The notes beneath the pieces are model-generated. The model searched no databases, was not told the DNA's origin, and saw nothing but the letters and a program-made list of their open reading frames with translations. The translations under genes and the position numbers were made by a program. A DNA stretch of 64,000 bases from Candidatus Marithrix sp. Canyon 246 (GTDB taxonomy: Bacteria > Pseudomonadota > Gammaproteobacteria > Beggiatoales > Beggiatoaceae), in assembly GCF_001723685.1 (NCBI RefSeq), contig NZ_MCBX01000001.1, positions 62,001-126,000 on the forward strand. Reading direction: 5' to 3'. Shown piece by piece: positions 1 through 64,000 of the stretch; the stretch's first letter is position 1; the number at the start of each line of letters is the position of its first letter.

Positions 1-339
1 GATTCTTTTAGTGTTAATTCTAAAATTAAAATGGGAAATGATTCTAAAAAACATTTAGTTCTACAATTTCAACCAGTTAAAATAGAATTAGATAATACTG
101 AAACCGTGAAACTAGAAAATTTATTAGCTAATTTGGATGTTAATCCTTCTTATTCTGCAAAAATATTTTTTGGTGTAGCACTATCTGAAAAGAATGTACC
201 ATATCCCCAAATGGCAAAGATACGCGCCCAAACTATTGCACGGATGATCTATCCTTATACACAAACTGTTAAGATGTACTATAGACCATCTATGGCGAAT
301 AATCAAGTTATTGTGGAAGTATCAGAGCCAAAAAAATAA
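1..339 (+). CDS. C-terminal part of an unrecognised protein
   Basis: The reading frame is open from the first base, so the ATG at 31 need not be the true start and the gene probably begins outside the window. The visible 112 residues are mostly beta-strand-like, followed by a stretch (AKIRAQTIARMI) that resembles the RA...I helix of OmpA-like peptidoglycan-binding domains. The diagnostic GHTD and LS..RA motifs of that family are not clearly present, so this is only a resemblance. It ends 47 nt before the FmdB gene. No function is assigned. Confidence 0.5.
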   Translation, partial: DSFSVNSKIKMGNDSKKHLVLQFQPVKIELDNTETVKLENLLANLDVNPSYSAKIFFGVALSEKNVPYPQMAKIRAQTIARMIYPYTQTVKMYYRPSMANNQVIVEVSEPKK

Positions 340-386
340 GAATAAGGCGGGATTTATTCCGTCTTTTTAAAAAATGAGATTTAATC

Positions 387-617
387 ATGCCTATTTATGA
401 ATACGCTTGCAACTCATGTGGTCATGAGTTGGAAATTATACAAAAAATGAGTGATGACGCTGTGGAAGAATGTCCAAGTTGTCACAAAAACACTTTAAAA
501 AAACAAATATCTGCTGGTGGCTTTCAATTGAAAGGTACTGGTTGGTATGAAACTGATTTTAAAAACCCTCCTAAATCCAACCCTGCTCCTTGTAGCGGTG
601 GTTCTTGCCCTAGTTAA
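387..617 (+). CDS. FmdB-family zinc-ribbon protein
   Basis: This is a 76-residue protein of the FmdB/CxxC_CxxC_SSSS family, small zinc-ribbon proteins of uncertain, possibly regulatory, role. It starts MPIYEYAC and has the paired CxxC motifs (CNSCG near residues 8-12 and CPSCH near 29-33) expected to bind one zinc ion. The C-terminus is the usual low-complexity tail, here rich in Pro, Ser and Gly. It lies 18 nt upstream of aspS, a gene order common in Proteobacteria, so the two are probably co-transcribed. Confidence 0.9.
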   Translation: MPIYEYACNSCGHELEIIQKMSDDAVEECPSCHKNTLKKQISAGGFQLKGTGWYETDFKNPPKSNPAPCSGGSCPS

Positions 618-635
618 GTCAGCTTAAGGAATATC

Positions 636-2375
636 ATGCGTAGCCACTACTGTGGACAAATTAATGAATCTTTATTAGATCAACAAGTTTTTTTATGCGG
701 TTGGGTACATCGTCGTCGCGATCATGGTGGATTAATTTTTATTGATCTACGTGATCGTGAAGGTTTGGTTCAAGTTGTATTTGATCCAGAAACTGCTGAT
801 GCCTTCGCTATGGCTGAAAAAGTACGTAGTGAATACGTTTTACGAATCACTGGAATTGTACGTTATCGCCCTGAAGGTACTGAAAATTCAAACTTATCTA
901 GTGGTAAAGTAGAGGTTTTAACTCAAAAAGTTGAAATCTTTAATAGTGCTGACACTCCGCCTTTTCAGTTAGATGAAGAACATATGAATGTAAGTGAAGA
1001 AATTCGCTTACGTCATAGGTATATTGATTTACGTCGCCCTAAGATGCAACAACGATTGCAATTACGCGCTAAAGTCAATAGTTTTTTACGTAATTTCTTA
1101 GATCAAGACGGCTTTTTAGAAATAGAAACGCCGATGCTGACTAAGGCTACACCTGAAGGCGCACGCGATTATTTAGTACCTAGTCGCACACATGACGGAC
1201 AATTTTTTGCCTTACCACAATCACCACAATTGTTTAAACAATTATTGATGATGTCTGGCATGGAACGCTATTATCAAATAGTACGCTGTTTCCGTGATGA
1301 AGATTTACGAGCAGATAGGCAACCAGAATTTACTCAATTAGATATTGAGATGTCGTTTATTGATGAAACAGCCATCAAACAATTGATGGAATCAATGATA
1401 CGACAATTATTTAAAGAAATTTTAAATCAAGAATTGCCCGATCCATTTCCAAGCATGACTTATGAAGAAGCTATGCGTCGTTATGGAAGCGATAAGCCAG
1501 ATTTACGTGTGCCTTTAGAATTAGTTGATGTTGGTGACTTACTGACTGATGTAGAATTTAAGGTATTTGCTAAACCAGCTCAAGATTCAGAAGGGCGGGT
1601 TGCTGCATTATGTATTCCTAATGGCAATAGTCTATCACGTAAAAAAATTGACGAATATACTAAATTCGTTGGTATTTATGGTGCTAAAGGTTTAGCCTAT
1701 ATTAAAGTTAATCAAGATGGGCTGCAATCACCGATTTTAAAATTCTTACCCGAAGAAGCAATAAAAGAAATTTTAGAACGTACTAAAGCTGAAACTGGTA
1801 GCCTAATTTTCTTTGGCGCAGATAAAGCTAAAGTTGTCAATGAAGCTTTGGGTGCTTTACGTGTAAAAGTTGCAGAAGACATGGAACTAGTCGAAGCGGG
1901 ATGGAAACCGCTATGGGTAGTTGACTTTCCGATGTTTGAAAAGGATGGTAAAAATTGGACATCTTTACACCATCCATTCACCGCACCAGATGTTGATGAT
2001 ATAGAAACACAACCGGGCGCATGTTTATCAAGAGCTTATGATATGATCTTAAATGGATCAGAAATTGGCGGTGGCTCAATTCGTATTCATGATCCAGAAA
2101 TGCAAGCGGCAGTTTTTCGTGTATTAGGTATTGAAGAACAAGAAGCCCAAGAAAAATTTGGCTTTTTATTAGACGCTCTAAATTATGGTTGCCCACCACA
2201 TGGTGGTTTAGCATTTGGATTAGATCGTTTAGTGATGTTAATGGCAGGAGCCGATTCAATTCGTGACGTAATAGCATTTCCGAAAACGCAAACAGCTAGT
2301 TGTTTATTGACATCAGCACCATCCGCTGTCAGTCAAGAACAATTACGTGAATTGCATATTCGTTTACGACAATAA
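636..2375 (+). CDS. aspS: Aspartate--tRNA(Asp/Asn) ligase
   Basis: This is a full-length bacterial-type aspartyl-tRNA synthetase (579 residues; family about 590). An N-terminal OB-fold anticodon-binding domain (about 1-110) precedes a class II catalytic core with motif 2 ([18 protein letters not shown]), a GAD insertion domain and motif 3 ([11 protein letters not shown]). The OB-fold holds [10 protein letters not shown]; the second His (residue 30) matches His31 of Pseudomonas aeruginosa AspRS, which is tied to relaxed tRNA specificity. The enzyme is therefore probably non-discriminating and would also charge tRNA(Asn), needing GatCAB for Asn-tRNA(Asn). That last point is inference. It follows fmdB closely and is followed by a terminator-like palindrome. 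Confidence 0.97.
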
Positions 2376-2384
2376 TGTGGTTTT

Positions 2385-2417
2385 AGACCTGACAGGTTTT
2401 AAAAACCTGTCAGGTCT
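2385..2417. terminator. 33-nt palindrome, terminator-like and repeated
   Basis: A perfect inverted repeat (arm AGACCTGACAGGTTTT, one-base centre) lies 9 nt after the aspS stop and is followed by four more T residues. It would form a 16-bp hairpin and probably ends aspS transcription; it also faces the end of the convergent gene at 2452. The same palindrome occurs at 35782-35814, so it is a dispersed element as well as a terminator. Confidence 0.75.
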
Positions 2418-2451
2418 TTTAGCTTGTAACTAGCAGACTTCTCTTTCTTAT

Positions 2452-3201
2452 TTATATCATTTTATGCAACATAGCCATATCAACATATTTAGCATCTCCA
2501 GCATCCCCAGCCAATACTGTAAAAGCTTGATCTGGTTCACCTAAATTATTTAAGACTAATTTTGCACCTGTAAAATCTTCATGAGCTGTATAATCATTAA
2601 TAGTTATAATAGTCGGTATATTTGCACCTAATGCAGAACGAATACCATTACCAGAATCTTCAAATGCAAGGCATTCTTCTGGTTTCAGTTTTAATTCTTT
2701 TAGTGCATAATCATAAATATCAGAAGCCGGTTTTTTTGCTTCGACAATATCACCTGCCGCTACCACTTCAAACCATGACATTGCATCAGGTGCCAGACTA
2801 TTTTCTAATAAACTAGAAACATTTTTGGGGCTAGTTGTAGTAGAAATCGCTAAACGTATTCCTTCAGCGCGAGCTTCTTCTATTATACGGCGTACACCCG
2901 GGCGTAATGGAATTGGATTCTTTATTATTATCTCTTGATAACGCGCTGTTTTTTCTTTATGTAATTCAGCGATATACTGATCAGTAAGTGGTGGATCAGA
3001 TGGATGGTATTGTTTTGCATAAAACTTCATACGCTCTTTACCACCAGTAACTGCTAGCAAATCTCCATAAAGTTTCACAGACCAATCCCAACCCAACTCA
3101 TGTGCAGCAAAAGTTTCATTAAAGGCTACAAGATGAGCATCACGTTCTGTTTCTGCCAATGTTCCGTCAACATCAAAAATTAAAGCTTTCAGTTTTGTCA
3201 T
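2452..3201 (-). CDS. CbbY-like HAD-family sugar phosphatase
   Basis: This 249-residue HAD-superfamily hydrolase has motif I DVDGTLAE (D9 nucleophile and D11), motif II Ser/Thr in AISTTTSP, and motif III/IV in KKPASDIYDYAL and CLAFEDSGNGI. The cap sits after motif I (ERDAHLVAFN), the class I pattern of CbbY and beta-phosphoglucomutase-like proteins. CbbY removes xylulose-1,5-bisphosphate, an inhibitor of RubisCO, in autotrophs. The fit to CbbY is good, but a neighbouring cbb operon is not in the window, so substrate is uncertain. The gene stands alone, convergent with aspS. Confidence 0.8.
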   Translation of the reverse strand: MTKLKALIFDVDGTLAETERDAHLVAFNETFAAHELGWDWSVKLYGDLLAVTGGKERMKFYAKQYHPSDPPLTDQYIAELHKEKTARYQEIIIKNPIPLRPGVRRIIEEARAEGIRLAISTTTSPKNVSSLLENSLAPDAMSWFEVVAAGDIVEAKKPASDIYDYALKELKLKPEECLAFEDSGNGIRSALGANIPTIITINDYTAHEDFTGAKLVLNNLGEPDQAFTVLAGDAGDAKYVDMAMLHKMI

Positions 3202-3239
3202 TAAATAAATAATTTGTTAAACATGATATTATATATTAT

Positions 3240-4100
3240 ATGAAAAATAAATACTCAAAAATACCCTTATTATTTAGCTTAATCTCATTTACAGCCAATG
3301 CCGAAATCATTAAGCCACTGGATGTCAAAGCCTATCGCAGCGGTTTACTAATTTCAGGCTTAGCCTTAGCAACTACAGCCTATGGTGCAGCTTCTTGGTG
3401 GGGAGATAGTTCCTCACAATTTCGGGTTAGACATGAAGGTTGGTTTGGTGAAGATAGTCCAAATGGCGGGGCTGATAAACTAGGACATGGCTTTTCCTTT
3501 TATCTAAGTACACGTTTATTAACAAAAGGTTTTCAATGGGCTGGACATGATAATCGCAAATCAGCTCAATTAGCTGGATTAACTTCAGCCGCTTTATCAA
3601 TCGGAGTTGAAATCATGGATGGTTTTACCCAAGAATATGGTTTTAGTCCAGAAGATATAGCAATGAATTTATTAGGTATTGGAGCTGGCGTATTTCTTGA
3701 ATCATACCCAAAATTGGATCAACTATTTGATATTAGACTCCAATATTGGCCATCTGACGATGCCAGACGCTTAAATGATTACGATCCAGTCGCTGATTAT
3801 TCAGGACAAACCTATTTATTAGTTACTAAGGCTACAGGCATACCTATATTAAATAAAAACAAATATTTACGCTACTTAGAATTTGCAGTTGGATATGGAA
3901 CTAGAGGTTATCAACCTACAGATGGTACAGGTACCCAAGCAAAAGAACGTAACATTTATTACGGTATATCTGTAAACTTATCACAACTATTAAATGATAC
4001 AATACTCAAATCCAACACTATTACAAGAAAAATAACAAATTCTGTATTAGAATATGTACAAGTACCCGGTACGACATTATTATTTAAACATAACTTATAA
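3240..4100 (+). CDS. DUF2279/YfiM-like envelope protein
   Basis: This is a 286-residue protein with a cleavable-looking signal peptide (about residues 1-21, ending TANA). The motif GADKLGHGFSFYLSTRLL near residues 78-95 and the following hydrophobic segments with EIMDGF and SPEDIAMNLLG are characteristic of DUF2279 (YfiM-like) proteins, predicted to be envelope associated with unknown biochemical role. The second half (YLRYLEFAVGYGTRGY) looks like outer-membrane beta strands. It is divergent from the CbbY-like gene with a 38-nt gap and is followed 18 nt later by the DUF1566 gene, likely in the same transcript. Confidence 0.75.
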   Translation: MKNKYSKIPLLFSLISFTANAEIIKPLDVKAYRSGLLISGLALATTAYGAASWWGDSSSQFRVRHEGWFGEDSPNGGADKLGHGFSFYLSTRLLTKGFQWAGHDNRKSAQLAGLTSAALSIGVEIMDGFTQEYGFSPEDIAMNLLGIGAGVFLESYPKLDQLFDIRLQYWPSDDARRLNDYDPVADYSGQTYLLVTKATGIPILNKNKYLRYLEFAVGYGTRGYQPTDGTGTQAKERNIYYGISVNLSQLLNDTILKSNTITRKITNSVLEYVQVPGTTLLFKHNL

Positions 4101-4118
4101 CATTGGAGACATAAATTC

Positions 4119-4919
4119 ATGCCTTGGATAATCATTATTGTTTTAATTCTTACAAATTTTGGAACAGGCTATCTGCTGTTTCGAGGTGATGCTACTTCAG
4201 ATGACATTAGAATTGGCAAAACCGCAATTGTTAAAGGTGGTATGCTAACAGGCTCGATGCCTATAGAAAAAATTTCAGATGGAACTAGTACTATTTATGA
4301 AGGTTATTATAAAGAAACTAAACTAGAAAAAATTGATTCAGATTTAAATCGAAACAATATAAAAAACGGAGTTACAATTTTCGGAATTAGCGGCAATGCT
4401 AATGTTATTGATAGCAGTTCTGGTAATGTTGATGCTAATGCTGATGATTTAAGAATTGGCAAAAAAGCTTGGGTATCTGGGCAATTAATAGTAGGCACTG
4501 GCAAAGCATTTCAACGCTATATTGATAATGGAGATGGTACCATTACAGATAATCGTATAGGCTTAACTTGGCTAAAAGCTGCAAATTGCTTTGATGCTCA
4601 AAATTGGCAAGCAGCACTACAATTTACTCAAAAATTGCAAAATGGTGATTGTGGGCTAACAGACAAGTCACAATCAGGCGAATGGCGATTACCTACTAAA
4701 TATGAATGGCAAATTATGAGCAATCAAGTTTATAAAAATTCTACACATAGCAATTGGCGCGATCAATTTGTAGATATTCAATCAGCAAAATACTGGGTAT
4801 CATCACCATTCACACTAAATGAAACCAATGGGTTGGCTGTTGCAACAAATAATGGGCTAGTATCAGTTAAAAACAAAAGCTCAAAGCAATATATATTGCC
4901 TGTACGTAGGAACCATTAA
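4119..4919 (+). CDS. DUF1566 (Lcl C-terminal domain) protein
   Basis: This 266-residue protein has an N-terminal hydrophobic anchor (about residues 3-21). A middle region carries two copies of a short motif (DDIRIGKTA and DDLRIGKKAW) like phage-tail or adhesin spacers. The C-terminal domain, from about residue 128, is DUF1566: it opens with DNGDGTITDNRIGLTWLKA and contains GEWRLPTKYEW. DUF1566 occurs in surface proteins and in the Legionella collagen-like Lcl protein. A GGAGA ribosome-binding site precedes the ATG. Function is probably surface attachment or an envelope role, but this is inferred only from the domain. Confidence 0.75.
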   Translation: MPWIIIIVLILTNFGTGYLLFRGDATSDDIRIGKTAIVKGGMLTGSMPIEKISDGTSTIYEGYYKETKLEKIDSDLNRNNIKNGVTIFGISGNANVIDSSSGNVDANADDLRIGKKAWVSGQLIVGTGKAFQRYIDNGDGTITDNRIGLTWLKAANCFDAQNWQAALQFTQKLQNGDCGLTDKSQSGEWRLPTKYEWQIMSNQVYKNSTHSNWRDQFVDIQSAKYWVSSPFTLNETNGLAVATNNGLVSVKNKSSKQYILPVRRNH

Positions 4920-4922
4920 AAT

Positions 4923-5129
4923 ATGTTAATAGATTTTCGTCTGGAATATTGGATAGAAGATGATTGGTATATAGGGCATCTGAAAGATGTACCCGGTGTT
5001 TTTAGTCAAGGTGAAAACCTTAAAGAATTACAAGAAAATATCAAAGATGCTTACTATATGATGATAAGCAGTGATGAAGCTGATTCTGCTATCAATTCAC
5101 AGATAACCAATATTAGTATTAATGTGTGA
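4923..5129 (+). CDS. hicB: HicB-type antitoxin
   Basis: This 68-residue protein has the HicB partial RNase H-like fold signature: a beta-hairpin start, then GHLKDVPGVFSQGENLKELQ, where PGV...G.....L defines the family. It lacks a C-terminal DNA-binding domain, so it is a short HicB. Its stop codon overlaps the start of hicA by four bases. HicB normally binds and neutralises the HicA mRNA-cleaving toxin and represses the operon. Here the antitoxin is first, the reverse of the E. coli order but common elsewhere. It begins 3 nt after the DUF1566 gene, so it may share that transcript. Confidence 0.85.
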   Translation: MLIDFRLEYWIEDDWYIGHLKDVPGVFSQGENLKELQENIKDAYYMMISSDEADSAINSQITNISINV

Positions 5130-5302
5130 AGCGAGGAAACTTTATCCGAGAATTGATAAATGCAGGTTGTTATCTCAAGCGACACGGAAGTAAACATGAC
5201 ATATATATTAATCCAAATAATGGTAAACAAGCTCCAGTGCCTCGTCATCCAGAAATTAAAGAGATATTGGTAAAAAAGATCAAAAGGCAATTAGGTATTT
5301 AG
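5126..5302 (+). CDS. hicA: HicA-type mRNA interferase toxin
   Basis: A 58-residue protein read from a GTG start whose first bases overlap the hicB stop (GTGA overlap). The sequence MKRGNFIRELINAGCYLKRH is followed by GSKHDIYINP, holding the catalytic His of the double-stranded-RNA-binding-like HicA fold, and then PVPRHPEIKEILVKKI, the conserved C-terminal half. Length and motifs match intact HicA toxins, which cleave mRNA independently of ribosomes. Together with hicB it forms a complete type II toxin-antitoxin module. A strong terminator lies about 100 nt downstream. Confidence 0.88.
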   Translation: MKRGNFIRELINAGCYLKRHGSKHDIYINPNNGKQAPVPRHPEIKEILVKKIKRQLGI

Positions 5303-5401
5303 AAACTTAAAGCATTAGATGATCGATAAAATTAAATATAGAAGATAGTTTATATACTCATTTTATATATCTGTAAACATTCAGAATATTCAATAAATTG
5401 T

Positions 5402-5438
5402 AAAAAATCCGTTTATTCCGTAAACGGATTTTTTTTTT
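5402..5438 (+). terminator. Rho-independent terminator after hicBA
   Basis: A perfect 14-bp stem (core AATCCGTTTA / TAAACGGATT) with a TTCCG loop is followed by a run of ten T residues. The placement, about 100 nt after hicA, suggests it ends the hicBA transcript. It also separates this unit from the ATPase remnant that follows. Confidence 0.85.
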
Positions 5439-5503
5439 GAATAAACTCAAGGTAGTCACGTTCATTGCCTAATGTAATAAATTACAATACATCCATACAG
5501 AAT

Positions 5504-6438
5504 ATGACTAACAATAACAGATTAAAAATTAAAAATTTTGGTCCAATTAAACAAATTGATATTGAATTAAAAGAAATAAATATATTTATTGGACCACAAG
5601 CAAGTGGTAAATCAACAATTGCGAAGTTAATACATTTCTTTGAATATATTATTTCAGATTTTCCATTTTCAAATACTGATTCTAAATCTTTATTATCAAT
5701 ATTTAATAAATTATTTGGAGAACTTTACTTACTAAATAGTCCAAATACGGAAATTGAATATATTTATAATAATGGTGAAAAAATAACTATAAAAAATAAT
5801 AAATTAGAATTTAATCAGTTACCAAAACGCGATCATAAAACCATCTTAATTCAGAATTAGAAACCATGTTTGAAAACATTTTGAATGGAAAATTCAAATA
5901 TATTAATGGTGAAAATAGAATTTATTTTAACACAGATAAATATATTACACTAGATAGAGCATCTTCAGGGCAACAAGAAGTATTACCTTTAATTTTAATA
6001 TTAAGAGATGTTTTATCTTCTCAAGAACTTACAGAAATAACCCTAGAAGAACCAGAAGCACATTTATATCCTTACTCCCAATATAAATTAATAGAACTAA
6101 TTAGTTGGATATATAATAGCCATCACAAGAAAAATAGATTTATTATTACAACTCACAGCCCGTATATTTTAAGTTCTTTTAATAACTTATTATTTGCATA
6201 TAAAGTAGCAAACCTTACAGAAACTAGTAAATTAAAAGTAAAACAACTAATATCAGAAACTTGTTGGATAGCACCAGATAAAATAGCAGCCTATTCAGTA
6301 AATGAAGGAACTACAAATTCCATAATAAACTCATCAACTGGCTTGATTGCTGATAATGAAATTGATGATGCCAGTGAAGATATAGCTGGTTATTTTGATC
6401 AACTGTTAGTGATTTATCGGGAATTTAAGCATGGATAA
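5504..6438 (+). pseudogene. Frameshifted AAA-family (OLD/AAA_15-like) ATPase
   Basis: Two adjacent reading frames together make an SMC/ABC-like ATPase. The first (ATG at 5504, to the stop at 5860) gives the N-terminus with LKIKNFGPIKQ and a Walker A loop GPQASGKST. The second, in another frame, reads from about 5845 to 6438 and gives the signature (SSGQQE), Walker B with LEEPEAHLYP and the switch ITTHSPYIL. The frames join around 5840-5860, where the downstream frame continues upstream as LNSELET. The total of about 310 residues is short for the family, which usually has roughly 100 more residues between the halves, so a deletion as well as a frameshift is likely. Intact relatives often act in phage defence; this copy is probably inactive. 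Confidence 0.75.
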
Positions 6439-6604
6439 GAAACTAGAATCTACCTTTGAATTAATCAATGAAAATAAATGTTTAGAAGTTATTTCAGATA
6501 ATGAATTTGAGATTTATGATAGTAATGATAAACAAAGATGTTTTATCTTACTAAAAAATTATAATTTCAGTATAATAACAAAAATCACAGCTAAAATGAT
6601 TTAA
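6431..6604 (+). CDS. Small ORF overlapping the ATPase remnant
   Basis: A 57-residue frame begins with an ATG that overlaps the ATPase stop by 8 nt, which is typical of a translationally coupled partner gene. The product starts MDKKLESTFELINENKCLEV, is acidic in the first half, and has no motif I recognise. It may be a truncated version of a longer partner protein encoded after this kind of ATPase. It ends 4 nt before the helicase gene. Being coupled to a broken gene, it may itself be a remnant. Confidence 0.4.
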   Translation: MDKKLESTFELINENKCLEVISDNEFEIYDSNDKQRCFILLKNYNFSIITKITAKMI

Positions 6605-6608
6605 AAAA

Positions 6609-8072
6609 ATGCAAATAGACTTAGCCCCTATAACAAACCCTCGCGCTCGTTTTCATGGTGGAACCATTGTTATTGATAATCTATCGCAAGATGTTGAAAC
6701 ACCAAAACAATTTCACTGGTTACAAAAAAAATGGCGTTGTCGCGCCGTTGATTATCGCCTAATACGCCCTTGGCTTTATCAGCAAAAAATTTGGAATCAA
6801 ATTCCGCGTTGGGAGTCTCTATCCTTAACTTTACAAGAAAATTGGGTACCTCATGCCTATCAAACTGAGGCACTTGATGCTTGGATAGCCGCTGAATGTT
6901 GGGGTAGCGTCGTATTACCAACTGGAGCTGGTAAAACAGTTTTAGCCCTAAAAGCCATATTAGAAACAGAAGTTAGCACCTTAATCGTAGTACCAACTAT
7001 TGACTTATTGCATCAATGGTATGCGCGTTTAGAAAATGCCTTTGGAATTACAATCGGCACTTGGTATGGCTTAGAAAAACAATTACAACCAATAACTGTC
7101 ACCACATATCCAAGCGCATGGGCACATGCCGAAACATTAGGCAGCCAATTCAAACTATTGATTTTTGATGAAATCCATCATTTAGCCGCACCCTCTTGGC
7201 ACGAAATAGCCCTAATATGTGCCGCACCATATCGGCTTGGCTTAACTGCAACCTATCCAAATCAAAAAAACAACTTTCGCCCATTTACCCCCAAACCAAA
7301 AACTGACACTAATCAACAATTACAACTACTTGCAAATCCATCAGATCCAGTAGCACTACTAAATGAACTAGTAGGAACAATAGTTTATTTTAAAAAAATT
7401 GACGATTTAACAGGCGCACAACTAGCACAATACCGCACACAACGTATTCTAGTAGAATTATATGATCAAGAAAAAACAGAATATGATACTGCATACGCAA
7501 ATTATGTTGGCTACGTACAAGAACATCGTTTACGAGAAACTCATGGCTCCTCATGGTGGCATGAACTAACACGTCGCAGTGCCTATCAAGCAGAAGCGCG
7601 TCGTGCCAAAATCGCAGAATTAAAATGGAAACATATTATATATCAAGCACAAGCAAAAGTAGATATACTAGAAAAACTATTACATGAACATAAAAAACAA
7701 CACATTATAATTTTCACAGCACATAACAGCTTTGCCTATCGCATATCACGACACTACCTAATACCAGTAATAACCCACCAAACCAAAGCGGCAGAACGTA
7801 AAGCAATATTAGACCATTACCGCAACGGCAATTACCAAGCAATAGTTACAACCAAAGTATTAAATGAAGGAATAGACATACCGAAAGCAAAAATAGCAAT
7901 AATACTAGGAGGCAGTGCCAGTGACAGAGAATACATACAACGTCTAGGGCGAATATTACGTAAACAAGGTAATACCCAAGCCATATTATACGAAGTAGTA
8001 GTAAAAAATACCGCCGATGAAAGAATATCACAGCGGCGACAACCATCAACAAGCCCTGAAGGGGCGAAATAA
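6609..8072 (+). CDS. XPB/Ssl2-like superfamily II DNA helicase
   Basis: A 487-residue helicase with Walker A LPTGAGKT (residues 103-110), motif Ia VVPTIDLLHQW, motif II DEIHH (about 187-191), motif III LTATYP and, near the C-terminus, motifs V and VI (TKVLNEGIDIPKA and YIQRLGRILRKQG). DE(I/V)HH with this spacing is the XPB/Ssl2 type, predicted to unwind DNA in repair. A partner nuclease gene of the Bax1/DUF790 kind is not adjacent. The last six codons and the stop codon lie inside an intergenic repeat beginning at 8052, so the natural C-terminus has been replaced or extended by the repeat. Confidence 0.85.
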   Translation: MQIDLAPITNPRARFHGGTIVIDNLSQDVETPKQFHWLQKKWRCRAVDYRLIRPWLYQQKIWNQIPRWESLSLTLQENWVPHAYQTEALDAWIAAECWGSVVLPTGAGKTVLALKAILETEVSTLIVVPTIDLLHQWYARLENAFGITIGTWYGLEKQLQPITVTTYPSAWAHAETLGSQFKLLIFDEIHHLAAPSWHEIALICAAPYRLGLTATYPNQKNNFRPFTPKPKTDTNQQLQLLANPSDPVALLNELVGTIVYFKKIDDLTGAQLAQYRTQRILVELYDQEKTEYDTAYANYVGYVQEHRLRETHGSSWWHELTRRSAYQAEARRAKIAELKWKHIIYQAQAKVDILEKLLHEHKKQHIIIFTAHNSFAYRISRHYLIPVITHQTKAAERKAILDHYRNGNYQAIVTTKVLNEGIDIPKAKIAIILGGSASDREYIQRLGRILRKQGNTQAILYEVVVKNTADERISQRRQPSTSPEGAK

Positions 8073-8241
8073 TATAGCCTAGGGCAACGCCCTAGGTGAG
8101 AATGTGATTTTATGTTAGCCCTGAAGGGGCGAAATAATGAGGATAAGGATAAATTATGTCGCCCCTTCAGGGCTTGGTTGGGATAATATACGTGAACCTA
8201 GGGCGTTGCCCTAGGCTATATTATGTCGCCCCTTCAGGGCT
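8052..8241. repeat. Cluster of AGCCCTGAAGGGGCGA-type repeats
   Basis: Four copies of a 19-nt unit, AGCCCTGAAGGGGCGAAAT or a near variant, occur: two direct (8052-8070 and 8117-8135) and two inverted (8156-8174 and 8223-8241). Between them lie two copies of a palindrome, CCTAGGGCAACGCCCTAGG or its complement (about 8078-8096 and 8197-8215). The whole cluster is nearly symmetrical and could fold into a long hairpin. The same units occur at 12008-12141. It occupies most of the gap between the helicase and the CYTH gene. No protein is encoded within it beyond the helicase tail. Confidence 0.9.
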
Positions 8242-8259
8242 AAAACAAAAAATTTGGAA

Positions 8260-8811
8260 TCAAAGTAAAGCATACCCCATAGCCGCTTTAGTATCATTTT
8301 TAACCAACAGCGGCACATGTTGCTTTAAAATCTCAGCCACTTCATATAACTTCTCTACTGAACCAGCTTTCAATTCTAATTCTACTTCACTCAAAGGAAC
8401 ACTTGCATTGTTAGCCTTAACCTCACCTTGATCAAGCACCAATTCAATTTCACTACCATCATCAAACACTAAATCCCACTTCATACGTTGAAAATTAGTA
8501 GTAAACAATGGTAAAACTGGAAATTTATCATATTCTGGAACCTCACTATTAATTTCCTTTTCCCATTCTTGCCGCTGATGTAAACCACCTACAGCTTTAT
8601 TGGCAGTTTTCATAGTTTGTATCCACTTATTACCAATACGGCGTACACGCAAACCCACACCACTCCGTAACAAATCATGCTCAGAAGTATCATAATAAAT
8701 ATTATACAGATCTTGAGTAACACAAATTGTAGATTTTAATAAAGGATGGTCTAAAAATTGCTTTATATATTTGGAATCAATCTCTAATTTCAGTTCAGTT
8801 TCAATCGACAT
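8260..8811 (-). CDS. CYTH-domain protein (triphosphatase-like)
   Basis: This 183-residue protein carries the CYTH signature ExExK (ETELKLEI, residues 4-11) and the basic and acidic strand pattern that lines the triphosphate tunnel (GVGLRVRRIG, WIQTMK, EIELVLDQGE, EVELELK). The family includes inorganic triphosphatases, thiamine-triphosphatases and class IV adenylate cyclases. It lacks the C-terminal CHAD domain seen in YgiF-like proteins, so it is a single-domain form whose substrate is most likely a simple triphosphate. It is convergent with the helicase gene across the repeat cluster. Confidence 0.85.
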   Translation of the reverse strand: MSIETELKLEIDSKYIKQFLDHPLLKSTICVTQDLYNIYYDTSEHDLLRSGVGLRVRRIGNKWIQTMKTANKAVGGLHQRQEWEKEINSEVPEYDKFPVLPLFTTNFQRMKWDLVFDDGSEIELVLDQGEVKANNASVPLSEVELELKAGSVEKLYEVAEILKQHVPLLVKNDTKAAMGYALL

Positions 8812-8865
8812 ATCATAAAACTTTATGCTAGAATATTATTTTTTATTACAAAAAAAGATTATACC

Positions 8866-9327
8866 ATGAAAAATTTTACAATTATTACCTTAATATCAAT
8901 ATCGATGTTATTAGGGGCATGTGCCCCAGATCGTTCCACTAAAATATATACATCAGCTCAAGCCTTACAAGCAGAAGATGTAGAAGAAGGCGTTGTAGAA
9001 AGCGTACAAGAAGCAAAAATTAGAAAAGAAGATACACCTGTTGGCTCAATTGCTGGTGCTGCTATTGGTGGAATAGCTGCTAGTGGAATTGGTGGCGGCA
9101 AAGGTAGTGCCATTGCCTCAATTGCTGGTGCTGTTGTAGGTGGTTTTCTAGGAGATAAAGCCGAAAAACTAGTCACTGACAAAAAAGCCTACAAAATAGT
9201 AGTGAAACTTGACAGTGGTCAAAAAATAGTAGTTGTACAACAAGCAGACGTTCCATTTCAACCCGGTGAACGAGTAAATGTATTTAGTAGTCGCGTAGAT
9301 AATACCAAAAGAGTATCAAAGCTTTAA
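8866..9327 (+). CDS. SlyB-like glycine-zipper outer-membrane lipoprotein
   Basis: This 153-residue lipoprotein has a type II signal peptide with lipobox LLGAC (Cys about residue 19). A glycine-zipper hairpin (GAAIGGIAASGIGG and AGAVVGGFLGD) follows and a beta-rich C-terminal domain (YKIVVKLDSGQKIVVVQ) ends with the FQPGERV motif. This is the SlyB/Pcp/17-kDa antigen pattern, outer-membrane-associated lipoproteins. It is divergent from the CYTH gene, and its last 12 nt overlap the 3' end of rnpA on the other strand, so the two are convergent and overlapping. Confidence 0.85.
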   Translation: MKNFTIITLISISMLLGACAPDRSTKIYTSAQALQAEDVEEGVVESVQEAKIRKEDTPVGSIAGAAIGGIAASGIGGGKGSAIASIAGAVVGGFLGDKAEKLVTDKKAYKIVVKLDSGQKIVVVQQADVPFQPGERVNVFSSRVDNTKRVSKL

Positions 9328-9651
9328 AGACAGCCAATGTTTAGCTAGAGATTGTAACAATACGCTATTATCAACCTTATTAGCGCGATATTTAGCTAAC
9401 ACAACAATATCTAAACCCGCTAAACATTGCTGGTTATTACGAAAACTTTCACGCACCAAACGTTTCACTCGATTTCTATCCACAGAATTTCTAATCCGCT
9501 TCTTAGAAATAACCAAACCTAAACGAGCTAAATCCAGCCCATTTTTTCTTGCCAAAACAGTTAGACAACTATCAGAAGACTTCAAAGCATCCTCAAAAAC
9601 ATACTTATATTCTTGAGAATTTAACAAACGTTGTTTTCGCGTGAATCGCAT
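9316..9651 (-). CDS. rnpA: Ribonuclease P protein component
   Basis: The 111-residue product begins [20 protein letters not shown] and contains the RNR signature region (SVDRNRVKRLVRESFR), which contacts the P RNA. It assists 5' maturation of tRNA. The start codon overlaps the rpmH stop by one base (TAATG), so translation is coupled. The usual downstream genes yidD and yidC are absent; the gene instead runs 12 nt into the convergent lipoprotein gene. Confidence 0.95.
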   Translation of the reverse strand: MRFTRKQRLLNSQEYKYVFEDALKSSDSCLTVLARKNGLDLARLGLVISKKRIRNSVDRNRVKRLVRESFRNNQQCLAGLDIVVLAKYRANKVDNSVLLQSLAKHWLSLKL

Positions 9652-9785
9652 TAAGCAGTTAGTTTTTTACGCCCTTTAGCGCGTCTTGCATTAATAATTT
9701 GTCTGCCACTTTTAGTAGCCATACGACTACGAAACCCATGACGACGCTTACGTTTTAAAGTACTTGGTTGGAATGTTCTTTTCAT
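9651..9785 (-). CDS. rpmH: 50S ribosomal protein L34
   Basis: A 44-residue protein starts [20 protein letters not shown] and ends GRKKLTA, matching L34 of the large ribosomal subunit at its normal length. It is the first gene of an rpmH-rnpA unit transcribed leftward. In many Proteobacteria dnaA lies divergently upstream; here nth lies upstream instead, on the same strand, and no cluster of DnaA boxes is visible in the 59-nt gap. Confidence 0.97.
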
Positions 9786-9844
9786 GATTTGCCTTTAAAT
9801 AAACTCAAAAAACTTTACATTATAGTGTTATTTTATATAAATTG

Positions 9845-10471
9845 TCAAACCTTTTCATACTCACATAAATCAGCAACTACACATTGATCACACTTTGGCT
9901 TACGCGCAGTACAAGTATAACGCCCATGCAAAATTAACCAATGATGCGCATTTTGCTGATATTTTTTCGCAATATTCGCCAATAAATTTTTTTCAACCTC
10001 AACCACATTTTTTCCAGCAGCCAAACCACTTCTATTAGATAATCTAAAAATATGAGTATCAACCGCAATAGTAGCCTCACCAAAAGCAGTATTTAAAATC
10101 ACATTAGCAGTTTTACGCCCAACACCCGGCAAAGCCTCTAATTGCACCCGCTGATTTGGCACCTTACCATCATATTTTTCAACTAATATGGCACAAGTCT
10201 TAATAATATTACGCGCTTTATTATTATATAAACCAATAGTTTTAATATAAGCACGTAAACCATCTTCACCTAAAGATAAAAAATCAGCAGCAGACTTAGC
10301 CACTTTAAATAACGGCATAGTAGCCTTATTAACACTTTTATCAGTAGCTTGAGCAGACAATATAACCGATACCAATAACTCAAAATTACTAGAATAATTT
10401 AATTCTGTTTGAGGGTTTGGATTCTGTGCCTGTAAACGAGCAAAAAATTTATTAATTTGTTTACTATTCAT
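9845..10471 (-). CDS. nth: Endonuclease III
   Basis: The DNA glycosylase/AP lyase removes oxidised pyrimidines in base-excision repair. The helix-hairpin-helix is LEALPGVGRKTANVILN with its catalytic Lys, the catalytic Asp is in AVDTHIFRLSNR, and the C-terminal [4Fe-4S] cluster is ligated by C-x6-C-x2-C-x5-C (CTARKPKCDQCVVADLC). I chose the ATG at 10471 (MNSKQINKFFARL), giving 208 residues, close to the 211 of E. coli. An upstream ATG at 10507 would overlap the divergent hemJ gene. Confidence 0.95.
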   Translation of the reverse strand: MNSKQINKFFARLQAQNPNPQTELNYSSNFELLVSVILSAQATDKSVNKATMPLFKVAKSAADFLSLGEDGLRAYIKTIGLYNNKARNIIKTCAILVEKYDGKVPNQRVQLEALPGVGRKTANVILNTAFGEATIAVDTHIFRLSNRSGLAAGKNVVEVEKNLLANIAKKYQQNAHHWLILHGRYTCTARKPKCDQCVVADLCEYEKV

Positions 10472-10484
10472 AATTGGAGACAAC

Positions 10485-10907
10485 ATGTTTTTGTGGATTA
10501 AAGCCATTCATATTATTTTTATAGTTACATGGTTTGCAGCTTTATTTTACCTACCGCGTTTATTTGTATATCACGCAATGAGCGATGACACTACCAGTAA
10601 AGAACGATTTAAAATAATGGAACGTAAGCTATATTACGGCATAATGACACCAAGTGCAATAATAACAATTATACTAGGATTTTGGTTACTAGGAATGGCA
10701 AATTATTGGTGGCAAGCAGGATGGTTACATGCAAAATTAACATTAGTAGCAGTATTGATAATATATCATATATACTGTGGCAAACTAATGAAAGACTTCA
10801 AACAAGATAACAATAAACACAGCCATGTATTTTACCGTTGGTTTAATGAATTTCCGGTATTAATTTTAATTGCAGTAATTATTTTGGTAATCGTTAAACC
10901 ATTTTAA
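10485..10907 (+). CDS. hemJ: Protoporphyrinogen IX oxidase HemJ
   Basis: A 140-residue integral membrane protein with four predicted helices. The conserved His in IKAIHIIFIVTWFAALFYLPRL-type helix 1 (split here as IKAIHIIF and WFAALFYLPRLFVYH) and the Lys-containing WLHAKLTLV segment match the HemJ/UPF0093 family, which oxidises protoporphyrinogen IX in haem synthesis in organisms lacking HemG and HemY. A GGAGA site precedes the start. It is divergent from nth with only 13 nt between the start codons. Haem supply fits the many c-type cytochrome genes nearby. Confidence 0.9.
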   Translation: MFLWIKAIHIIFIVTWFAALFYLPRLFVYHAMSDDTTSKERFKIMERKLYYGIMTPSAIITIILGFWLLGMANYWWQAGWLHAKLTLVAVLIIYHIYCGKLMKDFKQDNNKHSHVFYRWFNEFPVLILIAVIILVIVKPF

Positions 10908-10935
10908 ATCACATAATTTTTTTAAGAATCTAAAT

Positions 10936-11967
10936 ATGCGCCCATCCCAATTAAATCTAATATTAGAACGTGAATTTTTAAGTACAAGTACTGGACATCA
11001 TACCCCTGTTATGTTGTGGGGTCCTCCGGGAGTTGGTAAATCACAACTGATTGCACAAGTTGCTGCACGACATAATGCACCAATGGTTGATATTCGCTTA
11101 TCACAAATGGAGCCTAGTGATTTACGAGGTATTCCATTTCGAGTTGGTGAAAATGTCGAATGGGCAACTCCTGCCTTATTACCTAATGCTGAACGTCATG
11201 GTCAAAATGGTATTTTATTTTTAGATGAAATTACTTCAGCACCTCCAAGCGTCTCAGCTTCTGCTTATCAATTAATATTAGATCGTCGTTTAGGAGAATA
11301 TAAAGTTCCAGATGGATGGGCAATTATTGCCGCTGGAAATCGACAAGGTGATCGTGGTGTAACTTACACTATGCCTGCCCCGTTAGCCAATCGCTTTTCT
11401 CATTTTGAACTGGAAGTTTATTTAGATGACTGGGTAGCATGGGCTTATAAAAATGGGATTGATGAAAAAATCATCGGATTTTTAAGATTTCGCCCAGAAT
11501 TATTATTTGATTTTGATCCAGCTCACAATCCAGTGGCATTTCCAACACCGCGTTCATGGGAATTTGCTCATAGAGCCATACAAAAATTTGCTGATAATTC
11601 CGAGTTGTTGTTAGGGACATTACAAGCCTGTGTAGGTCCAGCGGCGGGAATTGAATTAAATGCTTTTATTTCCAACTTGGATCAAATGCCTGATTTAGAT
11701 GCAATTTTAAAAGGTGAAACTGTAGAAATCCCCAAAGAAATTGACCTACAATATGCAATTGCCGCTGCTCTAGTTGGACGAGCAATTAGTGCCGAAACCC
11801 CAGAAGTTTATGGACATATATTAAATTTTGCAACACAATTTCATCCTCGTGAAATGGGAGTAATGTTAGTATCAGACATGCACCGGGCTATAGGGTCAAA
11901 ATTATTTAGTGTTCCAGAATTTTCACAATGGGCGCAGGCAATTGGTGATATTATGCTTTATGATTGA
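10936..11967 (+). CDS. MoxR-type AAA ATPase
   Basis: This 343-residue AAA+ protein has Walker A GPPGVGKS (about residues 30-37), Walker B GILFLDEI (about 95-102), sensor 1 IIAAGNRQGD, and the MoxR-type middle region PLANRFSHFEL. MoxR ATPases work with VWA-domain proteins as a chaperone-like system for maturing protein complexes. The expected partner, a VWA protein with a metallopeptidase-like N-terminus, is not adjacent but lies at 14244-15335, separated by a repeat cluster, bioF and a nuclease gene. The function here is inferred from that family pairing. Confidence 0.85.
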   Translation: MRPSQLNLILEREFLSTSTGHHTPVMLWGPPGVGKSQLIAQVAARHNAPMVDIRLSQMEPSDLRGIPFRVGENVEWATPALLPNAERHGQNGILFLDEITSAPPSVSASAYQLILDRRLGEYKVPDGWAIIAAGNRQGDRGVTYTMPAPLANRFSHFELEVYLDDWVAWAYKNGIDEKIIGFLRFRPELLFDFDPAHNPVAFPTPRSWEFAHRAIQKFADNSELLLGTLQACVGPAAGIELNAFISNLDQMPDLDAILKGETVEIPKEIDLQYAIAAALVGRAISAETPEVYGHILNFATQFHPREMGVMLVSDMHRAIGSKLFSVPEFSQWAQAIGDIMLYD

Positions 11968-12007
11968 GCTGAGCTAATGGAAACCCGATCTACTATTTTA
12001 TTTTAAT

Positions 12008-12141
12008 AGCCCTGAAGGGGCGAAATATTATAGCCTAGGGCAACGCCCTAGGATAACATATATTATATAACCAAGCCCTGAAGGGGCGACATAATACCTA
12101 GGGTGTTGCCCTAGGCTATAATATTTCGCCCCTTCAGGGCT
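12008..12141. repeat. Second AGCCCTGAAGGGGCGA-type repeat cluster
   Basis: Two direct copies (12008-12026 and 12074-12092) and one inverted copy (12123-12141) of the 19-nt unit flank two copies of the CCTAGGG...CCCTAGG palindrome (12034-12052 and 12097-12115). The units are those of 8052-8241. The 325-nt gap from 11968 to 12292 is otherwise without a gene. Its second half holds a possible promoter for bioF (TTGACA at 12243, CTTAAT at 12267, 18-nt spacer), which is not strong evidence. Confidence 0.88.
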
Positions 12142-12292
12142 TTAAAATCAAATAGTTAGATATTTATGTATAAGAATCTGAGTAAATATGTTAAAAGATT
12201 TATACATACCGTCTAATATTGGTGATACGTAATACTAAGGATTTTGACAGATGTGGTATTCAATTACTTAATCCTTTTGAAGAATTACAAAA

Positions 12293-13411
12293 ATGGAAAC
12301 ATACCTAAAAAACATCCTAAACCAACAAAAACAAGCAAATTTATATCGCACTCCTAAAATTCATGAAAAAACTTTTCTGAATTTTTCTAATAATGACTAT
12401 CTAGGATTAGCCAATCATCCGAGTTTAAAAGCCACTTGGCAACAAGCCGCTGATAAATATGGAATTGGTAGCGGCGGTTCTCATTTAATTTCTGGGCATA
12501 CAGCGGCTCATCATGAGCTGGAAACTACATTAGCAGCTTACACTAACCGTAAAAGGGCTTTACTTTTTTCTAATGGTTATATGGCAAATTTAGGAGTTAT
12601 TACTAGTCTGGTTGGCAGACATGATGCTATTTTTTTAGATAAATTGAATCATGCCTCTTTAATTGATGCCGCTTTATTATCACGAGCAAAAATTCACCGT
12701 TATCCACATAATGATATATCACATTTAGCCAAATTATTAGCAAAATCATCAGCTAAGCATAAATTAATAATTACTGATGGAGTCTTTAGTATGGATGGTG
12801 ATATAGCCTTATTGGCTGATATTGTTGAAATTGCTAATAAATATCAAGCTTGGCTAATGGTAGATGACGCTCATGGCTTAGGAGTAATTGGTAATAATGG
12901 AGGTGGTAGCTTAGAAATGTATAATTTAGACGCTGAAAATGTACCAATATTAATGGGAACTTTAGGCAAAGCCTTTGGAGTATTTGGAGCCTTTGTAGCA
13001 GGAAGCGAATTATTAATTGAAACCTTAATCCAATCAGCACGTAGTTATATTTATACCACAGCCTTACCGCCAGCCCTAGCAGCAACAATTAAAACCAGTA
13101 TAACAATTGCCAAACAAGAGCAATGGCGACGACAACATTTACATGAATTAATTAAATACTTTCGCAGCAATGCTGCCAAACTAAAAATACCATTAATGAA
13201 TTCAATAACACCAATACAAGGTATAATAATAGGAGATTCCAAATCAGCAACAGCGGCAAGCGAAGCATTATATGAACAAGGTATTATAGTAACAGCGATT
13301 CGCCCACCGACTGTACCTCAAGGCACAGCGCGTTTAAGAATTACCTTTTCAGCATTACATGATAAAAAACAAGTGGATGAATTGTTGGCGGCTTTGGTAA
13401 AGATTATTTAG
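12293..13411 (+). CDS. bioF: 8-amino-7-oxononanoate synthase
   Basis: The PLP-dependent enzyme condenses pimeloyl-ACP with alanine in biotin synthesis. The 372-residue protein has NFSNNDYLGLANHP, GSGGSHLISGH, the Asp of the cofactor site in LMVDDAHGLG and the Schiff-base Lys in GTLGKAFGVFGAF. These separate it from glycine C-acetyltransferase only by fine detail, so a Kbl-like role is the main alternative. No other bio genes are in the window. It lies between a repeat cluster and a nuclease gene and splits the MoxR/VWA pair. Confidence 0.88.
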   Translation: METYLKNILNQQKQANLYRTPKIHEKTFLNFSNNDYLGLANHPSLKATWQQAADKYGIGSGGSHLISGHTAAHHELETTLAAYTNRKRALLFSNGYMANLGVITSLVGRHDAIFLDKLNHASLIDAALLSRAKIHRYPHNDISHLAKLLAKSSAKHKLIITDGVFSMDGDIALLADIVEIANKYQAWLMVDDAHGLGVIGNNGGGSLEMYNLDAENVPILMGTLGKAFGVFGAFVAGSELLIETLIQSARSYIYTTALPPALAATIKTSITIAKQEQWRRQHLHELIKYFRSNAAKLKIPLMNSITPIQGIIIGDSKSATAASEALYEQGIIVTAIRPPTVPQGTARLRITFSALHDKKQVDELLAALVKII

Positions 13412-13435
13412 ACAAACTTGTAGGAAATTAAACAT

Positions 13436-14269
13436 ATGAAACAAGTAGCACCATTACGTTATGATGTAATTTTTAAAAAGGCTTTTTCTGTGCCAGAAAT
13501 TTTTAATGCCTTTGTTCGTGATTTTTTAAATATAGAATTTGAGACTTTTACTGTAGAAACTGATAAAACTTATACGCCAACTATTGGTAATGTTGCAGCA
13601 AAATTTGATCTTTATGCCGAAGATAAAAAAAATCGTATAATTGTTGATATGCAGCATGTTCGTTATCCTGATCATTATCATAGATTTTTACATTATCATT
13701 GTGCAGCTTTATTAGAACAAACCGTGAAATCAAGAGATTATCGCCCTAAGTTAAAAGTCTTTACGCTAGTGATTTTAACTTCTGGTGATAAGCATAAAAA
13801 GGATATTTGTGTCATAGATTTTGATCCAAAGGATTTGCAAGGTAATTCTATTGGTGAAATTGATCATAAAATCATTTACATTTGTCCAAAATATCTCAAT
13901 AAAGAACTAACACCGAAAAAATATCATCAATGGATGGAAGCGATTGAAGATACATTAGATGAAGAAGTAGAAGAATCAAAATATACCCTGCCTGCAATTC
14001 AACGTATATTCAAAACAATAGAAAAAGATCAAGTTACTCCAGAAGAACGTGCCATAATGTTTGATGAATATGGAGAAGAACAAATTAAAAAACAAGGATT
14101 TAAAGACGGTTTAAAGGAAGGGATAGAAAAAGGTATTACTCAAAATATACATGACACAGTATTACGTATGCATAAAGAGGGATTAGAGATAAAAATTATT
14201 GCTAAAATTGCTGGAATAACCGAACAGGAAGTAGTTAAAATAAATGGCAATTATTATGACAGATATTGA
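13436..14269 (+). CDS. Rpn/PD-(D/E)XK-family nuclease (transposase-like)
   Basis: A 277-residue protein of the PDDEXK_2 family, related to Rpn recombination-promoting nucleases and often labelled transposase. The N-terminal domain begins PLRYDVIFKKAFSVPEIFNAF and contains a likely active site FDLYAED..RIIVDMQ, in which the usual Glu of the E-x-Q element is Asp. The C-terminus has GFKDGLKEGIEKGI and a helix-turn-helix-like end. These genes are common as scattered multicopy families in large genomes. Its last 26 nt overlap the start of the VWA gene in another frame, suggesting it has been placed upstream of it. Confidence 0.8.
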   Translation: MKQVAPLRYDVIFKKAFSVPEIFNAFVRDFLNIEFETFTVETDKTYTPTIGNVAAKFDLYAEDKKNRIIVDMQHVRYPDHYHRFLHYHCAALLEQTVKSRDYRPKLKVFTLVILTSGDKHKKDICVIDFDPKDLQGNSIGEIDHKIIYICPKYLNKELTPKKYHQWMEAIEDTLDEEVEESKYTLPAIQRIFKTIEKDQVTPEERAIMFDEYGEEQIKKQGFKDGLKEGIEKGITQNIHDTVLRMHKEGLEIKIIAKIAGITEQEVVKINGNYYDRY

Positions 14270-15335
14270 AAATAAACTAGCAACCGCTCGTACCAAATTA
14301 ATTTTAGATAAACCATTTTTAGGTGCCTTAGTATTGCGTCTGCCAATGCGAGCCGCTGAACCTAAATGGTGCGCTACCAGTGCTACTGACGCTAAGCATT
14401 TTTATTATAACCCTGAATATATTGAAGCTTTAAATGTTGATCAAGTACAATTTGTATTAGCTCATGAAGCTTTACATTGTGCATTATCACACTTGACTCG
14501 CCGTCAACATCGAAATAAGTTTCGTTGGGATTTGGCATGTGATTATGCCATTAATCCTTTATTATTAGAAGAAGGTTTAACTCCACCGCCCAATGTCTGG
14601 ATACCAGAAGGCACTGAAGGCATGACGGCTGAAGAAATTTATCCTACCATTGAAGAAAATGATTCTGATGAACCAATGGATAAACATATTTATGGCGATA
14701 ATCAACAAGAACAACAAAATTTAGAAACACAATGGCAACAACGCTTAGCAGGAGCAGCACAACAAGCACAACAAGCTGGTAAACTAAATGGCGCGATGGC
14801 GCGAATGGTTGATCATTTCTTACAACCACAACTGCCGTGGCGTATGTTATTAGCCCGTTATATGACCATGATGGCACGAGATGATTATACCTATATGCGC
14901 CCATCACGACGCGAAGGATCAGCAATTTTTCCAAGTTTACGTAGTTCCCAGCTTGAAATTATAGTCGCCTTAGATATCAGCGGCTCAGTAACTGATAAAG
15001 AAATATCTCAATGTATAGCAGAAATAAATTCCCTAAAAGGACAAATGCGAGCGCGTATTACTTTATTAGCATGTGACTACAAGCTAGCAGAAGGCACGCC
15101 TTGGATTTATGAACCTTGGGAAGACTTTTCTGCACCGGGTAAATTTCAAGGAGGTGGAGGCACATCATTTAAACCAGTATTTGAATGTGTCGAACAAATG
15201 CAAACACCAGATTTACTCGTATATTTTACAGACGCTAAAGGTGAATTTCCTGAACAAGAACCGAATTATCCAGTGATTTGGTTAGTAAAAGGCAAAGCCA
15301 AAGTAGCTTGGGGGCAGAGGATTCAATTGAATTAA
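14244..15335 (+). CDS. VWA-like protein with metallopeptidase domain (DUF2201)
   Basis: The 363-residue protein has an N-terminal DUF2201 metallopeptidase-like domain with HEALH (an HExxH zinc motif in FVLAHEALHCAL, about residues 73-77) and a C-terminal von Willebrand A-like domain with a metal-ion site (ALDISGSV). A Gln-rich linker joins them around residues 150-180. Such proteins pair with MoxR ATPases like the one at 10936. A second ATG at 14256 would also fit, and either start overlaps the nuclease gene. Substrate and role are unknown. Confidence 0.82.
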   Translation: MAIIMTDIENKLATARTKLILDKPFLGALVLRLPMRAAEPKWCATSATDAKHFYYNPEYIEALNVDQVQFVLAHEALHCALSHLTRRQHRNKFRWDLACDYAINPLLLEEGLTPPPNVWIPEGTEGMTAEEIYPTIEENDSDEPMDKHIYGDNQQEQQNLETQWQQRLAGAAQQAQQAGKLNGAMARMVDHFLQPQLPWRMLLARYMTMMARDDYTYMRPSRREGSAIFPSLRSSQLEIIVALDISGSVTDKEISQCIAEINSLKGQMRARITLLACDYKLAEGTPWIYEPWEDFSAPGKFQGGGGTSFKPVFECVEQMQTPDLLVYFTDAKGEFPEQEPNYPVIWLVKGKAKVAWGQRIQLN

Positions 15336-15464
15336 TCCTTGCTTATATGCAATCCCTGTAGTTAAGGCAAATGATTTGAAGCTCCTTCCTGTAATTAGTA
15401 CAACATATTTTCGGAATAAACGGATTTTTTTAACTGATTCCCACGCTGGCACGTGAGAAAAATA

Positions 15465-16727
15465 TTATTTAAAAACATCCAGAGTCAAATTATTATACCA
15501 GCCATAAGCATATTGAACATCCAATTTACGCTGTTCTGCGGTGGCATCTATACTAGATGTTCCGCCACTTCCGGGTACTTTTATTATGCTTTTACCATCT
15601 TCTGCTAATCGGTATATGGCTACAATTGATATTGCATAGTCTGTACCTACAATACTATAGCAACCATTACTAAATGATGGGCTTGTAATTGCCTGCCCAT
15701 TTAATAATGCCGCTATTGCAGTGGCACATGCTTTGGCTTCTGAATTTGCGGCAAAACCAGATTTTGGTAAGGGGCTAGCTGTACAAGCGTCGCCAATTAC
15801 ATGAATATCTTGATGTCGAGTTGATTCAAATGTTTGTACATCTACTGGACACCAACCACTATCATCAGTTAAGTCAGCAGCAAAGGCAATTGCACCAGCT
15901 TTTTGTGCTGGTATGATGTTCAAAACATCAGATTGATAACTATTGCCGCTGCTGGTAATTACTGTTCTATTATTGGCATCAACACTAGTGACTCCTTCGC
16001 CGCTTTGCCATTCAATCATATTTGGATATAAATCGCGCCAAGCTTGCATAAATAAATCTTGTTTCGCAAAGCTAGTTTTTGAATCTAAAATGATCACTTT
16101 AGAGCTTGGTTTATGTTGTTTCAAATAGTGAGCAATCAGACTCGCGCGTTCATAAGGAGCTGGTGGGCAACGATATGGATTAGGTGGTGCAGCTATTACC
16201 ACGGTGCCACCATCACTCATAGACTCTAACTGAGCGCGTAGAGTTAGTGTCTGTTCTCCAGCTTTCCAAGCATGAGGTATATTCTCAGCAACATTAGCGT
16301 CATAACCTTCTATAGTGTCATAACGAAAATCAATTCCCGGAGATACTACACAACGATCATAATTATAACTGCCACCATTCTTAGTAGTAACAGTATGAGT
16401 TACTGGATCAATAGCTATTACTTCATCTTCTACTACATTGACTCCATATACAGATTGCAAAGTATTATAATTAAAACGCAGAGATTCTAAATCGCGATCA
16501 CCACCTAACACCTCATTACTCATATAACAAGTCAGATATGAAGCATTTTTTTCAATTAAAGTAACTTCTATGCTCGAATCAGCGCGACGTAAATATTTAG
16601 CCACAGTTGCGCCACCAGTGCCGCCACCAACTATAACCACTTTCTTGCCAGCAGCTAATGCCATATTCGGCAAGCTGATTGTGCCAGCGGCTGCAACCAA
16701 TTTTAAAAATGTTCGACGTGTTGACAT
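15465..16727 (-). CDS. fccB: FccB-like flavoprotein (sulfide dehydrogenase type)
   Basis: This 420-residue flavoprotein starts with a Tat-type signal (STRRTFLKLVAAAG ... ALAA) and continues with an FAD-binding GGGTGGATVAKYL and the SYLTCYMSNEVLGG segment of flavocytochrome c sulfide dehydrogenases, whose Cys forms a covalent or redox link near FAD. The C-terminus carries the FCSD-flavin-binding type end. FccB oxidises sulfide in the periplasm and passes electrons to an FccA diheme cytochrome. Its start overlaps the DUF1552 stop by one base (TAATG). The FccA partner here is probably the middle of the large fused protein at 18003, two genes upstream. Confidence 0.85.
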   Translation of the reverse strand: MSTRRTFLKLVAAAGTISLPNMALAAGKKVVIVGGGTGGATVAKYLRRADSSIEVTLIEKNASYLTCYMSNEVLGGDRDLESLRFNYNTLQSVYGVNVVEDEVIAIDPVTHTVTTKNGGSYNYDRCVVSPGIDFRYDTIEGYDANVAENIPHAWKAGEQTLTLRAQLESMSDGGTVVIAAPPNPYRCPPAPYERASLIAHYLKQHKPSSKVIILDSKTSFAKQDLFMQAWRDLYPNMIEWQSGEGVTSVDANNRTVITSSGNSYQSDVLNIIPAQKAGAIAFAADLTDDSGWCPVDVQTFESTRHQDIHVIGDACTASPLPKSGFAANSEAKACATAIAALLNGQAITSPSFSNGCYSIVGTDYAISIVAIYRLAEDGKSIIKVPGSGGTSSIDATAEQRKLDVQYAYGWYNNLTLDVFK

Positions 16728-17992
16728 TATATTAAACCCCCTAATGATCCACTACCATTACTAGTATCTCCAAAACTATCAATAGACAAACCCATTAATT
16801 TCGCAATTGACACTAATAATTTACTATGACTTTCATCAGAATAACTCAAAGCACGCCCCCCAACTAAACCAGTTTTAGAGCCGCCTATCAAAACAAATGG
16901 CATATTATTATGACTATGATTATGAGAAATTTCAGACATATTGAAAATTAAGGTGTTATCCATTAAATTACCATTGCCTTCAGGAGTATTTGTTAAAGTA
17001 TCTATTAAAGATACTAACTGTTGGTTATACCAACTTTTCAATTTAATAAAACTGTCTGAATTGCCACCATCAGAATCATGTGAAGCATTGTGATTATCTC
17101 GTTGAGTTCCAGATTCTGGAATAATTATTTCTCCAGATACAGGATGACCAATTTTAATAGTTATAACACGAGTCATATCACAACTAAAGGCTTTAGCAGC
17201 TAAATCCATTTGTAATTGTAAAACTGTAGCAAAATTAGCTACATCTTTATAAGCACCATTATCAGGATTAAAGCCACCTTGATTAAAATCATCAACATCA
17301 CAACTGCCGCCGACACTATCACGCAGACGACGCTCAATATCACGCAAAGAACTGAGATGCATATCTACTTTCCTTTGTTCCAAAGTGCCAAGACGCTGAC
17401 TAATTTGATTAACTTCATCCAATACAAAGTCAATAATACTTAATTCACGCGCTACATCTCCGTCGGGATTTGGGCTAGTCATATTACCAAAAACTCGATT
17501 AAAAGCCGCTATTGGATTATCCTCTGATAAAATTTCGATTCCACCCGGGCTATAAGTAAGCATCGGTTTACTCCACTCATTACCACGAACACCTAAGTTT
17601 AAGTATGGAAATGCAGTCTCCATCTTAAAATATTGCCCTAAATAGTAATCGAGAGACACACGTCTTTGAGCATTTTCAGAACCAAAGCCAGTTAATACCT
17701 TAGCAGCACCACCTTCATGTGTTCCACCACCACCATACATTTTTAAACCAGTTAAAAACACACACTTATCACGAATTGCCTCAAAAGGAGCAGTCATTGC
17801 TGGCAAAGTAAAATTAGTATCAGAAGATCTATTTGGATGCCATAAACCATTAGTTGCCCCATCTGGAGTATAGAAAAAAATGATTCTTTTTGGTGACTCA
17901 GCCGCAATTGCTGGGCGAATAAAGGGCAATATACTGGCAGCTCCAAGCCCCTTTAGAAAATGACGGCGATTAATTAAAAACTTATTATTCAT
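16727..17992 (-). CDS. DUF1552 Tat-exported protein
   Basis: This 421-residue protein has a Tat signal (NRRHFLKGLGAASILPFIRPAIAA). The rest fits DUF1552, with FFYTPDGATNGLWHP, a GGTHEGGAAKVLTG segment and a late NHNASHDSDGGNS and NMSEISHNHSHN, His-rich regions that may bind metal. It resembles the alkaline-phosphatase-like DUF1501 family. DUF1552 genes normally sit beside DUF1592-type cytochrome genes, as here: the 1010-residue protein is encoded 10 nt upstream. Function is unproven, but genetic pairing implies that the two work together in the periplasm. Confidence 0.85.
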   Translation of the reverse strand: MNNKFLINRRHFLKGLGAASILPFIRPAIAAESPKRIIFFYTPDGATNGLWHPNRSSDTNFTLPAMTAPFEAIRDKCVFLTGLKMYGGGGTHEGGAAKVLTGFGSENAQRRVSLDYYLGQYFKMETAFPYLNLGVRGNEWSKPMLTYSPGGIEILSEDNPIAAFNRVFGNMTSPNPDGDVARELSIIDFVLDEVNQISQRLGTLEQRKVDMHLSSLRDIERRLRDSVGGSCDVDDFNQGGFNPDNGAYKDVANFATVLQLQMDLAAKAFSCDMTRVITIKIGHPVSGEIIIPESGTQRDNHNASHDSDGGNSDSFIKLKSWYNQQLVSLIDTLTNTPEGNGNLMDNTLIFNMSEISHNHSHNNMPFVLIGGSKTGLVGGRALSYSDESHSKLLVSIAKLMGLSIDSFGDTSNGSGSLGGLI

Positions 17993-18002
17993 CTGATTTT
18001 TC

Positions 18003-21000
18003 CTATTGGGCGCGTCTATGAGTAAAATGACGAGAATTTACAATATCTAAGAATAATGATTGTAAATCATAGTTCTGATCAGTATAGCGTTGATGCAATT
18101 CTTCTAAGGCACAATTTCCTTGTTTCTCTACAGAACCGCTAGCAAAACGATAATATTGTGTAGCTAGACATTTAGCAGCATTATCACTATTAGATAAGAT
18201 TTGTGACATTTCATTGAGATTATTAAAAGCTATAGGATTAGTAGGTTTATAATCTTCTATTCCCAATAAGTTACCTGTAGTATCAATAGTTTGACCATTT
18301 TCAGTAGTATGAAATTTGGAAGCTCCATCATAAGCACCAAAACCAAATCCCGGTTCATCAATATATTTATGACAAGAAGCACAGACTGGATCAGCAGTAT
18401 GTTGAGCAAAACGTTCGCGTGTGGTTTGATTTGGATTAGGAGCAGGCGGAGTACCATCAACATCTGGTCCGGGTAATGGAATATCTTGACACATGATACG
18501 TCCACGTAAAAATACCCCACGTTTAATCGGTGAAGAATCTACACTAGAAGCATAACGAGCTAATACGCTACCTAAAGTTAGTATGCCGAAGCGAGTGCCA
18601 TCATTTACAGGAACTACTTCAAAATCATTTCCAGCAGGAGCATTTAAATTATAGTAATCTGCTAATAAACGATTTATGATTACATAATCAGCAGTCAACA
18701 AATCTTTAAATTTACCATTAATATTAAATACTACATAATTAAAGAACTGTTTTAATTCCTCAGCCATAGCATCTTTAATTTCAGGAGTAAATTCTGGATA
18801 AATATTAGGATTTTTACTATCTAAAGATAAAGCGTCAATACCTAATAACCATTGTTCTGCAAAATGCCCTAAATGTTTACGACTACATTGATCAGCTAAC
18901 AAACGAGTGGCTTGATTAACAATATCTAAGTTACCATTATCAGCAGCGGCAAATAAAGTTTCATCTGGCATAGTACCACAAAACAGATAAGATAAACTAC
19001 TAGCTATTTCATAAGCAGTTAATTTATAAGTTTTATCAGCTTGTTCTACACCTAATTCAGAACGATATAAGAAATAAGGTGAAACTAACATAGTTGTCAA
19101 CATCAACTCAGCATTTTCTTCAAAAGTAGAACTACTACTAAATAATCCAGCATATTGATTAACCTCATTCTCAGTAAGAGGGCGACGATAAGCGCGTTTA
19201 CCAAGATAACGAATTAAATCTTCAGTACAATTGTCCGCATTACTACAAACAGCTAATAAATCACTATTATCTCTAATTGCTTGAGCAGTTAATTCTTTGG
19301 CTTTAGTTAAATAAGTATCCATGCGAGTATCGGTAATCAGATTTTGATCACTATTATTATCAAAACCAGCTACACGATTATCAATTGGTAATTCCGCAGC
19401 AATACTAGTATTTATACCTAATAAATCATTAACAGTATTTTGATACTCGTAACGAGTTAATAAGCGTAATCTTCTAGGTAAGGTAGGGATATTATTATCT
19501 TGACATTCAGCATTGCCACCAGAAAAAGTATTTAAAATATAATAACTAATACTTTCAGCACATTGACTATCACAAGCAGCAGGATTATCAAATGGCATAC
19601 TATTAGTAATGGTTGAAACTAAATAATCATAATCATCTTGACCAAATGTATTTAAAGCTTTACCAGAAGTACCACCTTGACCCTCAGTTCCATGACATTC
19701 TAAACATTTATGTTGAAAATATAATTCACTTCCCGGCGGAGTATCACTACCATCATCAAGATCATCATCATCCATATTAGCAGCATAATATGTAGCTAAA
19801 GCTGTAATAGAACTATTATCTAAACCCTCAAATTGTTTAGCCATATCAGCAGGAATATTACTACTACGCCCAGCTCGATAATCCATCATAGTAGCCTGTA
19901 AATATGTTTGCCATTGCCCAGCTAATATAGTTCCGGTAAGAGTTTTATTACGTCCACCTTCAGAATGACAATCTACACAACGATCTTTATGAATATGCCA
20001 ACCGCGTCTAACCACATTAATATCAAACTGTTGCTCCGCAGCAACAAAAGACTTTTTAGAAAAATGATCTGCTAATAAATTAATTTGATCCTCAGTATAA
20101 CCAGTAGCTATTAAACCCATCATATTTGAAGCCCGTGCATCAGTTTGATAGGCAGTGACGGTACGAATAAAATAATCTTTACCAAAACCAGTAATAGTAG
20201 GCATACTTGGTCCAGCACTAACTCCATCGGTGCCATGACAAATAGCACAGTTATTAGCTAAAGCGATTGCTGATGGAGGAGATAATGGAGGTGGACCAGC
20301 TTGTCCGCCACATCTGGAACCATTAACTTTGAGATCATTAGGCTTATTATTATTACCTTGATATGAAGCATTAAAACCAAATTTAATTTTTCCACCAGTA
20401 GGAATAATTTTATTCCAATCTAAATTTTTGACAGAAACACTATCAGCATTTTGATTAAGACTACCATTCCAAAGATTAGTAATTTGTTGAGCATCAGGCA
20501 TGGTCCAAGTAACATCCCAGCCATTCAGAGACGTACCAGTATTTTCAATTTCAATTCTAGCAGTAAAACCAGTATTCCATTGATCACTAATATTATAATC
20601 GACTATACAGCTAGTATTGGTAGGAGGAGGTGGAGGAGGAGCGACTTGACCATCACAAACAACACCATTAACAGTAATATCGGCAGGGATGTCATTAGTA
20701 CCTTGATGCGAAGCATTAAAACCAAAGTCAAGTACAGAGCCAGTTGCAATATTCTTATTCCAATCATAATGTCTAACTTCAACACTATCACCTTGCTGAG
20801 TATGCTGACCCTTCCATAAACCAGTAATAGTTTGTCCATTCAGCATATTCCAACGAACAAGCCAACCATCTAAATTATCACCTAAATTAGTGATTTTAAC
20901 TTCAGCAGTAAAACCATTATTCCATTGATTAAGGATTTTATAATCAACAGTACAAGAGACTTCAGCAAAAACGGTCTTATGCCATAATAAGATAAAGATG

Positions 21001-21035
21001 CCTAAATATAGAAAAACTCTATGTGGTCGTTTCAT
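18003..21035 (-). CDS. CBM2-FccA-like-cytochrome-DUF1592 fusion protein
   Basis: This 1010-residue secreted protein has a signal peptide (1-24), then two family-2 cellulose-binding modules (about 27-127 and 142-243), each with the expected surface Trp residues and joined by a Pro-rich linker. Residues about 255-420 match FccA, the diheme subunit of flavocytochrome c, with haem sites CAICH (263) and CVDCH (353) and LAGQWQTYLQ. A third haem site, CLECH (444), follows. The remainder is the DUF1587-DUF1595-DUF1592-DUF1588-DUF1585 series (about 519-1005), with a fourth CASCH (885). The downstream FccB-like gene supplies a likely electron partner. The fusion to binding modules is unusual. A ribosome-binding site AAAGGAT precedes the start. 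Confidence 0.88.
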   Translation of the reverse strand: MKRPHRVFLYLGIFILLWHKTVFAEVSCTVDYKILNQWNNGFTAEVKITNLGDNLDGWLVRWNMLNGQTITGLWKGQHTQQGDSVEVRHYDWNKNIATGSVLDFGFNASHQGTNDIPADITVNGVVCDGQVAPPPPPPTNTSCIVDYNISDQWNTGFTARIEIENTGTSLNGWDVTWTMPDAQQITNLWNGSLNQNADSVSVKNLDWNKIIPTGGKIKFGFNASYQGNNNKPNDLKVNGSRCGGQAGPPPLSPPSAIALANNCAICHGTDGVSAGPSMPTITGFGKDYFIRTVTAYQTDARASNMMGLIATGYTEDQINLLADHFSKKSFVAAEQQFDINVVRRGWHIHKDRCVDCHSEGGRNKTLTGTILAGQWQTYLQATMMDYRAGRSSNIPADMAKQFEGLDNSSITALATYYAANMDDDDLDDGSDTPPGSELYFQHKCLECHGTEGQGGTSGKALNTFGQDDYDYLVSTITNSMPFDNPAACDSQCAESISYYILNTFSGGNAECQDNNIPTLPRRLRLLTRYEYQNTVNDLLGINTSIAAELPIDNRVAGFDNNSDQNLITDTRMDTYLTKAKELTAQAIRDNSDLLAVCSNADNCTEDLIRYLGKRAYRRPLTENEVNQYAGLFSSSSTFEENAELMLTTMLVSPYFLYRSELGVEQADKTYKLTAYEIASSLSYLFCGTMPDETLFAAADNGNLDIVNQATRLLADQCSRKHLGHFAEQWLLGIDALSLDSKNPNIYPEFTPEIKDAMAEELKQFFNYVVFNINGKFKDLLTADYVIINRLLADYYNLNAPAGNDFEVVPVNDGTRFGILTLGSVLARYASSVDSSPIKRGVFLRGRIMCQDIPLPGPDVDGTPPAPNPNQTTRERFAQHTADPVCASCHKYIDEPGFGFGAYDGASKFHTTENGQTIDTTGNLLGIEDYKPTNPIAFNNLNEMSQILSNSDNAAKCLATQYYRFASGSVEKQGNCALEELHQRYTDQNYDLQSLFLDIVNSRHFTHRRAQ

Positions 21036-21109
21036 AAAATATCCTTTAATTTAAAATATACAAGTAATATTATTATCTATTAATAATAAAAAGTCAAATA
21101 AGTATATTC

Positions 21110-21140
21110 TTGACTTTTCCTAATAAAACGCCATTATAAT
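21110..21140 (+). promoter_or_regulatory. Candidate promoter for sdaA
   Basis: TTGACT at 21110-21115 and TATAAT at 21135-21140 resemble sigma-70 elements upstream of sdaA. The spacer is 19 nt, longer than the optimal 17, so one hexamer may be shifted. It is the best match in the 159-nt divergent gap between the large cytochrome gene and sdaA. Confidence 0.4.
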
Positions 21141-21194
21141 TGGTTTAGTACTTTTGATTCTATAATTAAACCTTAAACAAAGACAAAAAATATC

Positions 21195-22520
21195 ATGTTT
21201 ATAAGTGCTTTAGAGCTATTTAAAATAGGAATTGGTCCCTCAAGTTCTCATACTATGGGTCCCATGGTTGCTGCAAAGGATTTTATTGATCGTATTTGTA
21301 ACTCTAATTTAAAGGGTTCTATACGGTGTATTTTGAAAGGTTCTTTGGCTTTTACTGGTAAGGGTCATAATACTGATCGCGCTGTGGTTTTGGGGCTTTA
21401 TGGTTATTCTCCTGAGAGTTTGATTGATCAGAATATAGATGCTTTGCTTGAGCGTCTTTTGCAAAATAATTTTTTAGATGATAATCATACTATTATTTTT
21501 GATTTCGGTGAGCCTTTGCCGGAACATCCTAATGGTATGATCTTAGAATTGCTTGATCAATCTGGAAAAGTTTTGATGTCAGAAACTTATTTTTCTATTG
21601 GTGGTGGTTTTATTACTACGCTTGCTGAAATAAGTCAGGTGGTTGCACCATTGAAGATGGAGTCTGATATTTCTTGTCCATATTCATTTGAATCTGCAAG
21701 TTCTATGTTGCAAATGTCTGTTGATAATGGATTATCCATTGCAGAGATGAAGCGAATAAATGAACTTGAGTATTTGTCTGAGCAGGAATTGAATGATGGA
21801 TTGGATAAAATATGGCAAAGTATGCGGACTTGTGTTGAAAAGGGTTTGATGGCTGAAGGTTCTCTGCCCGGAGGGCTTGAAGTGTCAAGACGTGCCAAAA
21901 CTTTATACGATCAACTTGATTCTGAAAATGCTAATCTTAATGATTGGTTGTGTGCTTATGCTATGGCAGTGAATGAAGAAAATGCAGCTGGGCATATGGT
22001 GGTAACAGCACCTACTAATGGTGCGGCTGGAGTGATTCCTGCTGTTTTATATTATTTTATTACTCATGAATCGGGAACTATAGAACAGATTAGAACTTTT
22101 CTGCTTACTGCTAGTGCTATCGGTGGATTAATAAAATATCGCAGCTCAATTTCTGGAGCTGAAGTAGGATGTCAAGGTGAAGTTGGTTCTGCTGCTTCTA
22201 TGGCTGCCGCTGGTTTGTGTGCAGTTAGGGGAGGTTCTGCTTTACAAGTAGAAAATGCAGCAGAAATTGCTCTTGAACATCATCTAGGTATGACTTGTGA
22301 TCCAGTAAAGGGATTGGTACAAGTTCCATGTATTGAGCGAAATGGTTTTGGTGCTATCAAGGCTTACACTGCTGCATCTCTGGCAATGCGAGGAAATGGG
22401 CAACATTTTATGCCTTTAGATAATTGCATTGCTGCTATGAAACAAACTGGTTTGGATATGTCAGAGAAATATAAAGAAACATCTTTGGGTGGACTTGCGG
22501 TTAGCATTACTGAGTGTTAA
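21195..22520 (+). CDS. sdaA: L-serine ammonia-lyase
   Basis: The enzyme converts L-serine to pyruvate and ammonia. The 441-residue single-chain protein begins with [16 protein letters not shown] (SSSH phosphate-loop signature) and carries the iron-sulfur and catalytic C-terminal half, with [17 protein letters not shown] and [19 protein letters not shown]. The Cys residues there bind the [4Fe-4S] cluster. It is monocistronic by position, with its own divergent upstream region. Its codon choice (many GCT and TTG codons) looks slightly different from its neighbours, which I could not quantify. Confidence 0.95.
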
Positions 22521-22525
22521 GAAAA

Positions 22526-22772
22526 ATTATCTAAACCCTCAAATTGTAAAGCCATATCAGCAGGAATATTACGACTACGCCCAGCTAATATAGTTCCGGT
22601 AAGAGTTTTATTACGTCCACCTTCAGAATGACAATTTACACAACGATCTTTATGAATATGCCAACCACGTTTCACAACATTAATATCAAACTGTTGTTCA
22701 GCGGCAACACTTTTTAGAAAAATGATCTGCTAATAAATTAATTTGATCCTCAGTATAACCAGTAGCTATTAA
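22526..22772 (-). pseudogene. Decayed copy of part of the 1010-residue cytochrome gene
   Basis: This 247-nt stretch is a near-copy of 19815-20114, the second FccA-like haem region of the large fused gene, in the same orientation. The copy lacks 48 nt between two GCCCAGCT repeats that bound the deleted part in the original, and 5 nt near a GCAAC tract. The haem motif reads CVNCH instead of CVDCH. No start or full frame remains. It is therefore a fragment left by segmental duplication. Confidence 0.88.
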
Positions 22773-22814
22773 TTAAAGAAAGTCAAATATTGATACCAAT
22801 GTTGAAATTATCAC

Positions 22815-23375
22815 TTAAAATGAAACATTCCACAATTCCCGAATAGCAGCAATCCCATGTGCGCCATATTCATATGCAGTTGTAATATCTTGCCTTTTCA
22901 TGCCTCCCAAAGCAAACACAGGACAATTTGAATATTGTGTCAAATCAGAAAATTCCATCCAACCCAAAGTTTTAGCATCTGGATGAGAAACGGTAGTTTT
23001 GACTGGGCTTAATACAATAAAATCAAGCCCAATTTTATTTGCTTGTTGAATATCGGCTAAATTATGACAAGAAGCAGCAACCGATATTTTTAATGGATGT
23101 ATGTTATAACAATATAAGCGACTACTATTTAAATGTACTCCATGCGCACCAACAGATAAAGCCACTTCTAAGCTAGTATTAACAAACAACTGAGCATTAT
23201 AATTTTCACAAAGTTTCAAACATTGCTCAGCATAAGAATAATATTCTGACTCAGAAATAGTTTTAGCGCGTAATTGAACTAAACGAATACCTTGTTCTAA
23301 ACAAGACTCAAGTTTATATAAAAACCTATCACAAGGTTCAGGAGTAATTAAATATAAATTAGGAAAATGTTTCAT
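22815..23375 (-). CDS. ThiE/TenI-like protein
   Basis: A 186-residue TIM-barrel of the thiamine phosphate synthase/TenI group. It begins with NLYLITPEP and includes RLVQLRAKTISE, GAHGVHLNSSRL, DFIVLSPVKTTVSHPDAKTLGW and FALGGMKRQDITTAYEYGAHGIAAI. In many gammaproteobacteria this domain is fused to a MutT-type Nudix domain; here it stands alone. It could be a true ThiE or a TenI-like relative with another role. It is the last gene of the rpoZ-spoT operon, with a 4-nt ATGA overlap to the gene before it. Confidence 0.75.
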   Translation of the reverse strand: MKHFPNLYLITPEPCDRFLYKLESCLEQGIRLVQLRAKTISESEYYSYAEQCLKLCENYNAQLFVNTSLEVALSVGAHGVHLNSSRLYCYNIHPLKISVAASCHNLADIQQANKIGLDFIVLSPVKTTVSHPDAKTLGWMEFSDLTQYSNCPVFALGGMKRQDITTAYEYGAHGIAAIRELWNVSF

Positions 23376-23971
23376 TGCTTATCTAATGTAGCAAGATGCC
23401 AAGAAAGTACACACAAAGCCTCAAAATAAGCCTCTGAAATTTTATTAAGATCAATTTTTTCAGCCAAAGGCTTGAGACTACATTTATTTAAAATCAATAG
23501 CCCTTTTATGGGTAAAGCCATGAGTTTTTCAATTGTTTGTAGTAAGTTACTTTCATGTAATATGCCTAATTTTAAAGTTAATTGTGTTTGAGAAATGTTT
23601 GCAAATGTCTTTATTTCTGAAACAGCATAATTAGCCGTAATAAGAGGAAGCTTCTTTAAACTAGTTTCGATTTTGGTAAAAAGCTTTAAACGTTGTTTTT
23701 GGATATTAATTGTTTTCTTTTGAATAAATCCAATATTTTTTAATTCATCAAGTTTATTCAAATAATCATTTTTTATTAAGTCTGAAATTTTTTTCAATTG
23801 CTGATATTCAGCGTCAACCGTGTTAAATTGATGAATTTGTCGCTGCTTTAAAGTATTAAGATGCTGCTCATACTGTTGAATTTCAAAAGCAACTAGTATC
23901 ATGAATATGATACTAGTTGCTAATACTAGAATTGCTGGTAATATTGCTGCCCAATCAATTTGCATGATCAC
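23372..23971 (-). CDS. PilO/GspM-like membrane protein (putative)
   Basis: This 199-residue protein has one N-terminal membrane helix (about residues 8-27), a charged coiled-coil-like segment (30-110) rich in Lys, Gln and Leu, and a C-terminal domain. This is the layout of PilO or GspM, inner-membrane proteins that pair with PilN or GspL in type IV pilus or type II secretion systems. Sequence motifs are too weak to name it. The gene overlaps the preceding PilM/PilN-like gene by 17 nt and the ThiE-like gene by 4 nt. Confidence 0.45.
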   Translation of the reverse strand: MIMQIDWAAILPAILVLATSIIFMILVAFEIQQYEQHLNTLKQRQIHQFNTVDAEYQQLKKISDLIKNDYLNKLDELKNIGFIQKKTINIQKQRLKLFTKIETSLKKLPLITANYAVSEIKTFANISQTQLTLKLGILHESNLLQTIEKLMALPIKGLLILNKCSLKPLAEKIDLNKISEAYFEALCVLSWHLATLDKQ

Positions 23972-25391
23972 TTATTTCAATAACAAACGATGCCTGTCTA
24001 ATTTTATCAGTTTTGATTCCAATTTGCCCTTGTAGAATATCATTAGGATAAGGATAAGTGATGATATTAACATCCCAATGTTGTTTACCTAAATCTTTAA
24101 CAAACCTATTAAATTTTTTCAAAGCGCGTGAATAATTACCTTTAAATCGAGAAATTTTACCATTTAAACGTATCAATTCTTCTGAAGGATTATTGATCCA
24201 TTCTAAATTTTCTAGCAATATTTTAGGATGATCATTTAATACATGGCTTAGCTTTTCCCATGCTGTGTGTGGCAATTTCTGTTGTTGCTTTAAACTCCAG
24301 CCAGTATCAACTATTTGACGTATGATCTCAATATCATATGGTAAATTTGGTGTAATTTTAGCTAATTGTATTAATTCATTGCGACGATTTAAGGTTTTTT
24401 CAGCAATTTGATTAATTTCTTGTTTCTGTATTGCAGTATTTTGCAAATATATAACATTAGTTATGATAGCAACTACTACCAATAAAACAGAAGTAAAATA
24501 AGATCGAATACGTAATTGCCTATAGAAAAAATATCGCATTTCTCTAGCAGTCGCATAGTGATTAATTATAGTTCGATGACGCACCAATTGATAAGCAATT
24601 AAATGTTGTAATTGTATATTGTTATTATATAAACCCAGTTTTTTTGCCAAATCATTAATATCTAAGATATAGATACTTTGTGAATCTTCAATGTTAAGTT
24701 CTTGATGTAAAGTATTTAACAATGATTTATCAGTTAATATGATGATTGATAATGAGTGAATATTAACTTTTATGACACTGATTAAATAATGTTTAATATT
24801 ATTAAATTGTTGCAGAAGAAACTGTGATTTAGCTATGTTTGTATCAAAAGATACTAAACGACTTAATTGTAATTTTTGATTTACAAAAACACTTTGACGC
24901 AAACTATCATTATTATGAGTGATTAATAATGTAGCAGGATTTTTTGGAAGGGATTTTAATAATAGTTCACTTAATAATGGTAAAGAATAAATCCCAGTGA
25001 AAGGTATTTTATAACTAACAAGTAAATTCAACCAAGGTTGCAAAATTTCTGGATTATTTAAAGCCATTAATAAGACTTTATCATCTCGTCGCCCTTTCTG
25101 TTCACGCCCTTGTATTACACTATGTGTATAAGTATTATTATTAAATAGTTTTTTAATGTTATGTTTGATTAAATTCCTATGATCCCTAGCTGATACATGC
25201 GGCATTGTTAGATTTTGATAATTTTCTTTAATAATATCAACTAATACAAAAATGGGTTTTTTAAAATTTAAGCAACGAATGAAATCGGTTTCACCTTTTT
25301 CAGTATTTTGAAAAGTTTGAATTTCTATTCTATTTTTAGTAATCGTAAATAGTTGTGCATCAGCTTTTGATAAATAGAGAATGGTTTTCAT
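23955..25391 (-). CDS. PilM/PilN-like or GspL-like membrane protein (putative)
   Basis: A 478-residue protein has an N-terminal cytoplasmic half (about 1-275) with an alternating strand/helix pattern that resembles the actin-like PilM or GspL domain. One membrane helix follows (about 296-318, SVLLVVVAIITNVIYLQ) and then a periplasmic part (320-470) with PilN-like coil and sandwich character. It is encoded before a PilO-like gene, as in pilus operons. There is no pilQ, pilP or secretin gene nearby. The call rests on architecture and position, not on clear motifs. Confidence 0.45.
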   Translation of the reverse strand: MKTILYLSKADAQLFTITKNRIEIQTFQNTEKGETDFIRCLNFKKPIFVLVDIIKENYQNLTMPHVSARDHRNLIKHNIKKLFNNNTYTHSVIQGREQKGRRDDKVLLMALNNPEILQPWLNLLVSYKIPFTGIYSLPLLSELLLKSLPKNPATLLITHNNDSLRQSVFVNQKLQLSRLVSFDTNIAKSQFLLQQFNNIKHYLISVIKVNIHSLSIIILTDKSLLNTLHQELNIEDSQSIYILDINDLAKKLGLYNNNIQLQHLIAYQLVRHRTIINHYATAREMRYFFYRQLRIRSYFTSVLLVVVAIITNVIYLQNTAIQKQEINQIAEKTLNRRNELIQLAKITPNLPYDIEIIRQIVDTGWSLKQQQKLPHTAWEKLSHVLNDHPKILLENLEWINNPSEELIRLNGKISRFKGNYSRALKKFNRFVKDLGKQHWDVNIITYPYPNDILQGQIGIKTDKIRQASFVIEISDHAN

Positions 25392-25402
25392 TTTATTTCA
25401 AA

Positions 25403-25873
25403 TCAAGCAGAGATTGGATAAAAATCTTCGTCCAAAATCTCTGAAATTAAATAAGAGCAGCTTCTAGGAAATGTGTCTTTAGACAATTGAGTTTCTTTTG
25501 CGGCTAAATAGACTGCATCATCATATGCCGCTTCTATGACTTGGGGTAATTGTGATTTAAGCCCCGGTGATTTACGTAATCGCCTATTTAGTCGTAAACG
25601 CTGCTCAATAATGGTATATCGCCAACTTCTACCATCAAATTCTTTCCATTTATCTGATAATTGTTGATATTGAAACTGCCATTTCAATAAATGTGCTAAC
25701 AAAATAATTAATCTACTTTCCAATTCATTGAATTCGGCTTTGCCCATATCAGATAACTCGTCTATTAAATGAGGAATGTCTATTTGGGCAAAACTTCCAA
25801 CTTTTAATAATTCGGCATTTCGCTTTGCCCATTCAGTATAATTTGTATCATATAAATGTGCTAATTCAATCAT
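25403..25873 (-). CDS. DUF29-family protein
   Basis: The 156-residue protein begins LAHLYDTNYTEWAKRNAELLK and has IPHLIDELSDMGKAEFNELESRL (split at the Asp) and LLAHLLKWQFQY, the conserved core of DUF29, found mainly in Cyanobacteria and Proteobacteria. Its role is unknown; it is often in multicopy and sometimes near toxin-like genes. Its ATG overlaps the AAA stop by one base (TAATG), so it is translationally coupled to the Clp-like ATPase upstream. Confidence 0.85.
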   Translation of the reverse strand: MIELAHLYDTNYTEWAKRNAELLKVGSFAQIDIPHLIDELSDMGKAEFNELESRLIILLAHLLKWQFQYQQLSDKWKEFDGRSWRYTIIEQRLRLNRRLRKSPGLKSQLPQVIEAAYDDAVYLAAKETQLSKDTFPRSCSYLISEILDEDFYPISA

Positions 25874-28122
25874 TAATCTACCTCCATAAACTTATTACAT
25901 ATTACCAAATTTTCCCCATCCCAATCAACCTTCAAATCAACCGAATGAATTTCAATATCTTGCAAGATAAAATCTGCCAATTTTGCTACCACTAAACGTT
26001 CAATAATACGCTGCAAAGGGCGGGCACCATATTCTGGATCAAAACCTACTTTTATTAAGTGTTTAACTAGTTTCGCTGTAAAGTTTAAGCTTAAATTACG
26101 TTCTTTAAAACCTTCTCGTTCATTTAGTGCCGCTAATTCTTTGTTAATAATGTTTTCCATTGTAGCGGCATCTAAGGCATTAAAAGTAATTACTTGATCA
26201 ATACGATTATAAAATTCTGGGCGGAAAAAATTTTTTACTACATTAATAATGTCATTATTGTCACGATTATTGGTAAAAGTTATTGGTTTATTTTGTCTAG
26301 CACCTAGATTGCTAGTCATAATTAAAATCACATTTCTAAAATCTGTGACGCGCCCATTAGCATCAACCAGAATGCCTTCATCCATCACATTCAATAAAAT
26401 ATCAAAAAAAATCGGATGGGCTTTTTCAATTTCATCTAATAATACCACGCTAAAAGCTCGTTCTCTAACTTCACGAATTAATTTACCCGGTTTGGTATTA
26501 TTACCTAATAAGCGTTCAACTTGCACTGGATGTTGAAATTCGCTCATATCTAGGCGAATTAGTGGATTTAAATTTTGCCCTTGCCCAAAAAAATAGTCTG
26601 CTAAAGCACGAGCGCAAGCGGTTTTTCCTACCCCCGTTGGTCCAGCGAATAATAAGCTGGCAATCGGTTTATTAGGATCATTTAGCCCAGCTTTAAAAAT
26701 CATTACTAATTCTGCAACGCGCTCAATTGCTGGTTGTTGACCAATAATTTTTTGTGCAAAATAATCATGTAATGCCGCTTTGTCTAATAGTATATCGTCA
26801 CGTAATAAAAATTTAGGCAAACCAGTTGTTTCAATAAATTTAGTTAAAACTTTTTCATTATCAATTAGTTGTTCATTATTAGTATATGCTTCATTAACAC
26901 ATAAAGTTAAAAATTTAATCAATTTACCCGGAAAGGCTTCATAACGAATATAGCGTTCCAATAAACGATAAACTAAATTAATCGCAGTCTTTTCTATAGA
27001 TATATCTAATTGCTTTTCTACATAGTCTGCAAACAGTTCTGTAATTTTGAAAAGTTGCTTGTGTGATAATTTTGGAATTGATACGACATGAAAATGAGCC
27101 GCAAAATCTGGCAGGCGTTGACGTAATTGATCCCATTCCGCCTTTGTCAATTCAGCCACAATTTGAAATTGCCCTTGACGCAGATTAGGCAACATAAAAG
27201 CAGCAATAGAATCCTCTGCTCCATCACCACCAACCATAGTCATATGTACAAAATCATTAATCCATAAAATATGATTTGTAGCTTGCAATTCTTGCATTAA
27301 CTCTTCGCAGTTTTCTTGCCATTCACCTAAATAACGCGCACCTGCAATAATACGTTGTGGAGTTGTACGCCATAGATAACGCTTTGAATTTGAACGATAG
27401 ATTTCTCGTGCTACGTCTAATAAAATTGTGGTTTTACCAATTCCTTGATCACCTATTAAAACCACACTAACAGCTTCTTGATCTAATTTTTTTTGTAAAC
27501 TATTTACTAATTCACGACGTTCCCACGCTACTTCTGGTGCAATGCTAGTTACTTTAGTCTTACGAGGAAATCTATCTGCAACTTGTTGTAATATTTTGGA
27601 TGATACTTCTTTATTTTCAGCGCGATGTTGCTTATAGGGTTTAACACGTATAGTAATTTCTTCCAACCAAGGTTGACCTAACATTAAATAACGATGCAAA
27701 GCTTCAGGAGGCATATTATTAAAATAATCACGAGCAAAATATTGCATTAAATTGTGTAATTGCTCTTGTTTATAATAATAAAAATGTTGATCTAAAATTG
27801 GCAAATAACATTCATCACCATCTTCTGTAGTGCCATAAACGCCAGTTACTGGAATATTAAGAACTGTTTTGACTGGAAAAATAGCAGAATTTTCTTCATA
27901 AGAAGGATGAACACTAACATTAATGGTTTTGAGGCGTGGATTTAACAATGGATCAGGTAAATAATCATATTCAGCATATTCCTGTTGCAAAGAATCAGCT
28001 AAATGAGTTTGTAACTTCTTTAACTGTGTATCTATTGATCCATACTCTGTACCCACTACACGAGCGCAAATAGTATCATCTGTAAGTTTCCAGCATAGTA
28101 GTGGGTAACGATAAATTTTCAT
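25873..28122 (-). CDS. Double AAA+ Clp-like ATPase with unusual N-terminus
   Basis: This 749-residue protein has two AAA+ modules after an unrecognised N-terminal domain (about 1-200). Module 1 has Walker A GDQGIGKT (224-231), but the Walker B site reads LWINDF (about 286-291) where ClpA and ClpB have IDELH-like acidic residues. Module 2 is a normal Clp type: GPTGVGKT (494-501), VVLLDEIEKAHP (559-570), sensor MTSNLGA and FRPEFYNRIDQV. It lacks a ClpB middle domain and the ClpP-binding IGF/L loop, so it is probably a remodeller rather than a protease partner. It overlaps spoT by 4 nt upstream and DUF29 by 1 nt downstream. Confidence 0.82.
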   Translation of the reverse strand: MKIYRYPLLCWKLTDDTICARVVGTEYGSIDTQLKKLQTHLADSLQQEYAEYDYLPDPLLNPRLKTINVSVHPSYEENSAIFPVKTVLNIPVTGVYGTTEDGDECYLPILDQHFYYYKQEQLHNLMQYFARDYFNNMPPEALHRYLMLGQPWLEEITIRVKPYKQHRAENKEVSSKILQQVADRFPRKTKVTSIAPEVAWERRELVNSLQKKLDQEAVSVVLIGDQGIGKTTILLDVAREIYRSNSKRYLWRTTPQRIIAGARYLGEWQENCEELMQELQATNHILWINDFVHMTMVGGDGAEDSIAAFMLPNLRQGQFQIVAELTKAEWDQLRQRLPDFAAHFHVVSIPKLSHKQLFKITELFADYVEKQLDISIEKTAINLVYRLLERYIRYEAFPGKLIKFLTLCVNEAYTNNEQLIDNEKVLTKFIETTGLPKFLLRDDILLDKAALHDYFAQKIIGQQPAIERVAELVMIFKAGLNDPNKPIASLLFAGPTGVGKTACARALADYFFGQGQNLNPLIRLDMSEFQHPVQVERLLGNNTKPGKLIREVRERAFSVVLLDEIEKAHPIFFDILLNVMDEGILVDANGRVTDFRNVILIMTSNLGARQNKPITFTNNRDNNDIINVVKNFFRPEFYNRIDQVITFNALDAATMENIINKELAALNEREGFKERNLSLNFTAKLVKHLIKVGFDPEYGARPLQRIIERLVVAKLADFILQDIEIHSVDLKVDWDGENLVICNKFMEVD

Positions 28123-30257
28123 CTACGCCCAATATGAATGACTATATCAAGTCGTTTTAATTTACGTATAATATCTGCTAAATGCTTACGATCAAATACT
28201 GAGATAGTAAATATCATTACTGTTATATCTCCATGACTTTCCTTCTTAAGGAAATTTTCTATATTGCTATTCATATCAGCAAGAGTCTTAGCAATTTCCG
28301 CTAAAACTCCTTTGTTATCATATGCTTTTATTTCAATATCTACTGAAAATTGTTTTTCTATTTCAGATTTCCACTCCACTGGGAATAATTTATTATTATT
28401 ATGATGCAGGTTTTTGCAGTTCATTCTATGAATTGTCAGCCCCTTGCCTTGATGAATAATTCCAGTAATATGATCTTCTGGAATTGGATGACAACAAGCG
28501 GCAAATTTGACTAAAGCACCTTCTGTGCCTTTAATTGGAAAAGTTTGTTGCTTATGAACTAGATCGTGTGATGATGCTGTTGCTGTAGAATCAAATTGAC
28601 ATGCAACTAACCATGCCATTTTATTACCTAAACCAATATCAGCTAGCAAGGAGTCTAAATTTTTAGCATGAAAAGTTTTTAATAAACAAACTTTTTGTTC
28701 GTCATTAAGTGTATTTATAGATAAAGAATATGCTGATAATTCTTTATCTAACATTTGTTTGCCTAAGTTAAGTGCATCCTTAGATTGGTGGGTTTTTATA
28801 AAATTACGAATTTCAGATCGAGCTTTATGAGTTTTAGCAAAATCCAACCAATTAGCTTTAGGGCATATATATGATTCGGTGAATATTTGTACTGTTTGTC
28901 CACTTTCCAATGGAGTATTCAGAGATACATATTCATTATTAATTTTTGCCTTATAACAATGATTACCTACCTTTGAATGTATTGCATAAGCAAAATCAAT
29001 AGCTGTAGCACCTTTAGCCAATTTTTTAATATCGCCTTCTGGTGTAAATACATACACTTCTTCTGGATATAACCCTTCTTTTACGTGATGATAAAATTCT
29101 AGTGAATCTTCCGTATTTCGGTACATATCCAATAATTGCCGTACCCATTCATTCATTCCTGTATCAATTTCATCATCTGAACGTATATAGCTAGTAATAC
29201 CCTTTTCGGCTCTTTCATCCATTTTTTTAGTACGGATTTGAATTTCAATCAAAACTTGATTTGAACCCTGTAAAGTTGTATGTATCGACTGATAACCATT
29301 AGTTTTTGGAATCGCAATATGATCTTTAAAATAGTCGTTACCTTTTGGTTTATAAAGATTTTGTACCACTCCAAAGACACGATAACAATCATCTTCACTG
29401 TTCACAATAATTCGCAAAGGGCAAGTATTATTGACTTGAGAAAAAGATTGTATTTTACTATTGGTATCGGTTTTCTTTTTATCTAACATTTTATAATAGA
29501 TACCATAATAATGTTTATTACGTTTAATCAGCCGTGCTTGAATATTTTTTTTATCTAGTTGTTCTTTGATCCTGAATTCAATTTTATCAAAAGTATCAGC
29601 GCGTTGTTGAGAAATTGCATTTAGATGAAAATCTAAGATTTTGTAACGCAAAGGATAAAGCGTCTTAAAACATAGTTCTTCAAGTTCAATACGTATCTCA
29701 TTCATGCCTAAACGGTTTGCAATTGGTATGTAAACATCTAAAGTTTCACGAGAAATACGTTTTTGTGATGCCAGTTTCATAGCTCCAATAGTTCGCATGT
29801 TATGCAAACGATCTGCTAGTTTAATGATAATAACACGAGGATTGCTCGTCATTGCCATTATCAATTTTTGAAAACTTTCAGCAGTTGCTTGTTCGCGAGT
29901 TTTAAATTGAATTGTTTCTAATTTACTCACGCCATCAACTAATTCGGCAACTAATTCACCAAATTCATTACTTAATTGTTGTTTAGTAATCTCAGTATCT
30001 TCAATTACATCATGTAACAGAGCAGCAGATATAGTTGCTGTATCCATGTGCATTTGCCCTAAAATATAGGCTACTCCTAAAGGATGATTGATGTAAGGTT
30101 CACCCGATTTACGCTTTTGATCTTCATGAGCATACGCACTATAAAAAAATGCACGATCAATTTCTTTAATATCTTCTGCTTCTAAGTAAGTTTCTAATAG
30201 ATCAATCAAATCTGACCATAAAACTCGTGAGGGGAAGGGGGATAAGGGAACTGGCAT
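28119..30257 (-). CDS. spoT: (p)ppGpp hydrolase/synthetase SpoT, synthetase probably dead
   Basis: The 712-residue Rel-family protein has a complete HD hydrolase domain (HPLGVAYILGQ, LLHDVIEDTE, KLADRLHNMRTI), then synthetase, TGS (VYVFTPEGDIKKLAKGATAI), and ACT (VDIEIKAYDNKGVLAEIAKTLA) domains. In E. coli SpoT the synthetase holds MDIYAFR with the catalytic Asp; here the aligned stretch reads NNTCPLRIIV, so the Asp is Asn. The later AAHW motif is replaced by TSYIR. The protein is therefore probably a ppGpp hydrolase with lost synthesis. It is 4 nt behind rpoZ, its usual neighbour. Confidence 0.93.
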   Translation of the reverse strand: MPVPLSPFPSRVLWSDLIDLLETYLEAEDIKEIDRAFFYSAYAHEDQKRKSGEPYINHPLGVAYILGQMHMDTATISAALLHDVIEDTEITKQQLSNEFGELVAELVDGVSKLETIQFKTREQATAESFQKLIMAMTSNPRVIIIKLADRLHNMRTIGAMKLASQKRISRETLDVYIPIANRLGMNEIRIELEELCFKTLYPLRYKILDFHLNAISQQRADTFDKIEFRIKEQLDKKNIQARLIKRNKHYYGIYYKMLDKKKTDTNSKIQSFSQVNNTCPLRIIVNSEDDCYRVFGVVQNLYKPKGNDYFKDHIAIPKTNGYQSIHTTLQGSNQVLIEIQIRTKKMDERAEKGITSYIRSDDEIDTGMNEWVRQLLDMYRNTEDSLEFYHHVKEGLYPEEVYVFTPEGDIKKLAKGATAIDFAYAIHSKVGNHCYKAKINNEYVSLNTPLESGQTVQIFTESYICPKANWLDFAKTHKARSEIRNFIKTHQSKDALNLGKQMLDKELSAYSLSINTLNDEQKVCLLKTFHAKNLDSLLADIGLGNKMAWLVACQFDSTATASSHDLVHKQQTFPIKGTEGALVKFAACCHPIPEDHITGIIHQGKGLTIHRMNCKNLHHNNNKLFPVEWKSEIEKQFSVDIEIKAYDNKGVLAEIAKTLADMNSNIENFLKKESHGDITVMIFTISVFDRKHLADIIRKLKRLDIVIHIGRR

Positions 30258-30261
30258 AATG

Positions 30262-30483
30262 TCAATTATTCATCAGTTTTTTAGCAATTTTTTCAATATT
30301 ATCCGGTGTGATTTTACCAGCTTCAATTTCTCTTAATGCAATTAGAGTTGGTTTATCATTTTCAGCAGCTATTAAAGGAATAGCGCCATTAGCAATTTGA
30401 CGAGCGCGTTTACTCGCCAATAATACTAAATTAAAACGATTATCAACATGATTTAAACAATCTTCTACAGTAATACGTGCCAT
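30262..30483 (-). CDS. rpoZ: RNA polymerase omega subunit
   Basis: The 73-residue subunit begins [20 protein letters not shown] and contains [14 protein letters not shown] and [15 protein letters not shown], the omega signature. It supports assembly of RNA polymerase and is part of the ppGpp-binding site. I chose the ATG at 30483, which has a GAGAG site upstream; a longer frame to 30609 would add an unrelated extension that runs into the ridA promoter region. It heads a tight operon through spoT to the ThiE-like gene. Confidence 0.96.
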
Positions 30484-30549
30484 TATTGTTTCTCTCTTTT
30501 GGAAGTTGGTATATAATAGTATTAAATTTAAATTTAAATGAGGTACTTT

Positions 30550-30933
30550 ATGTCTTACGAAGTTATTAATACTTCTAATGCACCACAAGCTATTGGAACA
30601 TATTCTCAAGCTGTAAAAGTAGATAATACTGTGTATCTATCTGGGCAAATCCCTTTGGTGCCAGAAACTATGATTTTAAATAGCGGTGATATGGCAGCAC
30701 AAATACATCAAGTTTTTACAAACTTACGAGCCGTAGCTCAAGCAGCAGGTGGTGATTTAATCAATATAGTTAAGCTGAATATATTTTTAACTGATTTAAA
30801 TAATTTTACATTAGTTAATGAAATTATGGCTGAATATTGGCAACAGCCTTATCCAGCACGAGCTGCAATTGGTGTTGCTGCCTTACCCAAAGGTGCAGCA
30901 GTGGAAATGGATGCAATTTTAGTTTTAAATTAA
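30550..30933 (+). CDS. ridA: RidA enamine/imine deaminase
   Basis: RidA hydrolyses reactive 2-aminoacrylate and other imines made by PLP enzymes such as serine or threonine dehydratases. The 127-residue protein has [14 protein letters not shown], the VYLSGQIPL loop and [23 protein letters not shown]-type end (with the substrate-binding Arg in PARAAIGV). The start at 30550 gives the normal length and has AGG 7 nt upstream; an in-frame ATG lies 12 nt earlier. It is 66 nt from rpoZ, divergent, and followed 9 nt later by recG. Confidence 0.95.
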
Positions 30934-30942
30934 CTATCTACT

Positions 30943-33003
30943 ATGACGACACCAGTAACAAACTTAGACGGTGTCAGCGAATTAGTAGCTGAACAATTAG
31001 CACGTCTGAATATTTATACAATTGAAGATCTGCTATTTCATCTACCATTACGCTATGAAGACCGTACTCAAATTAAGCCATTATCAGAACTAAAAGTTGG
31101 AGAACATGTATTAATTGAAGGTGTAATCCAAACTACTCAATTGAAGATTAGTCGTAAACGTTCACTTATTTGTATATTAAGTGACGGTAATAATACGATT
31201 ACATTACGTTTTTTTAATGTTTACCCCGGATTACAAGATAAATTTAAGTCTGGTATCCGTCTTTGTTGTTTTGGTGAAGTGCGTCAAGCATATCATGGTT
31301 TGGAAATTGTACATCCGCAGTATGAACAAATTGATTCTAACTCAAATAGTTTACAAGAAAAACATTTAACTGCTATATATCCAAGTAATAGTCATTTAAA
31401 TCAATCTTTATTTCATACACTGATTAATCAAATTTTTAATGCTGAAAAAATAGTTGATTATATTCCATCCAAACTATTAAATCAATTCAATTTGTTGCCA
31501 TTAAAAGATGTATTACGTATTTTGCATCATCCAAGTTCTGATATTTGTATTCAAGATTTACAAAATGGTCAGCATCCAGCTATACAGCGTATAGCATTTG
31601 AAGAGTTATTAGCGCATCATCTGAGTTTGTATAGATTAAGAAAAGCTAATCGTAGTCATAAGGCACCACTATTAATAAATAGTGGTAAATTAGCTAAAAC
31701 TTTTTTATCAAAATTAGCCTTTAAACTGACTGCCGCTCAAGAAAAAGTTTCGCAAGAAATTGCAACTGATTTGTGCGCTACTTATCCTATGCAACGTTTA
31801 TTACAGGGTGATGTAGGTTCAGGCAAAACTGTTGTCGCAGCACACTGTGCTTTACAGGCAATTGAATCTGGTTATCAAGTAGCAATAATGGCACCGACAG
31901 AGTTGTTATCTGAACAACATAAACGCATATTTTCAGAATGGTTTCTGCCTTTAAATATTGAAGTAACTTGGCTAACTGGTAATTTAACTAAGAAAAAACG
32001 TGAACAGGCATTGGAACTAATTAGCAGTGGCACAGCATCATTAGTTGTTGGCACACATGCTTTATTTCAAAAACAAGTTGAATTTGCCAAATTAGGGTTA
32101 ATTATTGTTGATGAACAACATCGTTTTGGTGTACATCAGCGTATGGCTTTACGTAATAAAGGCAGTGAAAAAGGTATTTATCCTCATCAATTGATTATGA
32201 CTGCAACTCCAATTCCTCGTACTTTGGCAATGACTGCTTATGCGGATTTGGAAACTTCGGTGATTGATGAATTGCCACCGGGGCGTAATCCAATTAAAAC
32301 TGTTATTATACCTAATACTCGCCGTGATGAAATCGTGGCACGTATTAAGCAAGTTTGTCAACATGAAGGTCGTCAAGCCTATTGGGTATGTACTTTAATT
32401 GAAGAATCTGAAAGCCGACAATGTCAAGCCGCTAGCGAAACCGCTGCACAATTAGAAGCCGCTTTACCTGATTTAAATATTGGTTTAGTGCATGGGCGCA
32501 TGAAAGCGAAAGAAAAAGAACAAGTAATGGCTGCTTTTCAAGCACAAGAACTTCAATTATTAGTTGCAACAACAGTGATTGAGGTAGGTGTTGATGTTGT
32601 TAATGCTAGTTTAATGATAATTGAAAATCCAGAACGTTTAGGTTTAGCGCAATTACATCAATTAAGAGGGCGTGTAGGTAGGGGTATGTTACAAAGCTAT
32701 TGTGTTTTATTGTATCAATTACCTTTATCTGAAGTTGCAAAATCACGCTTAGCAATTATACGTGATAATAATGATGGTTTTCTAATTGCACAACATGATT
32801 TAGATTTACGTGGTCCGGGGGATGTTTTAGGCACCCGTCAAAAAGGCTTGATGAATTTACGTGTTGCAGATTTACAACGTGATCAGGCTTTATTAGTTGA
32901 TATTTTAGAATTAGGAAAACTGTTATTTCAAGAATATCCTGATAACTGTCAAGCTTTAATAGGACGTTGGATCAAAGAAAGTTTGCATTATGGTGAGGTA
33001 TAA
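30943..33003 (+). CDS. recG: ATP-dependent DNA helicase RecG
   Basis: The 686-residue helicase reverses stalled replication forks and branch-migrates Holliday junctions. An N-terminal wedge/OB domain (HLPLRYEDRTQI ... GEHVLIEGVI) precedes the SF2 motor: Walker A GDVGSGKT, motif II DEQHRFG, motif III TATPIPRT, motif VI RLGLAQLHQLRGRVGRG. Length and order are those of E. coli RecG (693). The ridA-recG pair beside rpoZ-spoT is a common gammaproteobacterial order, with a strand switch between them. Confidence 0.96.
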   Translation: MTTPVTNLDGVSELVAEQLARLNIYTIEDLLFHLPLRYEDRTQIKPLSELKVGEHVLIEGVIQTTQLKISRKRSLICILSDGNNTITLRFFNVYPGLQDKFKSGIRLCCFGEVRQAYHGLEIVHPQYEQIDSNSNSLQEKHLTAIYPSNSHLNQSLFHTLINQIFNAEKIVDYIPSKLLNQFNLLPLKDVLRILHHPSSDICIQDLQNGQHPAIQRIAFEELLAHHLSLYRLRKANRSHKAPLLINSGKLAKTFLSKLAFKLTAAQEKVSQEIATDLCATYPMQRLLQGDVGSGKTVVAAHCALQAIESGYQVAIMAPTELLSEQHKRIFSEWFLPLNIEVTWLTGNLTKKKREQALELISSGTASLVVGTHALFQKQVEFAKLGLIIVDEQHRFGVHQRMALRNKGSEKGIYPHQLIMTATPIPRTLAMTAYADLETSVIDELPPGRNPIKTVIIPNTRRDEIVARIKQVCQHEGRQAYWVCTLIEESESRQCQAASETAAQLEAALPDLNIGLVHGRMKAKEKEQVMAAFQAQELQLLVATTVIEVGVDVVNASLMIIENPERLGLAQLHQLRGRVGRGMLQSYCVLLYQLPLSEVAKSRLAIIRDNNDGFLIAQHDLDLRGPGDVLGTRQKGLMNLRVADLQRDQALLVDILELGKLLFQEYPDNCQALIGRWIKESLHYGEV

Positions 33004-33044
33004 ATACTATACTATGTGTGTTAATTTTATTTCAGGAATAAATA

Positions 33045-35765
33045 ATGACAAATGAAGATATTAAGGATAATCCTTACCGAGGCTTATCTGCCTTTCGCGA
33101 ACAAGATGCTGCTAATTTTTTTGGACGTGAAAAAGAAGTTGAAGAGTTATTAGTAGCAGTAGAAAAAAATAACTTTGTTAGTTTAGTTGCCGCTAGTGGT
33201 TGTGGCAAAACATCTCTAATTAATGCGGGTTTAATTCCGCGTTTACGTCAAAATGATTCATTAATAATTGTCCAATGTTCACCTCAACATAATCCCTTCA
33301 ATGAACTAATATATGCCTTAGTTGATCAACTCAATCATAATGAAGCAGAAGAGAAACTTGAGGAATACAATAGTTTTGTTACGGGTATTCAAAATGGTAG
33401 TTTAAAACTTTCTCATTTGATACAACGTGTTATTACACCTAACAAACGTTTATTACTAATCATTGATCATTTTGAACAATTATATTATTTAAATTCAGAT
33501 CAAAAATTACAACATCGTTTTATAGATAGTCTATTGGATATAGATAAGACTACTATTCCAGTAACTTTGCTAATTTCAATACGCACAGATTTTCTGAAAA
33601 AAGCTTTAGAATATGGACGATTATCCTTACTATTTGATAGTAATCCAAGCAAAATATTAACTTCTATAGCTGAATATGAACAACTAAGGCAGGTTATTGA
33701 AACTCCAGCACATAAATTAGGTGTCAAATTTACCTCAGAACTAACTGATAGACTGATAAAAGAAATTAAGGAAAATAAACTACGTTTATCGCAAATAGAA
33801 TTTGCTTTAACCATGTTATGGAATCAGCAAAGCGATCATTTATTGACTCAGGCAAATTATGAGGTAATGAATTGTATTGATAAATGCTTATCTAAAAATG
33901 CCAATAACATTTATGACGGTTTTGAAACTTTAAGAGAACAAAAGAAAGTACGTCGTTTATTTATTCAATTAATAATTCCCGGTATAGCTACAGAAGATAG
34001 TTGTGAAATATTAACTCGCGATCAAGTCAGTGATGATGATTGGGAACAAGTAGTCAAACCATTAGCTGATGCTAATTTATTAGTTATAGAAGATAAAGAA
34101 TCAATTGGTCAAGCAACAGTTACATTAGTACATGATAATCTTATTTATAATTGGGAAGTTTTAAAGCAGTGGGTAGATGAAGAACGTCAATTCTATTTAT
34201 GGCGCGATAATTTAGCACAAGCAATAGAATCATGGCACAAATCACGTAAGAAAGATATTGGTTTATTGCGAGGTGCGCAGTTAGCAGCAGCAGAAGAATA
34301 TTTGAAAAGAGAAGGTGATAGATTAACTTCCTCTGAAAGAGTTTTTATTAAAAAAGGTTTAAATGTACGCGCACAAGCTGAATTAAAGATTAAAGATGCA
34401 AAATTACGTAATGCCAAAAACGGAATGGCATTTTTATTTGTGTTATTAATCATAATTCTTGGTTTATGGTATGGATCATATCAAAAAGCATCAAAAATAG
34501 TAGCAGAAAAGCAAAAGTTTACTGAAGAAATAAAAGACTTAAGAAGTCGTTTAGCTGAAGCCGCACAACAAGAACAAGAAGCTGAAGAATTACGCGAACA
34601 TGCACAAGCTATTCAATTAAGCTCACAAGCAGTATTAATTGCTAAATCTCAAACAGTTACAAAAGAAGAATTACAACGTGCAGTATTATTAGCAGTACAA
34701 GCCCAACGTATATTTGATACTTCTGAGACACAACAAAATCTAAATTATATTTTAAACAAATTAGTTCCAATGGAACATACTTTAAAAGGGCATAGAGGAT
34801 CAGTTTTAAGTCTTGCATTTAGCCCTGATAACAATTTGCTTGCGAGTGCGAGTAAGGATGGAACAGTTAGAATTTGGAATTTAAATACTAATACAGAAAT
34901 TGGAAGATTAACTCAGCATCGTGGAGATGTTCTAAGTGTAGCATTTAGCCCAAATGGTAAAATGATTGCGACTGGAGGTGAAGATAGTACTATTATTTTA
35001 TGGGATGCAGCAACTTTTAAATCAATTGGTTCATCATTGAAAAATCATGATTTTAAAGTTTGGAGTGTAGCTTTTAGTCCAAATGGTAAGTATTTAGCTA
35101 GTGGTAGTTATGATACTAACATCATTATTTGGAATGTTGAAACGATGGTTGAACTTGGACGTTTTGAACAACATAAAAAAACTGTTTATAGCTTAGCTTT
35201 TAGCCCTGATAGTAAGAAGTTAGTTAGCGCAAGTTTTGATAAAACTTTAAGACTTTGGGATATAGAAAATCTACAGCCTATTGGAAAACCAATGCGTGAG
35301 CATTCAAATCTTGTGAATGGTGTAGCATTTAGCCCTGATGGTAAAATATTTGCTAGTGCTAGTGATGATAAGACTATTATATTATGGGATGCGGAAACTA
35401 GAAAACCAATAGGAAAACCAATAACATGGCATAAGTCTTGGATTAGAGCTGTAACTTTTAGCCCTGATGGTAAAACATTGGCTAGTGCTAGTTATGATAA
35501 GACTGTTAGATTCTTGGATGTTAAAACTAGATTACCTGCCGCTAAACCTTTAATTGGAAGAAGTGCTGCTCTTAGTGTTGCTTTTAGCCCTGATAATAAT
35601 AAAATTGCTGTTGGTAGTAAGGATAATAAGGTTCGAGTTTGGAATATTAATCCAGAATCATGGATAAATACAGCATGTGAAAAGGTTGGTAGAAATCTAA
35701 CACAAACTGAATGGAATCATTATTTTCCTAATGAAGCTTATCAGAAGACTTGTTCTCAATATTAA
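33045..35765 (+). CDS. nSTAND1 NTPase-WD40 transmembrane protein
   Basis: The 906-residue protein has an N-terminal nSTAND1-type signature (NPYRGLSAF, FFGREKEVEELL), Walker A ASGCGKTS (about 49-56) and Walker B LLLIIDHFEQL (about 132-142). A single membrane helix lies near residues 460-480, followed by a coiled-coil (about 487-525). Seven WD40 blades follow (about 575-885), each with AFSPDGK or near variant. STAND NTPases are regulatory switches, and such membrane-anchored versions appear in Cyanobacteria and Beggiatoa-like bacteria, sometimes in conflict systems. No effector domain is seen. It follows recG by 41 nt but is likely a separate unit. Confidence 0.88.
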   Translation: MTNEDIKDNPYRGLSAFREQDAANFFGREKEVEELLVAVEKNNFVSLVAASGCGKTSLINAGLIPRLRQNDSLIIVQCSPQHNPFNELIYALVDQLNHNEAEEKLEEYNSFVTGIQNGSLKLSHLIQRVITPNKRLLLIIDHFEQLYYLNSDQKLQHRFIDSLLDIDKTTIPVTLLISIRTDFLKKALEYGRLSLLFDSNPSKILTSIAEYEQLRQVIETPAHKLGVKFTSELTDRLIKEIKENKLRLSQIEFALTMLWNQQSDHLLTQANYEVMNCIDKCLSKNANNIYDGFETLREQKKVRRLFIQLIIPGIATEDSCEILTRDQVSDDDWEQVVKPLADANLLVIEDKESIGQATVTLVHDNLIYNWEVLKQWVDEERQFYLWRDNLAQAIESWHKSRKKDIGLLRGAQLAAAEEYLKREGDRLTSSERVFIKKGLNVRAQAELKIKDAKLRNAKNGMAFLFVLLIIILGLWYGSYQKASKIVAEKQKFTEEIKDLRSRLAEAAQQEQEAEELREHAQAIQLSSQAVLIAKSQTVTKEELQRAVLLAVQAQRIFDTSETQQNLNYILNKLVPMEHTLKGHRGSVLSLAFSPDNNLLASASKDGTVRIWNLNTNTEIGRLTQHRGDVLSVAFSPNGKMIATGGEDSTIILWDAATFKSIGSSLKNHDFKVWSVAFSPNGKYLASGSYDTNIIIWNVETMVELGRFEQHKKTVYSLAFSPDSKKLVSASFDKTLRLWDIENLQPIGKPMREHSNLVNGVAFSPDGKIFASASDDKTIILWDAETRKPIGKPITWHKSWIRAVTFSPDGKTLASASYDKTVRFLDVKTRLPAAKPLIGRSAALSVAFSPDNNKIAVGSKDNKVRVWNINPESWINTACEKVGRNLTQTEWNHYFPNEAYQKTCSQY

Positions 35766-35781
35766 TAACCAATAAAGTCAA

Positions 35782-35814
35782 AGACCTGACAGGTTTTTAA
35801 AACCTGTCAGGTCT
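35782..35814. terminator. Second copy of the 33-nt GACCTGACAGG palindrome
   Basis: The sequence is the same palindrome as at 2385-2417, with the central A/T differing. It lies between the nSTAND-WD40 gene and the end of the convergent ClC gene, whose TAG stop overlaps its last bases. It could serve both as a terminator and as a mobile or structural repeat. Confidence 0.78.
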
Positions 35815-37540
35815 AAACCCTCGCATTTTCACGATAACTATTAATTATATCTTTTCTTAATAGAATACCTACCAATTTACGTGATCCTTGTTCTTGCACT
35901 ACTGGTAAACGACTAATATCACGTAGTGCGAGACGTTCTAATGCTAGTTTCATTGGTTCATATGGATAGGCTGTCAATACATCTGTAGTTGCAATTTCAG
36001 AGACTGCTCGCCCTTTTATATTTCCTGATGCTATTGCATTATCTAAGTCTTTGATACTAACTATTCCCATTAGTTCACCATCCTCAGTTACTACTGGGAA
36101 TCCTCTATGATTACTTTGATTAAACTTATCTATTAAATCAATTAATGAGATTGTTAATGATACTGTTTCAACTTGTTTTGTCATTGCTTCACCAACAGTT
36201 ATGGTTTCCATTAAATCCAATTCATGCCCGGGTTCGCTTCTTCTAACTTTAATCCCGCGTTGTGCTAATTTCATGGTGTACATTGAATGAGGATGAATGC
36301 TGCTTGTGACTAAGGTGCTGGTTACCGTTGCTAACATAATAGGTAAAATTAAAGTATAATTACCTGTTAATTCAATTGCTAAGATGATAGAAGTTAATGG
36401 TGCATGAGCAGCACCGGCAAAAAATGCTGCCATTCCAACTAAAGCATAAGCACCTGCTGGTGCAGTCAGCATTGGAAACCATGTATTGACAAGATGCCCA
36501 AAACTACCACCTAACATCGCGCCCATAAATAATGAGGGTGTGAAAGTTCCTCCTGAGCCGCCTGAACCTAAAGTTAAACTGGTGGTAAAAATTTTGATGA
36601 CAAATAAGGCAATAATTAGTTCAATTACTAATTCGCCATTTAGCGCGTCGTTAATGCTTTGATAGCCAATTCCAAAAAAACGTGGAGTTCCATCAACTTG
36701 AAAAAATACTATCATTCCAATAATGCCTAATAAGGCTCCACCTAAAACTGGTTTTAAATAGTCAGAAATTGGCAATTTTTCCCAAAAGTTTTCCATGCTA
36801 TGTAATACTTTAATAAAAGCCATCGCGCCCAAAGCTATGATTACACCTAAGATAGAATATAAAAATAGTTCCCAAACACTAACTAAGTTATATATAGGTA
36901 CTGTTAGAAGGGATGTTTTATAGAATTGGGCGATAGTATCAGCAATTACCGCTGAAATTACCACTGCGCTGAAATAGCGAGCTTCAAGATGACCTAAAAT
37001 TATTTCTATGGCAAAGATAGATCCTGTTATAGGTGCATGGAAAGTAGCGGCAATACCGGCACCTGCACCACAGGCAAGAAACAGACGAATTCTTTCTTCA
37101 GTTAGGTGAAAAAGCTGTCCAATATTGGAACCAATAGCGGCACCAATTTGCGCAATTGGACCCTCTAATCCTACTGATCCACCAGTACCAATACAAAAAG
37201 CAGAGGATATTGATTTAACCACGCCAACTTTTGGCGGGATGCGCCCACCACGTACTGCTACTGCTTCCAAGACTTCAGATACACCATGTCCTCTTGCATC
37301 ACGAGCAAAATTGATTATAATTGTACCAAAAATGATACCACCAATAGCAGGGATAATTATAATGTAATAATCACCAGCCCAGTCTAATAAACCCCATAAT
37401 TTTTGTTCAAAAAAACTATGATGGACTATTTCAACTAAATATTCTGTTAAAATCGCTCCAAATCCGGCTAAGATACCAATAATAGTAGTTAAAGCAGTAA
37501 TGATAATTATATCGGGTAATTTTTTGATTTTGAAAGACAT
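35813..37540 (-). CDS. ClC-family chloride channel/antiporter with CBS domains
   Basis: This 575-residue membrane protein carries ClC motifs: GHGVSEVLEAVA, GTGGSVGLEGPIAQIGAAIG (with the gating Glu kept, but Arg of GREGP changed to Leu) and GSGGSGGTFTPSLFMGAMLGG. Two CBS domains (about 445-570) form the cytoplasmic C-terminus and may sense adenine nucleotides. Gating Glu suggests a Cl-/H+ exchanger rather than a channel. Its stop overlaps the palindrome at 35782. The 177-nt region beyond its start to 37717 has no gene I can see. Confidence 0.9.
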   Translation of the reverse strand: MSFKIKKLPDIIIITALTTIIGILAGFGAILTEYLVEIVHHSFFEQKLWGLLDWAGDYYIIIIPAIGGIIFGTIIINFARDARGHGVSEVLEAVAVRGGRIPPKVGVVKSISSAFCIGTGGSVGLEGPIAQIGAAIGSNIGQLFHLTEERIRLFLACGAGAGIAATFHAPITGSIFAIEIILGHLEARYFSAVVISAVIADTIAQFYKTSLLTVPIYNLVSVWELFLYSILGVIIALGAMAFIKVLHSMENFWEKLPISDYLKPVLGGALLGIIGMIVFFQVDGTPRFFGIGYQSINDALNGELVIELIIALFVIKIFTTSLTLGSGGSGGTFTPSLFMGAMLGGSFGHLVNTWFPMLTAPAGAYALVGMAAFFAGAAHAPLTSIILAIELTGNYTLILPIMLATVTSTLVTSSIHPHSMYTMKLAQRGIKVRRSEPGHELDLMETITVGEAMTKQVETVSLTISLIDLIDKFNQSNHRGFPVVTEDGELMGIVSIKDLDNAIASGNIKGRAVSEIATTDVLTAYPYEPMKLALERLALRDISRLPVVQEQGSRKLVGILLRKDIINSYRENARV

Positions 37541-37717
37541 ATTAGTAATTAGGATAGGAGTTAAATGGTAGGCAGATGAGGTCGTACCTACCCAACTACC
37601 CCTACCTAGTTAATCTTTGGGGATATGTTTGAAATCTTCATGAAACTTGTCAGGAAAAAAGGTTACATTAAAACATATAATTTTTAATTTTGCGCAATTA
37701 ATATTTTTATAATACCA

Positions 37718-38791
37718 TTAGTTTAATTGAATATCAAAATTAGCTGTCAATGCCATGACTTTAAATAATTCTCCCATTTCGTTAGGCAATGTCAGGGTTT
37801 TTATTTGTTGTGCTTGTTGTAAATATGCCTTGGTATCATTAGGATCAATAGTTGGTGCTAAGCCACTGGCTAGTAAAAAGTTGGCTTGGTTGGTATATCC
37901 TGCAACTTTTAAATTTGCCGCTATTGCTGCTTTGCCTACCGTGGTAAAGTTGACATGTGTTGTTATGTCTTGTAATCCAACATTTATTAGTGGGTTATCA
38001 TGGGTTTGGTGTCGATAGTGGCACATTAAGGTGCCTTCATTACGTTGAGGATGGTAATATTCAGAACTAGGAAAGCCATAGTCTATTAATAATACTAAGC
38101 CTGTGGCTAATGGTAATGATTGAATCCAAGCTGGTAGGGCTAAGTTGATTTCTGATATATAGCCTATTGGTAGGTTTGGACGTAATTTTTCTACTTCTTC
38201 TCGTAATTCTTCATTTTCAGTCGGCAAAATTTGCCATTTAAATTCTGATTCTTCAACAGTTACATAAAATTCTGAAATTCCTTGCTCATCAAGGCGAAAA
38301 CGGTGTACTGGCATTGCATCTAAAACTTCATTGGCTAAAATCACGCCTTGTAATGTCGTTGCTGGTAATTGTTGTAGCCATTCAATTCTATCTATTAAAT
38401 GTGGTACTTGTTTTTCTAAGGTAGCGCGTTGCCGCTGTTGTAAGTCGGCACTTATTTCTAATATTAAGTATTTTTTTGGTAGTGAATCAAGTTGTTCTAA
38501 TTCTTGTAAAATATCGGCTGCCATGATTCCTGAGCCAGCACCAAATTCTAAAATCACTCCATTTTCTATAGCAGCTAAGACTTGTTGACATTGTCTAGCA
38601 ATACAATGCGAAAATAAAGGAGAAATTTCTGGTGCCGTGATAAAATCACCTTCTGCACCGAATTTACGACTACCTGCACTATAATAACCCAAGCTGGGTG
38701 CATATAGTGCATGGTGCATAAATTCGTAGAATGAAATACGACCTCCAGCCTGATTAATCGTTTGTTTTATATGGGAAAATAAGGTATTCAT
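37718..38791 (-). CDS. MidA/NDUFAF7-like methyltransferase (COG1565)
   Basis: The 357-residue protein starts FSHIKQTINQAGGRISFYEFMHHALYAPSLGYY-like (shown here in part as RISFYEFMHHALYAPSLGYY) and has the SAM motif LEFGAGSGIMAADIL. The family is homologous to mitochondrial NDUFAF7, an arginine methyltransferase in complex I assembly; bacterial function is unclear. Its start codon directly abuts that of the pteridine reductase gene on the other strand (CATATG), with no bases between, so any promoter must lie inside the neighbouring gene. Confidence 0.85.
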   Translation of the reverse strand: MNTLFSHIKQTINQAGGRISFYEFMHHALYAPSLGYYSAGSRKFGAEGDFITAPEISPLFSHCIARQCQQVLAAIENGVILEFGAGSGIMAADILQELEQLDSLPKKYLILEISADLQQRQRATLEKQVPHLIDRIEWLQQLPATTLQGVILANEVLDAMPVHRFRLDEQGISEFYVTVEESEFKWQILPTENEELREEVEKLRPNLPIGYISEINLALPAWIQSLPLATGLVLLIDYGFPSSEYYHPQRNEGTLMCHYRHQTHDNPLINVGLQDITTHVNFTTVGKAAIAANLKVAGYTNQANFLLASGLAPTIDPNDTKAYLQQAQQIKTLTLPNEMGELFKVMALTANFDIQLN

Positions 38792-39529
38792 ATGTTAGAA
38801 ACTAAAGTAGCATTTATTACTGGTGGCGCGAAACGTATAGGAGCCGCTCTTGCACATAAATTACATGCTGTAGGTATGAACCTCGCAATAAATTATAATA
38901 AATCTGAAACAGCAGCACGTGCTTTACAAGCAGAATTAAATAATAAGCGTCCAAATTCCGTCATATTAGTGCAAGGCAACGTCTTGGATACCACAAAATT
39001 AAGTGATATGATACAACAAATCATAGATACTTATGAGCGTTTAGATGTATTAATTAATAATGCTTCAACTTTTTATCCTACTTCAGTGGGGCAAGTTACA
39101 GAATCAGAATGGGAAGATTTATTTGGTACTAATTTAAAAGCACCATTTTTTCTATCTCAAGCAGCAGCACCGTATCTAAAAACTAGCCAAGGTTGTATTA
39201 TAAATTTAGTGGATATTCATGGTAAACGCCCTAAGCCATCATACCCTGTTTATTCTAGTGCTAAAGCTGGATTAATTATGCTTACCAAGGCATTAGCTTT
39301 AGAATTAGCACCAAATATACGTGTAAATGGAATCGCGCCCGGCACTATTCTATGGCCTGAAGAAAATATAGATGAAACTAGTAAACAAGAAATAATGGCA
39401 AAAGTTGCACTTGAGCGTCACGGTACACCTGAAGATATTGCTAAAATAGCCCTATTTTTAATACGTGATGCACAGTATATTACTGGACAAATTATACCTG
39501 TAGATGGTGGGCGTAGTTTGAATCAATAA
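38792..39529 (+). CDS. folM: Pteridine reductase (SDR family)
   Basis: This short-chain dehydrogenase of 245 residues has the TGGAKRIG nucleotide motif that, with Arg, marks PTR1/FolM pteridine reductases, then LINNASTFYP and the catalytic YSSAKAG. Family members reduce dihydrobiopterin or dihydromonapterin. folK and folB lie 4 kb away on the other strand, so the pteridine theme is local. The gene overlaps the next by one base (TAATG). Confidence 0.85.
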   Translation: MLETKVAFITGGAKRIGAALAHKLHAVGMNLAINYNKSETAARALQAELNNKRPNSVILVQGNVLDTTKLSDMIQQIIDTYERLDVLINNASTFYPTSVGQVTESEWEDLFGTNLKAPFFLSQAAAPYLKTSQGCIINLVDIHGKRPKPSYPVYSSAKAGLIMLTKALALELAPNIRVNGIAPGTILWPEENIDETSKQEIMAKVALERHGTPEDIAKIALFLIRDAQYITGQIIPVDGGRSLNQ

Positions 39530-40968
39530 TGGATATTACTCTAATTGGAGCCGTTAAGGGCGAAATAACTTACAAAAAACAAGAGATAAGTGCTTTATTA
39601 AAAACACCAAGAGTTAAATTAAATCATGGTACAACTTTTACCGGTAAACCAAATACTCACATACATAGCAATGATAAAAATATCATTAAAATCAATTCTA
39701 AACTCAATTTAGATTTAAAAAACTCTATAGGCAGGGCAACAACTCATTTAGAACAAGAACAAAAATTACAAGTTCATCATCCTACTAAAACTTGGTTTGT
39801 TGCAACTATTAATGATAAAATTGTCATTGGCAATATTACACCGCATTTAACAGCGGTGCATATTGATACAAATTTACATCATTTAAAGGCGATATTTGAA
39901 CTCTATTTTAGGGTAGCACAAGAGTTTAAATTACGTTTAGATGAAGGATTATCCAATTTTGCAGTTACTGAATCTGGTGAATTATATTATATAGACGATG
40001 ATCTATATCGCTGGGATAGGTTTATTAGTTGTGGTCAAATCCTAGGTGTGTATATCCGCTCATTATCTTGGTTGACAGCAGAATTAGCAAGCAAACTTGG
40101 AAAAATAATTCGTCAATTAATTTTAAAACATTTTAATGATTCACAATATTTAACTGTATTAGCTGAACAATTACGTAATGTATTTTTATCTAAAACACAG
40201 CGAATCATAGCAAATTCATTAATTAATGTCTTAAATCCACAACAATTACTTTCAATCAATCTTGATAAAAGTCGTTATATTGCTCTGTTAGCTGATATTC
40301 ATGCGAATTTACCAGCATTAGAAACTGTATTAGATTTTTTAGAATCCAAGCATATTAATCGAATTATAGTATTAGGTGATATAGTTGGTTATGGTAAACA
40401 ACCAAATGCTTGTATTGAAACACTAAAAGCACAAACAAACATTTACATTATAAAGGGTAATCATGATCATGCACTAGCAACAGGAAAATTTGAACATGGT
40501 TTTTCACAAGTAGCACAAGCGGCATTGCAATGGAGTCAGGATAAGGTTAGTTCAGATAACAAAAAATGGTTATTAGAATTACCACCAATGATACGTCATA
40601 AAGATTGGTTAGCGGTACATGGCGCCCCAGTTGATCCAACATTTTTTAATGCTTATGTTTATGAAATGACTTATGAAGATAATTTAAATGAATTGCAAAA
40701 CAAGAAAATTCCGATTTGTTTTCATGGTCATACACATATACCCGGAGTTTATGGTAGATTAGGATCGCATTATGATAAACATTATATTGAAGAAACGATG
40801 GAATTAAAACAGTTTACACACACTTTAATATGCCCGGGATCAGTGGGAATCCCGCGCGTTAAGCCTTTAGATGCTGCTCAATTTGCTATTTATGATAAAG
40901 AATTAAAACAAATTCAGTTTATTTCTTTGCTTTATGGGCAAAGAGATGCTAATTTAGGTAAAGACTGA
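39529..40968 (+). CDS. Metallophosphoesterase fused to an unknown N-terminal domain
   Basis: The C-terminal half of this 479-residue protein (about 250-470) is a calcineurin-like metallophosphoesterase of the YfcE type: ALLADIHANLPAL, VLGDIVGYGK, IKGNHDHALA, HGHTHIPG. The N-terminal half (1-245) is unrecognised; the segment LRLDEGLSNFAVTESGELYY, followed by IDDDLYRWDRF, resembles the metal-binding loop of a protein-kinase-like fold. The gene is coupled to the pteridine reductase (TAATG). Its last 37 nt overlap the end of the convergent Roadblock gene. Confidence 0.75.
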   Translation: MDITLIGAVKGEITYKKQEISALLKTPRVKLNHGTTFTGKPNTHIHSNDKNIIKINSKLNLDLKNSIGRATTHLEQEQKLQVHHPTKTWFVATINDKIVIGNITPHLTAVHIDTNLHHLKAIFELYFRVAQEFKLRLDEGLSNFAVTESGELYYIDDDLYRWDRFISCGQILGVYIRSLSWLTAELASKLGKIIRQLILKHFNDSQYLTVLAEQLRNVFLSKTQRIIANSLINVLNPQQLLSINLDKSRYIALLADIHANLPALETVLDFLESKHINRIIVLGDIVGYGKQPNACIETLKAQTNIYIIKGNHDHALATGKFEHGFSQVAQAALQWSQDKVSSDNKKWLLELPPMIRHKDWLAVHGAPVDPTFFNAYVYEMTYEDNLNELQNKKIPICFHGHTHIPGVYGRLGSHYDKHYIEETMELKQFTHTLICPGSVGIPRVKPLDAAQFAIYDKELKQIQFISLLYGQRDANLGKD

Positions 40969-41342
40969 CGTACAGCAGCCCATCCCATTCCTAAATTGGC
41001 TTTTTTAGTTGTAATTAATACCACTAAAGAATTTGGTTTTTCTGGAATCACTGCCATAAAATGATAAGTACCTTTAGTTGTCATTTGTACTTCTTCAATT
41101 AAATTTGTTTGCTTTTCTGTTCCACGCATACTAGCCAGCATATCTTCAATGACTCGAATATTTTTACCTCGCATCATTTCAACAGCCGCTGCGGCAACTG
41201 CATCTAAATAAGAATTAGTAAAATAAGGAATAGTATGATTTATTCCTAATATTAACCCAGTAGTTAAATCAACTACCGCGCAAGCTACAGCAGAATCTAC
41301 ATCATGTACAATTTCAGCACAAATTTCATTAATATTAGCCAT
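40932..41342 (-). CDS. Roadblock/LC7-domain protein, second copy
   Basis: The 136-residue protein has the Roadblock/LC7 alpha-beta fold, seen in VACAVVDLTTGLILGINH, then an amphipathic helix (SYLDAVAAAAVEMMRG) and a strand-rich end (HFMAVIPEKPNSLVVLITTKKANLG in part). Roadblock proteins bind and regulate small Ras-like GTPases such as MglA. It is the last of a four-gene unit (effector-like protein, GTPase, Roadblock, Roadblock). The ends of this gene and the metallophosphoesterase gene overlap. Confidence 0.78.
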   Translation of the reverse strand: MANINEICAEIVHDVDSAVACAVVDLTTGLILGINHTIPYFTNSYLDAVAAAAVEMMRGKNIRVIEDMLASMRGTEKQTNLIEEVQMTTKGTYHFMAVIPEKPNSLVVLITTKKANLGMGWAAVRQSLPKLASLCP

Positions 41343-41354
41343 TTTAATTTCCTA

Positions 41355-41732
41355 TTAATTTACTAAAGTTTTTAAATCTTGAGCGCATTTTTTGGAATGC
41401 GTCAATAACATGCCTAAAGCATTCTTTTGTGTTGTTAAACTAACTAGAACCACATCGTCGTTTATGTGCATAAATATAATAATTCCAAGTTCATTTTCAG
41501 AGATAATATTATTACAAATTCCCATTTTTAATTCAGAAGTAATAGTATCTCCTAAAGACATAATACTACACCCCATTGTCGCTAAACGCTCTAATAAATA
41601 ATTTCCGCGCTGCTCCATAGTCACCATATGTCCATCTACTGTTGCAATTAAAGCAGCGTCAACTGGATCACAATTTTCTAGCAATTGCTTTAAACCATTA
41701 GATAATTGGGTAATTACTTGTTGAGAAAACAT
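41355..41732 (-). CDS. Roadblock/LC7-domain protein, first copy
   Basis: A 125-residue Roadblock/LC7 protein. It contains DPVDAALIATVDGHMVTME, a helix (LLERLATMGCSIMSLGDTI) and IIFMHINDDVVLVSLTTQ, the usual five-stranded sheet. It lies 14 nt after the small GTPase gene and 12 nt before the second Roadblock gene, so the two Roadblock proteins may form a dimer that controls the GTPase. Confidence 0.8.
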   Translation of the reverse strand: MFSQQVITQLSNGLKQLLENCDPVDAALIATVDGHMVTMEQRGNYLLERLATMGCSIMSLGDTITSELKMGICNNIISENELGIIIFMHINDDVVLVSLTTQKNALGMLLTHSKKCAQDLKTLVN

Positions 41733-41746
41733 TAATTGATTACCTC

Positions 41747-42274
41747 TTAATTAAATTCTACCATAGCAGTTAATGCTTGTATCATCAAGATTATATTATC
41801 ACGTTGTCGTGCATCTATTGAAAATATAGGTAATTTCAGACCCTCTTTGTGTAGATAATCATGATATTCTTGAATATTTGGACCCTGTTCAAGATCCCTT
41901 CTGGTAATACCTACTACTGTCGGAATTTTATTAATATGATCTCTAAAATAATTAATAAAAAGTGCTAAATCTTTTAATGGATGGGAATTAGCATCATCAA
42001 CTAAAATAATTAAACCCAAAGCACCTTTTATGATAATCGGCCACATATATTGGAAACGTTCTTGCCCGGGGGTGCCATATAGTCTAAGTTTATTTCCATC
42101 ATCTAAAGTTAATTCGCCATAATCCATAGCAGCCGTTGTGGTTTTTTTATATTGGGCATCTTCACCGATGGTACGTACATCAGTATTAATAACAGGTATT
42201 TCACTGATAGCAGATATGGCAGTAGTTTTGCCTGCACCCATGCTGCCTGTAAAAACTAATTTAATTTCTTTCAT
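41747..42274 (-). CDS. MglA/Rab-like small GTPase
   Basis: The 175-residue protein has the Ras-like motifs: G1 GSMGAGKTT (about 10-18), G3 LYGTPGQERF and a weak G4 GITRRD in place of NKxD. This matches the bacterial MglA-like or SRPRB-like family, which acts as a molecular switch; MglA controls polarity and gliding in Myxococcus. It is encoded between a putative effector (6 nt upstream) and two Roadblock genes, a common prokaryotic GTPase arrangement. Confidence 0.85.
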   Translation of the reverse strand: MKEIKLVFTGSMGAGKTTAISAISEIPVINTDVRTIGEDAQYKKTTTAAMDYGELTLDDGNKLRLYGTPGQERFQYMWPIIIKGALGLIILVDDANSHPLKDLALFINYFRDHINKIPTVVGITRRDLEQGPNIQEYHDYLHKEGLKLPIFSIDARQRDNIILMIQALTAMVEFN

Positions 42275-42280
42275 ATGCTT

Positions 42281-43240
42281 TTATTCCAGTTTATTTAAAA
42301 TACTTTTAAATATAGAATGCTGTTCAGATGAATAAATAGATTCATTTTCATCAGATATATTATTGTTAATTTCAATAAGTTGAGTGATAAAACAGGCATT
42401 AAAAAAATTTACTACAGTTTCTATAGGAATTTGTGTTCTATCAGCAAGACTTTTAAGAGTCAGACTTCGTCTTACCATAATAGCAGCAAGACGAATATGA
42501 GCAATGTCATGCACTAATATAGAAAAATCAGGCCATTGCTTTAATAGTATCTTAGTTTCATCAACAGAAATACCATTTAATAAACTACCTTTTGAAGAAC
42601 ATAAAGTTGTTGCCCATAAGAAACTTTCTATAGGATATTTATATAAATCCGATCTTGTCGCTATATCATCTGCTGTTAAACTTTCGGTTTCAATTTGTGA
42701 AATTTCTGCCTCAAAAAATTGTTTTTGTTCAGAATTTAAATGGCGAAAATTAATGTCAACTGTTGTAAGACAACTGTTTTGTTCAGGCAAAATATATAAA
42801 GGTGCAAAGTTTGCTGCCTTAATACATATAGCTTCATGCTTCAAGAATACACCTGTTAAAAACAAGGATGGATCAAAGCTATCATTTGGTTTAACAATTG
42901 GTGTTGATTCAACAATTGGTGTTGATTCAACAATTGGTGTTGGTTCAACAATTGGCTGCTTGTTACTTGTTTGAGAAAGCAATTTAAGCAAAGATTTTAG
43001 TTTTGCTAATTGAATAGGCTTTTCTAAAAACCAAGTAGCATCAACCATATTTTCATATGCAAATGCAATCAATTGTTTTTCAGTATGATATTTCAACCAA
43101 AATTTCTTACCTTCAGCTTGTTCAATATCGACTAAAATTAGATCTTTCTCAGAAAGTTCTAAACCATTTGCCGCCATAGTTAGCATCGCTATGAAAAAAA
43201 ATTTATCATCATTTTCAAGTGCATAAGTTGAAATATTCAT
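42281..43240 (-). CDS. Putative effector of the GTPase/Roadblock module
   Basis: This 319-residue protein has an N-terminal domain (about 1-90), a short tandem repeat linker (IVESTPIVESTP), and a C-terminal region with a winged-helix-like segment (SLKSLADRTQIPIETVVNFF). I do not recognise a family with certainty. It is the first gene of the unit and precedes the GTPase by 6 nt. In similar modules the first protein is often a partner or output domain of the GTPase, but that is only inferred from position. Confidence 0.5.
   Translation of the reverse strand: MNISTYALENDDKFFFIAMLTMAANGLELSEKDLILVDIEQAEGKKFWLKYHTEKQLIAFAYENMVDATWFLEKPIQLAKLKSLLKLLSQTSNKQPIVEPTPIVESTPIVESTPIVKPNDSFDPSLFLTGVFLKHEAICIKAANFAPLYILPEQNSCLTTVDINFRHLNSEQKQFFEAEISQIETESLTADDIATRSDLYKYPIESFLWATTLCSSKGSLLNGISVDETKILLKQWPDFSILVHDIAHIRLAAIMVRRSLTLKSLADRTQIPIETVVNFFNACFITQLIEINNNISDENESIYSSEQHSIFKSILNKLE
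42893..42955. repeat. 18-nt in-frame tandem repeat
   Basis: About 3.5 copies of the 18-nt unit AACAATTGGTGTTGATTC lie within the preceding gene and encode a PIVEST-type linker repeat. The multiple-of-three length keeps the frame, so copy number can vary without breaking the protein. Confidence 0.85.
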
Positions 43241-43243
43241 TTT

Positions 43244-43696
43244 TTAAACTCGCCATATAGCTTGTTCACTGGTATCAAAAGCTTGTGCTAAGTCACTATA
43301 AGATTGTTTGGTAATAGGATGTAAAGATTGTGGCGCGATTTCAGCTAATGGAATGATTACAAAAGCATATTTTAATATTTCATCTTTAACAATAAAATTA
43401 TCATATAATAAAAGATCTAAATCTAAGGTACGTGCTGAAAAGCGTTCACTAGTTCGTTGACGATTATTATCGTTTTCGATTTGCTTTAGAGTTTCAACTA
43501 CCTTATGTACTTCCATTTTAGTATCAAAACCGACAACTAAATTATAAAAATTATCACCTTCAAAACCTACCGCTTCAGTTTCATAAACTGAAGATAATAT
43601 TAGTTTATCATAATATTGGCGTAAAGTTCTAATACTAGAACGTATATAACGTAATGGTTCGATATTACTACCGATACTAATATATACTCGTGCCAT
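43244..43696 (-). CDS. folK: 2-amino-4-hydroxy-6-hydroxymethyldihydropteridine diphosphokinase
   Basis: The 150-residue enzyme pyrophosphorylates hydroxymethyl-dihydropterin in folate synthesis. The opening VYISIGSNIEPL and the RTLDLDLLLYD motif (metal-binding Asp residues) are typical of HPPK. It overlaps folB by one base at its start and is 3 nt from the next gene, so it is in the folB-folK transcript and possibly also in that of the GTPase module. Confidence 0.94.
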   Translation of the reverse strand: MARVYISIGSNIEPLRYIRSSIRTLRQYYDKLILSSVYETEAVGFEGDNFYNLVVGFDTKMEVHKVVETLKQIENDNNRQRTSERFSARTLDLDLLLYDNFIVKDEILKYAFVIIPLAEIAPQSLHPITKQSYSDLAQAFDTSEQAIWRV

Positions 43697-44055
43697 TATA
43701 AAGTTTTATTACCTCTTTCAATAATAATGCCGACATCTCGTGAGCTAGTGAGAGCACCGCGTTTGTTTACTTGTAAACGTAGCCAAGGCACTGAAAATTC
43801 ATTTAGCACGATTTCTGCAATACGTTCAGCCATTGTTTCAACCAATAAAAATTCACTGCCATTGACAAAATCAATCAAACGTTTAGATACAGCTTTATAG
43901 TTAAGAGTGTCATCAATATTATCAGTAGCAGCAGCTTTACGAATATCAGTTGCCATTTCTAAATCAAACACTAAAGTTTGTTTGATTTTACGTTCCCAAT
44001 CATAAATACCAATAATTGTTTCTATTTCTAATTCTCTTATAAAAATTATGTCCAT
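43696..44055 (-). CDS. folB: Dihydroneopterin aldolase
   Basis: This 119-residue protein begins DIIFIRELEIETIIGIYDWERK and has LNYKAVSKRLIDFV and LLVETMAERIAEIVL, the FolB signature. It produces hydroxymethyl-dihydropterin for folK, which follows it with a one-base overlap. The pair forms the start of a minus-strand unit whose upstream region is 89 nt, divergent from the WD40-caspase gene. Confidence 0.93.
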   Translation of the reverse strand: MDIIFIRELEIETIIGIYDWERKIKQTLVFDLEMATDIRKAAATDNIDDTLNYKAVSKRLIDFVNGSEFLLVETMAERIAEIVLNEFSVPWLRLQVNKRGALTSSRDVGIIIERGNKTL

Positions 44056-44144
44056 AGTTTTAACCTTATTTAAATAAATGTTAGCATTTAGCCTTTAAAA
44101 TATTATATATTATTATTTAATTCAAATTATTTAACATAAAAATC

Positions 44145-47021
44145 ATGCCTAGATTTCGTATTCTAATCTTTTTTTCAATCATTGTAGCATTTATTATATG
44201 GCTATTATCTTCTGATAAGACAATAGAACCCATAACGTCGCAATCAAATACAGATAGTGAAAATATACCAAGTATATTTACAATTGATAATGGTGAACAT
44301 AAGGCTGTAGTTCATGGATTAACATTTACACCAGATGGAAAGTATTTAGTGTCTGCTGGTAATGATAAAGTAGTTCGTGTTTGGGATACCTCAACCGGCA
44401 AGACTATTAGAACATTACGTGGGCAAATAAGTTTAGGGCAAGATGGACAAATTTATGCCTTAGCTTTATCTCCAGATGGTAAATGGTTAGCAACTGGCGG
44501 TTTATTTACCGGCACTAGTGAAGAAAAAATGGCTATTCGATTATATGATTTTGAGAGTGGCGAACTTATTACTTTATTAAAAGGGCATCAAAATACTATC
44601 AAATCTTTAGCCTTTTCGGCTAATAATAATTTTCTGATTTCAGGTAGCACTGATCAATCTGCAATTATATGGGATATTGAAGCAAAACAGAAACTACATG
44701 TTTTAAATGGACATACTGGCGATATCAGTGCTGTTGCTTTTACATCAGATTCTAAGCGCGTTATTACTGCTGGCAATGATAAAACCATGCGTTTCTGGCA
44801 AGTAGATACTGGAGAATTACTTAAGATATTAAAGGGGCATAAAGAAAAAATAACTACTGTGGTGATTTCTTCTAAATATATAGCTTCAGCTAGCTTGGAT
44901 AAGACTATTCGTTTGTGGAGTGCTAAAGATGGTCATTTTATTAAAACTTTTGCTAAATTAGATGATGGTGTTAGTAGTTTGGCTTTTAGTAAAAAAGGAA
45001 ATTATTTAGTATCAGGAGGAACAACTACGCCTGTACATTGTCATGTTTGGTCAATTTCTAATTTTCGGCATGTAGCAAGGTATAAAAGACATAGCAATAA
45101 AATTACAGCAATAGCTATCAGCCCTAATGGTGAACAAGTAGCTAGTGTTGGTGGTAATAAACATGCAATTAATTTATGGAGTTTAACTAAGGCAGAGCAT
45201 ATAACCAGTTTAGGTGGAAACAATGCTAATATTTGGAGTGTCGGTTTTTCTAATGAACATAATGCAATTGGCTGGGGTAAAAAACTTGATTATAAAAATA
45301 TTAATCAACGTGGTGGCTTAGAATATAGTCTCAGCTTACCAAAATTTACTGCTGAAGCTAGAATCGGTATTCCTAGAAAAATTAACAACAAAGATAATTG
45401 GGATTTTATTCAAGCTCAAACTAAATACTTAGATTGGTCACTTTCTAGCCGCCCGGGCGGAAAATATGGTTATTTTGCTGTTCTTGATATTAATCATAAA
45501 AAGATTACTCAAGTCAGTATTAAACGAGGTATGACTAATGGTTATCGTCATCTAACTTATAGCTTTACACCAGATGGAAATAATATTATCAGTGCTGGAG
45601 CTAATGGTGTTATTGCGATTTATAATCGCGATGGTAAAAAATTAGGTAATTATGTTGGGCATACAAGCAATGTGTGGGCAATTGCAATTTCAGCAGATGG
45701 TCGTTTTTTAATATCAGGTGGCGAAGATGGCACTGTGCGACTTTGGAATTTAAAAACTTACAAGAATATTTTGACACTATATCATCAAAAACAACAATGG
45801 GTAGCTTGGTTAGCAACTGGTCATTATATTAGTTCAGCTACTGGAGATGAATTAATTGGTTGGCAGATTAATCATGATGTAGATAAAGCTGCTGATTATG
45901 TACAAGCAAGTCAATTATATAAACATCTATATCGCCCAGATATTGTTAGCAACACGGTTCGCACTCTGAATTTCCCTAAAACTGATGACTTTCAAATTAG
46001 CCAATTAATTGAATCGCAACCACCGCAATTTCAAATTATATCTAGTACAAATTCTGAAACAGAAGCTTCAGTAGAATTAGCTTTTGATGCTAGTGAAAGC
46101 CCAGTCAAGACATTGGATGTATATGTTAATGATCGTTTAGTGACATCATTCACTGATTTAGCTTTAGAGCAAGAAGACTATCAAAAAACTTTAACTATTC
46201 CTGTAGTTGATTCTGGTATTAATAATATGCAATTTATTGCAACTAATGATATTGGTAGTAGTTCGCAAAACCTGCAAATTAATTCATCACAAACATCGCA
46301 ACAAGGAGATTTATATTTATTAGTTATTGGTGTGGGTAGTTATATTGATTATTTACATTATTTAAAATCAGCGGCTGCTGATGCGGTTGCTATTTACAAA
46401 GTTTTTATTGATCAACAAGCTAAATCTTATAATACTGTTCATAGTATTTTACTGACAAATGGTACACAAGATCCTACTAAGGAAAATATCATAGAGGGGC
46501 TAAAATTATTTAAACAAGCTGGTAGCAATGATACTGTTATATTGTTTTTTACTGGCTATGGTGTGAATCAGGATGGCAAATCTTATATTTTACCTAGTGA
46601 TGCTAAAGCATTAAGTAAAAACTGGCAAGAATCTACACTATTAGAATGGAAAATTCTACACAAGGCTTTGGCAGCAGCGCGTGGTAGAAGAATATTGTTG
46701 ATTGATAGTAATCACATTCAAAATGATTTTAATCCGCGTTTATTGAAGAATGTAGTAAATGCTAATATTGCAGTTATAAGTTCCAGTAATCGTGACACGA
46801 TTACACACAAAGTAGATGGATTAAGTCATGGAATTTTTACACATAGCATACTTAGAACCTTAAATAAACACTATGCTGATAAAAATAAGGATAATTTAAT
46901 TGAACTTCATGAGTTAAGTAATTATATAGCTAGTCGCACAGATGAGTTAAGCAATGGAAAGCAAACTCCGATGTTATACATACCCAAAGGAATGAACAAT
47001 TTTGTAATACTAAAAAGGTAG
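44145..47021 (+). CDS. WD40-repeat protein with an inactive-looking caspase fold
   Basis: The 958-residue protein has an N-terminal membrane anchor (about 4-22), many WD40 repeats (about 48-590), and a C-terminal caspase/peptidase C14 domain from about residue 718 (LYLLVIGVGSYIDYLHYLKSA). The usual catalytic His of FF(S/T)GHG is Tyr805 (FFTGYG), and the catalytic Cys of D(A/T)CH is Asn856 (LLIDSNH). Both catalytic residues are therefore missing while the surrounding fold is kept. It may act as a scaffold or decoy. It is followed 8 nt later by the small membrane protein gene, suggesting they act together. Confidence 0.85.
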   Translation: MPRFRILIFFSIIVAFIIWLLSSDKTIEPITSQSNTDSENIPSIFTIDNGEHKAVVHGLTFTPDGKYLVSAGNDKVVRVWDTSTGKTIRTLRGQISLGQDGQIYALALSPDGKWLATGGLFTGTSEEKMAIRLYDFESGELITLLKGHQNTIKSLAFSANNNFLISGSTDQSAIIWDIEAKQKLHVLNGHTGDISAVAFTSDSKRVITAGNDKTMRFWQVDTGELLKILKGHKEKITTVVISSKYIASASLDKTIRLWSAKDGHFIKTFAKLDDGVSSLAFSKKGNYLVSGGTTTPVHCHVWSISNFRHVARYKRHSNKITAIAISPNGEQVASVGGNKHAINLWSLTKAEHITSLGGNNANIWSVGFSNEHNAIGWGKKLDYKNINQRGGLEYSLSLPKFTAEARIGIPRKINNKDNWDFIQAQTKYLDWSLSSRPGGKYGYFAVLDINHKKITQVSIKRGMTNGYRHLTYSFTPDGNNIISAGANGVIAIYNRDGKKLGNYVGHTSNVWAIAISADGRFLISGGEDGTVRLWNLKTYKNILTLYHQKQQWVAWLATGHYISSATGDELIGWQINHDVDKAADYVQASQLYKHLYRPDIVSNTVRTLNFPKTDDFQISQLIESQPPQFQIISSTNSETEASVELAFDASESPVKTLDVYVNDRLVTSFTDLALEQEDYQKTLTIPVVDSGINNMQFIATNDIGSSSQNLQINSSQTSQQGDLYLLVIGVGSYIDYLHYLKSAAADAVAIYKVFIDQQAKSYNTVHSILLTNGTQDPTKENIIEGLKLFKQAGSNDTVILFFTGYGVNQDGKSYILPSDAKALSKNWQESTLLEWKILHKALAAARGRRILLIDSNHIQNDFNPRLLKNVVNANIAVISSSNRDTITHKVDGLSHGIFTHSILRTLNKHYADKNKDNLIELHELSNYIASRTDELSNGKQTPMLYIPKGMNNFVILKR

Positions 47022-47029
47022 GTAAATAT

Positions 47030-47308
47030 ATGACGGATCGTCACAGTATTCTTATAAAAGAAATAGATTTAATTCAATCAGTTATTAATAGAATGGCACA
47101 TACATCGTTTTTAATAAAAGGCTGGGCTATTAGTGTAATGGGTTTTATTTTTGCCTTACAATCGAACAAGGATATAATGTTTGTTACGGTAATACCAATA
47201 ATTTTATTTTGGGTTTTAGACACTTATTTTTTACAACAAGAACGATTATATAGAAAACTATATACATGGGTAATTAAAAATCGTATGACAGATGATAGTC
47301 ATATCTAC
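47030..47308 (+). CDS. Small membrane protein, exon 1 (interrupted by intron)
   Basis: The first 93 codons encode IDLIQSVINRMAHTSFLIKGWA, two membrane helices, and LQQERLYRKLYTWVIKN. The RMA.. KGW..S segment with a following FW.LD.YFL.QERL is the pattern of a family of small predicted membrane proteins. Translation unspliced would stop within the intron after one codon (GTG TGA). After splicing to the segment at 49793 the product would be 135 residues and in frame. It sits 8 nt after the WD40-pseudocaspase gene. Confidence 0.75.
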
Positions 47309-47865
47309 GTGTGACTCGTTTCTAACTAAATGAAATAAATTTTCATAAATTAGAGTACTGGACAGGAGTTCAGTATAACTGATAAAAATGGTAAGGTTAA
47401 AAACCTAGGGCATTAGTTGAAATATGTCCAAAAGCATTACCCGGCTGGCGCAATGACACGTTGCTGGTTGAGCAAGGGTAAAACGCCGTAAAAGGATGAA
47501 AGGCAAGCAAGATAGCATGGCTACGAGAGGAATTAGCGTTTGAAGCGTCGGTAGACTAAAAGGACACGACAGGTTAGTAAATCATAATTGTATTTGTGTG
47601 ATTTAATCAACTCAAGAACCTCGGCGTATAGCTAAAGCCTAAACTATCAATGAAGATGGTCTATGACCATTGAAACATTTTATCGGAACGAGGAAAAACG
47701 GGTGTAGCAAAGCACTTTACCATAGAAGTGGTATGGAAAGAGGTCAGCAGTCAACTGATAGCGCAGCACCCGGGTAGGAACTAAAGGGCAATTATATGGA
47801 TATAAGATTACTTTAGTGTCATGTGGAGCATAAATCGTTAATAACAATTCACTTAATAATAAAGC

Positions 47866-49674
47866 GTGAATAGACATAGAAATATGATAACAGTAGAAAC
47901 GTTAGATCAAAATTATTTAGACAAAACAGGGCAGAAAGCCCCGGCATGGCTCACCTCAGAGTGGGAATGGCAGGATGTTGTCTGGAGAAAGGTTGAGAAA
48001 ACGGTTTTCAAGTTGCAAAAGCGTATTTATAAAGCCACCAAAGCTGGTCAATTGAAACAAGCAAAAGCTTTAAGCAAGCTACTTTTAAGAAGTAGTTGCT
48101 CAATAATCTTAAATGTTCGTAGAATCACACAAGATAACTCAGGTAAAAAGACTGCTGGAATTGATAGGGTTAAATCATTAAGTCCTTTACAAAGGAAAGA
48201 ATTAGTTAAAGAATTAATGAAACTTGCCCAATCATCTTTCAAAAGTTATCGTGCAAAACCAATAAGAAGAGTATGGATACCTAAGAAAAACGGTAAGTTA
48301 AGACCGCTTGGAATTCCAACCATCAAGGATCGCGTGGTTCAAGGAATAGTCAAAACTGCTATAGAACCACCTTTTGAAGCAATCTTTGAGCCTAATAGCT
48401 ATGGCTTTAGACCCGCACAAAGTGCCCATGATGCTATGGAGGACATTTTCAAATGTGTATCCAAAAAGCAGAAATGGGTACTAGACGCTGACATCAAAGG
48501 TTGTTTCGATAACATAGACCATAAACATTTATTAAATTTAATAGATGGAAAGGTAGCCAAGGCTACTATTAAACAATGGTTAAAAGCAGGGGTTATGGAA
48601 AACCAAAAAATCCAAGCGTCAGATATTGGCACGCCACAAGGTGGTATTATCAGCCCACTTTTAGCTAATATAGCCTTAGATGGAATAGAAGGTTATTTAT
48701 ATGAAAAGCTAAGAGAAAAAGGATACAGAGTGATAGAACTACGTAATGGTCGAATCAGAATAGTAAGATATGCTGATGACTTTGTGGTAATGCACGAAAA
48801 TAAAAAAGTTATTGAGGATTCTAAGCTAATTATAGCTGAATGGTTAAAAGAACGTGGTCTGGAATTATCAGAAGAAAAGACTCGAATTGTGCATAGCACA
48901 GAAGGTTTCGATTTTTTGGGTTTCAATTGCAGGCATTACGAGAATGAAACTACAGGTTATAGAGCTAGAAAGTTCGCGAACAAACAAGGTTTCAAGATAC
49001 TCATAAAACCAAGTAAAAAATCCATAGAAACACATTCAAATAAGATTAAAGAAGTGCTGAGGCAGATGAAAGCAGCGACTCAAGAACAAGTAATTTGGCG
49101 TTTAAACCCAATAATTAGGGGGTGGGCAAACTATTACAGAACTTGTGTAGCTTCAGAAACATTTCAAAAGTTGGACTATTTGATGTGGCAGAAACTTTGG
49201 GCATGGGCTAAAAGAAGACATCCTACCAAAGGTAGAAAATGGATTGCTAATAAATATTTCCACACCATTGATACAAGAAGATGGTGCTTTGCCACGAAAA
49301 AAGACGGAATCGTAGATCAAATCTTGGTTAAATATACAGATACCAAGATAAAAAGACACGTCAAGGTAAAGGCAGGAAAATCATATTACGACGGTGATGA
49401 GTTATATTGGGCAGCAAGATTAAGTAAAGGCTATGGTGATATATCACCAAGTAAAGCCAAAATGCTTGTAAAACAAAATGGCAAATGTGCATACTGCAAT
49501 AGTATATTTAAAAATGGAGACATGATGGAAAGCCATCATAAAACCTTCAAAGCAGAGGGCGGAAAGGATTCTTATAAAAATCTAGTACTAATGCACCTAC
49601 ACTGTCATGACCAGTACCACGCCGAATTCATGAAAACAATGAAGGCAACAGGCAAATTCAGAGGAGAAGCATGA
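47866..49674 (+). CDS. ltrA: Group II intron reverse transcriptase/maturase
   Basis: This 602-residue protein has the RT core: GIPTIKDRVVQGIVKTAIEP (RT1), DADIKGCFDNIDH (with the catalytic Asp), GTPQGGIISPLLANIALDG and RYADDFVV (YADD). A maturase X domain follows (IIRGWANYYRTCV), then an HNH endonuclease at the end (CAYCNSIF ... SHHKTFKAEGG ... LHCHDQYH). All catalytic motifs are present, so the intron may be splicing-competent and mobile. The start at 47866 is a GTG; an in-frame ATG at 47884 (MITVETLDQN) is the alternative. Confidence 0.95.
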   Translation: MNRHRNMITVETLDQNYLDKTGQKAPAWLTSEWEWQDVVWRKVEKTVFKLQKRIYKATKAGQLKQAKALSKLLLRSSCSIILNVRRITQDNSGKKTAGIDRVKSLSPLQRKELVKELMKLAQSSFKSYRAKPIRRVWIPKKNGKLRPLGIPTIKDRVVQGIVKTAIEPPFEAIFEPNSYGFRPAQSAHDAMEDIFKCVSKKQKWVLDADIKGCFDNIDHKHLLNLIDGKVAKATIKQWLKAGVMENQKIQASDIGTPQGGIISPLLANIALDGIEGYLYEKLREKGYRVIELRNGRIRIVRYADDFVVMHENKKVIEDSKLIIAEWLKERGLELSEEKTRIVHSTEGFDFLGFNCRHYENETTGYRARKFANKQGFKILIKPSKKSIETHSNKIKEVLRQMKAATQEQVIWRLNPIIRGWANYYRTCVASETFQKLDYLMWQKLWAWAKRRHPTKGRKWIANKYFHTIDTRRWCFATKKDGIVDQILVKYTDTKIKRHVKVKAGKSYYDGDELYWAARLSKGYGDISPSKAKMLVKQNGKCAYCNSIFKNGDMMESHHKTFKAEGGKDSYKNLVLMHLHCHDQYHAEFMKTMKATGKFRGEA

Positions 49675-49715
49675 ACTTTGAATTTGAGGTGGCACTGATA
49701 AAGACCATATGGGGG

Positions 49716-49749
49716 GAGCCGTATGAGGTGAAAGTCTCACGTGCGGTTC
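49716..49749 (+). ncRNA. Group II intron domain V
   Basis: The 34-nt hairpin starts GAGCCGTATGAGGTGAAAGT and ends TGCGGTTC. It carries the GAGCCGTAT...GCGGTTC pairing and a GAAA-type tetraloop that are the active-site core of bacterial group II introns. It lies 42 nt after the maturase stop. Confidence 0.9.
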
Positions 49750-49792
49750 TGAAGACGAGTTCTTTATGGCGACATAGAGGGCTTAGTTTAAC

Positions 49793-49921
49793 AGTTTAAA
49801 TGCTACTCGATTTGAAAAATCATCTTATAAAGAAGTAATGTTTTCTATAACACTTGGACCATTTTATGGTGGTGGTATTATTTTAGTGCTTTTAGCTTCT
49901 GTTATCGCACAAGGATTATAA
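49793..49921 (+). CDS. Small membrane protein, exon 2
   Basis: Forty-two codons from AGT at 49793 read SLNATRFEKSSYKEVMFSIT, then a hydrophobic end (LGPFYGGGIILVLLASVIAQ) and TAA. Joined to exon 1 after its Tyr codon, this gives a full-length three-helix membrane protein. There is no start codon or ribosome-binding site of its own, supporting that it belongs to the upstream half. Confidence 0.72.
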   Translation, partial: SLNATRFEKSSYKEVMFSITLGPFYGGGIILVLLASVIAQGL

Positions 49922-50151
49922 GCGATTGGGCGTGGGTATTTTTACTACGCCGCTAGACAGTAATGATTATGCTAACAATATCTTTTTATCTAAAATTGAA
50001 TGAAGATAAACTTTATTAGTTTATCCACGTAATTCGCTGTACTTAATATTATGTAAATATGTAACAATAAAGAATTGGAAATTGCGACAACAAGAATATC
50101 CAGAAGCTAAGATTGAAAAATTATAATGTATTGTATTGCTAATCAATGAGT
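49922..50151. other. Intergenic stretch with possible gene remnants
   Basis: No complete gene is visible. Two short frames look like ends of proteins: one with FTTPLDSNDYANNIF ending near 50003, and one with NWKLRQQEYPEAKIEKL ending near 50126. I cannot link either to a family. They may be remains of genes disrupted after the intron insertion. Confidence 0.3.
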
Positions 50152-50177
50152 AGGGGCAACCCCTTGTGGTTGCCCTT
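50152..50177 (-). terminator. Hairpin between intron-interrupted gene and pdxJ
   Basis: An inverted repeat (AGGGGCAACC / GGTTGCCCTT, one wobble pair, 6-nt loop) lies 14 nt from the pdxJ stop. It lacks a long U-run on either side, so its role as a terminator is probable rather than certain. The GGGCAACC core is common as a dispersed repeat. Confidence 0.55.
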
Positions 50178-50191
50178 AACTTAATAGCAGT

Positions 50192-50911
50192 TTAAAAATT
50201 ACGAGCTTCCACCATCAAGCGTTTCATTTCTCGAACCGCTTCCTTAAAGCCAGTAAATAATGCCCTAGCTACAATTGCATGTCCAATATTTAGTTCTTTA
50301 ATTTCTGGAATTACTGCAATTTCTGCCACATTATGATAATGCAAACCATGCCCTGCATTGACTTGTAATCCTATTTCAGCACCATGTTTAGCTGCCGTTA
50401 ATATTTGTTCATGAGTCTCACTAGCATCTGCAAAGTGCCCAGTATGAATCTCAATTACTGGCGCCCCTACTTGTTTAGCCGCATCAATTTGTGCAATATC
50501 AGCATCTATAAATAGAGAAACTCGTGTTCCAACAGCCGCTAATCTTTGACAAGCCTCAGTCATACGATCAATTTGCCCAACCACATCAAGCCCACCTTCA
50601 GTAGTTAATTCTTCACGTCGTTCAGGCACCAAACATACATCATGTGGCTGAATCTGTTCAGCAAAGGCTAACATTTCCTCAGTAACAGCCATTTCTAAAT
50701 TCATGCGCGTTTGTAAAACATCCTTCAATAACAATACATCGCGATCTTGAATATGTCGTCGATCTTCGCGTAAATGTAAAGTGATTAAATCTGCACCTGC
50801 TGATTCTGCCTCAATAGCAGCCTGAATCGGATCAGGATAACGAGTACCTCTGGCTTGCCTAATAGTTGCAACATGATCAATATTTACACCTAAATATATC
50901 GGATTATTCAT
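50192..50911 (-). CDS. pdxJ: Pyridoxine 5'-phosphate synthase
   Basis: The 239-residue TIM-barrel begins [17 protein letters not shown] and contains [18 protein letters not shown] and [10 protein letters not shown], the PdxJ signature. It makes pyridoxine 5'-phosphate from 1-deoxyxylulose-5-phosphate and aminoacetone-3-phosphate in vitamin B6 synthesis. Its start overlaps the waaA stop by 8 nt. Confidence 0.96.
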
Positions 50912-52124
50912 AATTTTTAATTATATTTAATAAAGCCTCTAAAGCTCCTTGATTTTTTTTGACAAATAAGCGTCCATTTTCTCCTGTCTGTGTTTTCAAT
51001 TGATCATTACTGAAATACATTGTCACAGCTAAAATTAATTGGGCGCGATTATTAACTTGTGTCGCCGCTTCAGCTTCTAACAAACTCTTAAAAATTGCTT
51101 CACATTCAAATACATGTGGACCCATAATTACAGGCAAACCCAGAGCCGCTGCTTCTAAAGAATTATGCCCACCAACAGCAACCAAACTTCCACCAACAAA
51201 AGCAACATCACTAGCAGCATATAATAACGGTAATTCACCCATAGTATCGCCCAGATAAATATCAGTATTCAGATTGATTTTACCTTCTTCGCTACGTCTG
51301 CTAGTAATAAACTTAGTATTTTCACATTTAGCCGCTACCTTATTAAAGCGTTCCGGATGACGTGGAACTAAAATTAATAACAAATCCTTGAAATGTATCT
51401 TTAATTCAGCAAACGCCTCTAAAACAATATCCTCTTCGCCCTCATGAGTGCTAGCCGCAATCCAAACTCGCCGCTGTATATGGAATTGATCATCTACAGA
51501 TAAATTATCAGCATCAAACTTAATACTACCAGTTATATGCACCTTCCTTGCAGCCATACCCAACTCAATAAACCGCGCTGCATCCAAAGATGTTTGAGCC
51601 GCAACTGCTGTGATTCCACTAAAAATTTGCCTTACCAAACCATTAATACGTTGATAACCAGCAGCCGAATTTGCTGACAATCTAGCATTTGCCAAAATCA
51701 CAGGAATTTGCCGCTTCTTACAAGAGTATAATAAATTTGGCCACAACTCAGTCTCCATAATAATTAACAACCGTGGTTGTATCTTATTTAAAAATCGCCC
51801 CATAGCACCCGGCAAATCATAAGGCAAATAAACATGCGAAACTTGCTTACCAAAAACCTCCTGAACTCTCTGCGAGCCAGTAGGAGTCATAGTTGTAACC
51901 AAAATACAATACTGAGGAAACTTACTAATTAAAGCCTTAATCAGCGGTACAGCAGCTTGTACCTCGCCCATAGAAACCGCATGTATCCAAATCCCCCCTT
52001 GAGGGATATTAGATGAATGATAAGCAAAACGTTCTAACCAACGTTGCCGATAACCACGCCAAAATAAACGTATTATTATAAAAGGAACTAATAGATAAAA
52101 TAACGCACTATAAATAAAACGCAC
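50904..52124 (-). CDS. waaA: 3-deoxy-D-manno-octulosonic acid (Kdo) transferase
   Basis: This 406-residue protein of glycosyltransferase family 30 has an N-terminal membrane anchor and [26 protein letters not shown] and [13 protein letters not shown]. WaaA adds Kdo to lipid A at the inner membrane. The gene lies between the regulatory protein at 52124 (one-base overlap) and pdxJ, so the three are probably one transcript. Confidence 0.93.
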
Positions 52125-53758
52125 TACATAGCCTGTTTATGCCAAGTATTTAACTGCTCATCACGTATCAAATTAGCGTTTTCTAACAAACGATGTAAAG
52201 GTTGTTTAACCTCATGCTTAACAATTTTTTCAACTTCAGATCTTAACTCCAACATATTCATCGGAACAGTAAGCTTTTCAGCTACTTTTTCTACAGCTTC
52301 TCTAATAGTAATTCTTTTACCATCTTTCCAAGTTGCCAAACCAAGTATTTGCCCACGACGCACCTTTAAACGAGAATCCGTTTGTGCAAGACTCATAGCC
52401 ATATAATTAGTAAATACATCTGGTAACGAAATATTTTCTTTTAACAGAATATTTTTTAATTCTGAAATATGTAAACCTTGCTGACGTTTTTCTAAAAACT
52501 TTAAGAAACTACCAATCATTTGTTGACGCTCTACTTTAGTCAGCAAAAAATCTCTTTCTACTAAACCCCAAAGATTAGGCTTGATACGCGCAATTTCTGC
52601 AGTCGGTAATATCGTAAAATACTCATCTAAACCTCGTTGCTTTAAAATAAACTCTTTAATGTCATTGGTATAAATTGGATGTTTAGCGGTTCTAATAACA
52701 TTAGTAACAGTTTGTTGCAAATCAACTCGTAACACTTCACCAGTTTTACGTTTTTTAATCCACATTAACCTACCAACTGATTTTAATTTCTTCGATTCGG
52801 ATAGAATAATATTCAGAGTATATTTATTTAAATCATTGGTTTTATGCTTGTTTTTTAACTTTGAAAGTAATTCGCTACAACTCCATTGACGTTCTGGGGG
52901 ACCTTGAGTGATAATTTTTTCTGTTGCGGATAAAATTTCTTTTTTATTAATTGCCGGAAAATGATCTAAAGTTCCATAAATTCCACGTCCATATAGATAT
53001 GCTAAATCTTTTAAACTATTATGTACATAACCTTCAACGTGCCGCCCTAATACATCTGAACAACGTTTTGCTAATTCCGTGTAATGTAAAGGTTCTGTTG
53101 CCTCTACTAATAAACCAGTTAAAATATTTGATAATCCACGCCCGACGCTACATAAGATTTTTGCGCCTTTACCTTGTGGTGAAGCATAATGTAATTTCTC
53201 TTCAATAGAATCATAGAGTAATTGACTAAGTTCGCCGGCATTTTGATTACTAGCGAGATGACGAAGAAATTGTTTGACTTTGGCTGGAGAAAGTCTTTCT
53301 TTTTCTTTTTCTTTAAGAGCTACCAATGTTTCTGCTTTTAAATCAGTCCATTGATCGCGATTAATTTGTGTTATGACGAAATTATCATTAATTGCAAATA
53401 CATGATAATTTGTTAATTTTTCTATTAATTGCCCTAAGAATACTGTTCTTTCTAAAAACCCTTGCAGCCATTCATCCTCTTGCTCTAAATCATTCATATA
53501 AAGTGGATTTTTACGTTTATTTAAGAGTTTTTTCAATCTCTTCGCTAAAACCACACCGCAAGATTTATTAATAGTATAAAGGCAAGAAGATTCAATTTGT
53601 CTAACACGTTCTCGTGTTACGGATAAATCTTGACCAATAGACTCTAAAGAATCAGAAACACCATTAAAACCTAAACGACGCTCCACGATCATACGTGAAC
53701 GTTCAGGAAAAGTAGAAATAATATTATCTAATTCATTATAAAAATTTTTTGATTCCAT
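52124..53758 (-). CDS. Sigma-region-4/HARE-HTH-type DNA-binding protein
   Basis: The 544-residue protein opens with a sigma-70 region-4-like helix-turn-helix (about 15-60; ESIGQDLSVTRERVRQIESS) in which R-E-R-V-R-Q-I-E is the recognition helix. The rest consists of repeated winged-helix units resembling HARE-HTH domains, for example PLHYTELAKRCSDVLG, HPIYTNDIKEFIL and GLHISELKNILLKE. There is no sigma region 2, so it is not a working sigma factor. It is probably a DNA-binding regulator. Similar proteins have been found near restriction or defence genes, but here it precedes waaA and pdxJ with a one-base overlap. Confidence 0.72.
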   Translation of the reverse strand: MESKNFYNELDNIISTFPERSRMIVERRLGFNGVSDSLESIGQDLSVTRERVRQIESSCLYTINKSCGVVLAKRLKKLLNKRKNPLYMNDLEQEDEWLQGFLERTVFLGQLIEKLTNYHVFAINDNFVITQINRDQWTDLKAETLVALKEKEKERLSPAKVKQFLRHLASNQNAGELSQLLYDSIEEKLHYASPQGKGAKILCSVGRGLSNILTGLLVEATEPLHYTELAKRCSDVLGRHVEGYVHNSLKDLAYLYGRGIYGTLDHFPAINKKEILSATEKIITQGPPERQWSCSELLSKLKNKHKTNDLNKYTLNIILSESKKLKSVGRLMWIKKRKTGEVLRVDLQQTVTNVIRTAKHPIYTNDIKEFILKQRGLDEYFTILPTAEIARIKPNLWGLVERDFLLTKVERQQMIGSFLKFLEKRQQGLHISELKNILLKENISLPDVFTNYMAMSLAQTDSRLKVRRGQILGLATWKDGKRITIREAVEKVAEKLTVPMNMLELRSEVEKIVKHEVKQPLHRLLENANLIRDEQLNTWHKQAM

Positions 53759-53821
53759 ATTACTATTTGCTAAATAAAAATTAATATTATATATTAATTA
53801 CGATATTAATAGCAAGCATTA

Positions 53822-55189
53822 TTATGGAATCATTGTCAATAGGTTTATAGATTTTTTATCTTTCAATTGTGCCGCTATTGCTTTTAAAGCATCATCCAAG
53901 CCTTCCATTATGGTTGGATGATAGAAAGGAGTTAGTAAAACATCTGCGACTGTCATTTGGTGTTCGATAGCAAGTGCTAAAAAATGACCCACATATTCTC
54001 CATCTGGTATCATCATTTCTGCACCTAATAAGCGTCCAAATTCAGGTTCTGCATATACACGTAAATGTCCATGTGTACGCGCCATGACTTTAGTACGCCC
54101 TTGCATTACAAAGCCGCGTTCGCCAATTATAATCTTTTCACCTGCTAATTCAGCAATAGATTTACCAACAATCACCACCTGTGGATCAGTAAAAGCTACC
54201 TGTAGTGGTACGCGACGTTTAAAAGCTTGAACTTGATCTTGAGTAGCATTATAACCAGCAATCATTCCATCATCAGCAGCTTCATGCAATATCGGGCGAT
54301 GTGATGTTACATCTCCAGCAATAAATATTGGTAAATCCCCTAATTGCATAGTATTAGGATTAATAGCTAATCCTGATATATCAAGCCCAAGATTTTCAAT
54401 ATTAGGAGAACGCCCAATTGCTGATAAAACCATCTCAACAGTAGCTGATTTACCATTATCAGCATTGATTGTAATACCATCAGCGGTTTTTGATAATTCC
54501 GCCGTTGTATCTAACCACAGTTGATCAAAATCCTGGGATAATTCTTCAACAGCCACTTTATTAATAGCCAGATCAGAAATTCCACAGATTTTAGATGACT
54601 TTTCTATGCCTATAACTTTAACACCTAAACGCGCTAAAGCCTGCCCAATTTCACTACCAATAACACCCAATCCAATGACGGCAATCGAGTTGGGCAAAGT
54701 TTCTAACTCAAAAAAATCATCGCTAGTAATTACTTTATCTTGCCATTCAGATGGAATAATTGGTGTCGAACCAGTAGCAATAATTATTTTTTTAGCTTCA
54801 ATACGTTCGCCATTTACCTCTAAAACATTAGGTTCTATAAAGCGAGCATAACCCTTAATATTGTGATCACCAATCTTATCAATACCTTGCATTACCCGCC
54901 CAACAAAAGCATCGCGTAAACTACGAACATAGTTCATCACTTGCTTACCATCAATGCTTAATTGATCACTACCTTTAATTCCAAAATTTTCAAAATGCTG
55001 CCTTCTGGAATATTCTTTTGCTACCTCTATTAAGACTTTTGATGGCATACATCCAACTCTGGCACAAGTAGTACCATAATGCCCACCATTTATCAGTACA
55101 ACATCAGAAGTAGTTGGTCTAACTTGACTAAAAGCGTTTAATCCTGCGCTACCTGCACCCAGTATTGCTACATCAACATTTCTTGACAT
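53822..55189 (-). CDS. Dihydrolipoamide dehydrogenase-like oxidoreductase
   Basis: The 455-residue class I pyridine nucleotide-disulfide oxidoreductase has an N-terminal FAD loop (AILGAGSAGLN), the redox-active disulfide (CARVGC), an NAD site (AVIGLGVIGSEIG), and the C-terminal FYHPTIMEGL that replaces HPT-type active-site residues. It fits a lipoamide dehydrogenase, though a stand-alone form in sulfur bacteria might act elsewhere. No 2-oxoacid dehydrogenase genes are beside it. The pentapeptide gene upstream is 9 nt away. Confidence 0.82.
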   Translation of the reverse strand: MSRNVDVAILGAGSAGLNAFSQVRPTTSDVVLINGGHYGTTCARVGCMPSKVLIEVAKEYSRRQHFENFGIKGSDQLSIDGKQVMNYVRSLRDAFVGRVMQGIDKIGDHNIKGYARFIEPNVLEVNGERIEAKKIIIATGSTPIIPSEWQDKVITSDDFFELETLPNSIAVIGLGVIGSEIGQALARLGVKVIGIEKSSKICGISDLAINKVAVEELSQDFDQLWLDTTAELSKTADGITINADNGKSATVEMVLSAIGRSPNIENLGLDISGLAINPNTMQLGDLPIFIAGDVTSHRPILHEAADDGMIAGYNATQDQVQAFKRRVPLQVAFTDPQVVIVGKSIAELAGEKIIIGERGFVMQGRTKVMARTHGHLRVYAEPEFGRLLGAEMMIPDGEYVGHFLALAIEHQMTVADVLLTPFYHPTIMEGLDDALKAIAAQLKDKKSINLLTMIP

Positions 55190-55198
55190 ATTTTATCC

Positions 55199-56053
55199 CT
55201 AGCGTAAGTTTCTTTTATATGAAGGAATATTAGCGTTTTTTGCTTGAGAAAAATTAGTAAAATCCATGACAACTCCACCCAATTCAACTCCAGAAAAATC
55301 TGTGCCTGCAACATTAGCTCGTCGTAAATGCGCACCACCTAACATTGCTTTTGATAAATTAGCATCGCGTAAATCAGCGCGATAAAAATTTGCTTCTTTT
55401 AATACAGCATTACTAAAATTGGTATTAACTAATTTAGCTTGAGTTAAATTAGCTCCAACTAAAGTCACCTTGCTAGAGACATCTGGTACATTTGAAAATG
55501 CCTCAGTAAGATTGGCTTTCATCAAATTAGCTCGATTAAAGTGAGCATTACATAAATTAGTACTTCTTAAATCGCAATCAGTTAAATTAGCATCAACAAA
55601 CATTGCGCTACATAATTTGGCTGATTTTAAATTAGCTTGTTGTAAATTAGCTTGTTGTAAAAAGGCATTAGAAAGATCAGCTTCAGCAAGATCAGCATCA
55701 TGCAAATCTACATAACGTAAATCGGCACCGATAAATTTTACATGTAGTAATTCAGCATTTGATAAAATTGCCCCTGTTGCCTGAGTGCCTTCACTTAACT
55801 TGGCTCCAGTTAAATCAGCATGATTCATTTTAGCATGAGCAAGATGTGCCCCAACTAATTGAGCTGATTGTAATTGTGCATTTTCCAGATTCGCATAAGA
55901 TAAATCAGCATAAGACAAATCAGTATTACGTAAATCGGCATTAGCTAAATCGGCATGACTTAAATCCGCTTCACGTAAATCAGCACCTGATAATGTATCA
56001 GCAGATACAGTTAATAATACTTCGTCACTATCTAATCGTTTAATTTCAATCAT
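55199..56053 (-). CDS. Pentapeptide-repeat protein
   Basis: The 284-residue protein consists of about 45 tandem pentapeptides of the A(D/N)LXX form, for instance ADLSHADLANADLRNTDL, which fold as a right-handed quadrilateral beta-helix. Some relatives mimic DNA and protect gyrase; many have unknown roles. Nothing else in the sequence points to a particular function. It is sited between ccmI and the lipoamide dehydrogenase-like gene with gaps of about 10 nt, suggesting co-transcription. Confidence 0.9.
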   Translation of the reverse strand: MIEIKRLDSDEVLLTVSADTLSGADLREADLSHADLANADLRNTDLSYADLSYANLENAQLQSAQLVGAHLAHAKMNHADLTGAKLSEGTQATGAILSNAELLHVKFIGADLRYVDLHDADLAEADLSNAFLQQANLQQANLKSAKLCSAMFVDANLTDCDLRSTNLCNAHFNRANLMKANLTEAFSNVPDVSSKVTLVGANLTQAKLVNTNFSNAVLKEANFYRADLRDANLSKAMLGGAHLRRANVAGTDFSGVELGGVVMDFTNFSQAKNANIPSYKRNLR

Positions 56054-56063
56054 TTATATTTTC

Positions 56064-57248
56064 CTACGGTACTACTGTATTAATAATTATTTTAATTGGC
56101 TCTTTTGTATCCAAAGCAACTGGGCTAACTTCTCCTTGTAAGTCACCAGATTCTAATTTAGCCGAACCGCTATGTGATATACGTGCTAAAACCTTAACTT
56201 CTTTAAAATTAGATAACTTCATAGCTGGCATCATAGCAGTGCTGTCATCAAGAATGACTTCTGTTGGCAATTCACTAGCCTTTTTCCTTACAATTGCTAA
56301 TGGCATAGCTGATCCAGTTACAGCTCGTGCATAAATAAATAAAGTATCATTAGCCTGTACTTTATCTTCTAAACTTGGATCTAAACTTACATGTACAACT
56401 AGTTGTTGTTTAACTGTAGGTTCACCTAATTGACGACGCGCTTCTGCAATATGTTGCTCTAACATTTGCCGCGATTGACTCTTATCAGCCGGTATTTGTT
56501 GTAAAAATTTTTGCCAATGAGCAATAGCGGCTTGATAACTTTTATTTTGTGCTGCTGCTAAACCTGATAACCATAATGCTTCTTGATAATTAGGATTAGC
56601 TTCTAAAGCTAATTTAAGTAAAATTCGAGGTTGCCCTACAAATTGACCATTATTACCTAAAGTTAATGCACGAGCTAACTCAGTTAAAACTTGCGGATCT
56701 TTATCACCAACCAGCCCTAATAATTTATTATAAGCTTGAGCCGCTTTATCATACTGTTTCATATAACTATATGAACGCGCTAACATATACCAACCCTTTT
56801 TATCATTTGGATCTTTTTCTAAACGGGCTAATAAACCTTCAAGCATTTGATTAACAGAATGTGGTGTTGTAGTTGTAGTAGCAGTCTTTGGTTTTTCGAT
56901 TAAAAAGTTTTGAAAACCTACTTCCCAATAAACACCTATCGCTAATGATGGAATAGCTAAAATTACCATAATAGCAGCAGCCCAACGAGCACGAGCTTTA
57001 GGAACTAATGTAGTCTTATCATCTAAATCTTCCGCTAGACTTTTTTCTAATTCTTGTTTTGCTTGTGTGAATTGTTCAGAAGTTAAATTTTCTTGTTCTA
57101 ATTCTGCAATCCGTTGTTTGTAAATCGCAAGATTTAAACTATTATTATCAACTTCAGAAGATTTTGGTGTTTTTTTCAATAGTGGCGGTATTACAAAGGC
57201 AAGAGCTAATAGAATTAATATAGCTGCACTTATCCAAAATATTAACAT
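56064..57248 (-). CDS. ccmI: Cytochrome c biogenesis protein CcmI
   Basis: This 394-residue inner-membrane protein has two N-terminal helices (about 4-20 and 88-108) around a coiled cytoplasmic loop, and a TPR domain (about 130-270; NDKKGWYMLARSYSYMKQYDKAAQAYNK in part). A C-terminal domain with VSLDPSLEDKVQANDTLFIYARAV follows. CcmI presents apocytochrome to the haem lyase CcmFH. It lies 3 nt after ccmH. The other ccm genes are not in the window. Confidence 0.9.
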   Translation of the reverse strand: MLIFWISAAILILLALAFVIPPLLKKTPKSSEVDNNSLNLAIYKQRIAELEQENLTSEQFTQAKQELEKSLAEDLDDKTTLVPKARARWAAAIMVILAIPSLAIGVYWEVGFQNFLIEKPKTATTTTTPHSVNQMLEGLLARLEKDPNDKKGWYMLARSYSYMKQYDKAAQAYNKLLGLVGDKDPQVLTELARALTLGNNGQFVGQPRILLKLALEANPNYQEALWLSGLAAAQNKSYQAAIAHWQKFLQQIPADKSQSRQMLEQHIAEARRQLGEPTVKQQLVVHVSLDPSLEDKVQANDTLFIYARAVTGSAMPLAIVRKKASELPTEVILDDSTAMMPAMKLSNFKEVKVLARISHSGSAKLESGDLQGEVSPVALDTKEPIKIIINTVVP

Positions 57249-57251
57249 TTT

Positions 57252-57704
57252 TTATTTTCCTAGAGCTTGGTTTAATTTATCACGTTCGGCATCAGTCAAT
57301 GCAACAGATTTTGCCTTTGTCTGACGACGAATAAAAAACATCAGTATAATGAATGCAAATAGCATTAAAATAAATGGTCCTAACCATAAAATATAAGTTT
57401 TTTCTGTAAGTGGTGGATTATACAAAACAAAATCACCATAACGCTGAACTAAAAACGCGCTAATTTGTTCATTCGTTTGCCCTTCACTAATTTGATTACG
57501 TACTAAATTGCGTACATCTTGTGCTAATTCAGCATTAGAATCAGCTACACTTTGGTTTTGACACACAACACAACGTAATTCATTAGTTAATTTCTGATAA
57601 CGTGCTTCTTGTTCGGCATTATCAAGATTAATTGGATTTTTATCTATAGCATAGATAGGTATATTGAATATTAATAGTAAAAAAAATAAATTTAATTTAT
57701 TCAT
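57252..57704 (-). CDS. ccmH: Cytochrome c biogenesis protein CcmH
   Basis: The 150-residue protein has a signal peptide (about 1-18), the redox motif LRCVVCQNQSVADSNAELA with CxxC, and a C-terminal membrane helix (about 104-125). CcmH reduces apocytochrome c disulfides so haem can attach. I used the ATG at 57704, which starts the signal peptide; the open frame extends to 57773 across the divergent cysQ start. A weak GGAG is in range. It couples with ccmI. Confidence 0.92.
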   Translation of the reverse strand: MNKLNLFFLLLIFNIPIYAIDKNPINLDNAEQEARYQKLTNELRCVVCQNQSVADSNAELAQDVRNLVRNQISEGQTNEQISAFLVQRYGDFVLYNPPLTEKTYILWLGPFILMLFAFIILMFFIRRQTKAKSVALTDAERDKLNQALGK

Positions 57705-57723
57705 ATTTTGGAGAATATAAAAA

Positions 57724-58482
57724 ATGTTAGACATGGTTAAAAGAATAGCACAAAATGCCGGTGAAGGTATCATGGAAGTTTATGCAACTGATTTTACAGT
57801 AAATCATAAATCTGATCACTCGCCTCTCACTGCTGCTGATATGGCAGCCCATGAAATCATTCAAAAAGGCTTAGCAGAAATCCAGCCTAAATTACCATTT
57901 TTATCTGAAGAATCAACTGCTATACCTTATGATGAACGCGCTAGTTGGAAACGTTACTGGCTAGTTGATCCATTAGATGGAACACGTGAATTTGTGAAAC
58001 GTAATGGCGAATTTACTGTTAATATTGCCTTGATTGATGATCATAAACCTATTCTTGGAGTGATATATGTACCAGTAACAAAAGTTACTTATGTTGCTAT
58101 AAAGGGTGAAGGTGCATTTAAATACTCAGCAAATGGTCTAAAAGAAAGAATTCATGTACGATCTTACCCAAATGATCATCTAGTAATTGCAACTAGCCGT
58201 TCACATATGAATTCAGCTACAAAAAAATTTATTGATAATTTAGATACTCAAGTGAAATTTTTGAGTGTAGGTAGTTCATTAAAATCTTGCTTAGTAGCAG
58301 AAGGAAAAGTGGATATTTATCCTCGCTTTGGTCCGACTTCAGAATGGGATACAGCAGCGGCACAATGTATTGTCGAAGAAGCAGGTGGTATTTTAACTGA
58401 TTTGGATTTAAAACCACTACGCTATAATACTAAAGAATCGCTGTTAAACCCACATTTTATTGTGCATGGTGAAAAAAAATGA
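57724..58482 (+). CDS. cysQ: 3'(2'),5'-bisphosphate nucleotidase
   Basis: This 252-residue inositol monophosphatase-superfamily protein has the metal motif WLVDPLDGTREFVKRNGEFT and the later EWDTAAAQCIVEEAGG. It degrades 3'-phosphoadenosine 5'-phosphate (PAP) from sulfate assimilation. A GGAG site lies 12-15 nt upstream, and it is 19 nt from the divergent ccmH start. Its stop overlaps the proC start by 4 nt. Confidence 0.93.
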   Translation: MLDMVKRIAQNAGEGIMEVYATDFTVNHKSDHSPLTAADMAAHEIIQKGLAEIQPKLPFLSEESTAIPYDERASWKRYWLVDPLDGTREFVKRNGEFTVNIALIDDHKPILGVIYVPVTKVTYVAIKGEGAFKYSANGLKERIHVRSYPNDHLVIATSRSHMNSATKKFIDNLDTQVKFLSVGSSLKSCLVAEGKVDIYPRFGPTSEWDTAAAQCIVEEAGGILTDLDLKPLRYNTKESLLNPHFIVHGEKK

Positions 58483-59297
58483 AAAATAAAATAATAACAT
58501 TTATTGGCGGTGGCAACATGGCAACTAGTCTTATAGGTGGCTTGCTTGAAACTGGTGTTTCCGCTATCAGAGTGCTTGATTCTAACCCCAAGCCGCTTGC
58601 CGCTAAATTTCCTATACAATGTTATACTAATCATGCAGAGGCTCTGGTGGATGCTGATGTAGTAGTATTAGCAGTTAAACCACATATAATGCCAGAAGTA
58701 GCCAAGTCTATTTCTACCACATTATCTAAGCCATTACCTTTATTTATTAGTATTGCGGCTGGCATACGTTTGAATGATTTAAATCGTTGGTTGAATCTTG
58801 ATTCGCCTTTAGCTTTAGTACGTGCTATGCCTAATACACCAGCTTTAGTGCAAAGTGGTGCTTCAGCTTTATTTGCAGATAAGCATGTTAATCAAGCTCA
58901 AAAGGAATTAGCTGAAAATATTTTAAGAGCAGTTGGATTAACCATATGGTTAGAAGATGAACAACAAATGGATGCAGTGACTGCGCTTTCAGGAAGTGGA
59001 CCAGCTTATTTCTTTTTAATTATGGAAGCCATTGAAAATGCAGGCATTAAATTAGGTTTATCTAAAGATATTGCCAGATTATTGACTTTACAAACTGCCT
59101 TTGGTGCCGCTAAAATGGCTTTAGAAAGTCAAGATGATGCTGCGACTTTACGAGCGCGTGTAACTTCTAAAGGCGGTACAACTGAACAAGCAATTAATAC
59201 TTTGCAAGCAGGTAATTTAGAATCTTTGTTTGATCAAGCCTTGCAAGCCGCACAACAACGCGCTGTTAAATTAGCCACACAATTCGGAGAACATTAA
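58479..59297 (+). CDS. proC: Pyrroline-5-carboxylate reductase
   Basis: The 272-residue enzyme makes proline from pyrroline-5-carboxylate with NAD(P)H. It begins with a Rossmann loop (FIGGGNMATSLIGG) and ends with the ProC signature TALSGSGPAYFFLIMEAIE and LRARVTSKGGTTEQAI. It overlaps cysQ by four bases (ATGA) and is followed one base later by the YggT gene, an order typical of gammaproteobacteria. Confidence 0.96.
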   Translation: MKNKIITFIGGGNMATSLIGGLLETGVSAIRVLDSNPKPLAAKFPIQCYTNHAEALVDADVVVLAVKPHIMPEVAKSISTTLSKPLPLFISIAAGIRLNDLNRWLNLDSPLALVRAMPNTPALVQSGASALFADKHVNQAQKELAENILRAVGLTIWLEDEQQMDAVTALSGSGPAYFFLIMEAIENAGIKLGLSKDIARLLTLQTAFGAAKMALESQDDAATLRARVTSKGGTTEQAINTLQAGNLESLFDQALQAAQQRAVKLATQFGEH

Positions 59298-59298
59298 G

Positions 59299-59871
59299 GT
59301 GTTAAGCCCATTTATTATAGCTTTAGTATTTTTAATTAATACTTTATTTGGTATTTATATATTCTTAATAATGCTACGCTTGTTGTTACAATGGCAGCGA
59401 GTTGCTTTTCGTCGTGATCCTATTTTGAGAACATTATTAAAGATCACTGATCCACCTTTAAATTTATTATATAATTTTATACCCGGTTGGCGTAAGATTG
59501 ATGTTGCTGCTATCGTTTTAATGATAGTATTAAAAATGTTAGAATTAAAACTATTATCATGGTTAGGCATGGATAATAACCTTGATTTATTTGGTTTATT
59601 TATATTTGCTTTTGCCCAATTATTATCTTTATTAATTTATATTTTTATATTTGCAATTATTATTCAAGTAATTTTAAGTTGGATTACACCTGCTAATAGT
59701 AATAATCATTTTGCTGATATTTTAGATGATTTAACCGAACCATTATTACGTGTAGTACGTAGAAAATTTAAACCAATGCAAGGTCTTGATTTTTCTGCTT
59801 TAATTATGATTGTAATTTTACAATTAGCAGATATTTTAGTAGTAGGCTTTATACAGCAATTGGCATTATAA
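59299..59871 (+). CDS. yggT: YggT-family membrane protein
   Basis: This 190-residue protein has four hydrophobic segments in two similar halves, each with a LLRLLLQW..RDPI... DPPLNLLYNFIPGW-type pattern (shown here in part as RDPILRTLLK and LTEPLLRVVRRKF). YggT proteins follow proC in many Proteobacteria and are implicated in ion homeostasis and cell-division-related roles. The start is GTG, one base after the proC stop. The gene end overlaps the convergent NHL pseudogene by 6 nt. Confidence 0.9.
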   Translation: MLSPFIIALVFLINTLFGIYIFLIMLRLLLQWQRVAFRRDPILRTLLKITDPPLNLLYNFIPGWRKIDVAAIVLMIVLKMLELKLLSWLGMDNNLDLFGLFIFAFAQLLSLLIYIFIFAIIIQVILSWITPANSNNHFADILDDLTEPLLRVVRRKFKPMQGLDFSALIMIVILQLADILVVGFIQQLAL

Positions 59872-60674
59872 TGGTTGCCATTTTTGAATACGGTTATTTC
59901 CCAAATCAACTACAAATACGCTGCCATTTGGAGCAGTGGCTATGGCTACAGCTCGATCAAATTGCCCCGCACCATCGCCTTGCTCACCGAAAGAAGATAA
60001 AAATACACCATTAGCTGTAAATTTTTGTACGCGATTATTATAGAAGTCAGTAGTAAAAATATTACCTTGCGGACCAATTGCCACTGAGGTTACAGTGGCA
60101 AACCATCCATTAAAAAAACCGCTAATATTAAGTGCAAATGGACCACCCCATTTGCGTAAAAATGATTCAGAAGAAAAAACTTATATGCGATCATTATAAC
60201 TATCTGCAACATATAAAATATTATCTTTAGTAACTGCAACGTCGGTTGGATAATTCATTTCACCTGCCCACATACCCTTTTTCTTAGTTGTACCCCATTT
60301 CATTTACAGCAACGCCGCTAATACCATTAAATTTTCCTTTGCCAGTGCCTGCATTACCAATTTATCTAAGAGATTTGCCATCAAAACTAAACACATGAAT
60401 ATTATCATTCCAATAATCAGCTACATAAAGTTCATTATTATGAATACTTAAATTCATTGGTCTTCCTAATTTTAAAGAAAATATGCGTTTAAAATTACCG
60501 TCATAATCAAAAACTTGAATCCTAGCATTACACAAGTCGCTAACAAAGACTTCGCTATCGCTGACGGCGATTCCAATCGGATCTCTAAATTGCCCCGGAT
60601 TTTTGCCTTGTGTACCCCATGCAGTAACAAATATTAAAAAGACTTACAATAGTAAGTCGAATTGTATAACTCAT
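59866..60674 (-). pseudogene. Degenerate NHL-repeat protein gene
   Basis: The stretch encodes NHL repeats in pieces. The last part (59866-60084) is open and ends GNNRIQKWQPL. Upstream segments such as GVAVN, MNYPTDVAVTKDNI and NPGQFRDPIGIAVSDSEVFV align as NHL repeats but are separated by at least two frameshifts (near 60635 and near 60290) and in-frame TAA codons at two Gln positions (SLR*IGNAG and DRI*VFSS). The start (MSYTIRLTIVSLF) overlaps the HMA stop by ATGA coupling. The gene once made a secreted beta-propeller and is now broken. Confidence 0.85.
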
Positions 60675-60958
60675 TTGATAATATAAAAATCTTCTAACGC
60701 AAATCCAGCTTCATTGACAATTTTACGCACAAAAATATCATTTAAGCTTATGCCCTCATCAATAAATAAACGCACTTGTGCTTGTTTTACATTAATTTCA
60801 ATATCTTCAATGCCATCTATGTTTCTTTGTAACTGCTTTTCGATACCAAAGCTGCAAAAGGGGCAGTCTAGGGTATCGACTTGAATTAGGTATTGTGTAT
60901 TAGCTGCGAAAACATTATTAGTTAAGATAAATGTTATTAAAAAAATTATTGACTTCAT
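60671..60958 (-). CDS. Exported HMA-domain (metal-binding) protein
   Basis: The 95-residue protein has a signal peptide (about 1-18, ending FAA) and a heavy-metal-associated domain with the motif DTLDCPFCSFGIEK (CxxC), like the periplasmic MerP or CopZ. The family moves or buffers soft metals; the CPFC variant is less usual than the GMTCxxC core. It overlaps the NHL-repeat start by four bases, so the two were co-translated. Confidence 0.8.
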   Translation of the reverse strand: MKSIIFLITFILTNNVFAANTQYLIQVDTLDCPFCSFGIEKQLQRNIDGIEDIEINVKQAQVRLFIDEGISLNDIFVRKIVNEAGFALEDFYIIK

Positions 60959-60960
60959 AA

Positions 60961-62133
60961 TTATGCCTTTGTTAATGGTACTGCTAATAACTTAGCTACT
61001 CGTGCCGCTACATTATCCCAATCACTACTAGATACAGTGGCTCGTCGTTTTTCAATTAGTGATGGATCATTTTCATCTAAAGCTTTATCAATATTATCCA
61101 AAAATTCTTGGTGTGAATTAGAACTGTAAATTAATGATTTGTATTCTTCAAATGCCGGTAATGCCATTACAACGCTAGGATAAGCTAAAGCTAAATATTC
61201 CTTTAACTTAATAGGATTACACATTTTATTAAAATCATTTTGTAAAAATGGAATTATACCAACATCAAAATTAGCCGCATATGTTGCTAACTCATCTGGG
61301 CTGATTTGATCAATATGCTTAACATTTTTTTCTGCTAATACTGATGACAAATCCATTTGTTTTGGACCAATTAATACTAAAGTACCCCGAATATGACGCG
61401 CTATTTTAATCATTAATTCGACATCCATGCGATAATCATCCATACCGCCAAAAAAACCAATAATTGGTTTTGGTAAATCAAGACAACCATTAGGTGAATT
61501 ACGTGCCGCTACAAATTTATCGAAATCAACTCCATGACCAATTAATACAGATTCCTTAACTAAACCTAATTCACGTTCCATTAAACCTTCATGTACATAA
61601 ATTGCAGTATCAGATATATCTAATAACCGTTTTTCTAAAGCCGCTATTCTATCTTTATCAGCTTCAGGCAAAGTAGTAAAATCATCACAACGTTCAAATA
61701 ATACCTTATTCCATTTTAGTTTTTCTACCGCTGGAGTCATGGTAGGCATAGAAACTACAGCAGCAGGATGTTTCATATTTAAACGCCAACGCAGTATTTT
61801 CACCTGTAAAGCCAGTAGCCAACCGTTGAATTGCAGCATTTTTGCTGAATATAGCGGCACAAATAGTGGGCTATATATATACATGCCAGATTCAGGATCG
61901 CGTTTTAAACCACGAGTTAAACTCTTGATTTTACGCCAATATCTGGACCAAGCAATTTGAGTTTTTCCCGGTACTGGCATACGCATACCAATACTATTAA
62001 TCCATAAAGTAGGAACATGTTTAGCGATGCGAGTAGCCATACGTACAGAAGAATGCCCCCTATTATGGTACCACCAATCGACATTACCAAAATGCACGAC
62101 TCCATCAGATATATTGTGTGTTAATTCATCCAT
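60961..62133 (-). CDS. Glycosyltransferase (group 1/GT4-like)
   Basis: This 390-residue protein starts (ATG at 62133) with a Rossmann-like N-terminal domain and has a C-terminal GT-B half with IIGFFGGMDDYRMDVELM, LVLIGPKQM, GIIPFLQNDFNKMCNPIKLKEYLA and the E of LKEYLA-like loop. The pattern is that of glycosyltransferases that extend surface polysaccharides. The substrate is not clear. It overlaps the diguanylate cyclase gene by 8 nt. A longer frame would start at 62184, inside that gene. Confidence 0.8.
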   Translation of the reverse strand: MDELTHNISDGVVHFGNVDWWYHNRGHSSVRMATRIAKHVPTLWINSIGMRMPVPGKTQIAWSRYWRKIKSLTRGLKRDPESGMYIYSPLFVPLYSAKMLQFNGWLLALQVKILRWRLNMKHPAAVVSMPTMTPAVEKLKWNKVLFERCDDFTTLPEADKDRIAALEKRLLDISDTAIYVHEGLMERELGLVKESVLIGHGVDFDKFVAARNSPNGCLDLPKPIIGFFGGMDDYRMDVELMIKIARHIRGTLVLIGPKQMDLSSVLAEKNVKHIDQISPDELATYAANFDVGIIPFLQNDFNKMCNPIKLKEYLALAYPSVVMALPAFEEYKSLIYSSNSHQEFLDNIDKALDENDPSLIEKRRATVSSSDWDNVAARVAKLLAVPLTKA

Positions 62134-63004
62134 TTTTTGCAGCTTTTTTTCTGATTTTAATTTGATACATACGAAAATCAGCAATTTTGACTAACTCTTC
62201 AGGTGTAAGATTATCATTAGGATGATACTCAGAAAAGCCATAACTAAAATCAATCGGGATTCCTTGTATTTTCTTATGATTTAATTCTTGTCTCAGTCTT
62301 TTCACTAACTGATGAGAATTTTCTATTTTCGCCTTTGGCAACACAAATAAAAATTCATCTCCTCCAATACGAAATAGATAATCAGATAACCTAACAACCT
62401 TTTTAAAAGACTCTACTGCCGTCTTAATCAGAACATCACCTTCTGCATGACCATATGTATCATTAATAATTTTTAAATTATCTATATCTATATAACAAAC
62501 AACAAAGCTTTGTTGATTTCTTTTAGAAATTTCGATATTTTTAGCTAAAGTTTCATATGCAAAGCGTCTATTAAATAAACCTGTCAATTCATCTGTCACT
62601 GCACGATTTTCCAACAGTTTCAAACCGTATAGAATTTCTATATGGACATTTATACGAGCTAATAATTCTAGCGGTATAAAAGGTTTAGTAACATAATCAA
62701 CGCATCCTGCTTTAAAAGCTTGTAATTTATCTTGTATATTAGATATAGCACTTACAAATAAAATTGGAATTTCTTTACTCAATTCTTGTTGTTTTATTTG
62801 CCTACATAAAATAATGGAATCCATATCAGGTAATACTCGTTCCATTACAATCAAATCAGGTGGATTTGAATGAATAATTTCCAAAGCTTGTTCGCCATTT
62901 TTTGCTAGCGTTAAATCATAACTATGATCTAGGAATAATTTACTTAGTTCCTGAATTTGTTCAGGATTTTGATCCACAATTAAGATTACTAATTTTTTGT
63001 TCAT
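62126..63004 (-). CDS. Receiver-GGDEF diguanylate cyclase with Glu at the phospho-site
   Basis: This 292-residue response-regulator-like protein has a receiver domain (1-120) and a GGDEF domain (about 125-285). The GGDEF motif is intact (RIGGDEFLFVL) and an I-site RxxD (RLSD) lies five residues before it. In the receiver, the phospho-acceptor position, normally Asp, is Glu55 (LIVMERVLP) and one acidic metal ligand is Gln12. This suggests that it cannot be phosphorylated and may be locked in one state. It precedes the glycosyltransferase gene with an 8-nt overlap, so c-di-GMP may affect polysaccharide synthesis. Confidence 0.88.
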   Translation of the reverse strand: MNKKLVILIVDQNPEQIQELSKLFLDHSYDLTLAKNGEQALEIIHSNPPDLIVMERVLPDMDSIILCRQIKQQELSKEIPILFVSAISNIQDKLQAFKAGCVDYVTKPFIPLELLARINVHIEILYGLKLLENRAVTDELTGLFNRRFAYETLAKNIEISKRNQQSFVVCYIDIDNLKIINDTYGHAEGDVLIKTAVESFKKVVRLSDYLFRIGGDEFLFVLPKAKIENSHQLVKRLRQELNHKKIQGIPIDFSYGFSEYHPNDNLTPEELVKIADFRMYQIKIRKKAAKNG

Positions 63005-63062
63005 CTATTACCTTGTTTTATGCAGGACTTGCTTTGCTATGTATTGCAAATTCTTTTCCATT

Positions 63063-63617
63063 CTATACTCTTAATATAGTATTAGTTATTGCATCACGAA
63101 TTTCACTAGGACGAGAACGTCCACCTATTTTACCGGGTAAAATATAATCAATATTGTTTCTAAAATTATATCTTACTTTTAAAGCTGTTTTAGCAGGCGG
63201 ACGACCAGCAAGATTAGCACTAGTAGATACTAGAGGACCACCCCAATATTCACATAAAGCCGCAGCTTGAGGATGTGCTGTCACTCGTACAGCCAGTTTC
63301 TTGGATTTACCACTTAAATATTGTGGTATATCTGGTCTTGCTGGTAATAACCATGTTACCGCCCCCGGCCATGTTGCAAATACTCGTTGTTCTAATATTG
63401 GTGTTAAAGGTTCAATTAAAGATAAAACTTGCTTATAGTTAGCTGCTATTAAAATTAATCCTTTTTTCCATGAGCGCTGTTTTAATTCTAATAAACGTGT
63501 GACAGCATCTTGATTAAATGGATTACAACCGATACCGATCACAGATTCAGTGGGATAAGCTATAATACCGCCGCTGTTTAAAGCGCGTACTGCTTGTTTG
63601 AAATGCCAATTATTCAT
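63063..63617 (-). CDS. tsaC: Threonylcarbamoyl-AMP synthase
   Basis: The 184-residue YrdC/Sua5-family protein makes L-threonylcarbamoyladenylate for t6A37 tRNA modification. It has GGIIAYPTESVIGIGCNPFN, LPARPDIPQYL and STSANLAGRPPAKT. The start at 63617 (MNNWHF) gives the standard length; an upstream frame to 63677 would add unrelated residues. It stands alone between the diguanylate cyclase and the divergent lipoprotein gene. Confidence 0.93.
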   Translation of the reverse strand: MNNWHFKQAVRALNSGGIIAYPTESVIGIGCNPFNQDAVTRLLELKQRSWKKGLILIAANYKQVLSLIEPLTPILEQRVFATWPGAVTWLLPARPDIPQYLSGKSKKLAVRVTAHPQAAALCEYWGGPLVSTSANLAGRPPAKTALKVRYNFRNNIDYILPGKIGGRSRPSEIRDAITNTILRV

Positions 63618-63679
63618 AGTTTTTATATATATATTTTGATAGAATATATTTTTTAATATATTAATTAGGAAATTCAAGT

Positions 63680-64000
63680 ATGAAGATCAAACTGATAAGC
63701 TTTTTAGCAGTTGTAAGTATGTTTTTAGTGGCTTGTAATGGTAGTATGCCTTCTAAACAAGTTATAGGTGGTGGTTTAGGTGGTGTTTTAGGTGGTGTTG
63801 CCGGATCTCAAATTGGTGGCGGTACAGGTAAAACTGTTGCCATAGTAGCAGGTACATTATTAGGTGCAGCACTTGGTGGTGCAATTGGTGGTTCTATGGA
63901 TCAAACAGATTTATATAAAACCCAAGGTGCTTTAAATAATACTGCAACAGGTCAAACTGTAGCTTGGACCAACCCTGATAATAACAATGAATATAAAGTT
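63680..64000 (+). CDS. Glycine-zipper lipoprotein (3' end outside the window)
   Basis: The gene starts with ATG at 63680 and a ribosome-binding AGGA upstream (63667-63670); it is still open at the end of the window, so it is partial. The first 107 residues have a lipoprotein signal (FLVAC, lipobox) and a glycine-zipper hairpin (GGGLGGVLGGVAGSQIGGG and LLGAALGGAIGGSMDQ), as in 17-kDa surface antigens. It resembles the gene at 8866 in layout but not in its downstream sequence. Confidence 0.8.
   Translation, partial: MKIKLISFLAVVSMFLVACNGSMPSKQVIGGGLGGVLGGVAGSQIGGGTGKTVAIVAGTLLGAALGGAIGGSMDQTDLYKTQGALNNTATGQTVAWTNPDNNNEYKV

Follow-up and report, generated by a model that had tools for sequence, protein, structure and literature searches.

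The window analysed here is a 64,000-nucleotide stretch of the genome of Candidatus Marithrix sp. Canyon 246 (contig NZ_MCBX01000001.1, positions 62,001 to 126,000), in which three open reading frames follow one another on the minus strand: 18003-21035 (1010 aa), 16727-17992 (421 aa) and 15465-16727 (420 aa). They encode, in this order, a multidomain cytochrome, a DUF1552 protein and an FccB-like flavoprotein, and with one 10 bp gap and one 1-base overlap between them they form the operon that a preliminary description of this DNA had proposed. The features are as follows.

18003..21035, minus strand: whole gene of the 1010-aa tetrahaem protein, CBM2-CBM2-FccA-monohaem-DUF1587..1585 (open reading frame, Pfam, structure-sequence matches, CxxCH motifs)
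20964..21035, minus strand: predicted Sec-type signal peptide, residues 1-24 (by eye)
20652..20963, minus strand: first CBM2, residues 25-128, 3/3 surface Trp positions kept (Pfam)
20310..20609, minus strand: second CBM2, residues 143-242, 3/3 surface Trp positions kept (Pfam)
19776..20270, minus strand: FccA-like dihaem domain, residues 256-420, CxxCH at 263 and 353, putative distal ligands Met306 and Met398 (sequence and fold match)
19518..19745, minus strand: X183-like monohaem cytochrome domain, residues 431-506, CxxCH at 444 (match to 8q1v, E 3.3e-12; low model confidence)
18024..19466, minus strand: DUF1587-DUF1595-DUF1592-DUF1588-DUF1585 region, residues 524-1004, CxxCH at 885, read as 'X132' (Pfam)
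16727..17992, minus strand: DUF1552 (HXXSHH) protein, Tat-type N-terminus by eye, predicted alkaline-phosphatase-superfamily fold (Pfam and model)
15465..16727, minus strand: FccB-like flavoprotein, Tat-type N-terminus by eye; Cys67, Cys187, Cys356 and Trp410 kept (Pfam and alignment)
22520..22772, minus strand: degraded, rearranged partial copy of the FccA-domain coding stretch, in two pieces of 93.5% and 92.5% nucleotide identity

The partial copy starts at the end of a divergently transcribed serine dehydratase gene.

Domain composition and conservation of the operon

The domain order first read from the letters alone, with two CBM2 modules, an FccA-like dihaem domain, a further haem domain and a DUF1587-DUF1585 tail bearing a fourth CxxCH, is borne out by Pfam and by CxxCH motifs at residues 263, 353, 444 and 885. 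CBM_2 is found in two stretches (E 1.9e-58, over the cut-off), PSD3/DUF1587, PSD5/DUF1595, PSD4/DUF1592, PSCyt3/DUF1588 and PSD2/DUF1585 all score above their cut-offs, cytochrome c domains are matched in addition, and DUF1800 aligns weakly, below its cut-off, to the C-terminal part. Up to E 1, Pfam gives no match to the X158 (YceI-like) domain in this protein, which has an FccA domain in its place. The solved cytochrome 8q1v, a deposited structure named 'putative lipoprotein', is matched by the middle haem domain (431-506), as is, more weakly, the X183 domain of Cbp2D (7b21, E 0.039). The spacing Met-x7-Cys-x3-Cys corresponds to Met66, Cys74 and Cys78 of CjX183, and the Met, followed by Cys at +8 and a second Cys at +4, is invariant in four operon copies; by sequence this domain thus qualifies as X183-like, a putative monohaem c-type cytochrome with a distal Met backed by a Cys pair. 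The DUF1587-1585 region, with its single CxxCH, probably corresponds to the 'X132' of the CAZy literature, an equation drawn from two figure legends: X132 is linked to DUF1587 in one (PMC8981238, in part), and the other prints DUF1687 (PMC10916295, in part). The second gene product is a DUF1552 protein (HXXSHH, E 9e-60), and the expected pairing of DUF1552 with a DUF1592 protein holds here and in relatives, where the two genes are adjacent. The Foldseek and VIA match lists, consulted also for the fold of the DUF1587-1585 region, were filled by the cytochrome part.

The same three genes occur in the same order in a second Ca. Marithrix, in a dissimilar neighbourhood, with the first gene 93% identical. 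Between the two copies dN/dS is 0.19 for the first gene, 0.10 for the DUF1552 gene and 0.155 for FccB, and it ranges from 0.15 to 0.23 across five domains of the 1010-aa protein. Because order is retained in a different setting and dN/dS is 0.10-0.19, the arrangement is not a product of chance. A search for the domain order in other genomes, one of the checks suggested at the outset, recovered the set from this second Marithrix and from six other sulfur-bacterial genomes (one scan scored 2 candidates per genome, another at most 9). Thiothrix caldifontis DSM 21228 also has the operon (locus L038). First-gene frames among these relatives reach 1412 aa, and some contain FN3 domains. In Ca. Thiobius a parallel operon contains the gene of a protein of 3220 aa, in which PA14 occurs in seven stretches alongside FN3, haem and FccA domains; DUF1501 and FccB follow. 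One locus, L040, ends at a contig end; its missing part may be a frame of 529 aa that carries three CBM2 and lies on another contig.

The FccA-like domain and its probable FccB partner

Residues 254-419 match the FccA subunit of flavocytochrome c (1fcd_C, E 1.6e-25; 3vrd_A, E 3.4e-25), and the structural match of residues 255-420 that had been called for was found: the predicted fold superposes on 3vrd_A with Z 22.1 and rmsd 1.7 A over 167 residues, and Foldseek gives E 1.6e-10 with a TM score by target of 0.86. Against a narrow assignment, cytochromes c4 are close behind in the fold list (Z 18-19 vs 22), and the best NCBIfam model is PdsA, whose 91.6 bits fall far short of its cut-off of 330 and are much the same by sequence as the 92.5 bits for 1fcd_C. 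Both CxxCH motifs and two Met residues are kept in all nine fused domains, consistent with a dihaem FccA fold in which the Met residues would be the distal ligands. In the FccA tree, which omits matches below 100 bits such as the monohaem partners in genome G114, the fused domains group as a single clade (100/100), separate from 13 stand-alone FccA.

The FccB-like protein is equally recognisable (FCSD_central, E 1e-49; FCSD-flav_bind, E 1.6e-22; 3vrd_B, E 2.3e-144). Its Cys67, Cys187, Cys356 and Trp410 align with Cys42/161/337 and Trp391 of 1fcd_A, and these residues, taken to be the FAD-linking Cys, the redox Cys pair and the C-terminal Trp (roles in part after PMC12010331), are kept in 8/8 operon copies. 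In a split that matches that of FccA, the tree separates the operon FccB weakly from the ordinary ones (group-table support 67/74, with 86/93 for 12 ordinary FccB when the long-branched L063 is left out); L069, a sequence that is cut off, was not included.

The two modules travel together. Among 22 scorable DUF1592/DUF1552 loci, FccB is adjacent in 7/7 with an FccA domain vs 0/15 without one (Fisher p 6e-6), a value that treats the loci as unrelated, whereas on the tree the correlation amounts to about two changes and not 22 independent cases. The table leaves out L044, with at most 1.1 kb after DUF1552, and L049 and L059, where DUF1552 is absent from the available sequence; each planctomycete locus entered the count once even where it contains several paralogues, and none of the 11 scored has an FccA domain or FccB. 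Methanotroph copies without the FccA domain nest inside the FccA-positive clade (100/99; their own branch 97/96), and the three of four with enough flank to score all lack FccB at the locus.

The preliminary description held that the FccA role is performed by a domain of a larger exported protein with FccB as partner, and that a genuine separate fccA elsewhere in the genome, pairing with this FccB, would speak against it. Two stand-alone fccA genes are indeed present in the window's genome and lend some colour to the view that the operon FccB pairs with one of them while the fused domain is a mere electron wire, but each lies directly upstream of its own fccB, and G114, another operon host, is without a stand-alone dihaem FccA above 26% identity. 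For these two reasons the stand-alone genes do not overturn the proposal. The rule that the FccA domain and FccB occur together or not at all also makes pairing with a stand-alone FccA very improbable. In the operon FccA is a domain and not a separate gene beside fccB, and the DUF1552 gene lies between them. The fold match, the conserved sites, the 22-locus co-occurrence and the tree splits together lend strong support, at the level of sequence and prediction, to FccB pairing in trans with the fused FccA domain.

Whether sulfide is the substrate had been doubted from the start. The operon FccB is 53% identical to the ordinary FccB copies of the same genome, and since two ordinary fccAB pairs are present, sulfide oxidation does not need it; the flavoprotein might instead oxidise or reduce, for example, polysulfide, persulfide or thiols, or run as a sulfur reductase, with the rest of the model unchanged. 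All key residues are nevertheless kept, and a scan with two short peptide patterns found the FccAB form only in sulfur bacteria, as judged by organism name. We regard another sulfur chemistry as quite unlikely, so that the doubt about sulfide is weakened, not removed.

Proposed glycan attachment and course of electrons

The three surface Trp positions are kept in 26, 27 and 23 of 29 CBM2 modules, a count made without the three modules of L049 and in which those of L040 were not seen in place. BcsB was found in 0/11 genomes, although the E. coli control was detected, so that cellulose of that type, made by the bacteria themselves, does not explain the modules and was set aside as their target. 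A cellulose-feeding lifestyle is likewise not a common trait, with GH5 in 4/8 sulfur-bacterial genomes and in neither of the two Marithrix. The polymer of the Thiothrix sheath, a glucosaminoglucan, was also considered as a target, and the literature search listed no paper on it. The 1010-aa-type protein is the only CBM2 protein in 6/8 sulfur-bacterial genomes, and AA10 lytic polysaccharide monooxygenases (LPMOs) were found in none of the eight; the glycan on which the assembly is held would therefore most likely be a beta-1,4-linked polymer that surrounds the cell itself, as sheath, holdfast or matrix, and not food.

These observations bear on the redox function serving LPMOs that had been offered as an alternative. 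Electron supply for LPMOs in cellulose breakdown has been proposed for Cbp2D, whose X183 reduces LPMOs in vitro (PMC8981238, in part), and the core of the 1010-aa protein is similar. The search, which covered AA10 and GH5, gave a single AA10 among 11 genomes, some of which may be incomplete, and that one in a methanotroph; together with the scarcity of other CBM2 proteins and the lack of GH5 in Marithrix, this leaves LPMO supply as an explanation we can hardly credit, and it is not favoured.

The mechanism we propose is that of a secreted, glycan-tethered sulfide dehydrogenase of the FccAB type that feeds electrons into a haem core, a reading whose complex, turnover, glycan and acceptor are all conjectural and whose chances we judge to be evenly balanced. 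FccB, with its FAD and redox cysteine pair, would oxidise sulfide and dock on the FccA-like domain, from which electrons may pass to the X183-like haem and then to the one in the DUF1592-type region; that region would work together with the DUF1552 protein. The two CBM2a-type modules would tether the assembly to a beta-1,4-linked glycan. Export could use the Sec and Tat routes, followed by type II secretion, for which a GspD-type secretin may serve; its gene is above the cut-off in 11/11 genomes, narrowly in the window's genome (356.3 vs 351.35 bits). For the DUF1592/DUF1552 end, the guess we favour is that it cross-links the bound glycan or modifies it by redox chemistry. The direction of flow, into the core, is suggested by a related protein from genome G183, in which the same core carries another dehydrogenase, the sugar dehydrogenase GSDH, instead of FccA, together with a starch-binding CBM26. 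In the structure model the route between FccA and the final haem is not visible, because pLDDT falls below 50 over nearly all of residues 430-510, the X183-like domain.

One alternative is that the protein is a scaffold only, an ordinary sulfide dehydrogenase that passes electrons to the usual respiratory cytochromes and is fused to an unrelated glycan-active DUF1592/DUF1552 enzyme for siting at the cell surface. The predicted DUF1552 fold is of the phosphatase/sulfatase type and not redox, the model gives no confident position for the X183-like domain between FccA and the remainder, and Ca. Marithrix is reported to have a cbb3-type oxidase (PMC4971068, in part). What lies between FccA and the DUF1592 region is, however, itself a haem domain, and the GSDH of G183, sharing a chain with the same core, fits electron feed better than co-location. 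Co-location alone is, in our estimation, unlikely but to be taken seriously.

A wider proposal starts from the donor modules beside such a core. They include X158 in Cbp2D, GSDH in G183 and FccAB in sulfur bacteria, and there is the parallel PA14/DUF1501 version. The X183-like, DUF1587-1585 and DUF1552 parts might then constitute a general glycan-anchored redox engine that takes different dehydrogenases or donors, with sulfide in sulfur bacteria fuelling oxidative or reductive modification of matrix polysaccharide; this is a tentative extension that we consider doubtful, if somewhat short of improbable.

Relation to known systems

The literature search found no paper with DUF1592 and DUF1552 together and two for each of them alone. 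Among the 12 of 1,077 matches listed for FCSD with CBM none contained the FCSD phrase, 'flavocytochrome c' was absent from five further papers listed, and the search gave no link between lithotrophy and matrix chemistry of the proposed kind. Among cores of the Cbp2D and planctomycete PSCyt/DUF1552 types, LPMO service has so far been the leading idea for Cbp2D. Here a like core is joined in nature to FccAB, an enzyme of known chemistry, in organisms in which AA10 was not found, and the attachment supplies a defined candidate donor, sulfide, with which the direction of flow and the role of DUF1592/DUF1552 can be tested directly. If the proposal is true, flavocytochrome c would not always have to be a free enzyme of the periplasm and could be exported and glycan-tethered. 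Recurrence in sulfur bacteria points to a possible coupling of sulfide oxidation to a redox machine bound to polysaccharide, and sulfide as a fuel for polysaccharide modification would link lithotrophy with matrix chemistry.

The closest parallel is Cbp2D of Cellvibrio japonicus, which comprises CBM2, X158, FN3 and C-terminal X183 and X132 (PMC8981238 and PMC12542752, both in part). The 1010-aa protein resembles it, as far as its domain description goes, in CBM2, in a monohaem domain with the CjX183 Met/Cys/Cys spacing and in a DUF1587-starting region with one CxxCH, and operon relatives share the FN3 domains. It differs in having the dihaem FccA domain and no X158 match, in the DUF1552 and FccB genes that follow, and in hosts without AA10 LPMOs. 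In Teredinibacter turnerae, TERTU_2913 carries three X183, X132 domains occur in TERTU_3803 and TERTU_2913, both large secreted proteins, and TERTU_3803 combines CBM10 and CBM2 with two domains that together are predicted to form a PQQ-dependent dehydrogenase; the authors describe their results on such X183 and X132 proteins as inconsistent with LPMO electron donation and report finding no activity for the assayed domains (PMC10916295, in part). The architectures described there include no FccA domain, and the main text contains 'flavocytochrome' 0 times.

Flavocytochromes c of known structure (1fcd, 3vrd, 5n1t) share the key residues of FccB and the dihaem FccA fold, but their FccA is normally a free subunit, of 174 residues in 1fcd and 3vrd, whereas here it is a domain of a 1010-aa tetrahaem protein predicted to bind glycan. 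The planctomycete PSCyt/PSD proteins (PMC5615132) likewise pair a DUF1587-1585 type region with a DUF1552 gene, and some PSCyt proteins carry carbohydrate-binding domains (same source, in part), but the FccA domain and FccB of the sulfur-bacterial operon set it apart from the planctomycete loci scored. Of the DUF1800/DUF1501 pairs, some were transferred together with bacterial chitin synthases (PMC5122149, in part). They differ in that no CBM2 or FccA domain is described in that part of the source, and they are paralleled by the PA14-FccA operon, in which DUF1501 takes the place of DUF1552.

The operon and its three products

The three open reading frames and their positions, as previously described, are borne out, and the genes are packed with one 10-bp gap and one 1-base overlap:

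18003-21035, minus strand: 1010-aa protein
16727-17992, minus strand: DUF1552 gene
15465-16727, minus strand: FccB gene, last of the three

The domain layout assigned to the 1010-aa protein also holds: from the N to the C terminus there is a signal peptide (recognised by eye), two CBM2 modules, a dihaem domain, a monohaem domain and a DUF1587-DUF1595-DUF1592-DUF1588-DUF1585 tail, the fourth CxxCH lying within this last stretch. The dihaem domain, proposed to be FccA-like, is FccA in sequence (1fcd_C, E 1.6e-25), and its predicted fold agrees with that of 3vrd_A (Z 22.1, rmsd 1.7 Å over 167 residues), the runners-up in fold being cytochromes c4 and the TsdB portion of TsdBA (Z 18-19); its closest NCBIfam model is PdsA, at 91.6 bits well below the cut-off of that model. 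The monohaem domain matches a solved cytochrome, 8q1v (E 3.3e-12), which we take to be a Teredinibacter X183, and X183 of Cellvibrio japonicus Cbp2D (7b21, E 0.039). It shares with CjX183 (Met66, Cys74, Cys78) a Met, Cys, Cys pattern spaced by +8 and +4, which does not vary across four operon copies; the structure model of the whole protein is poor at residues 430-510, which are this domain.

The proposed FccB-like identity of the third product is confirmed by its match to 3vrd_B (E 2e-144). Cys67, Cys187, Cys356 and Trp410 align with Cys42, Cys161, Cys337 and Trp391 of 1fcd_A, and the three cysteines are taken to be the FAD-linking one and the redox pair. All four are kept in 8/8 operon copies and in ordinary FccB copies as well, except for one long-branched sequence (L063) without Cys67 and Trp410. 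In flavocytochrome c, FAD is held by a cysteine thioether, alongside a redox cysteine pair (PMC12010331, in excerpt). The DUF1552 product is predicted to adopt an alkaline-phosphatase-superfamily fold (mean pLDDT 70.4), closest to nucleotide pyrophosphatases (Z 17.7, rmsd 3.2 Å, 242 residues), with sulfatases and the phosphoethanolamine transferase MCR-1 nearly as close; the best Foldseek match has E 2.6e-5 and TM about 0.4. A hydrolase- or transferase-like, glycan-directed activity is thinkable, fold alone showing no function.

Every part of the operon is kept by selection, as judged by dN/dS against the second Marithrix genome (G026): 0.19 for the 1010-aa protein gene (0.15 to 0.23 across its domains), 0.10 for DUF1552 and 0.155 for FccB. 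The fusion, its recurrence and its FccB partner are well supported, and it is likely that the enzyme oxidises sulfide and that the 1010-aa protein is tethered to a glycan.

Recurrence of the fusion and its partner

At the order level 11/42 genomes match the 1010-aa protein at E 1e-30, two Marithrix over the whole length and nine others in the FccA part only. At the class level, with two candidates per genome scored, E 1e-50 was reached in 4/369 genomes. Three of them have the fusion, namely the window's own, Ca. Thiobius and an uncultured Thiothrix (G114); the fourth, G183, has just the core, that is, the X183-like monohaem domain and the DUF1587-DUF1585 region, read as X132. At the phylum level an FccA-like sequence was matched at E 1e-20 in 84/398 genomes; the window's lies in a frame of 1015 aa and the next longest frames have 458, 444, 436, 427 and 415 aa, so that FccA is nearly always free.

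Across 84,980 species genomes a scan recovered 25 loci. The FccA domain is present at seven (Marithrix, Ca. Thiobius, uncultured Thiothrix, T. caldifontis, a Thiotrichaceae MAG, a Chromatiales MAG and Thiohalocapsa) and absent from 18 (five methanotroph, one MAG giving two, one Pseudomonadales and twelve planctomycete). The seven hosts are, going by their names, presumably all sulfur bacteria. In the 22 scorable loci, a DUF1592-type protein is accompanied by a DUF1552 gene and the sequence runs on for at least 1.5 kb past that gene; FccB occurs at 7/7 with the FccA domain versus 0/15 without, although the FccA-domain label needs two changes on the X132 tree, so that these loci are not independent; the window's own locus, outside this set, is an eighth positive for both. 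One of the two changes is telling: four methanotroph sequences without the FccA domain are nested among the FccA-positive ones (clade 100/99; methanotroph branch 97/96), and FccB is likewise absent at the three of these loci with enough flank. This change may be a loss of both FccA and FccB, or a gain of both elsewhere.

The fused FccA domains form a single clade (100/100) against 13 stand-alone FccA, and the FccB tree has a matching, weakly supported split. In the uncultured Thiothrix, monohaem frames aside, the next match to the fused FccA domain is a cytochrome with 26% identity, and the two other FccB genes (L062, L063) adjoin short monohaem cytochromes, perhaps arranged as in 5n1t; no ordinary dihaem partner was thus found there for the operon FccB.

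Ca. Thiobius has a further FccB in a parallel operon (L060:2597-14856), in which DUF1501 and FccB genes come after one whose 3220-aa product combines seven PA14 stretches with FN3 domains, a haem domain and an FccA domain. This FccA domain falls within the fused clade, and the region after it shows weak DUF1592/DUF1588 similarity, below the cut-off. The same FccAB is thus also joined to another possible carbohydrate-binding module and to the sister family DUF1501. Co-transfer of DUF1501/DUF1800 genes with bacterial chitin synthases has been described (PMC5122149, in excerpt).

Genomic setting and possible glycan target

The nearest named relative, Candidatus Marithrix sp. BB16, is 94% identical across the FccA-to-end part. 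In G026 the first operon gene is 93% identical over its full length, and its neighbours, sat-, clpX- and murJ-like genes among them (named by eye), are unlike the window's. Two ordinary fccA-fccB pairs are present elsewhere in the window's genome (L024:7515-14680), each adjoining soxYZ-like genes (named by eye), with an 8-CxxCH multihaem frame between the pairs (L024:9881-11293); a 40-residue FccB-like match lies at G000:C42:86033-86152. A published Marithrix genome is reported to have sqr and an fccAB operon (PMC4971068, in excerpt). At the far end of a serine dehydratase gene (21195-22520), part of the FccA-domain coding sequence is present a second time in degraded and rearranged form (22520-22772; 92-93% nucleotide identity, oriented like the operon), pointing to an earlier duplication of a portion of the first operon gene. 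A PD-(D/E)XK transposase-family gene near the operon (PF12784; 13436-14269) is a possible agent of local rearrangement.

The three surface tryptophan positions of CBM2a, as known from Cex, are all conserved in the two CBM2s of the window, and individually in 26/29, 27/29 and 23/29 modules (the window's two and 27 from nine operon proteins, methanotroph included). CBM2 was found in the operon protein only in the window's genome, and in 6/8 sulfur-bacterial genomes overall, G408 and G411 having further copies; AA10 LPMOs were found in 0/8 of these genomes (1/3 methanotrophs), BcsB in 0/11 genomes, and GH5 in 4/8 sulfur-bacterial genomes, neither Marithrix among them. It is therefore unlikely that the Marithrix CBM2s serve attack on food cellulose; their target may be the cell's own sheath or holdfast, a possible polysaccharide sheath and a holdfast being mentioned for Marithrix (PMC4971068, in excerpt). 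A type II secretin scores above cut-off in 11/11 genomes, narrowly so in the window's.

Comparison with related core proteins

Carbohydrate-binding domains occur on PSCyt proteins of Verrucomicrobia (PMC5615132, in excerpt), and a metasecretome table lists a Cellvibrio 'CBM2, DUF1592' protein (PMC6004670, in excerpt). The core-only locus of G183 (L034:6118-14157) encodes a 2232-aa protein with four starch-binding CBM26, a sugar dehydrogenase domain (GSDH), haem domains and an X183-X132-like core, accompanied by a DUF1552 gene, and no FccB was found in the locus as read; we read it as the same engine built with starch-binding modules and a sugar dehydrogenase. Cbp2D carries CBM2, X158 and FN3, with X183 and X132 C-terminal and DUF1587 named in the legend (PMC8981238, in excerpt). 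It plays an important part in growth on insoluble cellulose, its exact role being undecided (PMC12542752, in excerpt), and for T. turnerae relatives the authors report results inconsistent with LPMO donation (PMC10916295, in excerpt). In contrast to Cbp2D, the window protein has an FccA domain and lacks X158, and from these architectures we infer a single core to which different binding modules and different donors can be attached.
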